Of a stretch of 43,943 nt of DNA, positions 1-43,943 are shown piece after piece. Origin of the DNA: Ancalomicrobiaceae bacterium (GTDB lineage: Bacteria > Pseudomonadota > Alphaproteobacteria > Rhizobiales > Ancalomicrobiaceae); contig JARLIU010000114.1 of NCBI GenBank assembly GCA_031291595.1, forward strand, positions 1 through 43,943, written 5' to 3'. Position 1 is the stretch's first letter, and each line of letters opens with the position of its first letter. Position numbers and translations under genes: made by a program. The notes beneath the pieces are model-generated. The model saw only the letters and a list, made by a program, of their open reading frames with translations, searched no databases and was not told the origin of the DNA.

Positions 1-101
1 GAAACGCCGAGGCGATTCATCTGAAAGCTGAATCACGGCTCCTTTAAAAGCTTAGAGCGCTGATTCAGCTGTCACATGATTTCATGTGACAGCATCGCGC
101 T
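1..101 (+). repeat. Dispersed structured repeat, copy 1 (cut by the left window edge)
   Basis: Left-truncated copy of the repeat of about 127 bp that recurs near 10,338, 13,203, 17,310, 20,903 and 26,930. The hairpin GCTGTCACATG-attt-CATGTGACAGC (perfect 11-bp stem) is at about 69-94. The pair GCTGAATCA/TGATTCAGC that makes the middle hairpin is also present. The first two dozen bases of the consensus would lie before the window. It lies downstream of the minus-strand mltG gene. Confidence 0.8.
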
Positions 102-260
102 TGCCGGCCGACGGCCATTTCCGCAATCAGATGCGAGACTGGACGAGGGCGGGACGCCCGTCCGTCATGCGGCAGGGCGCCGGTGGTCCGATGTGGGGCG
201 GGAATTGGGATAATCGGGGGCACGTATGCCGGGGCGCGGCAGGCTCAGTTGCGATTGGCC

Positions 261-2270
261 TCAGTTGGGATTGGCAGGCGAATCCGGCCGCGGCTGCACA
301 GCGCCGCGCAGGCGCTTCTGCGCCGCCGGCCTCTGCGACGTCGGCTTGGTCGTGGCGGCAGCCGGGATCGATGCGGCCGGAGTCGGCGTCAGGTTCAGGA
401 TGCCGATGCCGCCGGGGTTCATCGGCGCATTGGGATCACCAGCATGGCGCTGCTTCTCGATCTCGCGCCAGCGGGCGACGTTCTTGTTGTGCTCTTCGAC
501 CGTCTCGGAGAACAGATGGCCGCCCGATCCGTCGGCGACGAAGAACAGCTCGTTCGAGACGGCCGGATTGGCTACCGCTTCCATCGCCGCACGGCCGGGA
601 TTGCCGATCGGACCCGGCGGCAGGCCATTGATCTTGTAGGTATTGTAGGGGTTCGGTGCGGCGAGGTCGGCCTTCGAGATGACGCGCGGCTCGAGCCAGG
701 CTTTGCCGCCGTAGAGGCCGTAAAGGATGGTCGGGTCGGTCTCCAGCCGCATGCCGCGGTTGAGGCGGTTGACGAAGACGCCGGCGACGCGGGCCCGTTC
801 GTCGGCCTTGCCGGTCTCCTTCTCGACGATAGAGGCGAGAATGACGAGGTCCCTCGGCACCTTCAGCATCTTCAAGGCGTCGGCATTGCGATGCGCCCAG
901 ATCTCGGTCAGGCGACGATCCTGTGCCCGGCGCATCTGATCGAGGACGTGCTCGCGGTTATCGCCCTTGGGGAAAAGATAGGTCTCGGGTAAGAGCGAAC
1001 CTTCTTCTGGGATGGCGGCGATCTTGCCGGCAAGCCTGGTTTCGTCGAGCAGACGCTGCACCACCTGCTCGGACGTCCAGCCTTCGGGGAAGGTGATCTT
1101 GTGCTGGATCACCTTGCCCTGCTGCAATTCTTCGGCCACGTCGCGCATGGTGGCGTGAGCCTTGAACTCGTATTCGCCGGCCTTCAGGTCGGCAATCTGG
1201 GCGATGCGGGCGCCCCAGACGAAGGTGGTGGAATCGGAGACCACCCCGGCCCGTTCCAGCGTGTCGCCGATGTCGTCGAGCGAGCGCTTGGCCGGGACCT
1301 CCACCACCTTGGCGGCAACGAGCGGTCCGGGCAATTCGAATTCCTGGCGGCCGGCGATGGCGGTAATTCCGAGGGCTGCGGCAGCGACGGCGGCGAGCGA
1401 CATCAGCCCGTCGAAGACGACGACGACGGAGGAGCGCGCCGCCCGCGAACGCAACAAACGCTTGCGGCGGCCGGACTCGCCCGGTTGGATCTCGCTGGCG
1501 ATCGGGTGCAGTTGCTCGCGCAGCCGCTTGCGGGCAACGAGCGGCTTGCGGCTGCCGGGGCCGACATCGCCGAACGGCAGACGCGGCGGCTGTGACGGCG
1601 GCGGCGGGGGGGGCGGGGAGATGAAGGGCGGCGGCGGCGGCATCGTCGGTCGGGTGGCTGCCGGGGCCGGCGCCATCGGGCCCAAAAATGCCGGCGCCGT
1701 GTGGTCCGACGCCGTCGGCGCCATGGGCGCAGCCGGCATGACCGCGGGAGCGGCCGATCCGATCATCGACGGCCGGTTGCTCAACACCGGCGAGATGATC
1801 ATCGTCGGCTCGTCGGCCGGATCGGTCGGCGGCGCCGAATAGGTCCTCGACGCAGCGGACGGCCAGCCGAACGGTCCTCCCGGCGGGGCGGTCGGCGGCG
1901 TCACAGCCGGGGCGGAAATCGGAGCGGCAGGCGGGGTCGGAGCAGCGAGTGGCGGCGCCACGGCAGCGGCGACATGCGGCGGGGCAGCGAGCGGCGGAAC
2001 CGGCGGCCCAGGAAACCTCGGCTCGGCGGATACGGGCGGAACATCGCGCTTCGGCGCGGCCGGCATGAACACCGTCGGCTCATCGCCAGTCGACGGCGAC
2101 GGAGGCGCAACCGGCTGAGTCGGCGGCGCGTCGGGCTGCCCCTCGGGGGGCGCGTCATCGCTCTGCGGCGGCGCACCGATGCGATCCGCTTCCGAGACGA
2201 CAGGCATGGCCGCGGCCTCGGAAACGGGGTCTTTCTCCGGTTCCTGCTCAGCGAGCGTCATGGCTTCCAC
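261..2270 (-). CDS. mltG: Endolytic murein transglycosylase MltG with long proline-rich N-terminal region
   Basis: Inner-membrane lytic transglycosylase (YceG family) that cleaves nascent glycan strands and is thought to end their elongation. Residues 1-250 are a Pro/Ala-rich cytoplasmic region with runs of up to seven prolines. A basic stretch (about 241-280) precedes one membrane segment (about 281-305). The periplasmic YceG domain follows, with the conserved Glu483 in the IVEKET motif and later NPYNTYKINGLPPGPI. A Pro/Ala/Thr-rich tail ends the protein. At 669 residues it is much longer than the usual 330-450. Codon 1 is GTG after AGGAA. An ATG three codons in (2261) is a possible alternative start. 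It lies 283 nt downstream of fabF on the same strand, as in many rhizobia. Confidence 0.93.
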   Translation of the reverse strand: MEAMTLAEQEPEKDPVSEAAAMPVVSEADRIGAPPQSDDAPPEGQPDAPPTQPVAPPSPSTGDEPTVFMPAAPKRDVPPVSAEPRFPGPPVPPLAAPPHVAAAVAPPLAAPTPPAAPISAPAVTPPTAPPGGPFGWPSAASRTYSAPPTDPADEPTMIISPVLSNRPSMIGSAAPAVMPAAPMAPTASDHTAPAFLGPMAPAPAATRPTMPPPPPFISPPPPPPPSQPPRLPFGDVGPGSRKPLVARKRLREQLHPIASEIQPGESGRRKRLLRSRAARSSVVVVFDGLMSLAAVAAAALGITAIAGRQEFELPGPLVAAKVVEVPAKRSLDDIGDTLERAGVVSDSTTFVWGARIAQIADLKAGEYEFKAHATMRDVAEELQQGKVIQHKITFPEGWTSEQVVQRLLDETRLAGKIAAIPEEGSLLPETYLFPKGDNREHVLDQMRRAQDRRLTEIWAHRNADALKMLKVPRDLVILASIVEKETGKADERARVAGVFVNRLNRGMRLETDPTILYGLYGGKAWLEPRVISKADLAAPNPYNTYKINGLPPGPIGNPGRAAMEAVANPAVSNELFFVADGSGGHLFSETVEEHNKNVARWREIEKQRHAGDPNAPMNPGGIGILNLTPTPAASIPAAATTKPTSQRPAAQKRLRGAVQPRPDSPANPN

Positions 2271-2553
2271 CAGTTCCTGTCGAGCGTTCGAATTCTGACG
2301 GATCCGTCCAAAACCGCCGGCATCAACTCACCTTGTCGCCTCGCGACAGGAGGCGAAAAATATGGCAAAACAGCGTTCCAGCCTAGCGGCTTTGGCTTCG
2401 GGCCGCCGGAATACTTTCCGGCGACGCCGCTTCCGGAGCATGTTCCGATCGGATCTAACGGCCGATCGGCACGACAATGCGCCGAATTCGATGGATCGAG
2501 CGTGTCGCGGCCGTTCGGATTGCCCCCGTCCGAGCGGAACCCGCTTGCGCCCG

Positions 2554-3816
2554 TCACGCCGCGTAGCGGCGCAGGATCAGCGTGGCATTGGTGCCGCCGA
2601 AGCCGAACGAATTCGACATGACGACATCGACCTGTTTCGGCTTGGCGACGTGCGGCACCAGATCCAGGACCGTTTCGACCGAAGGATTGTCGAGGTTGAT
2701 GGTCGGCGGCAGGATGCTGTCGCGGATGGCCAGCACCGAGAAGATCGCCTCGATCGCTCCGGCCGCGCCGAGCAGATGGCCGGTCATCGATTTGGTCGAC
2801 GACATGGCGACATTGCCGGCGGCGTTGCCGAGCAGGCGCTCGACCGAGGCGAGTTCGATGCCGTCGGCCATGGTCGAGGTGCCGTGGGCGTTGACGTAGT
2901 CGATGTCGGAGCCGGAGACCCCGGCGCGCTTCATCGCCGCCGCCATGCAGCGGTAGGCGCCATCGCCCTCCGGGCTCGGGGCGGTGATGTGGTAGGCATC
3001 GCCCGACAGGCCGTAGCCGGTGATCTCGGCATAGATCTTGGCGCCGCGCGCCTTGGCATGCTCGAGTTCCTCGACGACGACGACGCCGGCGCCTTCGCCC
3101 ATCAGGAAGCCATCGCGATCGCGGTCATACGGGCGCGAGGCGCGGGTCGGATCGTCGTTGAAGGCGGTGACCAGCGCCTTGCAGGCGCAGAAGCCGGCGA
3201 TCGCGATGCGGTTGACCGCGCTCTCGGTACCGCCGGCGACCATCACGTCGGCATCGCCGAGCGCGATCAGCCGGGCGGCGTCGCCGATGGCATGCGAACC
3301 TGTCGAGCAGGCCGTCACCACCGCATGGTTCGGGCCTTTCAGTCCGTGCGCGATCGACACGTAGCCGCTGGCGAGGTTGATCAGCCGGCCGGGGATGAAG
3401 AATGGCGAAATCCGCCGCGGACCCTTTTCCTTCAGCGTGATCGAGGCATCGTAGATGCCGCCGATGCCGCCGATACCGGAGCCGATGAGGACGCCCGAGG
3501 CGATCTGATCCTCATAGGAGGTCGGATGCCAGCCAGCGTCGTTCAGCGCCTCGCCGGCGGCCGCCATGGCGAAGACGATGAACTCGTCGACCTTGCGCTG
3601 CTCTTTTGGCTCCATCCACTGGTCGGGATTGAAGGTGCCGTCGGAGCCGTCGCCGCGCGGGATGCGCGCTGCAATCTGGCAGGCGAGGTCGTCGACATCG
3701 AAGTCGGTGATGCGGACGGCGCCGCTCTTGCCGGCGCAGATGTTTGCCCAGGTCGTATCGACGCCGCAGCCCAGCGGCGTGACCATGCCCAACCCCGTGA
3801 TGACCACTCGTCTCAT
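2554..3816 (-). CDS. fabF: 3-oxoacyl-ACP synthase II (FabF)
   Basis: Condensing enzyme of fatty-acid elongation: joins malonyl-ACP to a growing acyl-ACP. The Cys-His-His triad is visible: Cys170 in VVTACSTGSH, His311 in NAHGTST and His347 in MTGHLLGAAG. Length is 420 residues, typical of FabF. The start chosen is the ATG of MRRVVITGLG at 3816, the normal FabF N-terminus. The frame stays open upstream to 3942, but those residues resemble no FabF. It follows acpP on the same strand, 348 nt away, and precedes mltG. Pairing with acpP favours KAS II over KAS I. Confidence 0.96.
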   Translation of the reverse strand: MRRVVITGLGMVTPLGCGVDTTWANICAGKSGAVRITDFDVDDLACQIAARIPRGDGSDGTFNPDQWMEPKEQRKVDEFIVFAMAAAGEALNDAGWHPTSYEDQIASGVLIGSGIGGIGGIYDASITLKEKGPRRISPFFIPGRLINLASGYVSIAHGLKGPNHAVVTACSTGSHAIGDAARLIALGDADVMVAGGTESAVNRIAIAGFCACKALVTAFNDDPTRASRPYDRDRDGFLMGEGAGVVVVEELEHAKARGAKIYAEITGYGLSGDAYHITAPSPEGDGAYRCMAAAMKRAGVSGSDIDYVNAHGTSTMADGIELASVERLLGNAAGNVAMSSTKSMTGHLLGAAGAIEAIFSVLAIRDSILPPTINLDNPSVETVLDLVPHVAKPKQVDVVMSNSFGFGGTNATLILRRYAA

Positions 3817-4164
3817 CTGTGCCCACACCCAGACCGGACCGGAATCGCCGGACGGCCAAGACAATAAACTGTCGGATTTCAACCGCCAAACGCCGGCCCG
3901 GCGTGTTGCGTGCCCTGCTGCCGGCCCCGGATCGGCGGCCATTGCGAGAAAGGCCGTTACGCCCCCCTGACAGGAGGGGTCGGATCGGCGTTTCCAAAAG
4001 CAACCGCCCGGACATCCCGCCGGCGGGGCCTGGGCACCTTCGCCCTGCGGCTGAAGCCGCGGGACGAGAAACCTGAGCCGCCCGCCAACGGTTCCCCCAA
4101 ATCGCGCGACGCGCGCCCTGAGGCCAGGACGCGCGACATCAGCGACACTCGGTACGCCCCCGCC
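3817..4164 (-). other. Intergenic region between acpP and fabF
   Basis: 348 nt without a credible gene; a 63-codon minus-strand frame is Arg/Pro-rich and matches nothing known to me. It holds at least two hairpins in the direction of acpP transcription: one at 4110-4135 (listed separately) and one at 4044-4063 (GCGGC-TGAA-GCCGC, extended by CCC/GGG with a bulge). A weaker C-run/G-run hairpin is near 3963-3979. The fabF promoter is presumably here, but I see no clear -35/-10 pair. Confidence 0.5.
4110..4135 (-). terminator. Possible terminator hairpin after acpP
   Basis: CGCGCG (4110-4115) pairs with CGCGCG (4130-4135), continued by CCT/AGG across one mismatch, with loop GAGGCC. It lies about 30 nt past the acpP stop. 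There is no T-tract, so it may be an attenuator or mRNA 3' end stabiliser rather than a true intrinsic terminator. Confidence 0.4.
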
Positions 4165-4404
4165 TCAGGCGGAAACGTTCTTTTCCAGGAATTTCACGGC
4201 ATCGCCGACGGTCAGGATCGTCTCGGCGGCGTCGTCAGGGATCTCGACGCCGAACTCTTCCTCGAACGCCATGACGAGTTCCACGACGTCGAGAGAATCC
4301 GAGCCGAGGTCGTCGATGAAGCTCGCATTCTCCGTCACCTTGTCGGCGTCAACGCCCAGGTGCTCGATTACGATCTTCTTCACGCGTTCAGCGATATCGC
4401 TCAT
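4165..4404 (-). CDS. acpP: Acyl carrier protein
   Basis: Carries acyl chains on 4'-phosphopantetheine during fatty-acid synthesis. The protein is 79 residues and acidic, with the phosphopantetheine site Ser37 in the DSLD motif ([15 protein letters not shown]). Residues 1-79 match the usual ACP in full. A Shine-Dalgarno GAGGA lies 8 nt before the ATG. It is the third gene of the minus-strand fab cluster (fabD, fabG, acpP, fabF). Confidence 0.98.
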
Positions 4405-4735
4405 GTTGCTATCCTCGAACTGGATTCAAAACCTGTTTGACTTAACCGGCACCGCACGGCGCACGGCATGACCATCTGCGACGATGAGACCGATGATTTC
4501 GACGATCAGGCGCTCCATGGCGAGGAACGACCGATCTGCCACTCCTCGCACCTCAGCAGCCTGTTTAGTTCGCGTCGCCCTCGGGTTCGGCCCCCAAGCC
4601 CGCCAATTGCGCCGTTTCCCGGCCTTTTTTCCGGCGAGTTGCGGCCGTGCTAGCATACTTTCCCGGCCTTGACCAGTCAGGCGGGACCGCCCGAAAGCTG
4701 TACCGAGGCACGTGCCCGATCTGCAGTTTTCCTCA
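4405..4735 (-). other. Intergenic region between fabG and acpP
   Basis: 331 nt without a convincing gene. Contains the acpP ribosome-binding site and a possible promoter (listed separately). A 30-codon minus-strand frame beginning MERLIVEIIG is open to just before the acpP Shine-Dalgarno, but it has no good ribosome-binding site and I do not call it. Near 4619-4635 an imperfect CCGG-rich inverted repeat flanks a T-run (A-run on the minus strand). Confidence 0.5.
4652..4680 (-). promoter_or_regulatory. Possible sigma-70 promoter for acpP
   Basis: On the minus strand CTGACT (4675-4680) and TATGCT (4652-4657) are separated by 17 nt. Each matches the -35/-10 consensus at four of six positions. 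The transcript would begin about 240 nt before the acpP ATG. acpP needs far more mRNA than fabD and fabG, so an own promoter is expected. Sequence match alone is weak support. Confidence 0.28.
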
Positions 4736-5473
4736 TCAGATCATGGCCATACCGCCGTTGACGTGCAGCGTCTGGCCGGTGACGTAGGCGGCTTCGTCGC
4801 TGGCGAGATAGAGCACGGCGGCGGCGATCTCGGCAGAGGCGCCGAGCCGGCCGGCCGGCACGTGCGGCAGAATCGCTTCGCGCTGCTTGTCGTCCAGCGC
4901 GTCGGTCATCGCCGTCTGGATGAAACCGGGCGCTACCGTGTTGACGGTGATGCCGCGCGAGGCGACTTCCTGGGCCAGCGACTTCGACATGCCGATCATG
5001 CCGGCCTTGGCGGCGGCATAGTTGGCCTGACCGGGATTGCCGGTGACGCCGACGACCGAGGTGATGCCGATGATGCGGCCGGTGCGGCGCTTCATCATGC
5101 CGCGAACGCAGGCACGCGCGAGGCGGAAGCCGGAAGTGAGGTTCACCTCGATGACCTTGTCCCACTCCTCGTCCTTCATGCGCATGAACAGATTGTCGCG
5201 GGTGATGCCGGCATTGTTGACGAGGATGTCGACTTTGCCGAAGGCCTTCTCCACCGCGGGCACCAGCGCGTCGACCGAGGCGCGGTCGGAGAGATCGGCC
5301 GGGAACACCTCGGCACGCTCGCCGAGCTTGGCCTTCAACGCTTCGAGCACCTCGGCGCGGGTACCGGAGAGGGCAACGGTCGCCCCTTGTGCATGCAATG
5401 CTTCGGCAATGGCGCCGCCGATGCCGCCCGTGGCACCGGTGACCAGGGCATGTTTGCCGGTCAAGTCGAACAT
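4736..5473 (-). CDS. fabG: 3-oxoacyl-ACP reductase FabG
   Basis: NADPH-dependent reductase of the first reductive step in fatty-acid elongation; a short-chain dehydrogenase. Cofactor motif TGATGGIG is at about 13-19 and NNAG at 86-89. The catalytic set is Asn111, Ser139, Tyr152 and Lys156 (Y-x3-K in NYAAAKAG). Length of 245 is standard. An AGGAGG Shine-Dalgarno sits 6 nt before the ATG. The gene is 51 nt downstream of fabD, so the two are surely one operon. Confidence 0.97.
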   Translation of the reverse strand: MFDLTGKHALVTGATGGIGGAIAEALHAQGATVALSGTRAEVLEALKAKLGERAEVFPADLSDRASVDALVPAVEKAFGKVDILVNNAGITRDNLFMRMKDEEWDKVIEVNLTSGFRLARACVRGMMKRRTGRIIGITSVVGVTGNPGQANYAAAKAGMIGMSKSLAQEVASRGITVNTVAPGFIQTAMTDALDDKQREAILPHVPAGRLGASAEIAAAVLYLASDEAAYVTGQTLHVNGGMAMI

Positions 5474-5524
5474 ATGCGCCTCCTGAGACTTCTGCGTTGT
5501 CGTGGGCCGTGGTGACGGATCACC

Positions 5525-6466
5525 TCAACCGAGGCTCGCGACCAGCTTGTCCACATCCTCGGGCCCGTTGACGGCAACCGCCTCGACGCCGTCGACGATG
5601 CGCTTGACGAGGCCGCTCAGCACCTTGCCCGAGCCGATTTCCACCAGACGCGTGACGCCGGCCGCCGCCATCCATTTGACGCTCTCGCGCCAGCGCACGG
5701 TGCCGGTCACCTGGCCGACCAGGCTGTTGCGGATCAGGTCTGGATCCGACAGCGGTCCGGCGAGCACGTTGACGACAACCGGCACCACCGGCGGCCTGAT
5801 GGCGACCTCGGCCAAAGCCGCAGCCATGACCTCGGCGGCCGGCCGCATCAGCGTGCAATGGAACGGCGCGGAGACGTTCAAGAGCATCGCCCGCTTGGCG
5901 CCGCGCTGTTTGGCGATGGCGACGGCGCGCTCGACGGCAGCCTTGGTGCCGGAGACGACGACCTGGCCGTCGGCATTGTCGTTGGCAGCCTGGCAGACGT
6001 CGTCTTGAGCCGCTTCGGCGGCGACCTCGACGGCAGCCGCATAGTCGAGGCCGAGCAGCGCCGCCATGGCGCCGGCGCCGACCGGCACGGCGGCCTGCAT
6101 GGCATGGCCGCGGATGCGCAACAGCCGGGCGGCATCGGCAATGGACAGCGAACCGGCGGCAGCCAGCGCCGAATACTCGCCGAGCGAATGGCCGGCGACG
6201 AAGGCGGCGTGTCTGGCGACCGACACGCCGCGCGCTTCCAGCACCCGCATGGCAGCGAGGCTGACCGCCATCAGCGCCGGCTGGGCATTCTCGGTCAGCG
6301 TCAGGTCCTCGGCCGGACCGTTCCACATCAGCGCGGAAAGCCGCTGCTGCAGCGCCGCGTCGACCTCGGCGAAGACGGCGCGGGCCTCGCTATAAGCGTC
6401 GGCGAGCGCCTTGCCCATGCCGACCGCCTGACTGCCCTGCCCCGGAAAGGTGAATGCATTCGTCAT
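5525..6466 (-). CDS. fabD: Malonyl-CoA:ACP transacylase FabD
   Basis: Loads malonyl groups from CoA onto ACP. The nucleophile Ser94 is in GHSLGEYSAL, catalytic His203 in SAPFHCTLM, and Arg119 in RIRGHAMQ binds the malonyl carboxylate. FPGQGSQAVGMG is at 7-18. The start at 6466 (MTNAFTFPGQ) is preceded by GGAG 10 nt upstream. The frame continues 36 codons further up, but that part is Arg/Gly-rich and unlike FabD. Length is 314 residues. First gene of the fab cluster. Confidence 0.96.
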   Translation of the reverse strand: MTNAFTFPGQGSQAVGMGKALADAYSEARAVFAEVDAALQQRLSALMWNGPAEDLTLTENAQPALMAVSLAAMRVLEARGVSVARHAAFVAGHSLGEYSALAAAGSLSIADAARLLRIRGHAMQAAVPVGAGAMAALLGLDYAAAVEVAAEAAQDDVCQAANDNADGQVVVSGTKAAVERAVAIAKQRGAKRAMLLNVSAPFHCTLMRPAAEVMAAALAEVAIRPPVVPVVVNVLAGPLSDPDLIRNSLVGQVTGTVRWRESVKWMAAAGVTRLVEIGSGKVLSGLVKRIVDGVEAVAVNGPEDVDKLVASLG

Positions 6467-6866
6467 CGTCTGTCCACTCCCGGCGTTGCGCTGTCGCATC
6501 TTCATCGCGCGCCTCGCGGCACGACGCAATCCCACGGCCGCCGACAAGCCACCTGGACCAACTCGGGCGGGCAAAGAGCCTTAACGGCGGAGGATGTCAA
6601 GATGGCGGAGGCGAGATCCGGGCGGAAAGCGCACGCCGATGGCCGGCTGTGGCCACGCCCCGCAGGTGCGTCCCGGTCGTCGCCCGCCGATGTTGCGCAC
6701 GCCACGCTTCAGGCCGTTCTTGCCATGCCGGACGATCGAGGCCCGGCGCGGAGGTCGGGGTGTGGCCACTCTCCAGGCACGCCACTTCTGCACAGTCGAA
6801 ACCGCCGAAATCGCGAGGTTCAGACAGTCGTGCAGCCATGTCGAGCTTCGGTCGAACAGGCGCGTT
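6467..6866. other. Intergenic region upstream of fabD
   Basis: 400 nt between fabD and the cupin gene, both on the minus strand. All open frames here are Arg/Pro/Ala-rich and overlap each other in several frames, as expected of non-coding GC-rich DNA. It must hold the fabD promoter; no clear -35/-10 pair was found. No repeat copy is present. Confidence 0.5.
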
Positions 6867-7292
6867 TCAGACCCGACGGTAGCCCGGGAGCGATGCGTCC
6901 GCGACATCGGCGAGATTCACGACGATGTTTTCCGGTGAGCGGCAGGCAATCCACCAGAGCTCATCCGTCGTGCTCATATTGGCTTCCAGATGGGGCAGAA
7001 ATGGCGGAACGAACATGAAGTCGCCCTCCGACAGGTCGACGAATTCCTGATAGTCCTCGCCAAAATAGATACGGGCGCGACCCGACAGGACATAAGCGCC
7101 GGTCTCTGCCTCGCCATGATGATGGGGCAAGGAGCGGAAGCCGGGCTTGTTGCTTGCCTTGCCGAACCAAAGCTTGGTTGCCGGCGTATGTTGTGGCCCC
7201 ACGCCCGTCACGAGCGCCAGACCGCCGGACTGACTTGTCCCGGTGTGCTCGCCGCCGCTCCTCGTCACCACGATCCGAGTATTGCTAGCCAT
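6867..7292 (-). CDS. Cupin-domain protein, function unknown
   Basis: 141-residue single-domain cupin. Motif 1 is PHHHGEAETGAYVLSG (metal-ligand His-x-His, then Glu). Motif 2 is GDFMFVPPFLPHLEAN (third His). All usual ligands are present, so it probably binds a metal, but the substrate cannot be told. The start is the ATG of MASNTRIVVTR at 7292, preceded by AGGAG 7 nt upstream; a longer open frame to 7436 lacks a credible start. Divergent from the DUF2778 gene. Proteins of this type range from dioxygenases to isomerases and small-molecule binders. Confidence 0.85.
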   Translation of the reverse strand: MASNTRIVVTRSGGEHTGTSQSGGLALVTGVGPQHTPATKLWFGKASNKPGFRSLPHHHGEAETGAYVLSGRARIYFGEDYQEFVDLSEGDFMFVPPFLPHLEANMSTTDELWWIACRSPENIVVNLADVADASLPGYRRV

Positions 7293-7768
7293 TTCAACTC
7301 CTATCGTTTGGATCCATTCGACGGTTGGCCGAAGCCAGCTCGCACGCGTCTCGACATCGCTCCCTCGGCAAAAGTCTGCGACCGGCCCGGAAGGTCTCTC
7401 GCTCTCCGACGCATTTCTCTCAAGAAGTCCCGCCATGAATGCGCACCGAAAGCCGCCCTCTCCCGGCAGCGCTCCAACATTTTGTTTCCATTAAACGAAT
7501 CCCCGCCCGCATCGCCTTGGCTCAGAGCACGACATCTCTTCCGGCTCGCTTCACTTCCAATCGCCATGATCCTGCTGTCCAATATGAAGGCTCTGAAAAC
7601 ACTTTGTTAAGCACGATCCACCAAAGATTATGGCATCGAACATACCGTGAAAAGCCGACGCGCAGCGCCACTTGCATAAATGGACCGAATGCAGACGTGA
7701 AGTTGCAACCGAAACTCTCCATGAAAGAGCTGCCCTGTCGTTGCCCCGGCAACGGCGGCGCCAAAACT
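7293..7768. other. Divergent intergenic region, cupin / DUF2778
   Basis: 476 nt separating two divergent genes. It is noticeably more AT-rich than its surroundings at 7,485-7,700, fitting promoter DNA. The frame of the rightward gene stays open through it from 7439, but those 110 residues lack domain character. I read it as non-coding. Confidence 0.5.
7604..7631 (+). promoter_or_regulatory. Possible promoter for the DUF2778 gene
   Basis: TTGTTA (7604-7609) and GATTAT (7626-7631) are 16 nt apart in the AT-rich part of the divergent intergenic region. Each has four of six consensus bases. It would give a leader of about 130 nt. Weak evidence only. Confidence 0.25.
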
Positions 7769-8953
7769 ATGCGATACGGCCGCTTCATCGGCGCCGTGGC
7801 CGCAATTCTGGCGGTGACGGCGGTTTCCTTGTGCGCGGTCGTCTTCGCCATGTCCGTTCTGATCCGAGATGGTGACCCGGCGCAGGGTCTTTCAACGCTC
7901 GATCCGATGTTCCTTGCCGCCGGTGAGCCGACGCCAGGAATGCTCCGGTTTGGCAAAATAGCTCGGCTCTCTGTTGCCTCTCCCAGGGAGGGGCTGACTG
8001 CAGACGCCATTGTGGCAGCCTACCAACGGGCACTCGCCTCGCCGACGACGCGACAGATCGGCGCCACGCCAATCGCAACTGCTGCAATCACCGAAGATCG
8101 CGGCGAGACGGTCGTACAGCGTGCTGCAATTCCGACGACGCCGGACATACCCAAACAGGCCGCCTATTCGCAAGTGCCGCAGCACAAGGACAGCATCTGC
8201 CTTTCCGGCACCGACATTGCATCGATATCCAACGATATTCGGCAATTCATCTCATACGCCTCCGAGAGCGCGGTCGCCGATGCGACCGCTCGGGACGACA
8301 GACAGCTTCCGCTCCCGGAAGCAAAGCCGCCTTTCGATGGGCGCCACATAGCAACCATCAATCAACGAAGACTTTCCACGGGTGCGGAGACTGGCAAGCC
8401 CACGCCCCAAACTGGCGATCAACTCGCTGCCTTGCCGGAGCACGACTTAGCCGTCGAAAGCAGTGGCGAGCCATTGTCGAAGCGAGTCGTACCGGATGCG
8501 CGTATCAAGAGCGGCCTCGACTGGCCTGGCCGCAGCAACCATGTCGCCATATATGACATATCGGCCGGCTTGGTGTATCTGCCCGATGGCGAACGGCTCG
8601 AAGCACACTCGGGCGTCGGCCGGATGCGCGACAACCCGAGCTTCGCAAACGTCAAGATGCGTGGCCCGACCCCGCCCGCCACCTATGCGTTGAGCCTGAG
8701 AGAACAATCGTTCCACGGCGTAGACGCGATTCGACTGACACCCGTCAACGGAACCGCACCCTTCGGGCGGGACGGTTTGCTGGCGCATTCCTACATGCTG
8801 AGGCGGCCCGGAGATTCCAATGGATGTGTGGCATTTGCCAACTACAATCGATTCCTGAAGGCCTTCAGGAACAACGAAGTCGATTTCATGGTGGTGGTCC
8901 CGCAACTCAAAGACCATCTTACCGGGCTGGACTCATCGCCGGTCAGAGGTTGA
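7769..8953 (+). CDS. Membrane-anchored DUF2778 (Tlde1-like) protein
   Basis: 394 residues. One membrane segment (about 7-31) is followed by a long low-complexity region (about 32-245). A C-terminal DUF2778 domain (about 250-382) has GLLAHSYML with His340 and GDSNGCVAF with Cys353. DUF2778 includes the Tlde1 L,D-transpeptidase-like effectors, and rhizobia carry chromosomal members of unknown role. The His/Cys pair is kept, so peptidoglycan cross-link chemistry is plausible but inferred. I chose the ATG at 7769 because the membrane segment then starts at once; an ATG at 7721 is possible. No secretion or immunity gene is beside it. Confidence 0.85.
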   Translation: MRYGRFIGAVAAILAVTAVSLCAVVFAMSVLIRDGDPAQGLSTLDPMFLAAGEPTPGMLRFGKIARLSVASPREGLTADAIVAAYQRALASPTTRQIGATPIATAAITEDRGETVVQRAAIPTTPDIPKQAAYSQVPQHKDSICLSGTDIASISNDIRQFISYASESAVADATARDDRQLPLPEAKPPFDGRHIATINQRRLSTGAETGKPTPQTGDQLAALPEHDLAVESSGEPLSKRVVPDARIKSGLDWPGRSNHVAIYDISAGLVYLPDGERLEAHSGVGRMRDNPSFANVKMRGPTPPATYALSLREQSFHGVDAIRLTPVNGTAPFGRDGLLAHSYMLRRPGDSNGCVAFANYNRFLKAFRNNEVDFMVVVPQLKDHLTGLDSSPVRG

Positions 8954-9519
8954 TCGATGTTGCCAAACGAGGGCCATCCTCCGCACAGAGGGTCTGTGGG
9001 ACGAGGTTCGACCCTATCTCGATGTCCCTTGGCCGTACGGATCGCAGTCGTCGCGCGCACGGCGCCGCCGGTCTCGGCGCACGGGGGTCTCGACGCGCGG
9101 GATAAGCCAACTGGTCGCGGCGCGCAGAAACGCAGGTCCTATCCAAGGGGGCAACCGAGATCACGGCGACGGCATCGATCGGACGCTCCTGGCGCAGACG
9201 GAGCATTTGGTTCTGCGTTCTCCCGTCGCGACCGCACTCTCCTTCTGCATGCTCCGGCGGCCGAAATCCCGCTTGCCTTCGCCCGCTCGACCCTGTAAAA
9301 GCCGCGACTTCCGTCGGGCATCTGGCTGGTGGCTGAACGGACGGTCGTGACCGAACGGCAGATGGCTCGCCATCGCCGCAAGGCTGCGATAGGACCTCTA
9401 TCGGTTCGTCGTCCCGTGTCTCCGCTCTCCGACTGCTGATTTTCCAAGGCCCTCGTCATTCGGGGTCCGGGAGGCTTGGCGCCGATGCCCGGTTGGGACG
9501 ATACGAGGAAAGGTCACAC
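8954..9519. other. Intergenic region upstream of rpsF
   Basis: 566 nt with no credible gene; frames on both strands are short and Arg/Pro-rich. The rpsF promoter and leader should be in its right half. A short pair GTCCGGG/CCCGG near 9,466-9,495 could form a weak leader stem, but I cannot claim an S6:S18 leader from it. Confidence 0.5.
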
Positions 9520-9999
9520 ATGCCGCTCTACGAGCACGTCTTCCTGGCGCGCCAGGACGTGTCGACGCAGGCCGTCGATACGCTTATCGAACAGTTCAAG
9601 GGTCTCATCGAATCGAAGGGCGGCAAGATCGCCAAGATCGAGAACTGGGGCCTGAAGCCGCTTGCCTACCGGGTCAAGAAGAACCGCAAGGCGCATTACG
9701 CTCTCCTCAACATCGACGCCCCGGCGCCGGCGATCGCCGAACTGGAGCGCCAGGAGGGCATCAATGAAGACGTGCTGCGCTTCCTGACCATCAAGGTCGA
9801 TGAGTTGGAGGAAGGCCCCTCCGCCATGCTGCAGAAGCGCGACCGCGACGAGCGTCGCGATGACCGCGGCGACCGTGGCGATCGTGGCCCGCGCGATCGT
9901 GGGGACCGTGGCGATCGTGGCCCGCGCCGGGATCGTGGCCCGCGCCGCGACGACTTCGCACCGGCCTTTGCCGCTGCCGTGGAAGAGGAGAACGACTGA
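9520..9999 (+). CDS. rpsF: 30S ribosomal protein S6
   Basis: Small-subunit protein that pairs with S18 on the platform. Residues 1-100 are the S6 fold ([12 protein letters not shown], then [20 protein letters not shown]). The tail of about 50 residues is almost entirely Arg, Asp and Gly in repeats of RGDRGDRGP type, encoded by imperfect DNA tandem repeats. Such charged tails are common on alphaproteobacterial S6. The start at 9520 has GAGGAAAGG about 8 nt upstream. Its stop overlaps the rpsR start by one base. Confidence 0.97.
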
Positions 10000-10247
10000 T
10001 GTCCGACATGAATTCGGGCCCGGCGCGCCGCCCCTTCTTCCGCCGCCGCAAGACCTGCCCGTTCTCCGGTGCCAATGCGCCGAAGATCGATTACAAGGAC
10101 GTCAAGCTGTTGCAGCGCTTCATCTCCGAGCGCGGCAAGATCGTGCCGAGCCGCATCACCGCCGTCTCGGCGAAGAAGCAGCGTGAACTGGCCAAGGCCA
10201 TCAAGCGCGCCCGCTTCCTCGGCTTCCTGCCGTTCGTGATCAAGTAA
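9999..10247 (+). CDS. rpsR: 30S ribosomal protein S18
   Basis: 82-residue small-subunit protein, complete, with the S18 core from [15 protein letters not shown] to [14 protein letters not shown]. The start ATG shares its A with the rpsF stop (TGATG), so translation is coupled, matching the S6:S18 heterodimer. A GAGGAG ribosome-binding site lies inside the end of rpsF. A long hairpin follows 10 nt past the stop. Confidence 0.98.
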
Positions 10248-10256
10248 AAGACATTT

Positions 10257-10287
10257 CGAAGCGCTGCGTCGAACACGCGGCGCTTCG
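10257..10287 (+). terminator. Long hairpin after rpsR
   Basis: CGAAGCGCTGCGT (10257-10269) pairs over 13 bp, with one G-T wobble, with ACGCGGCGCTTCG (10275-10287); loop CGAAC. No T-run follows. Its place ten bases past the rpsR stop suggests transcript ending or processing between rpsR and the DUF2232-rplI genes. Confidence 0.55.
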
Positions 10288-10337
10288 GACAGTCGGCCTG
10301 GACGCTGCGCGGTCGTTTCGACCAGCCGGCTCGGCCG

Positions 10338-10464
10338 CTAGAGCAGGATGCTTTCAGATGGAATCGCCCAGCGATCCATCGATGTGCTGAATCACTGCTC
10401 TATCAATAGTTTTGAGCGCTGTTTCAGCTGTCACCTGCTCCCATGCGACAGCATCGCACTCTAG
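10338..10464 (+). repeat. Dispersed structured repeat, copy 2
   Basis: Full-length 127-bp copy starting CTAGAGCAGGATGC and ending GCATCGCACTCTAG. These ends are imperfect inverted repeats (CTAGAG-nnn-GATGC on both). Internal pairs GCTGAATCA/TTTCAGC and GCTGTCACCTG/CATGCGACAGC are partly mismatched, so this copy is somewhat decayed. Located between rpsR and the DUF2232 gene. Confidence 0.9.
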
Positions 10465-10560
10465 GCTCAGGGCGCCGCAGCCGGCCCACGGAACAGGCTG
10501 CCACCCAGTCGGGTTGGGGCGGAAACGCCTCTAACCGCCGTTGTGCGGGACAGCTGGACG

Positions 10561-11562
10561 ATGCGATTGACCCTTTCCTTCCGCACCATCGCCATCGGCG
10601 TCGTCGCCGGGCTCGCCTCCGCTCTCCTCATGCTGTCGCCGGCGGGGGGATCGGCGTTGGCCGTGCCGCTGACGGCTGCCGTCGGCCTGCCTCTGGTCAT
10701 CGTGAGCCTCGGGTGGGGCACTGCCGCCGGCATCGTCGCGGTGGTCGTGGCCAGCGCCGCCACGGCGTTCGGGCATCCGTTGCTGGCCCTCGATTTCGCC
10801 GTGTTCTTCGCCCCGCCGGCCGTCGTCGGCAGCCATCTGATCGGTCTTGCCCGTCCGCGTCCGGCGGCGCCAGTCGTCGACCCGGGCATGCCGGCCCCGC
10901 CGAAGTCCGATCTCGAATGGTACCCGCTCGGCCGGATGGCGGCGATCGTCGCGCTGATCGCGGCGGCTGCGGCGGTCGGTATCGCCTTTTTCGCCGATTT
11001 CAACCCGGCAGCGCTGTCGGCCGAGCAGATCAACGACCTGACGGCGATCTACGCGCAGATGATGAGCGAAGGCGGGCCGGCGCCAACCGCCGACGATCTG
11101 GCGGCGATCCGCCAGGGCTTGCCGGTGATGCTGGCGCTGCTGCCGCTGATCTTCACCGCGGTGTGGACGCTGATCGCGCTGATCAACCTCTACCTCGGCG
11201 CCTGGATTGCGGCGCGCTCCGACAAACTGGCGCGGCCGTGGGAAGATGTCGCCGGCTTCGAGCCGCCGCTCTGGGCAACGCTGGCGTTCTTCGCCGCTGT
11301 CGCGTTTTCTACCTTCGGCGGCACATTCGGGGCGCTCGCCTTGGCACTGGCCGGCGGATTCGCCATGCTGCACCTTCTCGTCGGCCTCGGCGTCGCCCAC
11401 ACGGTGACGCGTGGCTGGGCGCTACGCGTTCCCCTCCTCATCACGATCTACGTGCTGTTCGGCCTGTTCGCGCTGCCACTGCTGGTCATCGGCCTGATCG
11501 AGCGTTTCGCCCGGCTCAGAGCCTGGGCCCGAGGTCGCGCCCTCGCTCCCCCTTCCCGCTGA
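10561..11562 (+). CDS. DUF2232 family membrane protein
   Basis: Hydrophobic 333-residue protein with about seven to eight membrane segments. A soluble loop is near residues 95-125 ([19 protein letters not shown]) and another, helical, near 150-185. DUF2232 proteins (distant YybS relatives) are conserved between rpsR and rplI in rhizobia; their function is not known. The ATG at 10561 is preferred over the GTG at 10543 because the hydrophobic N-terminus follows directly. It lies 28 nt before rplI and is probably co-transcribed with it. Confidence 0.88.
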
Positions 11563-11590
11563 CAGACCCCCTCTTCGAAAGGAGCCTCCC

Positions 11591-12148
11591 ATGGAAATTA
11601 TCTTGCTGGAACGCATTGGCCGCCTTGGCCAAATCGGCGACGTCGTCCGCGTCAAGGACGGCTTTGCCCGCAACTACCTGCTGCCGCGCAACAAGGCTCT
11701 CCGGGCCAACAAGGCCAACAGGGAGCGCTTCGAGCTCGAGCGCGTCCAGATCGAGGCCCGCAACCTCGAACTCAAGTCCGAGGCTGCCACCGTCGCCGAG
11801 AAGCTCGACGGCCAGAGCTTCATCGTCGTGCGCCAGGCTGGCGAGATGGGCCAGCTCTACGGCTCGGTGTCGAGCCGCGACATCTCCGAACTGATCGTGG
11901 CCGCCGGCTTTACCATTTCGCGCACCCAGGTGGTGCTCGATCAGCCGATCAAGACCATCGGCGTCAAGACCGTGGTCATCGCGCTGCATCCGGAAGTCAC
12001 GGCCAAAGTGTCCGTCAACGTCGCCCGCTCCGCCGACGAGGCCGAGCGCCAGGCCCGCGGCGAGCAGGTGCTCGCCCGCGAAGTCGACACGTTCGAGCGT
12101 GAAGTCGGCCCGATCACCGACGAGGAAGGTTACGCCGACGAGGCGTGA
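11591..12148 (+). CDS. rplI: 50S ribosomal protein L9
   Basis: Large-subunit protein that binds 23S rRNA near the L1 stalk base. The N-terminal L9 domain begins [19 protein letters not shown] and includes [10 protein letters not shown] long helix (about 40-80) links to the C-terminal domain ([10 protein letters not shown]). An acidic tail to residue 185 is usual in alphaproteobacteria. A Shine-Dalgarno AAGGAG lies 7 nt upstream. A strong hairpin follows the stop. Confidence 0.98.
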
Positions 12149-12156
12149 TCATGGGT

Positions 12157-12197
12157 TGCGATGCTGCCCCCACCGCACGGACGGGGGCAGCGTCGCA
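12157..12197 (+). terminator. Strong hairpin terminator after rplI
   Basis: TGCGATGCTGCCCCC (12157-12171) pairs over 15 bp, with one wobble, with GGGGGCAGCGTCGCA (12183-12197); loop of 11 nt. It lies 8 nt past the rplI stop. No T-run is present, but stem length and position make it the likely end of the ribosomal-protein transcript. Confidence 0.65.
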
Positions 12198-13440
12198 TCT
12201 GAGAGTTGCGGCGCTCAGACCCGGCACGCAACCGAATGCTTCGCTGTGCCGGTGCTCCGGTCTGCGGCTGCGCGGCTGGGGCACCGATACGGCCTGTTGC
12301 CGGGCAGCACTGGCAACCAGGGCCGGGGAGCGATTAGGCGGCGTTGCCGTTTGGTCGGCGGTTCGGTATGGCAGACGGCGTTGTTGCGCAGATTGCGGGC
12401 AAGGCCTTTGCGTCCAACGCCGATGGCGCGCGATCGGGCCCGGGGCTTCGACCCGCCTTGGGGGGCTGCGAACGCCTCTCCGTCACAGGCCTGTCTCGGC
12501 GAACAGTCGGCTTGAGCGTCGAGCTGCTGCGGACATTTCATTCGGCAGGCGGGCAGCACAACCGGAGCAGGCCGGTCGGATGTGGCCTGAGCCCGGGCAC
12601 CGGGCCCGGACGCCCGAACCGGTGCGGCGATCAATCCGCTGCTTGCACAAGGGCCGCGCATCAGGCCGATTTCGATCGGCCTGCCAGCGCTTCGGCAATG
12701 CGGGCGCAAGTCGCGCCGATAGTCTGCCGCTCCTTCGCCGCGATGGGCACCGGCATCGCTTGATCTGGAACGGTGTTCAGTCACCTGACGCACCACATGT
12801 GCTGCACCGAGACGGCCCCCACGCCGAGCGGCGGCCGGTGCGACACGGCATCTACCCTCCGCCGGCTGGCGCCAGCGGCAACACGTCACCCTGGGGCAAC
12901 CCCGCTCTCCCTGTGGATAGCGAGCATCGCGACCGCCATCGCCTGCTTCTTCATGCCGTCTCGGGGCAAGATGGGTGTTCGCCGGTCGCCGGCCGGGGCA
13001 AGCACGCGAGGCAGACAGCTTCATCCGCGCTTTCGCCAGGGTGCTGCCACTACGGCAGCGTGCCGGAAGGCGGCGATGCGGTGCCGGTCTGACTCTAGCC
13101 GGTCGCCTGGCTGATCCGTTGGGGGACTTGACGCAAGCCGGACGACCTTTCAAGCGCTAAAGCGGGCTGGGGGAGACGAATGTGCAACTTCCGCCCTCCC
13201 GCTCGAGAGCAGGATACCCTCAGATGGAATCGCTGAGGCGAACCATCGATTGGCTGAATCGACGCTCTATTAAAATCCTGGGGCGCCGATCCAGCTGTCG
13301 CATGTTCGCATGTGGCAGCGTTGCGCTCTGGCTGATTGATGTCGATCGCGTTCGTGAGCGTCATCCCGAACGGGACTTAACTTGCCGCAATCTATCCCGC
13401 CCGCGGGAGGGCGTCATTCCGTCTTGAAGGTCTTGGAACG
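12198..13440. other. 1.24-kb stretch without a credible gene between rplI and dnaB
   Basis: Long open frames exist on both strands (12145-13092 plus, 12215-13153 minus). They overlap each other, are rich in Arg, Cys, Pro and His, and show no domain, so I read them as GC-driven shadows. A minus-strand frame of 31 codons starting near 12,760 (MPVPIAAKERQ) has more normal composition, but it is too short to call. The right end carries repeat copy 3. The region could be a decayed gene or a large regulatory gap. Confidence 0.5.
13203..13331 (+). repeat. Dispersed structured repeat, copy 3
   Basis: Copy beginning near CGAGAGCAGGATAC and ending GCGTTGCGCTCTGG. The terminal hairpin is GCTGTCGCATG-ttcg-CATGTGGCAGC: compared with other copies it has two base changes, and both keep pairing as G-T wobbles. 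Located about 110 nt before dnaB. Confidence 0.88.
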
Positions 13441-14931
13441 ATGAAATTGCCGGTCCGGCTTTCCGAGGAACAACCGACGTTGCAGCGGCTGTCGCCGCAC
13501 AACTCCGAAGCCGAGCGGCAGTTGCTGGGCTCGATTCTCGTCAACAACGAGACCTTCTATCGCGTATCCGACTTCCTTGAGGCTCCGCATTTCTTCGTGG
13601 AGCCGCATCGCCAGATCTTCGAGAAGCTGTCGCAGCTGATCCAGGCCGGCAAGATCGCCTCGCCGATCACCTTGAAGACCTTCTTCCCGCACGACGCCAA
13701 GATTGCCGACCTCGGCGTGATGCAGTACCTGCTGCGGCTTGCCGCCGACGCCACCACCATCATCAACGCCGAGGACTACGGCCGCGTCATCCGCGATCTC
13801 GCCATCCGCCGCAACCTGATCCACATCGGCGAGGACATGGTGAACATCGCCTATGACGCGCCGGTCGACATGCCCCCGAGGGCACAGATCGAGGATGCCG
13901 AGCGCCGGCTCTATGAACTCGCCGAAAGCGGCCGCTACGACAGCGGCTTCGTCACGTTTGGCGACGCCCTCAAGGGCTCGATCGACATGGCCGCCGCAGC
14001 CTTCGCCCGTCAGGGCGGTCTGTCGGGCGTCTCCACCGGCATCGCGAGCCTCGACCGCATGATGGGCGGGCTGCAGCGCTCCGACCTGATCATCCTGGCT
14101 GCCCGGCCCGCCATGGGCAAGACGTCGCTCGCCACCAACATCGCCTTCAATATCGCCGCCGCCTTTCGCGCCGAGGAGCAGCCCGACGGCGCCTACAAGA
14201 CGGTCGACGGCGGTATCGTCGGCTTCTTCAGCCTGGAAATGTCGTCGGAACAGCTGGCAACCCGCATCATCTCCGAGCAGACCGAGATCCCGTCGCACAA
14301 GATCCGCCGCGGCGACATCTCGGACATGGAGTTCGAGAAACTGGTTGCCGCCAGCCAGATGATGCAGACCATCCCCCTCTACGTCGACCAGACCGGCGGC
14401 ATTTCGATCGCCCAGCTTGCCGCCCGCGCCCGCCGGCTGAAACGCCAACGCGGCCTCGACGTGCTGATCGTCGACTACCTGCAACTGCTTGCCGGCTCGT
14501 CGAAACGGGCCTCCGAAGGCCGGGTGCAGGAGATCACAGAGATTACCACTGGCCTCAAGGCGCTCTCCAAGGAACTCAACGTCCCCATTCTCGCTCTGTC
14601 GCAGTTGTCGCGGCAGGTCGAAAACCGCGACGACAAGCATCCGCAACTCGCCGACTTGCGCGAATCCGGCTCGATCGAACAGGACGCCGACGTCGTCCTG
14701 TTCATCTATCGCGAGGAATACTACATCAAGAACAAGGAACCCTCCGAGAAAGGCAGCGATGCCTGGTTCAAATGGGAGGCCGACATGACCCGCGCCAAGG
14801 GTGTGGCCGAAGTCATCGTCGGCAAGCAACGCCACGGCCCGACCGGTACGGTCGAGTTGCACTTTGCCGGCGAAGTCACCCGGTTCTCCGACCTCATTCG
14901 CGACGATCAGCTGCCAGCGCAGATCGGGTAG
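13441..14931 (+). CDS. dnaB: Replicative DNA helicase DnaB
   Basis: Hexameric 5'-3' helicase of the replication fork. The N-terminal DnaB domain (about 15-125) contains NSEAERQLLGSILVNN. The RecA-like C-terminal domain (about 190-490) has Walker A ARPAMGKTS (222-229), Walker B VLIVDYLQLL (341-350) and ALSQLSRQVE. Length 496 is normal, and no intein is present. A GAAGG motif lies about 10 nt before the ATG. The 3' end overlaps the convergent NUDIX gene by 25 bp. Confidence 0.98.
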   Translation: MKLPVRLSEEQPTLQRLSPHNSEAERQLLGSILVNNETFYRVSDFLEAPHFFVEPHRQIFEKLSQLIQAGKIASPITLKTFFPHDAKIADLGVMQYLLRLAADATTIINAEDYGRVIRDLAIRRNLIHIGEDMVNIAYDAPVDMPPRAQIEDAERRLYELAESGRYDSGFVTFGDALKGSIDMAAAAFARQGGLSGVSTGIASLDRMMGGLQRSDLIILAARPAMGKTSLATNIAFNIAAAFRAEEQPDGAYKTVDGGIVGFFSLEMSSEQLATRIISEQTEIPSHKIRRGDISDMEFEKLVAASQMMQTIPLYVDQTGGISIAQLAARARRLKRQRGLDVLIVDYLQLLAGSSKRASEGRVQEITEITTGLKALSKELNVPILALSQLSRQVENRDDKHPQLADLRESGSIEQDADVVLFIYREEYYIKNKEPSEKGSDAWFKWEADMTRAKGVAEVIVGKQRHGPTGTVELHFAGEVTRFSDLIRDDQLPAQIG

Positions 14932-15386
14932 GCATGCGCCCCGGCCCACGGTTGCCCGCGCCGGCAGGCAAGCACCGCAGCCGTCGGGCCGAACAGGCTT
15001 TCCGGCACGGCATCCGGCTGGAACCAGCGCCACTCGCGAAACTTGTCCGGCTCCGGCAGGCCCGGCTCGGTCGCTGCACCGACCCGCGCCTCCACACAGC
15101 CGATGAGACAGACCCTATCCGCGTCCTCCATCACAATGACCGCAACCGGCGTCACATCGTCGAGCGCACCGATCCCGGTCTCCTCGACCGTCTCGCGCCT
15201 GGCCGCGGTTTCGAAGCTCTCGCCCCGATCGAGCTTACCACCCGGCAAGCACCAACTGGGCACGGTTCCAGGATAATGCCGCAATCCCAACAGGATCGCC
15301 CCGTCCGGCCGGGTAATGACGACGCCGACACCGACGATCGCACCCGCCACGCCACTCAGTTCGCCAACACCCATCTTCGCCGCCAT
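14907..15386 (-). CDS. NUDIX hydrolase
   Basis: Hydrolase of a nucleoside diphosphate linked to some other moiety. The Nudix box G-x5-E-x7-REUxEExGU is complete: it starts GKLDRGE and ends RRETVEETGI. VVITRPDGAILLGLRHYPG and SWCLPGGKL fit a MutT/NUDT15-like fold; the substrate cannot be told. Start chosen at 15386 (MAAKMGVGEL, 159 residues); 15374 is an alternative, and the frame runs up to a GTG at 15464. It converges on dnaB, and a 22-codon frame with a perfect Shine-Dalgarno overlaps its start. Confidence 0.88.
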   Translation of the reverse strand: MAAKMGVGELSGVAGAIVGVGVVITRPDGAILLGLRHYPGTVPSWCLPGGKLDRGESFETAARRETVEETGIGALDDVTPVAVIVMEDADRVCLIGCVEARVGAATEPGLPEPDKFREWRWFQPDAVPESLFGPTAAVLACRRGQPWAGAHAYPICAGS

Positions 15387-15424
15387 GCGCCATACACCCC
15401 GGCCTGAGCAATTCCACGAATCAT
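15356..15424 (-). CDS. Possible 22-residue upstream peptide overlapping the NUDIX start
   Basis: ATG at 15424 with AAGGAGG exactly 5 nt upstream, the best Shine-Dalgarno in the neighbourhood. It encodes MIRGIAQAGVYGAWRRRWVL plus two residues and stops at 15356, some 18-30 nt inside the NUDIX gene in another frame. The NUDIX starts have only weak ribosome-binding sites, so this frame may feed ribosomes to NUDIX by coupling. Existence of a peptide is inferred only from start-site quality. Confidence 0.35.
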   Translation of the reverse strand: MIRGIAQAGVYGAWRRRWVLAN

Positions 15425-15572
15425 GCCACCCTCCTTGCAGTATGCTCTCCCGGCGTATTCGCACGCCTCCCGACCTGCCCGTACGTCGCCCGGATCGGTG
15501 GTCCAGCCTTCAGCCACCCCGCAGGTCCGCAATAGGCAGGTTGTGGCATTTTCTTCTGTACAAAGCAAGAAC

Positions 15573-15587
15573 GTTCTTGTAGTGTTC
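15573..15587 (+). promoter_or_regulatory. LexA (SOS) box of alphaproteobacterial type upstream of radA
   Basis: GTTC-TTGTAGT-GTTC is an exact match to the alphaproteobacterial LexA operator GTTC-N7-GTTC. It ends 21 nt before the radA ATG, inside an AT-rich pocket. It overlaps a perfect palindrome CAAGAACGTTCTTG (15566-15579). The motif has only eight fixed bases, so one chance hit in this window is expected; position just before a DNA-repair gene is what supports it. Confidence 0.6.
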
Positions 15588-15608
15588 CAATATCACCTCG
15601 GAGTTTCC

Positions 15609-17042
<1,434 letters not shown>

Positions 17043-17116
17043 ATCGCGACGAGTTTGGCCCCATTTGGGTCCTGAGCTCATGAGCGCTCTTGATATCAAG
17101 GAGTTATGGCTGAATT

Positions 17117-17132
17117 TGCGGCGAAAGCCGCA
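17117..17132 (+). terminator. Short GNRA-capped hairpin downstream of radA
   Basis: TGCGGC-GAAA-GCCGCA: a perfect 6-bp stem closed by a GAAA tetraloop, 75 nt past the radA stop. Without a T-run it is a weak terminator candidate; a processing or stability element is equally possible. Confidence 0.35.
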
Positions 17133-17309
17133 GGCACCTTTCACCCTGTCGTGCTGAAAATGGTGTTCTGGTGGCTCGGTCCAATCCGAACGACGGGATC
17201 GCTATCAGGCTGCGGACTTTCGGACATTCGGCTGCCGACTCGGTGACTCGGCCGGTTCGGAAGGTGCTTCGGCGAGACAAGAGATCGGGCCTGCGTGGTC
17301 GGCAGGAGG

Positions 17310-17436
17310 CTAGAGGCTGCTTGCAGATGGAGTCGCCGAGGCGATCCGTCTGAACGCTGAATCACTGCTCTATGAATAGTTGGAGAAGCGCTGATTCGGC
17401 TGTCACATGTCTCCATCTGGCAGCATCGCGCTCTAG
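17310..17436 (+). repeat. Dispersed structured repeat, copy 4
   Basis: Full 127-bp copy with both ends intact (CTAGAG at 17310-17315, CTCTAG at 17431-17436). Internal inverted pairs CAGATGGA/TCCGTCTG, GCTGAATCA/TGATTCGGC and GCTGTCACATG/CATCTGGCAGC are visible. Located between radA and cvpA. Confidence 0.92.
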
Positions 17437-17821
17437 ATTGGCGAGGCGCAGGCGCCGGTAGCGCCCCCGCTCCGATCGGATGGGGCACTTATGTGGTCGG
17501 CGGATGGAGTTTACATTTGCCCAGGCAGAATCGGTTGAGGCCGCGGTGAGCAGTCGGAATGCGACTTGTGTCGGTCGGGCGTCGTCCGCTTCGGTCGGCT
17601 CTGTGCCGATGGGTTGCGGCTCGTCGGAACGGCTCTCGCCGGTCGACTTGGCGGACGAACGATCGGGTTCGTCGGCCGGGGGACGATGTCGCGTGTAGCG
17701 GGGCGATGGCTGCCATCGTATTTTTCGCCACCATGATGTCGCCGCGCCGGGGTGTTTATGCTATCGAGCAATCGCGTACGCTCGACGTCCGACACGATCG
17801 AGCCTTCTGAGAGATCTGACG

Positions 17822-18484
17822 ATGGATTTTATCACGCTTCTCGATGGTATCGTGTTGGCCGTTATTTTGATTTCGGCGATACTGGCGATGTATCGAGGAT
17901 TCATTCGCGAGATTTTCTCGATTGCGTCCTGGGCCGCCGCGGCCGCGGCAGCGTATTTCTTGTATAAGCCGATCTTGCCGGTTGCCAAGCAATACATCAA
18001 CAACGACTACGTCGCACTTGGCGTGACTGTCGGGGTGATCTTTCTCGCCGTGTTGATTGTGGTGAGCTACATCACCATGAAGATTTCCGACTTCGTGCTC
18101 GATTCGTCCTTCGGGGCGCTCGACCGCTCCGCCGGCTTCCTGTTCGGCGCGGCGCGCGGGCTGCTTCTCCTCGTCGTGGCGATGATGTTCTTCAACTGGT
18201 TCGTTCCGGAGGGGCAGCAGCCGAAGTGGGTGTCGGCATCGAAGTCGAAGCCGGTGCTGAAATATCTTGGAGACAAGCTCGAGGCGGCCTTGCCGCCCGA
18301 CCTGGCCGAGACCGTGCTCGCCAAGATCCGCAAGAAGGGACCCGACAATTCGGTTCCGCAGGAGCCGGATCACGAGCAGAGCGTGCAGCAACCGCAGCCG
18401 CGCACGGAGGCCGAGCCGGCCTACCGGACCAGCCAGCAGAAGTCGCTCGATCAGCTGATCACCGGCAGCGCCCGCACTCCTTGA
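17822..18484 (+). CDS. cvpA: CvpA family membrane protein
   Basis: 220 residues with four membrane segments (about 4-24, 30-50, 65-87, 105-125). A hydrophilic tail rich in Gln, Pro and Glu runs from about 165. The CvpA signature is LDGIVLAVILISAILAMYRG and GALDRSAGFLFGAARG. CvpA homologues are known for colicin V production and envelope integrity in E. coli. As elsewhere, the gene sits directly upstream of purF. GAGAG lies about 10 nt before the ATG. Confidence 0.93.
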   Translation: MDFITLLDGIVLAVILISAILAMYRGFIREIFSIASWAAAAAAAYFLYKPILPVAKQYINNDYVALGVTVGVIFLAVLIVVSYITMKISDFVLDSSFGALDRSAGFLFGAARGLLLLVVAMMFFNWFVPEGQQPKWVSASKSKPVLKYLGDKLEAALPPDLAETVLAKIRKKGPDNSVPQEPDHEQSVQQPQPRTEAEPAYRTSQQKSLDQLITGSARTP

Positions 18485-18508
18485 CGCGCGAGCCCTTGCA
18501 AAACCGCG

Positions 18509-18529
18509 GCGGCCGACTATGTCGGCCGC
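18509..18529 (+). promoter_or_regulatory. Hairpin enclosing the purF start codon
   Basis: GCGGCCGAC (18509-18517) and GTCGGCCGC (18521-18529) form a perfect 9-bp stem whose TAT loop contains the first two bases of the proposed purF ATG (18519). It lies 25 nt past the cvpA stop. Either it ends the cvpA message or it masks this start, in which case translation may begin at the ATG at 18549. Confidence 0.5.
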
Positions 18530-20027
18530 TGAAGCTATTCATCAGGAGATGCGGGCGTTGACAGAGGTCTTGGCCGGACGGCCGTTCGATGCGGACGATC
18601 ATTTCCACGAGGAATGCGGCGTCGTCGGCGTATTTGGACACCCGCAGGCTGCCGCACTCACCGCCCTCGGCCTGCACGCCTTGCAGCATCGCGGCCAGGA
18701 AGCCGCCGGTATCGTTTCCTTCGACGGCCAGCAGTTCCATGTCGAGCGCCATCTCGGCCTCGTCGGCGACAATTTCGGCAAGGCTGGCCCGGTCGACCGG
18801 CTTGCCGGCACACGGGCCATCGGGCATACCCGCTATGCGACGACCGGCGGTCAGATCCTGCGCAACGTGCAGCCGATGTTCGCCGAGTTCCACGGCGGCG
18901 GCTTTGCGGTCGCCCATAACGGCAACCTGACCAACGCGCTTACCTTGCAGCGCGAGTTGCAGAAGCGCGGCTCGATCTTCCAGTCCACCTCCGATACCGA
19001 AACGGTCATTCACCTGACCGCCACATCGACGCAGCCGACACTCGTCGACCGCTTCATCGACGCGCTGCGGCGCATCGAAGGCGCCTATGCCTTCGTTGCC
19101 TTGTCCGAGAAGAAGCTCATCGGCGTGCGTGATCCGCTCGGCGTTCGCCCACTCATTCTCGGCGCCGTCGACGGCGCACCGGTCCTTGCGTCCGAAACCG
19201 TGGCGCTCGACATCATCGGCGGCCGGGTCATCCGCGAAGTCGAGCCCGGCGAGATGGTGGTCATCACCGAAGAGGGGATCGAATCGCTCAAACCCTTCGC
19301 GCCGACCAGCTCCCGCTTCTGCATCTTCGAATACGTCTATTTCGCCCGGCCGGACTCGCTCATCGGTGGCACCAGCGTCTATTCCGTGAGGAAGCGCATC
19401 GGCGTCGAACTGGCGCGCGAGGCGCCGGCGTCGGCCGACGTGGTGATCCCGGTGCCCGATTCCGGCACGCCGGCGGCGATGGGCTATGCCGAGGCGGCCG
19501 GCATTCCGTTCGATCTCGGCATCATCCGCAACCATTACATCGGCCGCACCTTCATCCAGCCGACCGACGCCATCCGCCACATGGGCGTGAGGCTGAAGCA
19601 CAACCCCAACCGCGCGGTGATCGAGGGCAAGCGTGTCGTGCTGGTCGACGATTCGATCGTGCGCGGCACGACGTCGCAAAAGATCGTGCAGATGGTCAGG
19701 GATGCCGGCGCGACCGAGGTGCATATGCGCGTCGCTTCGCCGCCAACCACCGATCCCTGTTTCTACGGCGTCGATACGCCGGAGAAGTCGAAGCTGATCG
19801 CCTCGCGCATGTCGGTCGCCGAACTCGGCCGCTACATCAATGTCGACAGCCTGGCGTTTCTGACGATCGACGGCCTCTACCGCGCCGTCGGCGCCCCCGG
19901 CCGCGACAAGACGGTGCCGCGCTACTGCGACGCCTGTTTCACCGGCGAATATCCGACGTCGCTGACCGACCGCTCGCTCGCCTCGTCGCTGCGCACTATC
20001 GATCTTCTGTCCGAGGCCGAGGGATGA
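18519..20027 (+). CDS. purF: Amidophosphoribosyltransferase (first step of purine synthesis)
   Basis: Converts PRPP and glutamine to phosphoribosylamine. The N-terminal nucleophile class II glutaminase begins at Cys33 (HEECGVVGVFG), so about 32 residues would be removed as a propeptide. Arg/His motifs TRAIGHTRYATTG and HNGNLTN bind glutamine. The PRPP loop VVLVDDSIVRGTT is at 373-385. The start at 18519 gives 502 residues; the ATG at 18549 would give 492 and still keep Cys in the right place. Its last four bases overlap the SDR gene. Confidence 0.96.
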   Translation: MSAAEAIHQEMRALTEVLAGRPFDADDHFHEECGVVGVFGHPQAAALTALGLHALQHRGQEAAGIVSFDGQQFHVERHLGLVGDNFGKAGPVDRLAGTRAIGHTRYATTGGQILRNVQPMFAEFHGGGFAVAHNGNLTNALTLQRELQKRGSIFQSTSDTETVIHLTATSTQPTLVDRFIDALRRIEGAYAFVALSEKKLIGVRDPLGVRPLILGAVDGAPVLASETVALDIIGGRVIREVEPGEMVVITEEGIESLKPFAPTSSRFCIFEYVYFARPDSLIGGTSVYSVRKRIGVELAREAPASADVVIPVPDSGTPAAMGYAEAAGIPFDLGIIRNHYIGRTFIQPTDAIRHMGVRLKHNPNRAVIEGKRVVLVDDSIVRGTTSQKIVQMVRDAGATEVHMRVASPPTTDPCFYGVDTPEKSKLIASRMSVAELGRYINVDSLAFLTIDGLYRAVGAPGRDKTVPRYCDACFTGEYPTSLTDRSLASSLRTIDLLSEAEG

Positions 20028-20773
20028 GTGCGACGGAAGCAACTGCGGCTGCCAGCGACAAGCCGTTCATCGGCACCATTGCTGTCGTGACCGGCGCATC
20101 GCGTGGCATCGGCTATGCTGTGGCACGCGAGTTGGCACGGGCGGGGAGCCACGTGGTCGCGCTGGCCCGCACGCAAGGTGGCCTGGAGGAACTCGACGAC
20201 GAGATCCGGGCATACGGTGGCAGCGCGACGCTGGTGCCGGTCGACCTCAGGGATTTCGATGCGATCGACCGGCTCGGCGCTGCGCTGTACGAGCGCTGGG
20301 GCCGGCTCGACCTTCTGGTCGGCAATGCGGGTGTGCTGGGGCCGATCTCGCCCCTTGGCCATGTGGCGCCGAAGGACTGGGACGAGGTGATGGCGGTCAA
20401 TATCTCGGCCAATTGGCGGCTGTTGCGCTCGCTCGATCCGTTGCTCAGGGCGGCGCCGGCCGGACGCGCGCTGTTCGTCACCTCCTCGCGCAACCGGCAC
20501 GCCTTCTGGGGGCCGTATTCGGTGTCGAAGGCGGCGCTGGAAGCGCTCGTCGTCACCTATGCCAAGGAAGTGGCGATCACGCCGGTGAGGGCCAATCTGT
20601 TCAATCCCGGTCCGATCCGCACCGCGATGCGCGCGCGGGCATTCCCCGGCGAGAATCCGGACACGCTGCAAAGCCCGGATGTGCTGATCCCGGCGATGTT
20701 TGCCGCGCTGTCGCCGGAGTTGACCGAGACCGGCCGGGTGTACGACTTCCCGACGGGGGGCTGGCGGGACTGA
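20024..20773 (+). CDS. SDR family oxidoreductase coupled to purF
   Basis: Short-chain dehydrogenase of 249 residues. Cofactor motif TGASRGIG is at 23-30, NAG at 101-103, Asn126, Ser154/155, and Tyr165-x3-Lys169 in YSVSKAAL, so catalytic residues are intact. The start overlaps the purF stop as ATGA, implying translational coupling. Rhizobia often keep an SDR of this kind behind purF; its substrate is not known to me, and coupling does not prove a role in purine synthesis. Confidence 0.93.
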   Translation: MSATEATAAASDKPFIGTIAVVTGASRGIGYAVARELARAGSHVVALARTQGGLEELDDEIRAYGGSATLVPVDLRDFDAIDRLGAALYERWGRLDLLVGNAGVLGPISPLGHVAPKDWDEVMAVNISANWRLLRSLDPLLRAAPAGRALFVTSSRNRHAFWGPYSVSKAALEALVVTYAKEVAITPVRANLFNPGPIRTAMRARAFPGENPDTLQSPDVLIPAMFAALSPELTETGRVYDFPTGGWRD

Positions 20774-20801
20774 CGGCGGAACGAAGCGAGCCTGCTCGGG
20801 C

Positions 20802-20855
20802 TCGAGCATCGGACCGGGAAGTGGAAACCGGTTCTGGGTCGATTCCGATGCTCGA
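20802..20855. repeat. RIME-like intergenic palindrome
   Basis: Perfect 12-bp arms TCGAGCATCGGA and TCCGATGCTCGA enclose 30 nt containing GTGGAAACCGGTTCTGGG. This layout (GAGCAT... ends, a centre with GTGG-AACCGGTT) is the widespread rhizobial intergenic palindrome type (RIME-like). It lies between the convergent SDR and der genes and may serve as a two-way terminator. Confidence 0.7.
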
Positions 20856-20902
20856 ACACAAGGATAGAGCGCCAGGCCGTTTCCCACTGGCCGGCTGCCG
20901 TT

Positions 20903-21032
20903 CAAGAGCGCGATACTGTCACATGGAACCATGTGACAGCTGAATCAGCGCTTCTCCAACTATTCATAGAGCAGTGATTCAGCACATCGATGGATCATCC
21001 TCCAGATTCCATCTGAAAGTATCCTGCTCTAC
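20903..21032 (-). repeat. Dispersed structured repeat, copy 5 (reverse orientation)
   Basis: Reverse-oriented copy. The terminal hairpin CTGTCACATGG-aa-CCATGTGACAG is the most perfect of all copies. Its outer end at 21029-21032 overlaps the der stop codon: on the minus strand the element start TAGAGCAGGATAC supplies the TAG. It is the only copy reaching into a gene. Confidence 0.92.
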
Positions 21033-22432
21033 CGTGCATTCTTGTCGTGGTACGGATTCTCGCTGCCGCCCCTGAGCGTCAGGCGGATGGGGATGCCGGC
21101 GAGCCCGAAGCGTTCGCGAATGTCGTTGGTCAGATAGCGGACGTAGGCTTCCGGCACGGCTTCCGGGCGCGAGCAGAACACGATGATATGCGGCGGGCGC
21201 GACTTCGCCTGCGTCGCATATCGAATCTTGACGCGACGGCCGGAAACCGCCGGCGGCGGATGCCTGTCGACGACGGTGGCGAGCCAGCGGTTCAGTTGCG
21301 CCGTCGAGATGCGCTGGTTCCACAGCCCATCGGCGGCGACGGCGGCCTCCATCAACTTGTCGAGGCCCTCGCCCATCAGGCCGGACATGCGGACCATGGT
21401 GACACCGCGGATCTGCGGCAGCAGCCGGTCGCATTCCGCGCGCAGATCAGCCCAGGTCTTGGCGGTATCCTCAACCAGATCCCACTTGTTGACGCCGATG
21501 ACGATGGCGCGGCCTTCGTTGGCGACGAGATCGGCGATGTGCAGATCCTGCTTCTCGAACGGCTGAGTGGCGTCGATGAGCAGCACCACCGTCTCGGCGA
21601 AACGGATGGCGCGCAACGCATCGGCGACCGACAGCTTCTCCAGCTTTTCCTGCACGCGCGACTTGCGCCGCATGCCGGCTGTATCGAACAGCTTGACCGG
21701 ACGCCCGCGCCATTGCCAGTCGACGGAAATGGAGTCGCGGGTGATGCCGGCTTCCGGGCCGGTCAGCAGCCTGTCCTCGTCGATCATGCGGTTGATCAGC
21801 GTCGACTTGCCGGCGTTCGGTCGGCCGACGATGCAGATCCTGAGCGGCCGGGTCGGGTCGGGTTCGCCGCCATCCGCGGCCGCCCCATCCTCGTCCGCTT
21901 CGGTCGCGGGCTCGGCCTCGTCTTCCGGCGGTTCGTCGACGAAGGGAAGCAGCGCAGAGTAAAGATCGGCCAAGCCCTCGCCATGCTCGGCGGAAATCGG
22001 CACGGGATCGCCGACGCCGAGCGAATAGGCTTCGAGCGCACCATCGGAGCCGAGCCGCCCCTCCGCCTTGTTGGCGACCAGGATCACCGGCCGGCCCGAG
22101 CGGCGGATGACCTCGGCGAAATGCGCATCCGCCGGGATCGGGCCGGAGCGCGCATCGATGAGGAACAGGACGACGTCGGCCGAGCGGATCGCCTCCTCGG
22201 TCTGATTGCGCATGCGCCCGGTCAGGCTCTCCTCGGCGGATTCCTCCAGCCCAGCCGTGTCGACGACCGTGAACGTCAGGTCGCCAAGTCGCGCTTCGCC
22301 CTCGCGCCGGTCGCGCGTGACGCCGGGCGTGTCGTCGACCAGCGCCAGGCGCTTGCCGACGAGGCGGTTGAAGAGAGTGGATTTGCCGACATTCGGTCGG
22401 CCGACGAGCGCAACGGTGGCGAGCATGGCCAT
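21029..22432 (-). CDS. der: Ribosome-associated GTPase Der (EngA)
   Basis: Tandem GTPase needed for maturation of the 50S subunit. First G1 is GRPNVGKST (11-19) with DTAG at 58-61 and NKAE at 121-124. The second G1 is GRPNAGKST (203-211) with DTAG and NKWD. An acidic linker (about 168-195) lies between, and a KH-like domain ends the protein. Length 467 is normal. Its ATG overlaps the bamB stop by one base (TGATG). The stop codon TAG lies in the end of a dispersed repeat. Confidence 0.97.
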
Positions 22433-23838
22433 CAGTCGTAGGCAGCGAGTGTGCCGGTGGCCGACAACGTAACCATATGGCCGTTGGCGACAATCGGCGC
22501 GGTGACGCGCAATTCGTGGCCGTCACCCTTGGTCATGGTCACCCGCCCCGACGTCGGGTCGACGGCGAGCATGCCGCCCTCGTTCGACACCAGCCAGAGC
22601 GAGCCGCCGGCCAGCAACGGGCCAGCCCAATGCGTCGCCTTGTGCTTGGTGCGGTTGACCGGAAGATGACTCGACCACACGGTCTCGCCGGACTTGCGGT
22701 CGATTGCCAGCAGGTTGTCGTCGAGGTCGACGATGAAGACGGCGTTGCCGGCGACCGCAGGCGTGTGGGCCGAACCGACGCCGATATCCCACAACTTCAG
22801 GCCGGTCTTGAGATTGAACGCAGCGGTGCGACTGCCGATGCCGGTGGCATAGACGACGCCATCGTCGATGACCGGGCTGGCAGTGATGTCGGAAAGACCG
22901 GTGACAGCGAAGTTGCGGCTGGCGCGCGCCATCTGCTCGGACCAGAGGCCGTTGCCGGTCTTGATGTCGATGGCATCGAGTTCGCCCGACGAGAACGGCA
23001 CCACGACGATGCCGCCCGAAACGGCGGGATTGGACGCACCGAGCAGGCCGCCGACCTCGGGTACGCCGCGGAAGTTCCAGACGTCGGTGCCGTCGGCAGC
23101 ATTCAGCGCGTACAGGACATTGCCCTCGGACCCGAGATAGAGCTTGCCATCGGCGACCGCCGGAGCGCTGCGGCCGGGCTTGTCGAGCTTCCTCGACCAG
23201 ACGGTGGCGCCCGTGGCGGCATCGAGCGCCGCGACCACGCCGTAGCCGGTCGAGACATAGACGCGCGGACCATCTGTGGCAACGCCGCCGCCGGGCGCAA
23301 TGGCGCCGATGCCTTCGGGCCGCAAGTTGACCTTCCACAATCCCGTGCCGTTGTCGGCACTATGGGCCGAAACATTGCCGTTCGGATCGTAAACGAAAAT
23401 GCGGCCGTCGGCGGAGACCGGCCGCGCCGAGATGCGCACGCTGTCGCGGGTGAAATCGCCTGCGCCCACCTCGCCGGCCTTGGTTGCCCAAATACGCGTG
23501 CCGCCGGTGCCATTGAGCGCGACATTGCCGGGATTGTTGGCGGCTGGGCCGGCGGCCTGCCCCCAATTGCCGATGGGGCGCGGTGCCGAGATGGCGACCG
23601 ACTTACCCTTGGCCACCTGCGTTGCCGCCGATTCGTCGAGTACCGGATGGCGCTCGCCCTGCAACTTCTTCTTGTTTTCGCCGAACGGGTTGATCGCGGC
23701 GACCGCGTCCTGGAAATCGTCGGTGGACGTGCATGCGCCAAGCGCCATGAGCACGAGGAGGCCGGCGATCGGGCGCAGAACCGCCGCTCGGGCACGGCGT
23801 TTGCGGTGTGCAGTCGTAGCAGGCGCAATCGACATCAT
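22432..23838 (-). CDS. bamB: Outer-membrane assembly lipoprotein BamB (PQQ-repeat beta-propeller)
   Basis: 468 residues. A signal peptide ends with the lipobox LMALGAC, so Cys36 would be lipidated. An eight-bladed propeller follows, with PQQ-like repeats such as [18 protein letters not shown] and [18 protein letters not shown]. BamB supports the BAM complex that inserts outer-membrane proteins. The start overlaps the end of the upstream TPR gene (ATGA); an ATG one codon later is equally possible. The order yfgM-bamB-der matches gammaproteobacteria and supports the assignment. Confidence 0.93.
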
Positions 23839-24740
23839 TCGGCCTTCGTTGCCGGAGGAACAGGAGCGGCCGGGGCGGTCGCCTCCGGGGCCGGGGCCGG
23901 GACTGCCGGAGTCGGCGTTGGCGCCGGCGTTTCAGCAGCCGGGGCGGCTGGTGTGGCAGGCGCCGGTTCCGGCGTGGCAGGCGTCGACGCGGCCGGCGTG
24001 GCAGGCGCGGATTCAGGCGTGGCGGCCGCCGGCGCGGGTGCAGCGGCGGGGGCCGGAACCTCGGCGCCGGCAGCCGGTACGGCAACGTCCTTCTTGGTCT
24101 GTGCGGCGATCAGCGCACTCAACACCGTGGTGCGGCGGGTGATATCCGGCGGGGTTTCCTGGTCGCTCTCGATTTCCTGCAGGCGCTTCTTGGCGGCGTC
24201 GATGTCGCCGGCCTTCCAGGCGGCGACCGCCAGGATCTCGCGAGCGGCATGGCGCCAGGGGTTGCCCGCGGTAACGAGCGGGGCGAGGCGGCGCTCGATG
24301 GCTGCCCTGTCCTCGAGGTCAAGCGCCAGATAGGCGGCCCTGAGCGCGGCGATCCCTTGCAGCGCCGGTGGAATCGACTTGTCCTTGGCGACGGCGTCGA
24401 AAGCGGCGAGCGCACCGGCCTGATCGCCGGCAAGGCTCAATTCGCCGGCAGCACGCAGCCGAGCGATCGGCGCATAGCCGCTCGATTGCTTGGCCAGCGT
24501 CTCGAGTGCCGTCTCGGCGCCCTTGTAGTCGCCCTTGTCGGACAGCTCGATCGCAGCGAGATACTTGTCGCCGGCGGCACGGGCGACGCTCTCCTGCCAA
24601 TATTCCCAACCGCGCCATCCGGCGACACCGACGACGATCAGAACCGCGACCGCGATGACCAGACCGCTGTATTTCTCCCAGAGCTTGCGCAACTGATCGC
24701 TGCGCAGTTCCTCGTCGACTTCATTGAAGATATCCGCCAT
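23835..24740 (-). CDS. YfgM-like membrane-anchored TPR protein
   Basis: 301 residues. A short cytoplasmic N-terminus (MADIFNEVDEELRSDQLRKL) and one membrane segment (about 26-45) come first. Periplasmic TPR-like helices (about 50-210) and an extreme Pro/Ala/Thr tail (about 225-301) follow. This is the TPR_21/YfgM layout; E. coli YfgM is an ancillary SecYEG subunit involved with periplasmic chaperones. First gene of the coupled yfgM-bamB-der operon. The Pro/Ala tail, probably wall- or periplasm-spanning, is longer than in E. coli. Confidence 0.88.
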   Translation of the reverse strand: MADIFNEVDEELRSDQLRKLWEKYSGLVIAVAVLIVVGVAGWRGWEYWQESVARAAGDKYLAAIELSDKGDYKGAETALETLAKQSSGYAPIARLRAAGELSLAGDQAGALAAFDAVAKDKSIPPALQGIAALRAAYLALDLEDRAAIERRLAPLVTAGNPWRHAAREILAVAAWKAGDIDAAKKRLQEIESDQETPPDITRRTTVLSALIAAQTKKDVAVPAAGAEVPAPAAAPAPAAATPESAPATPAASTPATPEPAPATPAAPAAETPAPTPTPAVPAPAPEATAPAAPVPPATKAE

Positions 24741-24958
24741 CGATTCCTGCCCGCTCAGGGCCTCCGTCTTGCCGTCGTCCGCCTCAGTCGCGGCGCGGGG
24801 ACAAGCCTTGCCGCACTTTCGTCCGCGCCGTCAACCCTGTCGCGGCTTTGCCGAGGTCGCGCACCTTATCGGTTCGTCGAGCCGGCCGCAAACCACGGCG
24901 ACGAACGGCGTTGGCACGCTGGGTGACAGCCAATTGGCCCGATTTCGTGGCAGACGCC

Positions 24959-25540
24959 TTACATCGGCCCGATCAGCGGGACGCCGATGAGCAGCAAGTG
25001 GCCGCGCCACAGCATCAGCCCATAGAGGACGAGGCCGGCGATGACCGCCACCCAGTCGCCGGTGGTGAACACCGCGACCGGAGCGGGGTTCGGCGCGCCG
25101 CGGCGTTTCAGCGAGATGCGGTCGGCGACGCCCCAGACGAGGAAGGCGCCGAACAGCAGCACATCCATCAACGTGCCGTTCGACAACAGATGCGCGAAGG
25201 CCCAGACCTTCACCGCGGTGATCATCGGATGCTTGACCGTCGAGCGGATGCGGCCGGGCACATAGGCGGCGATCAGCAGCGGAAATACCGGAAGCATCAG
25301 CAGGAAGGTGATGTGGCGGGTCCAGGCCGGCGGCGTCCACAGCACCGTTATGCCACCGGCGGCGCGCGCCGCACCGACGCCCCAGACGATGAGGACGAGG
25401 CCAATCAACGAAAGGATGCCGACGACGGCCTTGGTGCCGGGATCACCGATGCGGCCGGCGATCGCCGCGCGCCCGCCCGGTATGATCGACAGGCTGTGGA
25501 CAGCGAAAAAGATTACGAGACCGATCAACAGGATCAGCAT
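24959..25540 (-). CDS. NnrU family membrane protein
   Basis: 193 residues and about six membrane segments. LILLIGLVIFFAVHSLSIIP at the N-terminus and HPMITAVKVWAFAHLLSNG are the NnrU signature. NnrU was named from a nitrite/nitric-oxide reductase regulon, but the family is widespread and its biochemical role is unclear. No denitrification gene is near. The start at 25540 has AAAGG 8 nt upstream and begins the first membrane segment; the frame extends upstream without domain character. Confidence 0.88.
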   Translation of the reverse strand: MLILLIGLVIFFAVHSLSIIPGGRAAIAGRIGDPGTKAVVGILSLIGLVLIVWGVGAARAAGGITVLWTPPAWTRHITFLLMLPVFPLLIAAYVPGRIRSTVKHPMITAVKVWAFAHLLSNGTLMDVLLFGAFLVWGVADRISLKRRGAPNPAPVAVFTTGDWVAVIAGLVLYGLMLWRGHLLLIGVPLIGPM

Positions 25541-25875
25541 GGCGGCAACCTTTCGGCAAGGCAGTTCGGACCGGTTAACGGATCCTTTGTGTCGCATTCT
25601 CCCGCCCCGGCCGCAAGGGACGAGGTGCGGTCAGCGGAAGAGAACGGCGTTTCCTCCGGACGGCGCATTTCCCGCTGCCGAGGCGAAAGCGCCGATGCGG
25701 CAGTAGCGGGATAGCAGCGCCCGCGCGCCAAACGGCGCAGCACCGGACCCCGCCGCCGGTGTCGCCGAGGCCAAGTGCTGCCCCCTCGACATCGGCGCCG
25801 CGAGGGCCTACGAGCCTGCAGGGCCATGCCCGCTGCCGGCTGGCGAGAGCCGGCAGGAGACGCGGAGATTGGAGC
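25541..25875. other. Divergent intergenic region, nnrU / ABC importer
   Basis: 335 nt between divergent genes; it must contain both promoters. I saw no clear promoter pair, riboswitch or repeat copy. The frame of the rightward gene stays open from 25759, but the extra residues lack signal-peptide character. Confidence 0.45.
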
Positions 25876-26928
25876 ATGCTGGGAAACGGATCGACGCGCC
25901 GGCAGGCGCTGAAGGCGCTCGGCGGAATTGGCGCCGGTCTCGGCGCCGGATTGGGCCTCGGCATCGCCGGCTTCGGCAGCGCACGCGCCGGAACGCCGGT
26001 CAACATGGGCGTCTTGAGGCTGGCGAGCCATGCCCCGAGCTATATCGCGGTCGAGCGCGGCTATTTCGCCGCCGAAGGGCTCGACGTTGCGATGAGGTTC
26101 TTTGAGGCCGCCCAGCCGATGGCAGTCGCCATTGCCGCGGGCGACGTCGACTACGGCGCGACCGCGCTCTCGGGCGCGCTGATCAACCTCGCCGACAAGG
26201 GCGCCATCAAGGTGATCGGCGGCGCGCTCAAGGAAGAGAAGGGCATCACCGGCTCGCTGATCCTCGCCTCCGGCAAAGCCTATGCGGCCGGGCTGACCGC
26301 GCCGGCGAAACTCCCCGGTCATTCCTTCGGCATCACCACCGCCGGCTCCTCGTTCCACTACATGGCCTACAAGATCGCCGAGGCGAACCACTTTCCGCTC
26401 GCCCAAGTGACGCTGAAACCGCTGCAGAAACTCGGCGCCGTCGTCGCGGCCATGACGTCGGGCCAGATCGATGCCTGGGCGGTGCAGGCGAACGTCGCCA
26501 AGAAGCTGACGACCGAGGGCGGCGCCATGAAGATCGGCCTCGTCTCCGAGGTGGCGCCCGACTACCAAGTCACTGTCCTGTTCGCCTCGGCCAGGAACGC
26601 GACTCAGGAACGCGACAAGACCGAACGCTTCATCCGCGCCTATGCCAAGGCGATCGACGACTACAACGCCGCCTTCGTCGACAAGACCTCCGGCGCCGAT
26701 GAGGTGAAGGCACTGGCGGCGATCGTGCACAAGTACCTCGATCCCGACACGCCGGCCGACGTCGCCTTCGCCGACTTGACCGACGGCGCCATGCGCATCT
26801 CCAAGGGGCTCGCCATGTCGATGGCCTCGCTCACCGACCAGCTCAATTGGTTCAAGGCGGAGAAGATGGTGAAGGATACGATCACCCCCGAACTGCTGTT
26901 CGACACCTCCTACGTCAAGACGCTGTGA
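25876..26928 (+). CDS. ABC importer substrate-binding protein, NMT1/SsuA type, Tat-exported
   Basis: 350 residues. The N-terminus carries a twin-arginine signal (STRRQALKALGG followed by a Gly/Ala-rich hydrophobic stretch ending in GSARA), so it is probably folded before export. The body is the NMT1/THI5-like fold: LRLASHAPSYIAVERGYFAAEGLDV is split here as LRLASHAPSYI and AVERGYFAAEGLDV. The family binds sulfonates, nitrate, taurine or pyrimidine-type ligands; I cannot choose. The start at 25876 has GGAG 2 nt upstream and another at 25865. It is the first gene of the importer, cut off from the next by repeat copy 6. Confidence 0.85.
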   Translation: MLGNGSTRRQALKALGGIGAGLGAGLGLGIAGFGSARAGTPVNMGVLRLASHAPSYIAVERGYFAAEGLDVAMRFFEAAQPMAVAIAAGDVDYGATALSGALINLADKGAIKVIGGALKEEKGITGSLILASGKAYAAGLTAPAKLPGHSFGITTAGSSFHYMAYKIAEANHFPLAQVTLKPLQKLGAVVAAMTSGQIDAWAVQANVAKKLTTEGGAMKIGLVSEVAPDYQVTVLFASARNATQERDKTERFIRAYAKAIDDYNAAFVDKTSGADEVKALAAIVHKYLDPDTPADVAFADLTDGAMRISKGLAMSMASLTDQLNWFKAEKMVKDTITPELLFDTSYVKTL

Positions 26929-26929
26929 G

Positions 26930-27056
26930 CCAAGCAGGATGATGTCAGATGGAACTGCATTTGCGATCCATCCGACATCTCAATCACTGCTCTATCAGTA
27001 ATTTAGAGCGTTGATTCAGCTGTCACATGTTGCAATGTGACAGCATCGCATTCTAG
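26930..27056 (+). repeat. Dispersed structured repeat, copy 6 (inside an ABC operon)
   Basis: 127-bp copy starting one base after the substrate-binding protein stop (AAGCAGGATGATGTCAGATG) and ending GCATCGCATTCTAG. Hairpin GCTGTCACAT/ATGTGACAGC is perfect, and GCTCTA/TAGAGC pairs in the middle. It occupies nearly all of the gap before the ATPase gene. Confidence 0.92.
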
Positions 27057-27083
27057 CGCTGACGCGGTCTGCCGGGATCTGAC

Positions 27084-27851
27084 ATGCAGCTCGAATTGTC
27101 CGCCATCGGCCACGCCTACGGCCCGGTCGAGGTGCTGGCCGACATCAACCTCACCGTACCGGCCGGACGCATCGTCTGCCTGGTCGGCCCGTCCGGCTGC
27201 GGCAAGTCGACGCTTCTGCGCATCGTCGGCGGGCTTGAGCGGCCTGACCGCGGCGAGGTGCTGCAGGCGGGCGACCCGCCGCCGGGCTGCCTCAATCCCC
27301 TGACCTACGTGTTCCAGCATTTCGCGCTCTTACCGTGGCGCACGGTCGAAGGCAACATCCGCCTGGTGCTCGAACACCATCGCCTCAGCGTGCAGGAGCG
27401 GCACGAGATCGTCGACGACGTGCTTGCCCGCACGCGATTGACCGACTTTCGCCAGGCCTGGCCGCGGCAGCTGTCCGGCGGCATGCGCCAGCGCGTCGCG
27501 CTCGCCCGGGCACTCGCCGTCCGACCGGCTGTGATGCTGCTCGACGAACCGCTTTCCGCCCTCGACAGCCAGACGCGCGAACTGCTGATGGACGATCTGG
27601 CGAACTTGTGGACCCGCGCGCCGTTCACCGCCATCTACGTCACGCATAACCTCGACGAGGCCGTGCGTCTCGGTCACCGCATCGTGGTGTTGTCGCGCCG
27701 GCCGGGCCGGATCCGCGCCATCCTCGACATCGATACTCCGATCTGCGAACGGGCGCGCGCCGGCATCGAACTTGCGGCCCGTCAGGCCGAACTATGGGAC
27801 ATGATGCGCGCCGAGGCCGAAGCCGCCGATCGGGAACTTGCCGATGGCTGA
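27084..27851 (+). CDS. ABC importer ATPase (SsuB/TauB/NrtD type)
   Basis: 255 residues. Walker A GPSGCGKST (35-43), Q-loop at Gln78 in FQHFALLPW, signature LSGGMRQR (130-137), Walker B VMLLDEP (150-156) and H-loop VTHNLDEA are all intact. The LLPWRTVEGN motif after the Q-loop is usual in importers of sulfonate, nitrate or taurine. Its end overlaps the permease start by 8 nt. Confidence 0.94.
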   Translation: MQLELSAIGHAYGPVEVLADINLTVPAGRIVCLVGPSGCGKSTLLRIVGGLERPDRGEVLQAGDPPPGCLNPLTYVFQHFALLPWRTVEGNIRLVLEHHRLSVQERHEIVDDVLARTRLTDFRQAWPRQLSGGMRQRVALARALAVRPAVMLLDEPLSALDSQTRELLMDDLANLWTRAPFTAIYVTHNLDEAVRLGHRIVVLSRRPGRIRAILDIDTPICERARAGIELAARQAELWDMMRAEAEAADRELADG

Positions 27852-28692
27852 TGTCGTCCACACTCCCGCCCAGCTTCAACCCAAGTCTTCCGCCCAGCTT
27901 CCGCCCAAGCCGACGAAACCGGTCGCCTTCCGCGGCGGCGGTTTCGCGCCGAGGCCGATCCGCCATGTCGCCCCGTTGCTGTTTCTCGTGCTGCTGGCGC
28001 TCGCCGAAGCCGGCACGCGAACGGGCGTCATCTCCAACCTCACCCTGCCGCGCCCCTCCGCCGTCGCGGTGACGCTCTACGATCTCGCCGCTTCGGGAGC
28101 GCTGTGGCAGCACCTCATTCCGTCGCTGCGCCGTCTCGGCGTCGGCATCGCGCTGGGGCTCACGGCCGGCGTCGGGCTCGGCGTGCTGATCGGCCTGTTC
28201 AGCCTGATCCGTGCCGGACTGGTCCCGCTGGTCGCCGCGCTGTTCCCGATCCCAAAGATCGCGCTGTTGCCGCTGTTCGTCATCTGGTTCGGCATCGACG
28301 AGACGTCGAAATACGCGCTGATCGCTTTCGGCACCTTCACGCCCATGGTGGTCGCCACCTACGGCGCCGTCGACAATGTCGACCGTACGCTCATCCGCAT
28401 GGGCCAGTCGTTCGGGCTCGGCTGGTGGTCGATCGTCATGAAGATCGTGCTGCCCGGCGCCTTCCCCGCCATCCTCTCCGGCATGCGGGTGGCGATCGCC
28501 ATCGGCATCATCCTCTTGGTCGCGGCCGAAATGCTCGGAGCGGAATACGGCATCGGCGCCTATATCCTGACCGCCGGCTCGCTGTACGACCTGGAAAAGC
28601 TGTTTGCCGGCGTGTCGATCCTGTCGATCCTCGGCCTCATCCTGAACTTCGTCATCTCCCGCATCGAACGCGCCACCCTCGACTGGCGATGA
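27844..28692 (+). CDS. ABC importer permease (BPD_transp_1)
   Basis: 282 residues. A long hydrophilic N-terminus (about 1-40), with QLQPKSSAQLPPKPTKP as a small internal repeat, precedes about six membrane segments. The EAA loop is near GQSFGLGWWSIVMKIVLPGAFPAI (split motif: GLGWWSIVMKIVLPGA). It fits SsuC/TauC permeases. ATG at 27844 with GGGAA 7 nt upstream; overlaps the ATPase gene. It converges on mobA with only 9 nt between. Confidence 0.92.
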   Translation: MADVVHTPAQLQPKSSAQLPPKPTKPVAFRGGGFAPRPIRHVAPLLFLVLLALAEAGTRTGVISNLTLPRPSAVAVTLYDLAASGALWQHLIPSLRRLGVGIALGLTAGVGLGVLIGLFSLIRAGLVPLVAALFPIPKIALLPLFVIWFGIDETSKYALIAFGTFTPMVVATYGAVDNVDRTLIRMGQSFGLGWWSIVMKIVLPGAFPAILSGMRVAIAIGIILLVAAEMLGAEYGIGAYILTAGSLYDLEKLFAGVSILSILGLILNFVISRIERATLDWR

Positions 28693-28701
28693 CGTCCGAT
28701 C

Positions 28702-29328
28702 TCAGTCGAGACGCGCGAAGGCTTCCGCCAGCGCCAGCTCGTCCGGCGTATTGACGTTGAAGAACGGATCGGGTTCGCCGGAGAAGGCGACTTCGGCGAC
28801 TGCAACCTGCCGCAGCCAGGCTTCCACCCGGCGGGCCGTTCCCGAGCGCAGGTCGGCTTCGAGCCGATCGGCGAACGTCACCGGCACCAGCGCCACCACC
28901 GGATGCACACGGCCGTCCGAGACCGCGAGCGCGATCTCCGCCCCGGTTTCGGCGAGCGCCCCCGCCAAACGCCCGGCGAGATCTTGGGGCAGGAACGGCG
29001 TATCGGCCGCCACCGTCAGCACATGGGTGATCGCCGGCCCTGCCGCTTCCGCATGGCGCAAGCCCGCGAGCAGACCGGCGAGCGGTCCGGGCTGGCCGGG
29101 CAGCGAGTCGGTCACGACGTCCAAGCCGAATGGCCGAAAGCGCAGCGGATCGCCGTTGGCATTGAGAATCAGCCGGCCGACCTGGGGCTTGAGCCGGTCG
29201 ACGACATGGTCGAGCAGCGTGCGGCCGCGGAGCGGCGACAGGCACTTGTCGCCGCCGCCCATGCGCCGCGATTGCCCGCCGGCCAGGATGACGCCGAGGA
29301 TCGCCGCCCGGTCGATGGCACCGCTCAC
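28702..29328 (-). CDS. mobA: Molybdenum cofactor guanylyltransferase MobA
   Basis: Adds GMP to molybdopterin cofactor to give MGD, used by the DMSO-reductase family. The nucleotidyltransferase motif ILAGGQSRRMGGGDK is at 14-28. Later motifs are LNANGDP, GPLAGLLAGL and AADTPFLP. 208 residues, a normal length. The start is GTG at 29328, overlapping the stop of the upstream dehydrogenase gene as GTGA, so the two are co-translated. No ATG exists before residue 23, inside the GTP motif. Confidence 0.93.
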   Translation of the reverse strand: MSGAIDRAAILGVILAGGQSRRMGGGDKCLSPLRGRTLLDHVVDRLKPQVGRLILNANGDPLRFRPFGLDVVTDSLPGQPGPLAGLLAGLRHAEAAGPAITHVLTVAADTPFLPQDLAGRLAGALAETGAEIALAVSDGRVHPVVALVPVTFADRLEADLRSGTARRVEAWLRQVAVAEVAFSGEPDPFFNVNTPDELALAEAFARLD

Positions 29329-30197
29329 GGCTTCTCCAGCCGGGCGATGAGGCTCGAGGTGTCCCAGCGCCGGCCGCCCTGCTCCTGCACGTCGCCATAG
29401 AACTGGTCGACGAGGGCGGTGACCGGCAGGTGGGCGCCGTTGCGGCTGGCCTCGGCGAGGCAGATGCCGAGGTCCTTGCGCATCCAGTCGACGGCAAAGC
29501 CGAAATCGAACTTGCCGGCCGCCATGGTCATGGCGCGGTTTTCCATCTGCCAGGACTGCGCCGCACCCTTGGAAATCGTGTCGATCACCGCCTCGACGTC
29601 AAGGCCGGCCCGCTTGGCGAAATGCACGCCCTCGGAAAGCGCCTGGACCAGGCCGGCGATGCAGATCTGGTTGACCATCTTGGTCAACTGTCCGGCCCCC
29701 GACGGCCCGAGCAGGCGGACCATGCGGGAAAACGAGCGGATCACCGGTTCAGCCAACGCGTAAGCGTCCGCATCGCCGCCGACCATCACCGTCAGCACGC
29801 CGTTCTCGGCCCCGGCCTGGCCGCCGGAGACCGGCGCATCGAGAAACTGCAAACCGTGGCCGACAGCAATGCCGCAGAGCTCGCGCGCCACGCTGGCCGA
29901 GGCGGTGGTGTGATCGACGAAGATCGCGCCCGGCTTCATCGCCGGGAAGGCGCCGGCCGGGCCGAGGGTAATATGGCGCAGATCGTCGTCGTTGCCGACG
30001 CAGGCGAAGACGAAATCCGCCTCGTGCACGGCGGCGGCCGGCGTCGGGCCGAAATGACCGCCGTTTGCGGCGACCCAGGCTTCCGCCTTCTCAGCGGTGC
30101 GATTGTAGACGGTTAGCTGATGTCCGCCGCGGTCGCTGAGATGCCGCGCCATCGGCGAGCCCATCACGCCCAGGCCGAGAAATGCCACTTTCGCCAT
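29325..30197 (-). CDS. NAD(P)-dependent beta-hydroxyacid dehydrogenase family protein
   Basis: 290 residues of the 3-hydroxyisobutyrate dehydrogenase / tartronate semialdehyde reductase family. Dinucleotide motif GLGVMG is at 8-13, DAPVSGG at 120-126, and catalytic Lys173 in GQLTKMVNQ; the C-terminal helical domain follows. Substrate is uncertain (3-hydroxyisobutyrate, glyoxylate, succinic semialdehyde are options). GAAGAGG lies 7 nt before the ATG. Coupled to mobA, though no metabolic link is obvious. Confidence 0.9.
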   Translation of the reverse strand: MAKVAFLGLGVMGSPMARHLSDRGGHQLTVYNRTAEKAEAWVAANGGHFGPTPAAAVHEADFVFACVGNDDDLRHITLGPAGAFPAMKPGAIFVDHTTASASVARELCGIAVGHGLQFLDAPVSGGQAGAENGVLTVMVGGDADAYALAEPVIRSFSRMVRLLGPSGAGQLTKMVNQICIAGLVQALSEGVHFAKRAGLDVEAVIDTISKGAAQSWQMENRAMTMAAGKFDFGFAVDWMRKDLGICLAEASRNGAHLPVTALVDQFYGDVQEQGGRRWDTSSLIARLEKP

Positions 30198-30318
30198 GTT
30201 CGCCTCTTCAAGCTGTCGTCGGGACCGCGGCGACCGATCGAACCGCCGGCGCGAGTCCGCCCGGCGAGGATTTAGCCGATGCCGACGCGCCTGTCAGCTG
30301 TTCGCGGCGCAGCAGTGG

Positions 30319-31107
30319 TCAGTAAAGCGCGAAAGGCAGGAAGCGCGCGTTCAGCCGCTCGTAGCTGCCGTCGCGCATCACCTCGGCGCGCGCCTTGTTG
30401 AGGAGAAGCCGCAGGTCGTTGTCCTCGCGCCGGACGGCAATGGCGGCGCCGTCGCCGAAATACTTGACCTGTTTGATTTCGCCGCCGACGAAGCGGCAGC
30501 AGCTATGGCCGCGGCCCTTGTCGATCCATTGGTAGAGCGCCACCGGATCGGCGAGGACGGCATCGAGCCTGCCCGCCGCCAGTTGCCCGGTGACGTCATC
30601 GGCGGCGACATAGAGCTTCACGTTGACGCCTTTCGGCGCGTAGACCTCGTCGAGAAACGTCGCGTAGACGCTGCCGAGCTGCGCTCCGATGGTGCGGCGC
30701 TTCAGTGCATCCGGGCTCGTATCGGAAATGGCGCTGGCGCGCGCGGCGACGAACCGGGGATAGAGCGAGTAGGTGCGGTCGGTGAAGTCGACCCGCTTGC
30801 GGCGCTCCTCGGTCACCGTCAGGCCGGCGACCGCATCGACCTTCTTGGCGAGCAGTTCCGAGATCTGCGCCTCGCCGTCGAGCCGGACGAATTCGCAGGT
30901 CGCGCTGAGGCGCTCGCACAGGAGCTTTGCCAGGTCGACGTCGAAGCCCTGCAGATCGCCCTTGGCGTCACGGTAATTGAAGGGCGGATGCGTGCCTTCG
31001 ACGGCAAAGCGGATGAGCTTCCATTCCCGCTCCTTCGGTGCCGGCGCGGCAAGCCCGGCGCCGACGCAGACGAGGCACAGGGCGGCGGCAAGCAACACTC
31101 TGAACAT
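30319..31107 (-). CDS. Orphan periplasmic amino-acid binding protein
   Basis: 262 residues with a signal peptide cleaved near Ala20-Ala21. The SBP_bac_3 fold has FAVEGTHPPFNYRDAKGDL, GFDVDLAKLLCERL and VDAVAGLTVTEERRKRVDFT (20-residue excerpts). These resemble polar amino-acid binding proteins (Lys/Arg/Orn/His, Gln). Adjacent cysteines occur in GHSCCRF. No permease or ATPase gene is near, so partners must be elsewhere. GAGGAAAGGA precedes the ATG. Only 36 nt from the Lrp-type regulator upstream on the same strand, suggesting one transcript. Confidence 0.87.
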   Translation of the reverse strand: MFRVLLAAALCLVCVGAGLAAPAPKEREWKLIRFAVEGTHPPFNYRDAKGDLQGFDVDLAKLLCERLSATCEFVRLDGEAQISELLAKKVDAVAGLTVTEERRKRVDFTDRTYSLYPRFVAARASAISDTSPDALKRRTIGAQLGSVYATFLDEVYAPKGVNVKLYVAADDVTGQLAAGRLDAVLADPVALYQWIDKGRGHSCCRFVGGEIKQVKYFGDGAAIAVRREDNDLRLLLNKARAEVMRDGSYERLNARFLPFALY

Positions 31108-31143
31108 GTCGTCCTTTCCTCGCCGCGAAGCCCCGACGCCCGG

Positions 31144-31638
31144 TCAGGACAGGCCCTTGTCGGTGACCTTGTCGACAGTGACGAATCCCAGCGGCAGCGC
31201 CGTTGTATACTTGATCTGCTCCATGGCGAAGGAGGAGGATACGTCGGAGATATCAATCTTGGCGATGAGTTTCTTGTAGAAGGTGTCATAAGCCTCGATA
31301 TCGGAGACGACGACGCGCAGCAGGTAGTCCACCTGGCCGGCCATGCGGTAGAATTCCACCACCTCCGGCATCTGCGACACGATCTCGGCAAAACGCTTCA
31401 GCCAATCCTCGGAATGCTGGCTGGTGGTGACGGCGACGAAGGCGGTGACCTTGGCGTTGACCAGCCGCGGGTCGAGCACTGCGACGCGGCGCATGATGAC
31501 GCCGTCCTCTTCGAGCTTTTGGATGCGGCGCCAGCACGGGGTGGTGGACAGGCCGACCCGCCGGCCGATCTCGGCCACCGGGACTGTGCAGTCCTCCTGC
31601 AGGATTTGCAGGATCTTGCGGTCAATGCGGTCGATCAT
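31144..31638 (-). CDS. Lrp/AsnC family transcriptional regulator
   Basis: 164 residues. N-terminal helix-turn-helix (about 3-50; VPVAEIGRRVGLSTTPCWRR) and C-terminal RAM/AsnC ligand domain (about 62-145; VEFYRMAGQVDYLLRVVV). The family senses amino acids and often regulates itself and adjacent transport genes. The amino-acid binding protein gene directly downstream fits this. GAGGAG lies 6 nt before the ATG. Upstream is an AT-rich segment with palindromes. Confidence 0.92.
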   Translation of the reverse strand: MIDRIDRKILQILQEDCTVPVAEIGRRVGLSTTPCWRRIQKLEEDGVIMRRVAVLDPRLVNAKVTAFVAVTTSQHSEDWLKRFAEIVSQMPEVVEFYRMAGQVDYLLRVVVSDIEAYDTFYKKLIAKIDISDVSSSFAMEQIKYTTALPLGFVTVDKVTDKGLS

Positions 31639-31654
31639 GTCGCACTCCTCGGAG

Positions 31655-31771
31655 CGGGCGCACAGCGGTTGCGCCCGAACGGCTGATATGAGAATTATTT
31701 TCTACCGGCTAGGTAATATCGCCAGCAAACTCGCAACAATTTTGCACATTTGCGGCGAATTAGCAAATTCG
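31655..31771 (-). promoter_or_regulatory. Likely promoter/operator region of the Lrp-type gene
   Basis: AT-rich pocket between two minus-strand genes. It has CGAATT-AGCA-AATTCG (31756-31771), a perfect inverted repeat, and nearby TTTGC/GCAAA repeats, of the kind Lrp-family dimers bind. Closer to the gene, CGGGCGCA/TGCGCCCG (31655-31677, loop of 7) makes an 8-bp hairpin just before the ribosome-binding site. Operator assignment is inferred. Confidence 0.45.
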
Positions 31772-31784
31772 TCCGCACATCGGC

Positions 31785-32411
31785 TCAATCTTGCAGCAGT
31801 TGCGCAACCTCGTTCCGCAGCACCGGCAGGACGTCGGCTTCGAACCAGGGATGGCGCTTCAGCCAGCCGGTATTGCGCCAGGACGGATGCGGCAACGGCA
31901 GCACGCGCGGACGCCGCGGGTCCGCCCAGATGCGGCGCCAATCGGCAACCGAAGAGGTGAGGTCGCGGAACTCGCTCCCCAGATGCCAGCGCTGTGCATA
32001 GAGGCCGATGGCGACGACCAGCTCGATCTGCGGCATCAGCTCGAGCAGGCTGGCCCGCCAGGCGGGGGCACATTCGGGCCGCGGCGGCAGATCGCTGCCC
32101 TTGGCATCCTGGCCGGGAAAGCAGAACCCCATCGGCAGGATGGCGACGCGGGCGTCGTCGTAGAAGATCTCCGGCCCGATGCCGAGCCAGGATCTCAGCC
32201 GGTCGCCGGACGGATCGGTGAAGGGCACGCCGCTCAGATGCACTTTCGTCCCCGGCGCCTGGCCGGCGATCAGGATCTTCGCCGTTGCCGACGGGCGAAG
32301 GACCGGGCGCGGCTGGTGCGGCAGCGGCGCCTTCAGCGGCCGGTCGAGGCAGATCCGGCAGGCGCGCACGGAGGCGGCAAGCGTGGCAAGACGATCGTCG
32401 GTCTGATGCAT
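31785..32411 (-). CDS. Uracil-DNA glycosylase family protein
   Basis: 208 residues. GQAPGTKVHLSGVPFTDPSG matches the motif 1 region of a conserved UDG-like family, and LPHPSWRNTGWLKRHPWFE the His-containing motif 2. LPMGFCFPG, LPPRPECAP and CRICLDRPL are further family marks; the Cys residues do not form a clear 4Fe-4S set. Members are annotated uracil-DNA glycosylase family; activity is not shown here. Start taken at ATG 32411; a GTG at 32450 would add 13 residues. Confidence 0.83.
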   Translation of the reverse strand: MHQTDDRLATLAASVRACRICLDRPLKAPLPHQPRPVLRPSATAKILIAGQAPGTKVHLSGVPFTDPSGDRLRSWLGIGPEIFYDDARVAILPMGFCFPGQDAKGSDLPPRPECAPAWRASLLELMPQIELVVAIGLYAQRWHLGSEFRDLTSSVADWRRIWADPRRPRVLPLPHPSWRNTGWLKRHPWFEADVLPVLRNEVAQLLQD

Positions 32412-32459
32412 GGCTCGGCGGGGCTGGACGGCGAAGGGAATGGCAACCACCTCAGCATA

Positions 32460-32483
32460 TTAACCTAATCCGCAAATGGTTAA
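32460..32483 (+). promoter_or_regulatory. CtrA-like palindrome between the UDG and histidine-kinase genes
   Basis: TTAACC (32460-32465) and GGTTAA (32478-32483) form an inverted pair. The right arm extends to ATGGTTAA, the reverse complement of TTAACCAT, a known CtrA half-site form, and runs on into TTAATTAA. Such AT-rich words are rare in this GC-rich region. It lies in the divergent promoter region. Confidence 0.45.
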
Positions 32484-32741
32484 TTAAGGACGCGGGCCTA
32501 GGCTCGGATGGTCGATGGGTGCCCGTTCGCGTCCGAAAAGCGCCGTTCGCACAAGCGGCCGGCTGGGGCGCCGGACGCACTCCGGTGTTCGTGGCACGCA
32601 AATCGTGTCGCAGACCGGCTGCCAGAGCGCGGAAAGGCGCATTCGACGGCCCGCGACAGGGTCTTGGGACATGGGGGCCAGGATGGAACCCCGGGAAGAC
32701 GCGCCCGGGGCTGCCGTTCCTGATCGGGGTGGGGCATCCGC

Positions 32742-34349
32742 ATGAGCGAGCGCACACGCGCTGCCGGCGCCGCAGAGAAGATACCGAAGAAACGCGCCGC
32801 CGAGCGGAAGCGCGATGTGTCGCGCACGGTCAAATCGTTGCGCGAGCAGTTGACCGCCACCAACGGCGTCCCTCTGCCCTTCCAGCATGAATTGCTGCTC
32901 AGCCACGCCCGCAGCCAGTATGCGGCCATCTACGTGCGGCCGCTGCTCATCGCCCTGATGGCGGTGGCGGCGGTGCTGTGGACCAACCGGACGCTCATCG
33001 GAGTATGGGCGCTCGTCGCCATCACGGCTCATATTACCGGCGCGTTCTTCTACAAGCGGCTGATCGGCGCCGATCCCGCCACCGTCTCGGTCGTCGGTTG
33101 GCGCCGTCGGCTGGTGTTCCTCGATTTCGTCACCGGCCTGACGCTCGGGCTGTTGTTCGCGCTGCCGTCCGATCCGAATGTCGCCACCGACGTGTTCCAG
33201 TTCTCCGCGATGCTGATCCTCATCGCGGTCGCCTCGATGCTGTCCTCCAACGTGCCGGGCGCGATGATTGCCGGCACCATGCCGATCACGTTGACGGTCG
33301 CCATCGAATTCAGCCTGAAGTCGATTTCGCACCCGCAAGCGGCCGACCATCTCCTCGTTCTGGCCGGCATGGCGACGACGGTCGAAGCCTTCTTCATCCT
33401 GCTCGGCTACCGGCTCTACCATGCCAATCTCATGCAGATCGAGGCCAAGGCGGAAAAGGACGAGCTGATCAACGAGTTGGAAGAGGCCAACAACCTGTCC
33501 GACGACAGCCGGCGCCGGGCCGAAGAAGCCAATCTCGCCAAGAGCCGGTTCCTCGCCACCATGAGCCACGAACTCAGGACGCCGCTCAACGCCATCCTCG
33601 GCTTTTCCGAGGTGATGCAGAACGAGCTTCTGGGCCCGCTCGACAACGTCACCTACAAGGGTTACGTCACCGATATTCACGAGTCCGGCCAGCATCTCCT
33701 CAATCTCATCAACGAGATCCTCGATCTCTCCCGCATCGAGGCCGGCCGTCACGAGTTGAATGAAGAGGCGGTGACGCTGCCCTATATCGTCGAGGACTGC
33801 GCGCACATGATGAACCTCAGGGCGCGCAACAAGGGCGTGACCCTGGTCGAGCAATATGAAGACAACATGCCGAAGATCTGGGCCGACGAACGCGCGGTGC
33901 GCCAGATCACCCTCAACCTCATGTCGAACGCGGTGAAATTCACCCCGGCGGGTGGCACGATCGTCATCAAGGTCGGCTGGACGGCCGGCGGCGGGCAATA
34001 TGTCTCGGTCAGGGACACCGGCCCGGGCATCGCCGAGGAGGAAATCCCAACGGTTCTCGCCGCCTTCGGCCAGGGTCAGGCGGCAATCAAGTCGGCCGAA
34101 CAGGGGACCGGACTCGGCCTGTCGATCGTGCAGGCGCTGGTCGCCATGCACGGCGGCACGTTCGACTTGAAATCGAAGCTCGGTCAGGGCACCGAGGTGA
34201 CCTTCACCATCCCCAAGGCCCGGGTGATGGAGATCATGCCGGCAATCAACGAGCGGCCGCGGCGCCGGCCCGGCGCGCCCACGACCCTGCCGGTCGCTTC
34301 GCGCCAGATGCTCGAAGACATGCAGCGGCAGGCAAGCAAGCGCGCCTGA
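32742..34349 (+). CDS. PleC/DivJ/PdhS-like membrane histidine kinase
   Basis: 535 residues. Five to six membrane segments lie at about 65-225, then a coiled coil (about 228-265). HisKA: FLATMSHELRTPLNAILGFS with phospho-acceptor His276. HATPase: N-box NLMSNAVKF (Asn396), DTGPGI (425-430), GTGLGLS (455-461). The HisKA sequence, with GFSEVMQNELLGPL and HLLNLINEILDLSRIEAG, is of the type that serves DivK/PleD in cell-cycle control. There is no PAS domain and no adjacent response regulator. Start ATG at 32742 after GGGGTGGGG. Specific identity (PleC, DivJ or PdhS) cannot be set. Confidence 0.9.
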   Translation: MSERTRAAGAAEKIPKKRAAERKRDVSRTVKSLREQLTATNGVPLPFQHELLLSHARSQYAAIYVRPLLIALMAVAAVLWTNRTLIGVWALVAITAHITGAFFYKRLIGADPATVSVVGWRRRLVFLDFVTGLTLGLLFALPSDPNVATDVFQFSAMLILIAVASMLSSNVPGAMIAGTMPITLTVAIEFSLKSISHPQAADHLLVLAGMATTVEAFFILLGYRLYHANLMQIEAKAEKDELINELEEANNLSDDSRRRAEEANLAKSRFLATMSHELRTPLNAILGFSEVMQNELLGPLDNVTYKGYVTDIHESGQHLLNLINEILDLSRIEAGRHELNEEAVTLPYIVEDCAHMMNLRARNKGVTLVEQYEDNMPKIWADERAVRQITLNLMSNAVKFTPAGGTIVIKVGWTAGGGQYVSVRDTGPGIAEEEIPTVLAAFGQGQAAIKSAEQGTGLGLSIVQALVAMHGGTFDLKSKLGQGTEVTFTIPKARVMEIMPAINERPRRRPGAPTTLPVASRQMLEDMQRQASKRA

Positions 34350-34450
34350 ACGGCGAGCCTCGATCGCTGCTGCCGGCGAGCAACGGAATCAAGGCGCTAA
34401 TTGCCGGATACGTCCAATTGGACTCGCTGCGACAATTGAACTGCAAGTAT

Positions 34451-34515
34451 TTTACTCTATCTAAGCTGAACAGGCACTGATCCAGCTGCCACGCGGTTTC
34501 ACGCGACAGCGAAAC
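34451..34515 (+). repeat. Decayed partial copy of the dispersed repeat (copy 7)
   Basis: ACTCTATCTAAGCTGAACAG and CACTGATCCAGCTG resemble the right half of the repeat. The end hairpin keeps GCTG/CAGC and has CACGCG/CGCG in place of CACATG/CATG. The left half is not recognisable. It lies in the 293-nt gap between the histidine kinase and the small secreted protein, which otherwise holds nothing I recognise. Confidence 0.5.
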
Positions 34516-34642
34516 GAGCGCCCTTTGATCCGCCACGAATAGTGGGGTCGCCAAATCGCCATTTCCCCGATTTAGCCTTGAGAGTTTGGGAGTCCGCGTG
34601 GCAGGTCAGCCATCGGCAAATCCCAGTGAAAGGAGTGAATCC

Positions 34643-34930
34643 ATGTCCATTCGCCGCATTTTGATCACCTCCGTCGCCGCCGTCGCGCTGGCCGCCGCAG
34701 TTGCCCAGCCGGCCGCGGCCGGGTATCACCATAACGCCATCGTCGGGGGAGAATGGGCCGTCATCGGTATCGGTGCCGCTGCCGCCAGCATCATCCTCAA
34801 CGGCATCATCGTCTCCAGCACGCAGTGCCGCGAGATGACGTCGGAAGAGGCGTGGACTGCCGCGCTACCGGTCGTCGGCCTGGCCATCAATTCGACCCGG
34901 CCGGTCGACAACCACTGCGTCCGCCACTGA
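34643..34930 (+). CDS. Small secreted or membrane-associated protein of unknown function
   Basis: 95 residues. A clear Sec signal peptide (MSIRRILITSVAAVALAAAV, cleavage after AAA near 25) is followed by a short mature part. The mature part has a hydrophobic segment (AVIGIGAAAASIILNGIIV, about 38-56) and two cysteines near residues 62 and 92. AAAGGAG about 8 nt before the ATG is an excellent ribosome-binding site, and a textbook terminator follows, so it is probably a well-expressed single gene. I recognise no family; similar small alphaproteobacterial secreted proteins are unassigned. Confidence 0.82.
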   Translation: MSIRRILITSVAAVALAAAVAQPAAAGYHHNAIVGGEWAVIGIGAAAASIILNGIIVSSTQCREMTSEEAWTAALPVVGLAINSTRPVDNHCVRH

Positions 34931-35002
34931 GCGGGCCGCTCCGGCGCGGGACGGGCGCGCCGGCCGACCTCAGGCCGAAACGGCCGCTCCGAGATAGACA
35001 AC

Positions 35003-35026
35003 AAACGCCCGGTCCGCCGGGCGTTT
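35003..35026 (+). terminator. Intrinsic terminator after the small secreted protein gene
   Basis: AAACGCCCGG-TCCG-CCGGGCGTTT: a perfect 10-bp stem with a UNCG-type tetraloop, followed by TGCTTT. It lies 72 nt past the stop and is the best intrinsic terminator in the window. Confidence 0.88.
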
Positions 35027-35084
35027 TGCTTTGGGGCGACGGCGCCAGACCGTCATACCGCCGGCCGGGCCCTGCAGGCTCCTG

Positions 35085-35156
35085 TGTCCAGGTTGTGGGC
35101 GTCAACCCTTGTCGCTGACGTGTCCAGGCTCCGCGCGTCAGCCCTTGTCGCTGACG
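35085..35156. repeat. 36-bp tandem duplication covering the cobT 3' end
   Basis: Two direct copies of 36 bp (35085-35120 and 35121-35156) share 31 bases. The shared parts are TGTCCAGG at the start and CCCTTGTCGCTGACG at the end. The right copy contains the last codons and stop of cobT; the left copy repeats them beyond the stop. Confidence 0.9.
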
Positions 35157-36160
35157 CCGGCCTCGCCGAAGGTCGCCATGCCCGCATGGGTCGCTGCCGC
35201 GGCCCGCACGATGCCCGCGGCAATCGCCGCGCCGGTGCCCTCGCCGAGCCGCATGCCGAGACTGAGCAGCGGCGTCTTGCCCATGGCGGCGAGCGCGCGG
35301 GCATGCGCTGGTTCGGCCGAGACGTGGGCGAACAGGCAGTGGTCGATGGCGTCCGGCCGGGCCGCATAGACGACCGCGGCCGCAGCCGTGCAGACGTACC
35401 CGTCGACGATCACCGGGATCTTGCGCAGCCGGGCGCCGATGATGGCACCCGCCATGGCGGCGATCTCACGCCCGCCCAGCCGCCGCAGCACCTCGAAGGC
35501 ATCGTCGAGCTTGCCGCCATTGACCCGCACTGCTTGCGCCACCATGGCCGCCTTGTGGGCGAGCGCCGAGCCGGCAACGCCGGTGCCCGGCCCGACCCAG
35601 TCGGCGGCCTCGCCTCCGAACAGCCCCATGTAGACGGCGGCGGCGACCGCGGTGTTGGCGATGCCCATCTCGCCGATGCACAAGAGATCCGGCTCGTTGG
35701 CGAGCGCCTCCATGCCATATGCCATGGTGGCGGCGCAGGCCTGCGGCTCGAACGCCGGGCCTTCCGAGATGTCGGCGGTCGGGAAGTCGAGCGCCAGCTC
35801 GAACACCTTCAGCCCGATGTCGAAGGTCTTGCACAGCTGGTTGATGGCGGCGCCGCAGTTGGCGAAATTGGCCACCATCTGCTTGGTCACGTCCGCCGGG
35901 AAGGCCGAAACGCCCTTGGCGGCGATGCCGTGGTTGGCGGCAAACACCGCCATCAGCGGCTTGTCCACCGTCGGACGCGCCTTGCCCTGCCAGGCGGCCA
36001 GCCATTCGACCAGTTCCTCCAGCCGTCCGAGCGCGCCCGGTGGCTTGGTCAATTGCGCATCGCGCGCCCTGACCGCCGCCACCGCCTCGAGATCCGGGCC
36101 GGGCATGAGATTGACGAGGTCGCGAAAGTCATCGAAAGGATTCTGTGGAAGCGCGGTCAT
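35138..36160 (-). CDS. cobT: Nicotinate-nucleotide:dimethylbenzimidazole phosphoribosyltransferase
   Basis: Makes alpha-ribazole phosphate for the lower ligand of cobalamin. 340 residues. Family marks are LTKPPGALGRLEEL, FAANHGIAAKGVSAFP, GEMGIANTA and GMRLGEGTGAA with the catalytic Glu. Complete. It is divergent from cobS, which uses its product, with about 130 nt between. No cobalamin riboswitch fits in that gap. In some rhizobial naming this enzyme is CobU. Confidence 0.95.
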   Translation of the reverse strand: MTALPQNPFDDFRDLVNLMPGPDLEAVAAVRARDAQLTKPPGALGRLEELVEWLAAWQGKARPTVDKPLMAVFAANHGIAAKGVSAFPADVTKQMVANFANCGAAINQLCKTFDIGLKVFELALDFPTADISEGPAFEPQACAATMAYGMEALANEPDLLCIGEMGIANTAVAAAVYMGLFGGEAADWVGPGTGVAGSALAHKAAMVAQAVRVNGGKLDDAFEVLRRLGGREIAAMAGAIIGARLRKIPVIVDGYVCTAAAAVVYAARPDAIDHCLFAHVSAEPAHARALAAMGKTPLLSLGMRLGEGTGAAIAAGIVRAAAATHAGMATFGEAGVSDKG

Positions 36161-36290
36161 GGGGACTCTCTGCTGGCTGTTGCCGGCGGTCTAGCGTCCG
36201 GGAGGCGATGCGGGCAAGCTCTTTTATTGCCCCATGCAGCCGGCCGGGTACAGCCGCGCGATTCCGACAGGCGTGGAGGCCAGACGATTG

Positions 36291-37106
36291 ATGCACCACG
36301 TATCCGATCCGGTCCGGCCGGAGCTGCTCCCCCGTTTGATCGGCGAGACGCTGGCGATGGTGCGGTTCTATTCCCGGCTGCCGTTGCCCGCGCTCGGCGC
36401 CTTCGACGATCCGGCGGCGCCGCCGCCGTTCGCCGCGGCCTGCCGCATGCTGCCGCTCGCCGCCGTGATCATCGCGCTGCCGGCCGCGGCTGCCATCGCC
36501 TGCCTAGGTCTCACCGTGCTGCCGCCGCTGGCGGCTGCCGGGCTTGCCGTCGCCGTCCTGGCGGCGACGACCGGGGCGCTGCATGAAGACGGGCTCGCCG
36601 ATGTCGCCGACGGATTCGGCGGCGGGCGGACGCGCGAGAAGAAATTGGAGATCATGAAGGACAGCCGCGTCGGCGCCTACGGGGTGATCGCGCTGATGCT
36701 GGCCATTCTCGTCCGCACCAGCCTCTATGCCGCGCTGCTCGGCCGCTCGCCCGCAACGGCGGCGGTCGGTCTGGTGGCCGCGGCGGTCGCGTCGCGCGTC
36801 GCCTCGCTCGTGGTATTCGCCGTGCTGCCGACGGCGCGGCCGGACGGTGTCGCCGGACGGGTCGGACGGCCGACACCCGCCGCCACGGCGACGGCCATCG
36901 TCGTCGGCCTCGTCGTCGTGGCGCTGTGCGGCTGGGCACCGCTCGGGCCCGGCCATGCCGCCGCGGCCACGGCGATCTCGGCAATCGTCGCCTTGGCGCT
37001 TGCCCGACTGGCGACCGCCCAGATCGGCGGGCAGACGGGCGACGTCATCGGCGCGGCGCAGCAACTGGCTGAACTCGGTTTTTTGACCGGCCTCACTCTG
37101 TGGTGA
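36291..37106 (+). CDS. cobS: Adenosylcobinamide-GDP ribazoletransferase (cobalamin synthase)
   Basis: Membrane enzyme that joins adenosylcobinamide-GDP and alpha-ribazole (phosphate), the last step of cobalamin assembly. 271 residues with about seven membrane segments. The conserved acidic motif is [16 protein letters not shown], followed by [14 protein letters not shown]. Start at ATG 36291, with GGAGG about 13 nt upstream; an ATG at 36234 lacks any ribosome-binding site. Pairs functionally with cobT. In some rhizobial naming it is CobV. Confidence 0.93.
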
Positions 37107-37113
37107 GACCGGT
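37086..37113 (+). terminator. Possible terminator hairpin at the cobS end
   Basis: ACCGGCCTCAC (37086-37096) pairs with GTGAGACCGGT (37103-37113) with one mismatch; loop of 6. It spans the cobS stop codon, and no T-run follows. Confidence 0.35.
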
Positions 37114-37223
37114 CGGCGGGCTGCACGCTTGCAGGGCGCGGATCCGCCCCCATTTCTAAGCTAGCTGGCGATTTTCAACCAAGGCATTTCCTGGCCGTCA
37201 CGGCCGCGACCTCGGACGAGCCC

Positions 37224-37838
37224 ATGAGTTTCGGCGACGACACCACCGCGAATTTCCTCTACCTCGGCATCATCATGCTGGTGCTCGTCTCGACGATAAC
37301 CGCGGCTTACCGGTATCGCCTGCGCCAGGGCGTCGGGCATTTCGCCATCTGGGTCGGCATCGTGATGGTGCTGGTCGCCGGCTATGCCTACCGGTCGGAT
37401 GTGTCGGCGGTCGGCCGGCGTACCCTGGCTGCGTTGGTGCCGGGAATGGTGGTCTCGACCGGCGCGTCCGGCGAAGCCGCCGTGGTACGCGGCTCCGACG
37501 GACATTTCCACCTGAGCGCGGGCATCAATGGCGCCACGATCGATCTGATGCTCGACACCGGAGCGAGCAGCGTCGTCCTCACCTACCGGGATGCCCTGGC
37601 CGCCGGGCTCGATCCGGAGCGCTTAAGCTTCACGGCCGAGGTCTCCACCGCCAACGGCGTGACTTCGGCCGCGCCCATCACGCTCGACACGCTGACGATC
37701 GGCGATATCGCGCTCGACCGCGTGCCGGCACTGGTCGCGCGGCCGGGGGCGCTGACGACCAGCCTCCTCGGCAACTCCGTGCTCAATCGCCTCGCGTCCT
37801 TCACCATCGAGGGCGACCGTCTCGTGCTCAGGCAGTAA
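37224..37838 (+). CDS. Membrane-anchored retropepsin-like aspartic protease (TIGR02281 family)
   Basis: 204 residues. Two membrane segments (about 9-27 and 40-56) precede a retropepsin-like domain with the active-site motif LMLDTGASSVVLT (Asp111) and the second-half mark LLGNSVLNRL. Retropepsins work as dimers, each giving one Asp. Bacterial members of this family (clan AA) have no well-fixed substrate. The gene is convergent with dusA and overlaps its end by 11 bp. Ribosome-binding site weak (GGACGAG). Confidence 0.88.
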   Translation: MSFGDDTTANFLYLGIIMLVLVSTITAAYRYRLRQGVGHFAIWVGIVMVLVAGYAYRSDVSAVGRRTLAALVPGMVVSTGASGEAAVVRGSDGHFHLSAGINGATIDLMLDTGASSVVLTYRDALAAGLDPERLSFTAEVSTANGVTSAAPITLDTLTIGDIALDRVPALVARPGALTTSLLGNSVLNRLASFTIEGDRLVLRQ

Positions 37839-38886
37839 CGGCGACGGCGGTTTCGGCCCCAGCCTCCGCACCCCATTCGCGTTGCGCATCGGCGGCGGCG
37901 ACGACCGCGGCGCGGGCCTGACGCAGAACGTCCAGTCCGGCGCCGGGGCGGGAGGCCTCCACCGTCAGGATGCGGCGCCAGGATCGCGCGCCGGGCCGGG
38001 CGGCAAACAGGCCGAGCATGTGCCTTGCGACGGCGGGGAGCCGGCCGCCGGCGGCAAGGTGCTCGGCGACATACGGTTCCAGCCGATCGAGGACATCGAA
38101 GAGGTCGGCGTTCGGCCCGTCCTCGCCGAAGATGCGGCGGTCGACGTCGGCGAGAAGCGCCGGCGTCTCGTAGGCGGCGCGGCCGAGCATCACGCCGTCG
38201 AGCACCGGGCCGTCGGCATCGGCGGCGAGCAGCCGTTCGGCGGAGGCAAGCTCGGCGATACCGCCGTTGAGGACGATCGGCAGCATCGGATACGCCGCCT
38301 TCAGCCGCCGGACGATGGCATAGTCGAGTGGCGGGACGGTGCGGTTTTCCTTTGGGCTCAATCCCTGCAACCAGGCTTTGCGCGCATGCACGATCACCCG
38401 GTCGACGCCCGCCGCGACAATCGCCTCGACCAGCGCCGGCAGCGCCGCTTCCGGGTCCTGGTCATCGATGCCGATGCGGCATTTGACCGTGACCGGGATG
38501 GTGACCGCGGCCTTCATTGCCGCGACGCAGGTGGCGACCAGCAGCGGCTCGGCCATCAGACAGGCGCCGAAGCGACCGGACTGCACGCGGTCGGAGGGGC
38601 AGCCGACATTGAGGTTGATCTCGACGTAGCCGAAATCTTCGCCGACTTTGGCCGCCTCGGCCAGTTCGGCCGGATCCGAGCCACCGATCTGCAGCGCGAC
38701 CGGCTGTTCGGCGGGAGAGAAATCCAGCAGCCGCTTCCGGTCGCCATGCCGGATCGCCGGCGCCGTGACCATTTCGGTATAGAGCAGCGCCCGGCGCGTC
38801 AGCAACCGGTGGAAGACACGGCAGTGCCGGTCCGTCCAATCGATCATCGGGGCCGTAGAAAAACGGTAGCTGGGTAGATCCGCCAT
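37828..38886 (-). CDS. dusA: tRNA-dihydrouridine(20/20a) synthase DusA
   Basis: Flavoenzyme reducing U20/U20a in the D-loop of tRNA. 352 residues from ATG 38886. FMN-barrel marks: STAPMIDWTDRHCRVFHRLL, EINLNVGCPSDRVQSGRFGA with the catalytic Cys, and IVHARKAWLQGLSPKENR. A further in-frame ATG at 38961 would add 25 residues that do not look like DusA. The first codons probably come from the inserted element, since dusA-type integrases cut inside this 5' end. The gene is nevertheless intact. It runs divergently from the integrase. Confidence 0.95.
   Translation of the reverse strand: MADLPSYRFSTAPMIDWTDRHCRVFHRLLTRRALLYTEMVTAPAIRHGDRKRLLDFSPAEQPVALQIGGSDPAELAEAAKVGEDFGYVEINLNVGCPSDRVQSGRFGACLMAEPLLVATCVAAMKAAVTIPVTVKCRIGIDDQDPEAALPALVEAIVAAGVDRVIVHARKAWLQGLSPKENRTVPPLDYAIVRRLKAAYPMLPIVLNGGIAELASAERLLAADADGPVLDGVMLGRAAYETPALLADVDRRIFGEDGPNADLFDVLDRLEPYVAEHLAAGGRLPAVARHMLGLFAARPGARSWRRILTVEASRPGAGLDVLRQARAAVVAAADAQREWGAEAGAETAVAVTA
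38820..38860. other. Probable attachment-site region in the 5' end of dusA
   Basis: Covers the codons of TAPMIDWTDRHC, the conserved stretch of dusA where dusA-associated integrases insert. The exact crossover cannot be set without the other junction, which lies beyond the right edge; I found no second copy of this sequence in the window. Confidence 0.5.
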
Positions 38887-38974
38887 TTTCGTTGATTTCT
38901 GCGGGTTTTCACCGCTAGCAAGATGCCCGTTCACGTGTCTTTGGTTGCCTTTCTCGCCCATTTCGGGTAGGAGT

Positions 38975-39010
38975 TACAACAGATGTTGTAGCTCCGGAGC
39001 CATGTTGTAG
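38975..39010 (+). promoter_or_regulatory. Repeat cluster before the integrase start
   Basis: TACAAC-AGAT-GTTGTA (38975-38990) is a perfect inverted repeat. CTCCGGAG (38992-38999) is a palindrome. The 9-mer ATGTTGTAG occurs twice (38983-38991, 39002-39010), each reading Met-Leu-stop, the second abutting the integrase ATG. AGGAG lies 9 nt before the first. Could be an operator for integrase control, a translational device, or both. Confidence 0.5.
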
Positions 39011-40126
39011 ATGGGCACGATCATCGAGCGCAGGCGCAAGGATGGCTCGATCGCCTATATGGCGCAGATCGCCATGTCTCGCGAGGGCAAATCATTCCGC
39101 GAGAATAAAACCTTCGATCGCCGGCCGGCAGCCACCGCGTGGATCAAGACGCGCGAGCGGGAATTGGCGAACCTCGACCTCGCCCAGATCGTGCCGGCGC
39201 GGCGCGAACCGACGCTGAAGGACGCCATCGACCGCTACATCAAGGAGAGCGTGCACGAACACGGCAAGACGAAAATCCAGGTGCTGAACGCCATCCGGTC
39301 GATGGACATCGCCGAGAGGCAATGCAGCGCCGTCACCAGCCAGGCGCTGGTGGAATTCGCGCAAGAATTGCTCGACGGCGGTCGCGCGCCGCAGACAGTC
39401 CTGAACTACCTGTCTCACCTCAGCGCCTGCATGGCGATCGCCCGGCCGGCCTGGGGCTATTCCCTCGACCAACGGGCGATGGCCGACGCGATCGCGGTCG
39501 CCAAGCGCCTCGGGCTCGTCACCCGAAGCAGGATGCGCAATCGGCGGCCGACCCTCGACGAACTCGACAGGCTCATGCAGTTCTTCGGCGAGCGGCAAAC
39601 GAAGCATCCGGCAAGCATGCCGATGCAGGCCATCATCGCCTTCGCGCTGTTCTCAACACGCCGCGCCGACGAAATCACGCGCATCACGTGGGCCGACTAC
39701 GACAAGGACGGCAAGCGCGTTCTTGTCCGCGACATGAAGCATCCCGGCGAGAAAGTCGGCAACCACATCTGGTGCGATCTACCGGAACAGGCGATCGCGA
39801 TCATCGATAGGATGCCGAGGGTTGCGGATGAGATATTCCCGTACAACTCGAAAACGTTCAGCTCGATCTTCCCGCGCGCCTGCCACATGCTGGCGATCGA
39901 CGATCTCCATTTCCACGATCTGCGGCATGAAGGCATTTCGCGCCTCTTTGAAATGGGTCTCACGATTCCCTATGTCGCCAGCGTCTCAGGCCACCGCTCA
40001 TGGACAAACCTCAAGCGATACACGCATCTGCGGCAGACGGGGGACAAATATGCCGGGTGGAGGTGGCTTCATCCGGTCAGAAATCATCAACCGGGGTCGA
40101 TCGATTGCCCCTGCCCCATCCAGTGA
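39011..40126 (+). CDS. Tyrosine recombinase/integrase of the dusA-associated type
   Basis: 371 residues. An N-terminal arm-binding-like part (about 1-60; MGTIIERRRKDGSIAYMAQI) and a SAM-like core-binding domain (about 65-170) come first. The catalytic domain has Arg218 (FSTRRADEI), Lys243 (RDMKHPGEK), His302-x2-Arg305 (HFHDLRHE), His328 (SGHRS) and Tyr337 (LKRYTHL), a complete set. Position beside and divergent from dusA identifies the target. GGAG lies 11 nt before the ATG. No excisionase is visible nearby. GC content is closer to the host than that of its neighbour. Confidence 0.93.
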   Translation: MGTIIERRRKDGSIAYMAQIAMSREGKSFRENKTFDRRPAATAWIKTRERELANLDLAQIVPARREPTLKDAIDRYIKESVHEHGKTKIQVLNAIRSMDIAERQCSAVTSQALVEFAQELLDGGRAPQTVLNYLSHLSACMAIARPAWGYSLDQRAMADAIAVAKRLGLVTRSRMRNRRPTLDELDRLMQFFGERQTKHPASMPMQAIIAFALFSTRRADEITRITWADYDKDGKRVLVRDMKHPGEKVGNHIWCDLPEQAIAIIDRMPRVADEIFPYNSKTFSSIFPRACHMLAIDDLHFHDLRHEGISRLFEMGLTIPYVASVSGHRSWTNLKRYTHLRQTGDKYAGWRWLHPVRNHQPGSIDCPCPIQ

Positions 40127-40308
40127 TGAAACGGGGCAAAAGTCTAGTCCTTCCTTTCCGCTCGGATAGCAAAAAAACACTGAATTGCAGCAATCCATGG
40201 CGTCAGCAGTTCAAGGCCCCACGATTACCCATGCAACGCCAGTACTGGCCGGCCACATTTACGATACCCCGCAGCCTCGAAATGCCACATCCGGCCATTT
40301 CACTGAAA

Positions 40309-43300
40309 TTACCTAGGGCTCCACAATGGTCGATCCTCATCCAGAATCACAGGCGGCGACTCTTCTCGCCAATAACCCATCACCTCGTCAATGAACATCC
40401 TATTCTGCGAATTGCCACTTAGGCATTCCAATAGGTGCGCAGCTGTTCTATATCCCTCGTCATCCCACGCTTCCTGATCCCGGTGAAGCACAAGGAAAGC
40501 CGCCCGCGTAAACCAGTACGGCATTTCCTTTCCGCACAAAGTTCGCGCCACATGGTAAAGATGCTGCCGCCTAGAGATAGAGCCATCAGGGTGGACCAAG
40601 TATAGAGACATCGCAGCAGCTCTGATGTCTCTGTGTATTTCGTTGTTAACCGCGACATCGAATAATCTATCGCAATCTCGTACGAATTTCGCAACTACAC
40701 GTGAGATGCCATCCAACCAACTCCCACTATTCTCGTCAACGCCAACCACACCCACACCTTCTGTATCGCTCAACTTTGTTACAAAATAACGGGCCCCGAT
40801 CAGTCCAGCAGCCAACGGCACCAAGGCGTTCGCCTCCATAGGTAACCGCACTTCAAATGAGCCAATCTCGGATTCGTACCAACCGCCCTCGCCTGTGCGG
40901 CCGATATTCGCCAGCGCACCCCGCAGTTCGGTTTCTATCTCCGGAAATGTTTGAAACAGACTTCCCAAATTGAACATGTGCCAATATGAAAAATCTATGG
41001 AGCCTACCGCGTCTGCCAATTTCCGTTGCCAGTCGCCCACCGATCGAAGTTGTTCGACAAGGTACTGCCGTATTGAACTCCCGGCCGAACAGATTTCCAG
41101 TAAATATTCCTCTGGACTCTCTCTCAAAGAAATGGCCGGATTTGTAGTCGAAAAATCGGCCGTTCTTTGCCACCCTGGGCGGTCAGTTCGCAGTCTGGAG
41201 ATCGTGCCGTCGTATGACAATTCTACAAAATTCTGAAGATTTCCAGACGGCCATGCAAGGCACATTTTGCGCTCTCTGAATATTGAGCCATCACCTCTAG
41301 ACACAGCGCTAGCAACAATTCCGACCTCATGAAAAAATCCCCCATGCGAAAGTAATTCATCGACAACATCGCTATCCCAATATCCGGCCTCAGCGTCATC
41401 TATCGGCTTGGCATATCGATATGATATGCTATTTCGACCAATCTCCTCGATCTCATTACTCCGGTCAAATCGATTTCTTTCATCTCCCGGATTAAATCGC
41501 ACGCGATTGAGCGTTTTACGCGAAAGGAGCGGCACCTGCACGGCAGCAATTTCATTCGGACTTGAGAATTCAAGGACAATCAGCGCCAAAGCGGACTGCT
41601 CCTCTTTACCAAACGAATTCCAGACTTCCGAAGCTGTCCATTCAAAAAACATCTTCGTTGCCCAAGTCCCCAATCGAAACACACTCTCACTTACAAGCCG
41701 GACTAGTGCAACCTTGAATTCCAAGGACATGCCGTTTACAATTACTTCACAAGATGAAGCTAACCCATGGTCCAAAGTAAGGTATTTGCAAAGGAATATT
41801 GCCGCACCCAGAACCTCACTCTCGGCTTTCTCTCGCAATGCTGCGTGCGACACGCCGATAAACCATGATACGGAATGCGGCGGTACAAGGCCCTCCACCA
41901 AGCCACTTGGCCGGGGTTGGGCGCACAGTGGCTCTAGCACTGGACGAAAGATGGACCGCACCCTCTTATCAGCCTCAAGGACTCCTTCGCTCAACAGTCG
42001 AGAACCTATGAGTGCACTAGTACCTAGTATTCGACGCAAGATTCGAAGCTCTTCATCTCCATTTGCGTCATCGAACGTCAAAAGTGAGCTAACTGCGATT
42101 GAGAGTTCGGCTGTCTTCCCGTTTTCAACAAGCGCACTTAGGATAAAATGAGCTACCTCTCGCCAGTGCGCAGATGCTAGCAATATGTTAAATCTTTCGC
42201 GAAATATATCAGATGACTGGACATCATATACGTACTCAGATGCAAAGAACTCCTGTAATGGCCTAACATCAAAACGCACTTTCGTGCTTGACTCTGGTGT
42301 GCTAACAAGAACAAGTCTCTCCATAGTTGCTTCCATTAGAAGCGATACAGTTTCGTCTACATGATCATCTTGCAATAGACAAACCGTCTCGCGCACGAGA
42401 CTTCTCAAGTCGTCTCGACCGAGAGACGCTTGAGCTCCGCCGCTGCGCTCCGCCCGTGCATGTAGCTCAAATCCGATGCGACTATGTAGCGCCTTAATCA
42501 GGCGGTCTCCTTTATTCAATAAGTTTGCAAGAGGTTTGTTCGGGAGATTTCTGTTTGCTTCCCGCTTCTTTATCACGCGATAGAAATTCTCAAATAACTG
42601 CCATTTGCGCTCTGGAGGTCGGCCACCGTCTCTGACCACAACAGCCATTATGTGAGCCTGCAGTGGAGTTGTCATAATTTGCTTGACTGATTCAGATTCT
42701 AGTGCGGCGGCCAATATCTTTGCAGCCTCCTCCGCTTCATCGCGACTACGTTGGAATCTTAATAAAGGCTGAGCGCACAAGAAAGCCTCTTCAGCCTCCA
42801 ACGTACAGAGATCAAGCCGCACGCTGCGCATTGCATCAAACTGACCCGAATACCCTTGTGGCCTAGACGTCGCGAATATCACCGCATCACAATTATTCTC
42901 CACTAGAATTTGATCCGAGAATATTATTACTTGCTCGGAAACCTCTCCCTTCACATCGTTCGGGACCTCATCAAGCCCATCAAATACAAACATCCAACGA
43001 TCAAGGGAAAGCGCACTCAACAAGGTCTTTGGAAGAAGCTGTACTTCGGCCTTTTCAAGAATATTCTGGCATACATAACTAACTATACCTCTTGGCTCTC
43101 CCTTTACCCGGGCCCCTATCCATTGTGCAAAATCCCTTAGTTCGACGTAGACGGGGATCCTCGGCGCCAAAGGCCACGACTCTAGGCGCTCAGCCACCGC
43201 GCGAATCTCTTCGCAGGCAGCACGAGCTGCAGGTGTGACAGCCAATTCATCGTTTGCCAGAATAAGAGCCGCCCGCTGCACTTGGCTCAAGAATTGGGTG

Positions 43301-43943
43301 ACCGTCGACTTTCCTTGGCCTGGACCACCTCGTATTAGCCAAGAGCTTGAGCAATGCAATGTCCTCGTATTTGCGCCGTATATCAACACTCCATTTGATA
43401 CTGGCCTGTGATTTAGGGCAACGCTCTTGGCTAACGTGTAAGTCACTCTTCCACGAAATCCGTCTTTCGACAGCTCATAAGGAATTTCCGTGAATAGCTC
43501 CTGAATCGATGGTCGGGAATCAGCGCTTGCACCGGCTTGTTCTAGTTTTGTATACTGCTGATCGTAAAATCGCCTTGTAACAAGGTACCGAATTAATTCA
43601 GTTCGATTTAGATATTTGTCAGATGTAGCCCGCATTATGGCGGCAAGTATGACGCCAGGAGTCAAGTAATGAAGATAATGGGTAGCGACCCCTTCGAATT
43701 GAATAAGTAGATCTAAAATCTTGCACCCCCCCCAAATATGAAATCGCTTCGCAAGTGATGGGGATAATTCTTCAACCAAACGCATTATCGCGTCATAGCT
43801 GCCAGTCTCAGGAGCGCCCGATGGATCAATATTGGTTGCAATTATCCAGATATCCGGTATTTGACGCTTATTGTCGGGCTTCCTGAAGGCCGCAATCTCC
43901 TTCTTCGCTTGCTCAACGAGCCAACTTTGAGCGTTTGTCGAAA
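40309..43943 (-). CDS. Giant STAND/NACHT NTPase, N-terminus beyond the window (defence candidate)
   Basis: At least 1,210 residues. The frame stays open to the right edge, so the true start is outside; the first internal ATG is at 43785. Numbering from that Met: Walker A GGPGQGKST (153-161), Walker B WMFVFDGLDEVP (264-275), sensor VIFATSRPQGY (302-312) and the winged-helix mark VRFDVRPLQEFFASEY (503-518). These define a NACHT-type STAND ATPase. Residues about 520-1158 match no domain I know and should be the sensor. Bacterial NACHT and Avs proteins are anti-phage receptors with an N-terminal effector; here only 52 residues precede the Met, including IPDIWIIATNID. Codon use is markedly AT-richer than in the core genes. 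Convergent with the integrase; the 182 nt between hold nothing I recognise. Confidence 0.88.
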   Translation of the reverse strand, partial: STNAQSWLVEQAKKEIAAFRKPDNKRQIPDIWIIATNIDPSGAPETGSYDAIMRLVEELSPSLAKRFHIWGGCKILDLLIQFEGVATHYLHYLTPGVILAAIMRATSDKYLNRTELIRYLVTRRFYDQQYTKLEQAGASADSRPSIQELFTEIPYELSKDGFRGRVTYTLAKSVALNHRPVSNGVLIYGANTRTLHCSSSWLIRGGPGQGKSTVTQFLSQVQRAALILANDELAVTPAARAACEEIRAVAERLESWPLAPRIPVYVELRDFAQWIGARVKGEPRGIVSYVCQNILEKAEVQLLPKTLLSALSLDRWMFVFDGLDEVPNDVKGEVSEQVIIFSDQILVENNCDAVIFATSRPQGYSGQFDAMRSVRLDLCTLEAEEAFLCAQPLLRFQRSRDEAEEAAKILAAALESESVKQIMTTPLQAHIMAVVVRDGGRPPERKWQLFENFYRVIKKREANRNLPNKPLANLLNKGDRLIKALHSRIGFELHARAERSGGAQASLGRDDLRSLVRETVCLLQDDHVDETVSLLMEATMERLVLVSTPESSTKVRFDVRPLQEFFASEYVYDVQSSDIFRERFNILLASAHWREVAHFILSALVENGKTAELSIAVSSLLTFDDANGDEELRILRRILGTSALIGSRLLSEGVLEADKRVRSIFRPVLEPLCAQPRPSGLVEGLVPPHSVSWFIGVSHAALREKAESEVLGAAIFLCKYLTLDHGLASSCEVIVNGMSLEFKVALVRLVSESVFRLGTWATKMFFEWTASEVWNSFGKEEQSALALIVLEFSSPNEIAAVQVPLLSRKTLNRVRFNPGDERNRFDRSNEIEEIGRNSISYRYAKPIDDAEAGYWDSDVVDELLSHGGFFHEVGIVASAVSRGDGSIFRERKMCLAWPSGNLQNFVELSYDGTISRLRTDRPGWQRTADFSTTNPAISLRESPEEYLLEICSAGSSIRQYLVEQLRSVGDWQRKLADAVGSIDFSYWHMFNLGSLFQTFPEIETELRGALANIGRTGEGGWYESEIGSFEVRLPMEANALVPLAAGLIGARYFVTKLSDTEGVGVVGVDENSGSWLDGISRVVAKFVRDCDRLFDVAVNNEIHRDIRAAAMSLYLVHPDGSISRRQHLYHVARTLCGKEMPYWFTRAAFLVLHRDQEAWDDEGYRTAAHLLECLSGNSQNRMFIDEVMGYWREESPPVILDEDRPLWSPR

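Follow-up and report, generated by a model that had tools for sequence, protein, structure and literature searches.

The window analyzed here is 43,943 nucleotides long and constitutes an entire contig of a draft genome (G000:C268). The contig ends at 43943, and therefore only the 3.8 kb beyond the integrase gene, int, are visible. The features identified are listed in Table 1. An earlier note on this DNA had described an intact tyrosine recombinase gene that starts 124 nt from dusA and reads away from it, and this divergent arrangement was confirmed. The length of the gap between the two genes varies with the dusA start chosen, since a longer alternative start exists in frame at 38961; the start at 38886 agrees with the relatives and with the reading MADLPSYRFSTAPMIDWTDRHC. 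When 21 loci were compared, no ORF upstream of dusA was common to more than three of them.

Table 1. Features at the dusA end of the island (positions in the window).
Feature	Position	Strand	Remarks
dusA, tRNA-dihydrouridine synthase A, target gene	37828..38886	-	352 aa from ATG at 38886; Pfam Dus, E = 2.1e-76; frame intact
att core within dusA, dusA-side (attL-type) copy, TCCAATCGATCATCGGGGC	38835..38853	+	Degenerate-pattern match; same codons as near att copy in six relatives
Visible part of island	38854..43943	.	Left end at core, right end cut by contig end; homology to G002 ends at 38854; G+C drop
Arm-type half-site 1 (putative), inverted copy	38974..38981	-	In first arm of inverted repeat 38970-38981/38984-38995
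Arm-type half-site 2 (putative), TGTTGTAG	38984..38991	+	
Arm-type half-site 3 (putative), TGTTGTAG	39003..39010	+	Ends at base preceding int start codon
dusA-associated integrase (DAI), tyrosine recombinase	39011..40126	+	371 aa; Pfam Phage_integrase, E = 3.9e-17; predicted N-terminal arm-binding-type domain, residues 1-55
NACHT-like NTPase gene, cargo	40309..43943	-	1210 codons visible; 5' end beyond contig end

The catalytic residues R218, K243, H302, R305, H328 and Y337 are all present in the integrase, and each is at least 93% conserved in the integrase alignment. The RHRH tetrad and nucleophilic tyrosine that serve as a criterion for dusA-associated integrases (DAIs) correspond to R218, H302, R305, H328 and Y337. 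The protein shares 54% identity with the integrase of Burkholderia phage AH2 (E = 2e-130), 50% with that of H66 (6e-108) and 47% with that of BcepIL02 (5e-94), three phages listed as DAI carriers by Farrugia et al. (2015, PMC4482086). The homology criterion for DAIs in that study is a BLAST E value of 1e-20; the comparison was made here through the integrases of the named phages. These matches, the integrase tree and the adjacency to dusA bore out the assignment, proposed beforehand from the layout, to the known family of integrases that target dusA. The Rci shufflon recombinase is given as the closest family to DAIs (PMC4482086). It shares catalytic homology with the integrase (a recombinase encoded beside pilV on an E. 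albertii plasmid is 32% identical) but is described as devoid of an arm-binding domain (PMC8138268), and in the integrase tree the Rci-type recombinase fell outside the DAIs on a long branch.

In a structure model of the integrase (pLDDT 89), strands comprise residues 3-8, 14-24 and 27-35 and a helix residues 38-54. Residues 1-344 of the model were aligned with residues 14-352 of lambda integrase (1z1b) with a Z score of 18.4 and an rmsd of 14.1 over 308 aligned residues. An N-terminal beta-sheet domain is thus predicted by the model to precede the core-binding and catalytic domains in a lambda-like order. A search of the PDB with the N-terminal domain alone returned nothing at E 0.001, and in a second look the best Z score was 6.2, with unrelated folds and no integrase among the 50 matches listed. 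Searches of PDB sequences with both island proteins gave no match.

The att core is the sole zero-mismatch match in the bacterium's own genome to a degenerate core pattern built from relatives, and its edge falls in codon 11 of dusA. Comparison of the window with the DNA of a congener, G002, showed that homology stops at this edge, at 38854, which is +32 from the dusA ATG. With a second congener, G001, homology stops at +21. Such stops are expected if an island replaced the start of dusA, but they were also found at +16 between G001 and G002, and at +19 (L053/L054) and +16 (L046/L053) in pairs from another genus in which no DAI was detected. Codons 1 to about 11-17 of dusA are probably derived from the island. 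The G+C content, 0.62-0.72 over 35001-40000, falls to 0.47-0.52 past the integrase. The integrase family, the layout, the target site and the homology edge at 38854 support the proposal that a dedicated integrase inserted an island at the 5' end of dusA. It is scarcely credible that the integrase is instead a resident chromosomal gene beside dusA, with no inserted island. A single supposed island end is visible, as that reading would have it, but homology ends at the core, a low-G+C gene follows, and a search of 61 genomes at E 1e-20 gave no match to the integrase in 57, among them the two congeners (the bacterium's own genome is one of the four that matched). Sister genomes sharing the insert, which would have spoken against insertion, were not found: neither of the two congeners matched the integrase or the NACHT-like protein at this threshold.

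The search for relatives yielded 41 integrase matches in 40 of the 397 genomes of the order, the own genome included. Loci were obtained for 29 of the 40 matches outside the own genome, and dusA adjoins the integrase in 26 of them. Six relatives were followed further, with about 60 kb fetched for each, and all six carry a second core 16.9-56.4 kb away. This far core leads into a dusA-like N-terminus that has a start of its own, the displaced start of dusA. It had been claimed that the island must supply dusA with a new 5' end and a promoter. The first part holds in the islands of all six relatives and would apply here by analogy; the second found no support, as a sigma-70 consensus scan of 38800-40330 detected no promoter. 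Supply of a promoter to dusA has been reported for another dusA island in a study of Vibrio (PMC8409611).

If the island has two ends, a second core, TCNANCATNGGNGC, is expected further right, and a site of the CTACAACA type should lie 50-75 nt inward from that core. A search of the draft genome for the exact core with up to three mismatches returned one match, the window's own. The degenerate core with up to one mismatch gave nine matches, of which the flanks ruled out all except the window's. A pattern combining core and dusA start gave 11, of which 10 were read, the window's included, and all others were rejected; the eleventh, L168, is identical over 23 letters to L167. One of the matches to this combined pattern, on contig C125, lies inside a gene for a substrate-binding protein. 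None of the other contigs overlaps the terminal 200 bases of the window, and no plasmid containing the DNA of the gap between int and dusA was found. A search for the far flank through the genes upstream of dusA in G002, in which 40 of 380 candidates were scored, located Cfa/SerA/Ugd on C203, a contig ending inside Cfa, and the chemotaxis gene of the same set on C192 in a different setting. The island could be a fixed remnant, with int intact, the far att lost or changed and excision no longer possible. Such a remnant would account for finding no second core in a draft that is 95.65% complete, and G002, which has no full integrase, keeps at the same place just the first 55 residues of an integrase that belongs to a different branch of this family. 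However, the contig breaks within the island, the 319 contigs of the assembly leave room for the missing end, and the integrase, the core and the three half-sites are all intact. We regard a remnant as rather unlikely and infer that the island may still be mobile.

The three putative half-sites recur beside int in related islands. A half-site score of at least 12 of 14 was reached in 22 of the 29 loci of this integrase clade, which served as the discovery set. Of the loci collected later from viral contigs, 33 of 41 reached this score for three half-sites; the frequency was 11 of 1230 among dinucleotide shuffles and 6 of 184 among control windows. Outside this clade (L116-L123 and L043), one of nine loci, L119, reached a score of 12. 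Its third copy stands 33 nt away from the start, and the later counts do not include this locus. We read the half-sites as putative arm-type sites of the integrase (Int), in which a residue-to-base code may be written.

This reading draws on the fact that the half-site sequence varies between islands and covaries with residues 17, 19, 21 and 23 of Int, alternate positions on one strand (M, Q, A and S in the integrase of this island). Across 55 islands, the 1051 pairs with a catalytic distance above 0.35 gave r = 0.587 for residues 17/19/21/23 versus 0.045 for residues 16/18/20/22. Over all 1485 pairs, r was 0.435 for residues 1-40, 0.030 for the 4-fold sites of codons 1-60 and 0.163 for the 42 nt upstream; further linkage controls gave 0.106 (flanking DNA) and 0.125 (third positions of codons 1-40). 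Residues 28/30/32/34 gave r = 0.346. A weaker signal was seen outside the N-terminus, at residues 101-165 (partial correlations of 0.12-0.17, with 2-4 of 200 permutations as high), and columns 163, 146 and 110 occupy ranks two to four among the single columns.

Residue 21 was found to go with base 6. Arg or Lys at residue 21 accompanies C at base 6 in 35 of 35 islands, and any other residue accompanies a different base in the remaining 35 of 35 (70/70 in total). Fifteen of the 70 islands came from later scans, and the test is lopsided there because 12 of these 15 are of the R21 type. The half-site registers of L113 and L332 were moved by one base by hand for this test, and L106 was dropped as it has no clear triad; TGTACCA stands there beside S21, contrary to the rule if it is the site. 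Exceptions were found at the other positions: 3/70 for residue 19 and base 5, and, for residue 23 and base 8, 3/70 in the K-C test and 2/70 in the M/N-A test. On a tree built without the N-terminus, the residue-21/base-6 class changes at least seven times (6-7 over bootstraps), three of these changes being forced by well-supported branches. The independent changes behind the base-6 class number only about seven.

Covariation of this kind could be a by-product of linkage or shared descent, with the 5' codons of int and the half-sites swapped as a block. The distance from the half-sites to codon 1 is indeed no more than about 50 nt, and close relatives have the two in common. We nonetheless judge this very unlikely: the 4-fold sites and the DNA around the half-sites barely track them, the signal at residues 17/19/21/23 is absent at the interleaved positions, and the residue-21 rule stands in all 19 representatives that share less than 62% identity.

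A different function could also be assigned to the half-sites: they might serve the int promoter as an operator to which a repressor of the island or a directionality factor of the RdfN/PrtN type binds. The third copy lies at or near the int start codon, 1 nt before it in the window and 0-5 nt away in many islands, and RdfN, a factor of dusA islands, is predicted to bind DNA (PMC8409611). However, the half-site follows alternate residues of one integrase strand, and matching sites also occur remote from int. All six relatives have their own half-site, with no more than a single mismatch, 51-72 nt inward from the far core, and 11 of 14 attP-like loci have one left of the core (0.2 expected), compared with 0 of 47 loci where dusA stands in that place. 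An operator is therefore unlikely to be the explanation, though the half-sites may serve both Int and RdfN. A prtN/rdfN homologue is present in 60 of 94 dusA islands (PMC4482086). None was noticed among the listed ORFs of at least 80 aa in 40127-43943, a list that RdfN, with its 76 aa (PMC8409611), could escape. IMEVchUSA3 and the SGI1-like dusA elements of Vibrio differ in this respect, as they carry rdfN and transfer genes (PMC8409611).

The explanation that we hold to be very probable is that the window shows one end of an integrative element, the end at dusA, and that its DAI is bivalent and lambda-like, with putative arm sites that would be read by residues 17, 19, 21 and 23. According to this proposal, the DAI would recombine a short core inside dusA (codons A-P-M-I/L-D-W) with the element's own att site, so that integration gives dusA a new start and moves the original one to the far end. 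The catalytic part of Int would act on the core, while its N-terminal three-stranded sheet would bind the arm-type half-sites. Three of these lie beside int, two forming an inverted pair and the third, a direct copy, abutting the int start codon; one or two more would lie inside the other end. Reading of the bases would fall to the second strand, and we hold it fairly likely, from the covariation, that the N-terminal sheet of the dusA-family integrases embodies a code (residue 17 for bases 3/4, 19 for 5, 21 for 6 and 23 for 8), with fast turnover of the arms and private addresses around one shared core. Islands with one chromosomal target would then carry different private arm sites. If the code is true, an integrase could distinguish its own ends from the ends of any rival island that uses its target, which may be the purpose of private sites, and arm sites, hence island ends, could be predicted from the integrase sequence. 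The question of how elements with a common chromosomal target avoid excising one another thereby becomes testable.

Tyrosine integrases need arm sites, and in lambda these flank the core on both sides. The island resembles this kind in that putative arm-type sites lie on the int side here and on both sides of the core in the relatives, and its predicted N-terminal sheet-plus-helix, core-binding and catalytic domains are those of the arm-binding recombinases of lambda, Tn916 and P2 (PMC8138268). It differs in that the putative arm sites are not the same in all islands of a family with a single target, but vary by a per-residue rule. The main text of that survey mentions neither dusA nor coevolution. 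The island itself is one more dusA insertion of a known kind, and the wider result concerns the whole integrase family. Its integrase homology, the int 5' end facing the dusA 5' end, the semi-conserved core of about 21 bp in dusA, the replacement of the dusA 5' end (predicted here) and the highly varied cargo agree with the published dusA-specific islands (PMC4482086). Two att repeats of about 21 bp flank those islands, whereas the dusA-side copy only was seen here and both were seen in the six relatives. Beyond that study, half-sites private to each island are described here that covary with residues of the integrase; inverted repeats, palindromes and arm-type sites are mentioned neither in its main text nor in that of the Vibrio study (PMC8409611), and the literature searched yielded no paper mapping arm sites in dusA islands.

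Of the cargo right of the integrase, which had been suggested as worth mining, a single incomplete gene is visible, the NACHT-like one. The protein scored 14.1 bits against the Pfam NACHT model, below the gathering threshold of 26.7, and is for this reason named NACHT-like only; PADLOC gave no match. It has the motifs GGxGxGKST and FDGLDEVP in common with two plasmid homologues.

The window is one entire contig (C268, 43943 bases) from a 95.65% complete draft genome in 319 contigs. It has the layout claimed in the earlier note: an intact integrase gene (int) that reads away from dusA, the two divergent genes lying 124 nt apart from start to start. G+C content per interval was 0.62-0.72 over 35001-40000 and 0.47-0.52 from 40001 onward. 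In tblastn comparisons the top phage match of the integrase was a Rhizobium phage (58% identity); identities to the integrases of Burkholderia phage AH2, Pseudomonas phage H66 and BcepIL02 were 54%, 50% and 47%. The latter three are named as carriers of dusA-associated integrases (DAIs) in passages of PMC4482086. Relatives at E 1e-30 amounted to 41 matches in 40 of 397 genomes of the same order, own genome included. Among the matches listed, and leaving out the own locus, dusA adjoined the integrase in the same layout in 26 of 29 loci; the exceptions were L106, where the integrase begins 192 nt from a contig end, L111 and L112. In a tree of 37 integrases, a supported 26-member group (100/99) holds that of the window, AH2 and a further 17 dusA-adjacent proteins; the closest kin of the window's integrase within this group were not resolved. 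The homology to DAI phages, the adjacency to dusA and the tree group bear out the proposed membership in the family that targets dusA, and the island is one more dusA island of an already known family. A DAI-like integrase was also seen on the Phaeobacter plasmid pP66_i (L157), adjoining a PrtN-family gene and showing no dusA core match upstream.

Features of the dusA-int region
Feature	Position	Strand	Remarks
dusA	37828-38886	minus	
att core	38835-38853		inside dusA
Inverted half-site pair	38970-38995		GGAGTTACAACA-GA-TGTTGTAGCTCC; between core and int
Third half-site copy	39003-39010		TGTTGTAG; abuts int start
int	39011-40126	plus	tyrosine recombinase, 371 aa
NACHT-like NTPase gene	40309 to contig end	minus	sole large gene past int

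DNA homology between the window and one congener, G002, spans 35101-38854 and ends there (+32 from the dusA ATG); with a second congener, G001, the final homologous piece ends at 38865 (+21). In the control, six of six pairs from two other, integrase-free genera of the family were homologous through the start codon and at least 263 nt upstream. However, homology between G001 and G002 ends at +16, and in a third genus, with no DAI detected, it ends at +19 (L053/L054) and +16 (L046/L053). Since pairs with no DAI detected break there too, a homology break at the start of dusA is by itself not proof of a DAI; the break in L046/L053/L054 is perhaps that of an old insertion whose integrase has since gone. 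Neither G001 nor G002 had a match at E 1e-20 to the window integrase or to the NACHT-like protein. G002 carries a 55-residue integrase start (MATISKRG...) in the same place and orientation (within L044:8234-8509, minus). Within the compared set it came closest to the N-termini of a different dusA-adjacent branch (best E 9.9e-7; the set was small and composition correction was off), and among phages it matched integrase N-termini in 10 records (E 3e-3); Pfam gave no integrase match for it. This fragment is probably the broken remnant of an earlier insertion into this target, and dusA has probably taken more than one insertion in this genus.

All six relatives for which roughly 60 kb of adjoining sequence was fetched have a second core, at distances of 16.9, 24.6, 37.1, 49.3, 53.8 and 56.4 kb; for a seventh, G073, the contig ended after 4 kb. 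Each second core leads into a dusA-like N-terminus that has a start codon of its own. In one relative (G265) the core match alone (18/24) was not above the best of five shuffles, so its second att rests on the displaced dusA N-terminus. The own draft genome yielded no second core copy, which speaks neither for nor against the island because the contig stops inside it. A candidate for the far flank is the Cfa/SerA/Ugd cluster (L090 = G000:C203, 1-4098), which in G002 lies upstream of dusA and in the own draft runs up to a contig end.

The NACHT-like protein has the motifs GGPGQGKST and FDGLDEVP and scored 14.1 bits against Pfam NACHT, below the cut-off of 26.7. PADLOC and tblastn against phages gave no match, and the one PHROG match (E 1.1e-5) has no assigned function. 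Of 397 genomes from the order (the own one counted), 4 had a match at E 1e-20. There were 19 matching plasmid records; the best match (43.6% identity over 56%) is from Klebsiella variicola and has a gene annotated as Lit-type phage exclusion nearby. Two plasmid homologues extend some 74 residues further at the N-terminus, and this stretch contains FEHxV, DGGR and IQxKF motifs that may recall Mrr-type nucleases; the counterpart of this part in the window gene falls beyond the contig end. Homologues also bear a long C-terminal part. A role in defence is a guess.

The part that we judged to merit specialist attention is the putative family-wide arm-site code, reached through the gap between int and dusA. 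There, relatives show the window's arrangement of half-sites in different letters. Triads, consisting of an inverted pair and a direct copy 19-22 nt further, were scored as 7-mers (maximum 14). A score of at least 12 was obtained in 23 of the 38 discovery loci: 22 of 29 in the window's clade, 13 of these perfect, and L119 alone of the nine in other branches. Among the 80 viral-contig matches listed, 41 loci extended 110 nt or more ahead of int. A score of at least 12 was reached by 33 of them, by 11 of 1230 dinucleotide shuffles and by 6 of 184 windows taken from other parts of these loci; in all 41 the core lay 168-195 nt before int. Two further scans, run with different queries, yielded 72 loci that were long enough to score, of which 42 (at least 90% identical to earlier ones) were dropped. 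Eight of the 30 kept were earlier failures repeated (L270, L274, L275, L279, L285, L296, L304 and L335, recognised by contig name or, for L335, by length and identity), and 15 of the 22 truly new loci scored at least 12. When all 22 clade loci below 12 were inspected by eye, about 18 had looser triads; no clear triad was seen in L067, L334 and L106. A second dusA-adjacent integrase branch (L118-L123) has GCACAC-type repeats before int instead of a triad, and its arm sites may follow a different rule. In the window, CGATCATCG occurs both in the att core (38841-38849) and in the first int codons (39018-39026), probably by chance.

Half-sites were also present on the other side of the core. Where both island ends were available (six relatives), the half-site of each island reappeared on the opposite strand, 51-72 nt inward of the far core, perfectly in four and with one mismatch in two. 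The control was weak: other islands' half-sites, a few letters different, also match there, at most twice each. The 69 non-window islands comprised 14 attP-like loci (no dusA on the left), 47 with dusA on the left, L332 with no core match and 7 with too little sequence. Allowing up to one mismatch, the own half-site was present 40-90 nt to the left of the core in 11 of the 14 attP-like loci (0.2 expected from shuffles) and in none of the 47. Read from sequence, this layout is that of an attP with putative arms on both sides, as in lambda, whose attP has arms on both sides of the core. An RdfN factor and a new promoter and frame for dusA are reported in passages of PMC8409611. The portions available of the literature on dusA repeats and on arm-site specificity and coevolution of integrases, mostly open-access sources, mention no arm sites of dusA integrases.

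In 55 islands (22 discovery and 33 viral-contig), half-site distance correlated with distance over integrase residues 1-40 (r 0.44, or 0.40 as a partial correlation controlling for the remainder of the protein; 0 of 200 permutations), compared with r 0.206 for the catalytic part; residues 101-165 gave a weaker signal (partial 0.12-0.17; 2-4 of 200 permutations). It is a fair objection that the half-sites adjoin codon 1 and could covary with the N-terminus through physical linkage. Neighbouring DNA, however, followed the half-site poorly: r was 0.030 for 4-fold synonymous sites of codons 1-60, 0.125 for third positions of codons 1-40, 0.163 for the 42 nt upstream and 0.106 for the 9 nt between copies. 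The top single columns among distant pairs were 21, 163, 146, 110, 17 and 7, with 163 and 110 almost invariant. When the comparison was limited to pairs more than 0.35 apart in catalytic distance, r was 0.587 for residues 17/19/21/23, a value partly selected because these columns were chosen after the single-column results, versus 0.045 for 16/18/20/22 and 0.346 for 28/30/32/34; none of 2000 randomly drawn quartets of variable columns past residue 40 reached 0.587. Half-sites predicted from the unrelated integrase closest at 17/19/21/23 had an identity of 0.823, compared with 0.632 for permuted donors (highest of 300, 0.685) and 0.645 for the donor nearest by catalytic domain. Later loci are a fairer test than the r of the selected columns.

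An AlphaFold2 model from the 55-sequence alignment (pLDDT 89) has strands at 3-8, 14-24 and 27-35 and a helix at 38-54. Residues 17, 19, 21 and 23 should share one face of strand 2, since they alternate along it. Structure comparison ranked the Tn1549 and lambda integrases first; the rmsd of 14.1 to lambda integrase 1z1b (model residues 1-344, Z 18.4, 308 aligned) suggests that the domains of the model are arranged differently. The N-terminal domain alone (pLDDT 90) gave no significant match.

Residue-to-base rules were judged on 70 islands, the 55 and 15 later ones. R or K at residue 21 corresponded to C at base 6 without exception (35 islands with both, 35 with neither), also in 19 of 19 when one island per cluster (<62% identity) was kept; the later islands best test the R21 half of this rule, because 12 of the 15 are R21 types. 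On a tree of residues 41-345 the base-6 class required at least seven changes (6-7 over bootstraps), and three changes were forced by well-supported branches. Q at residue 19 corresponded to G at base 5 with three exceptions (L247, L397 and L332, which like L113 had its half-site register set by hand), K at residue 23 to C at base 8 with three (L184, L221, L237), and M or N at residue 23 to A at base 8 with two (L178, L184). Residue 17 and base 3 were more weakly related, H occurring in 3 of 5 C islands and R in 2 of 3 G islands. L106 (G295) has TGTACCA upstream of int beside S21, and would break the residue-21 rule if this is its site. The window, with M, Q, A and S at the four positions and TGTTGTAG as its half-site, agrees with the rules.
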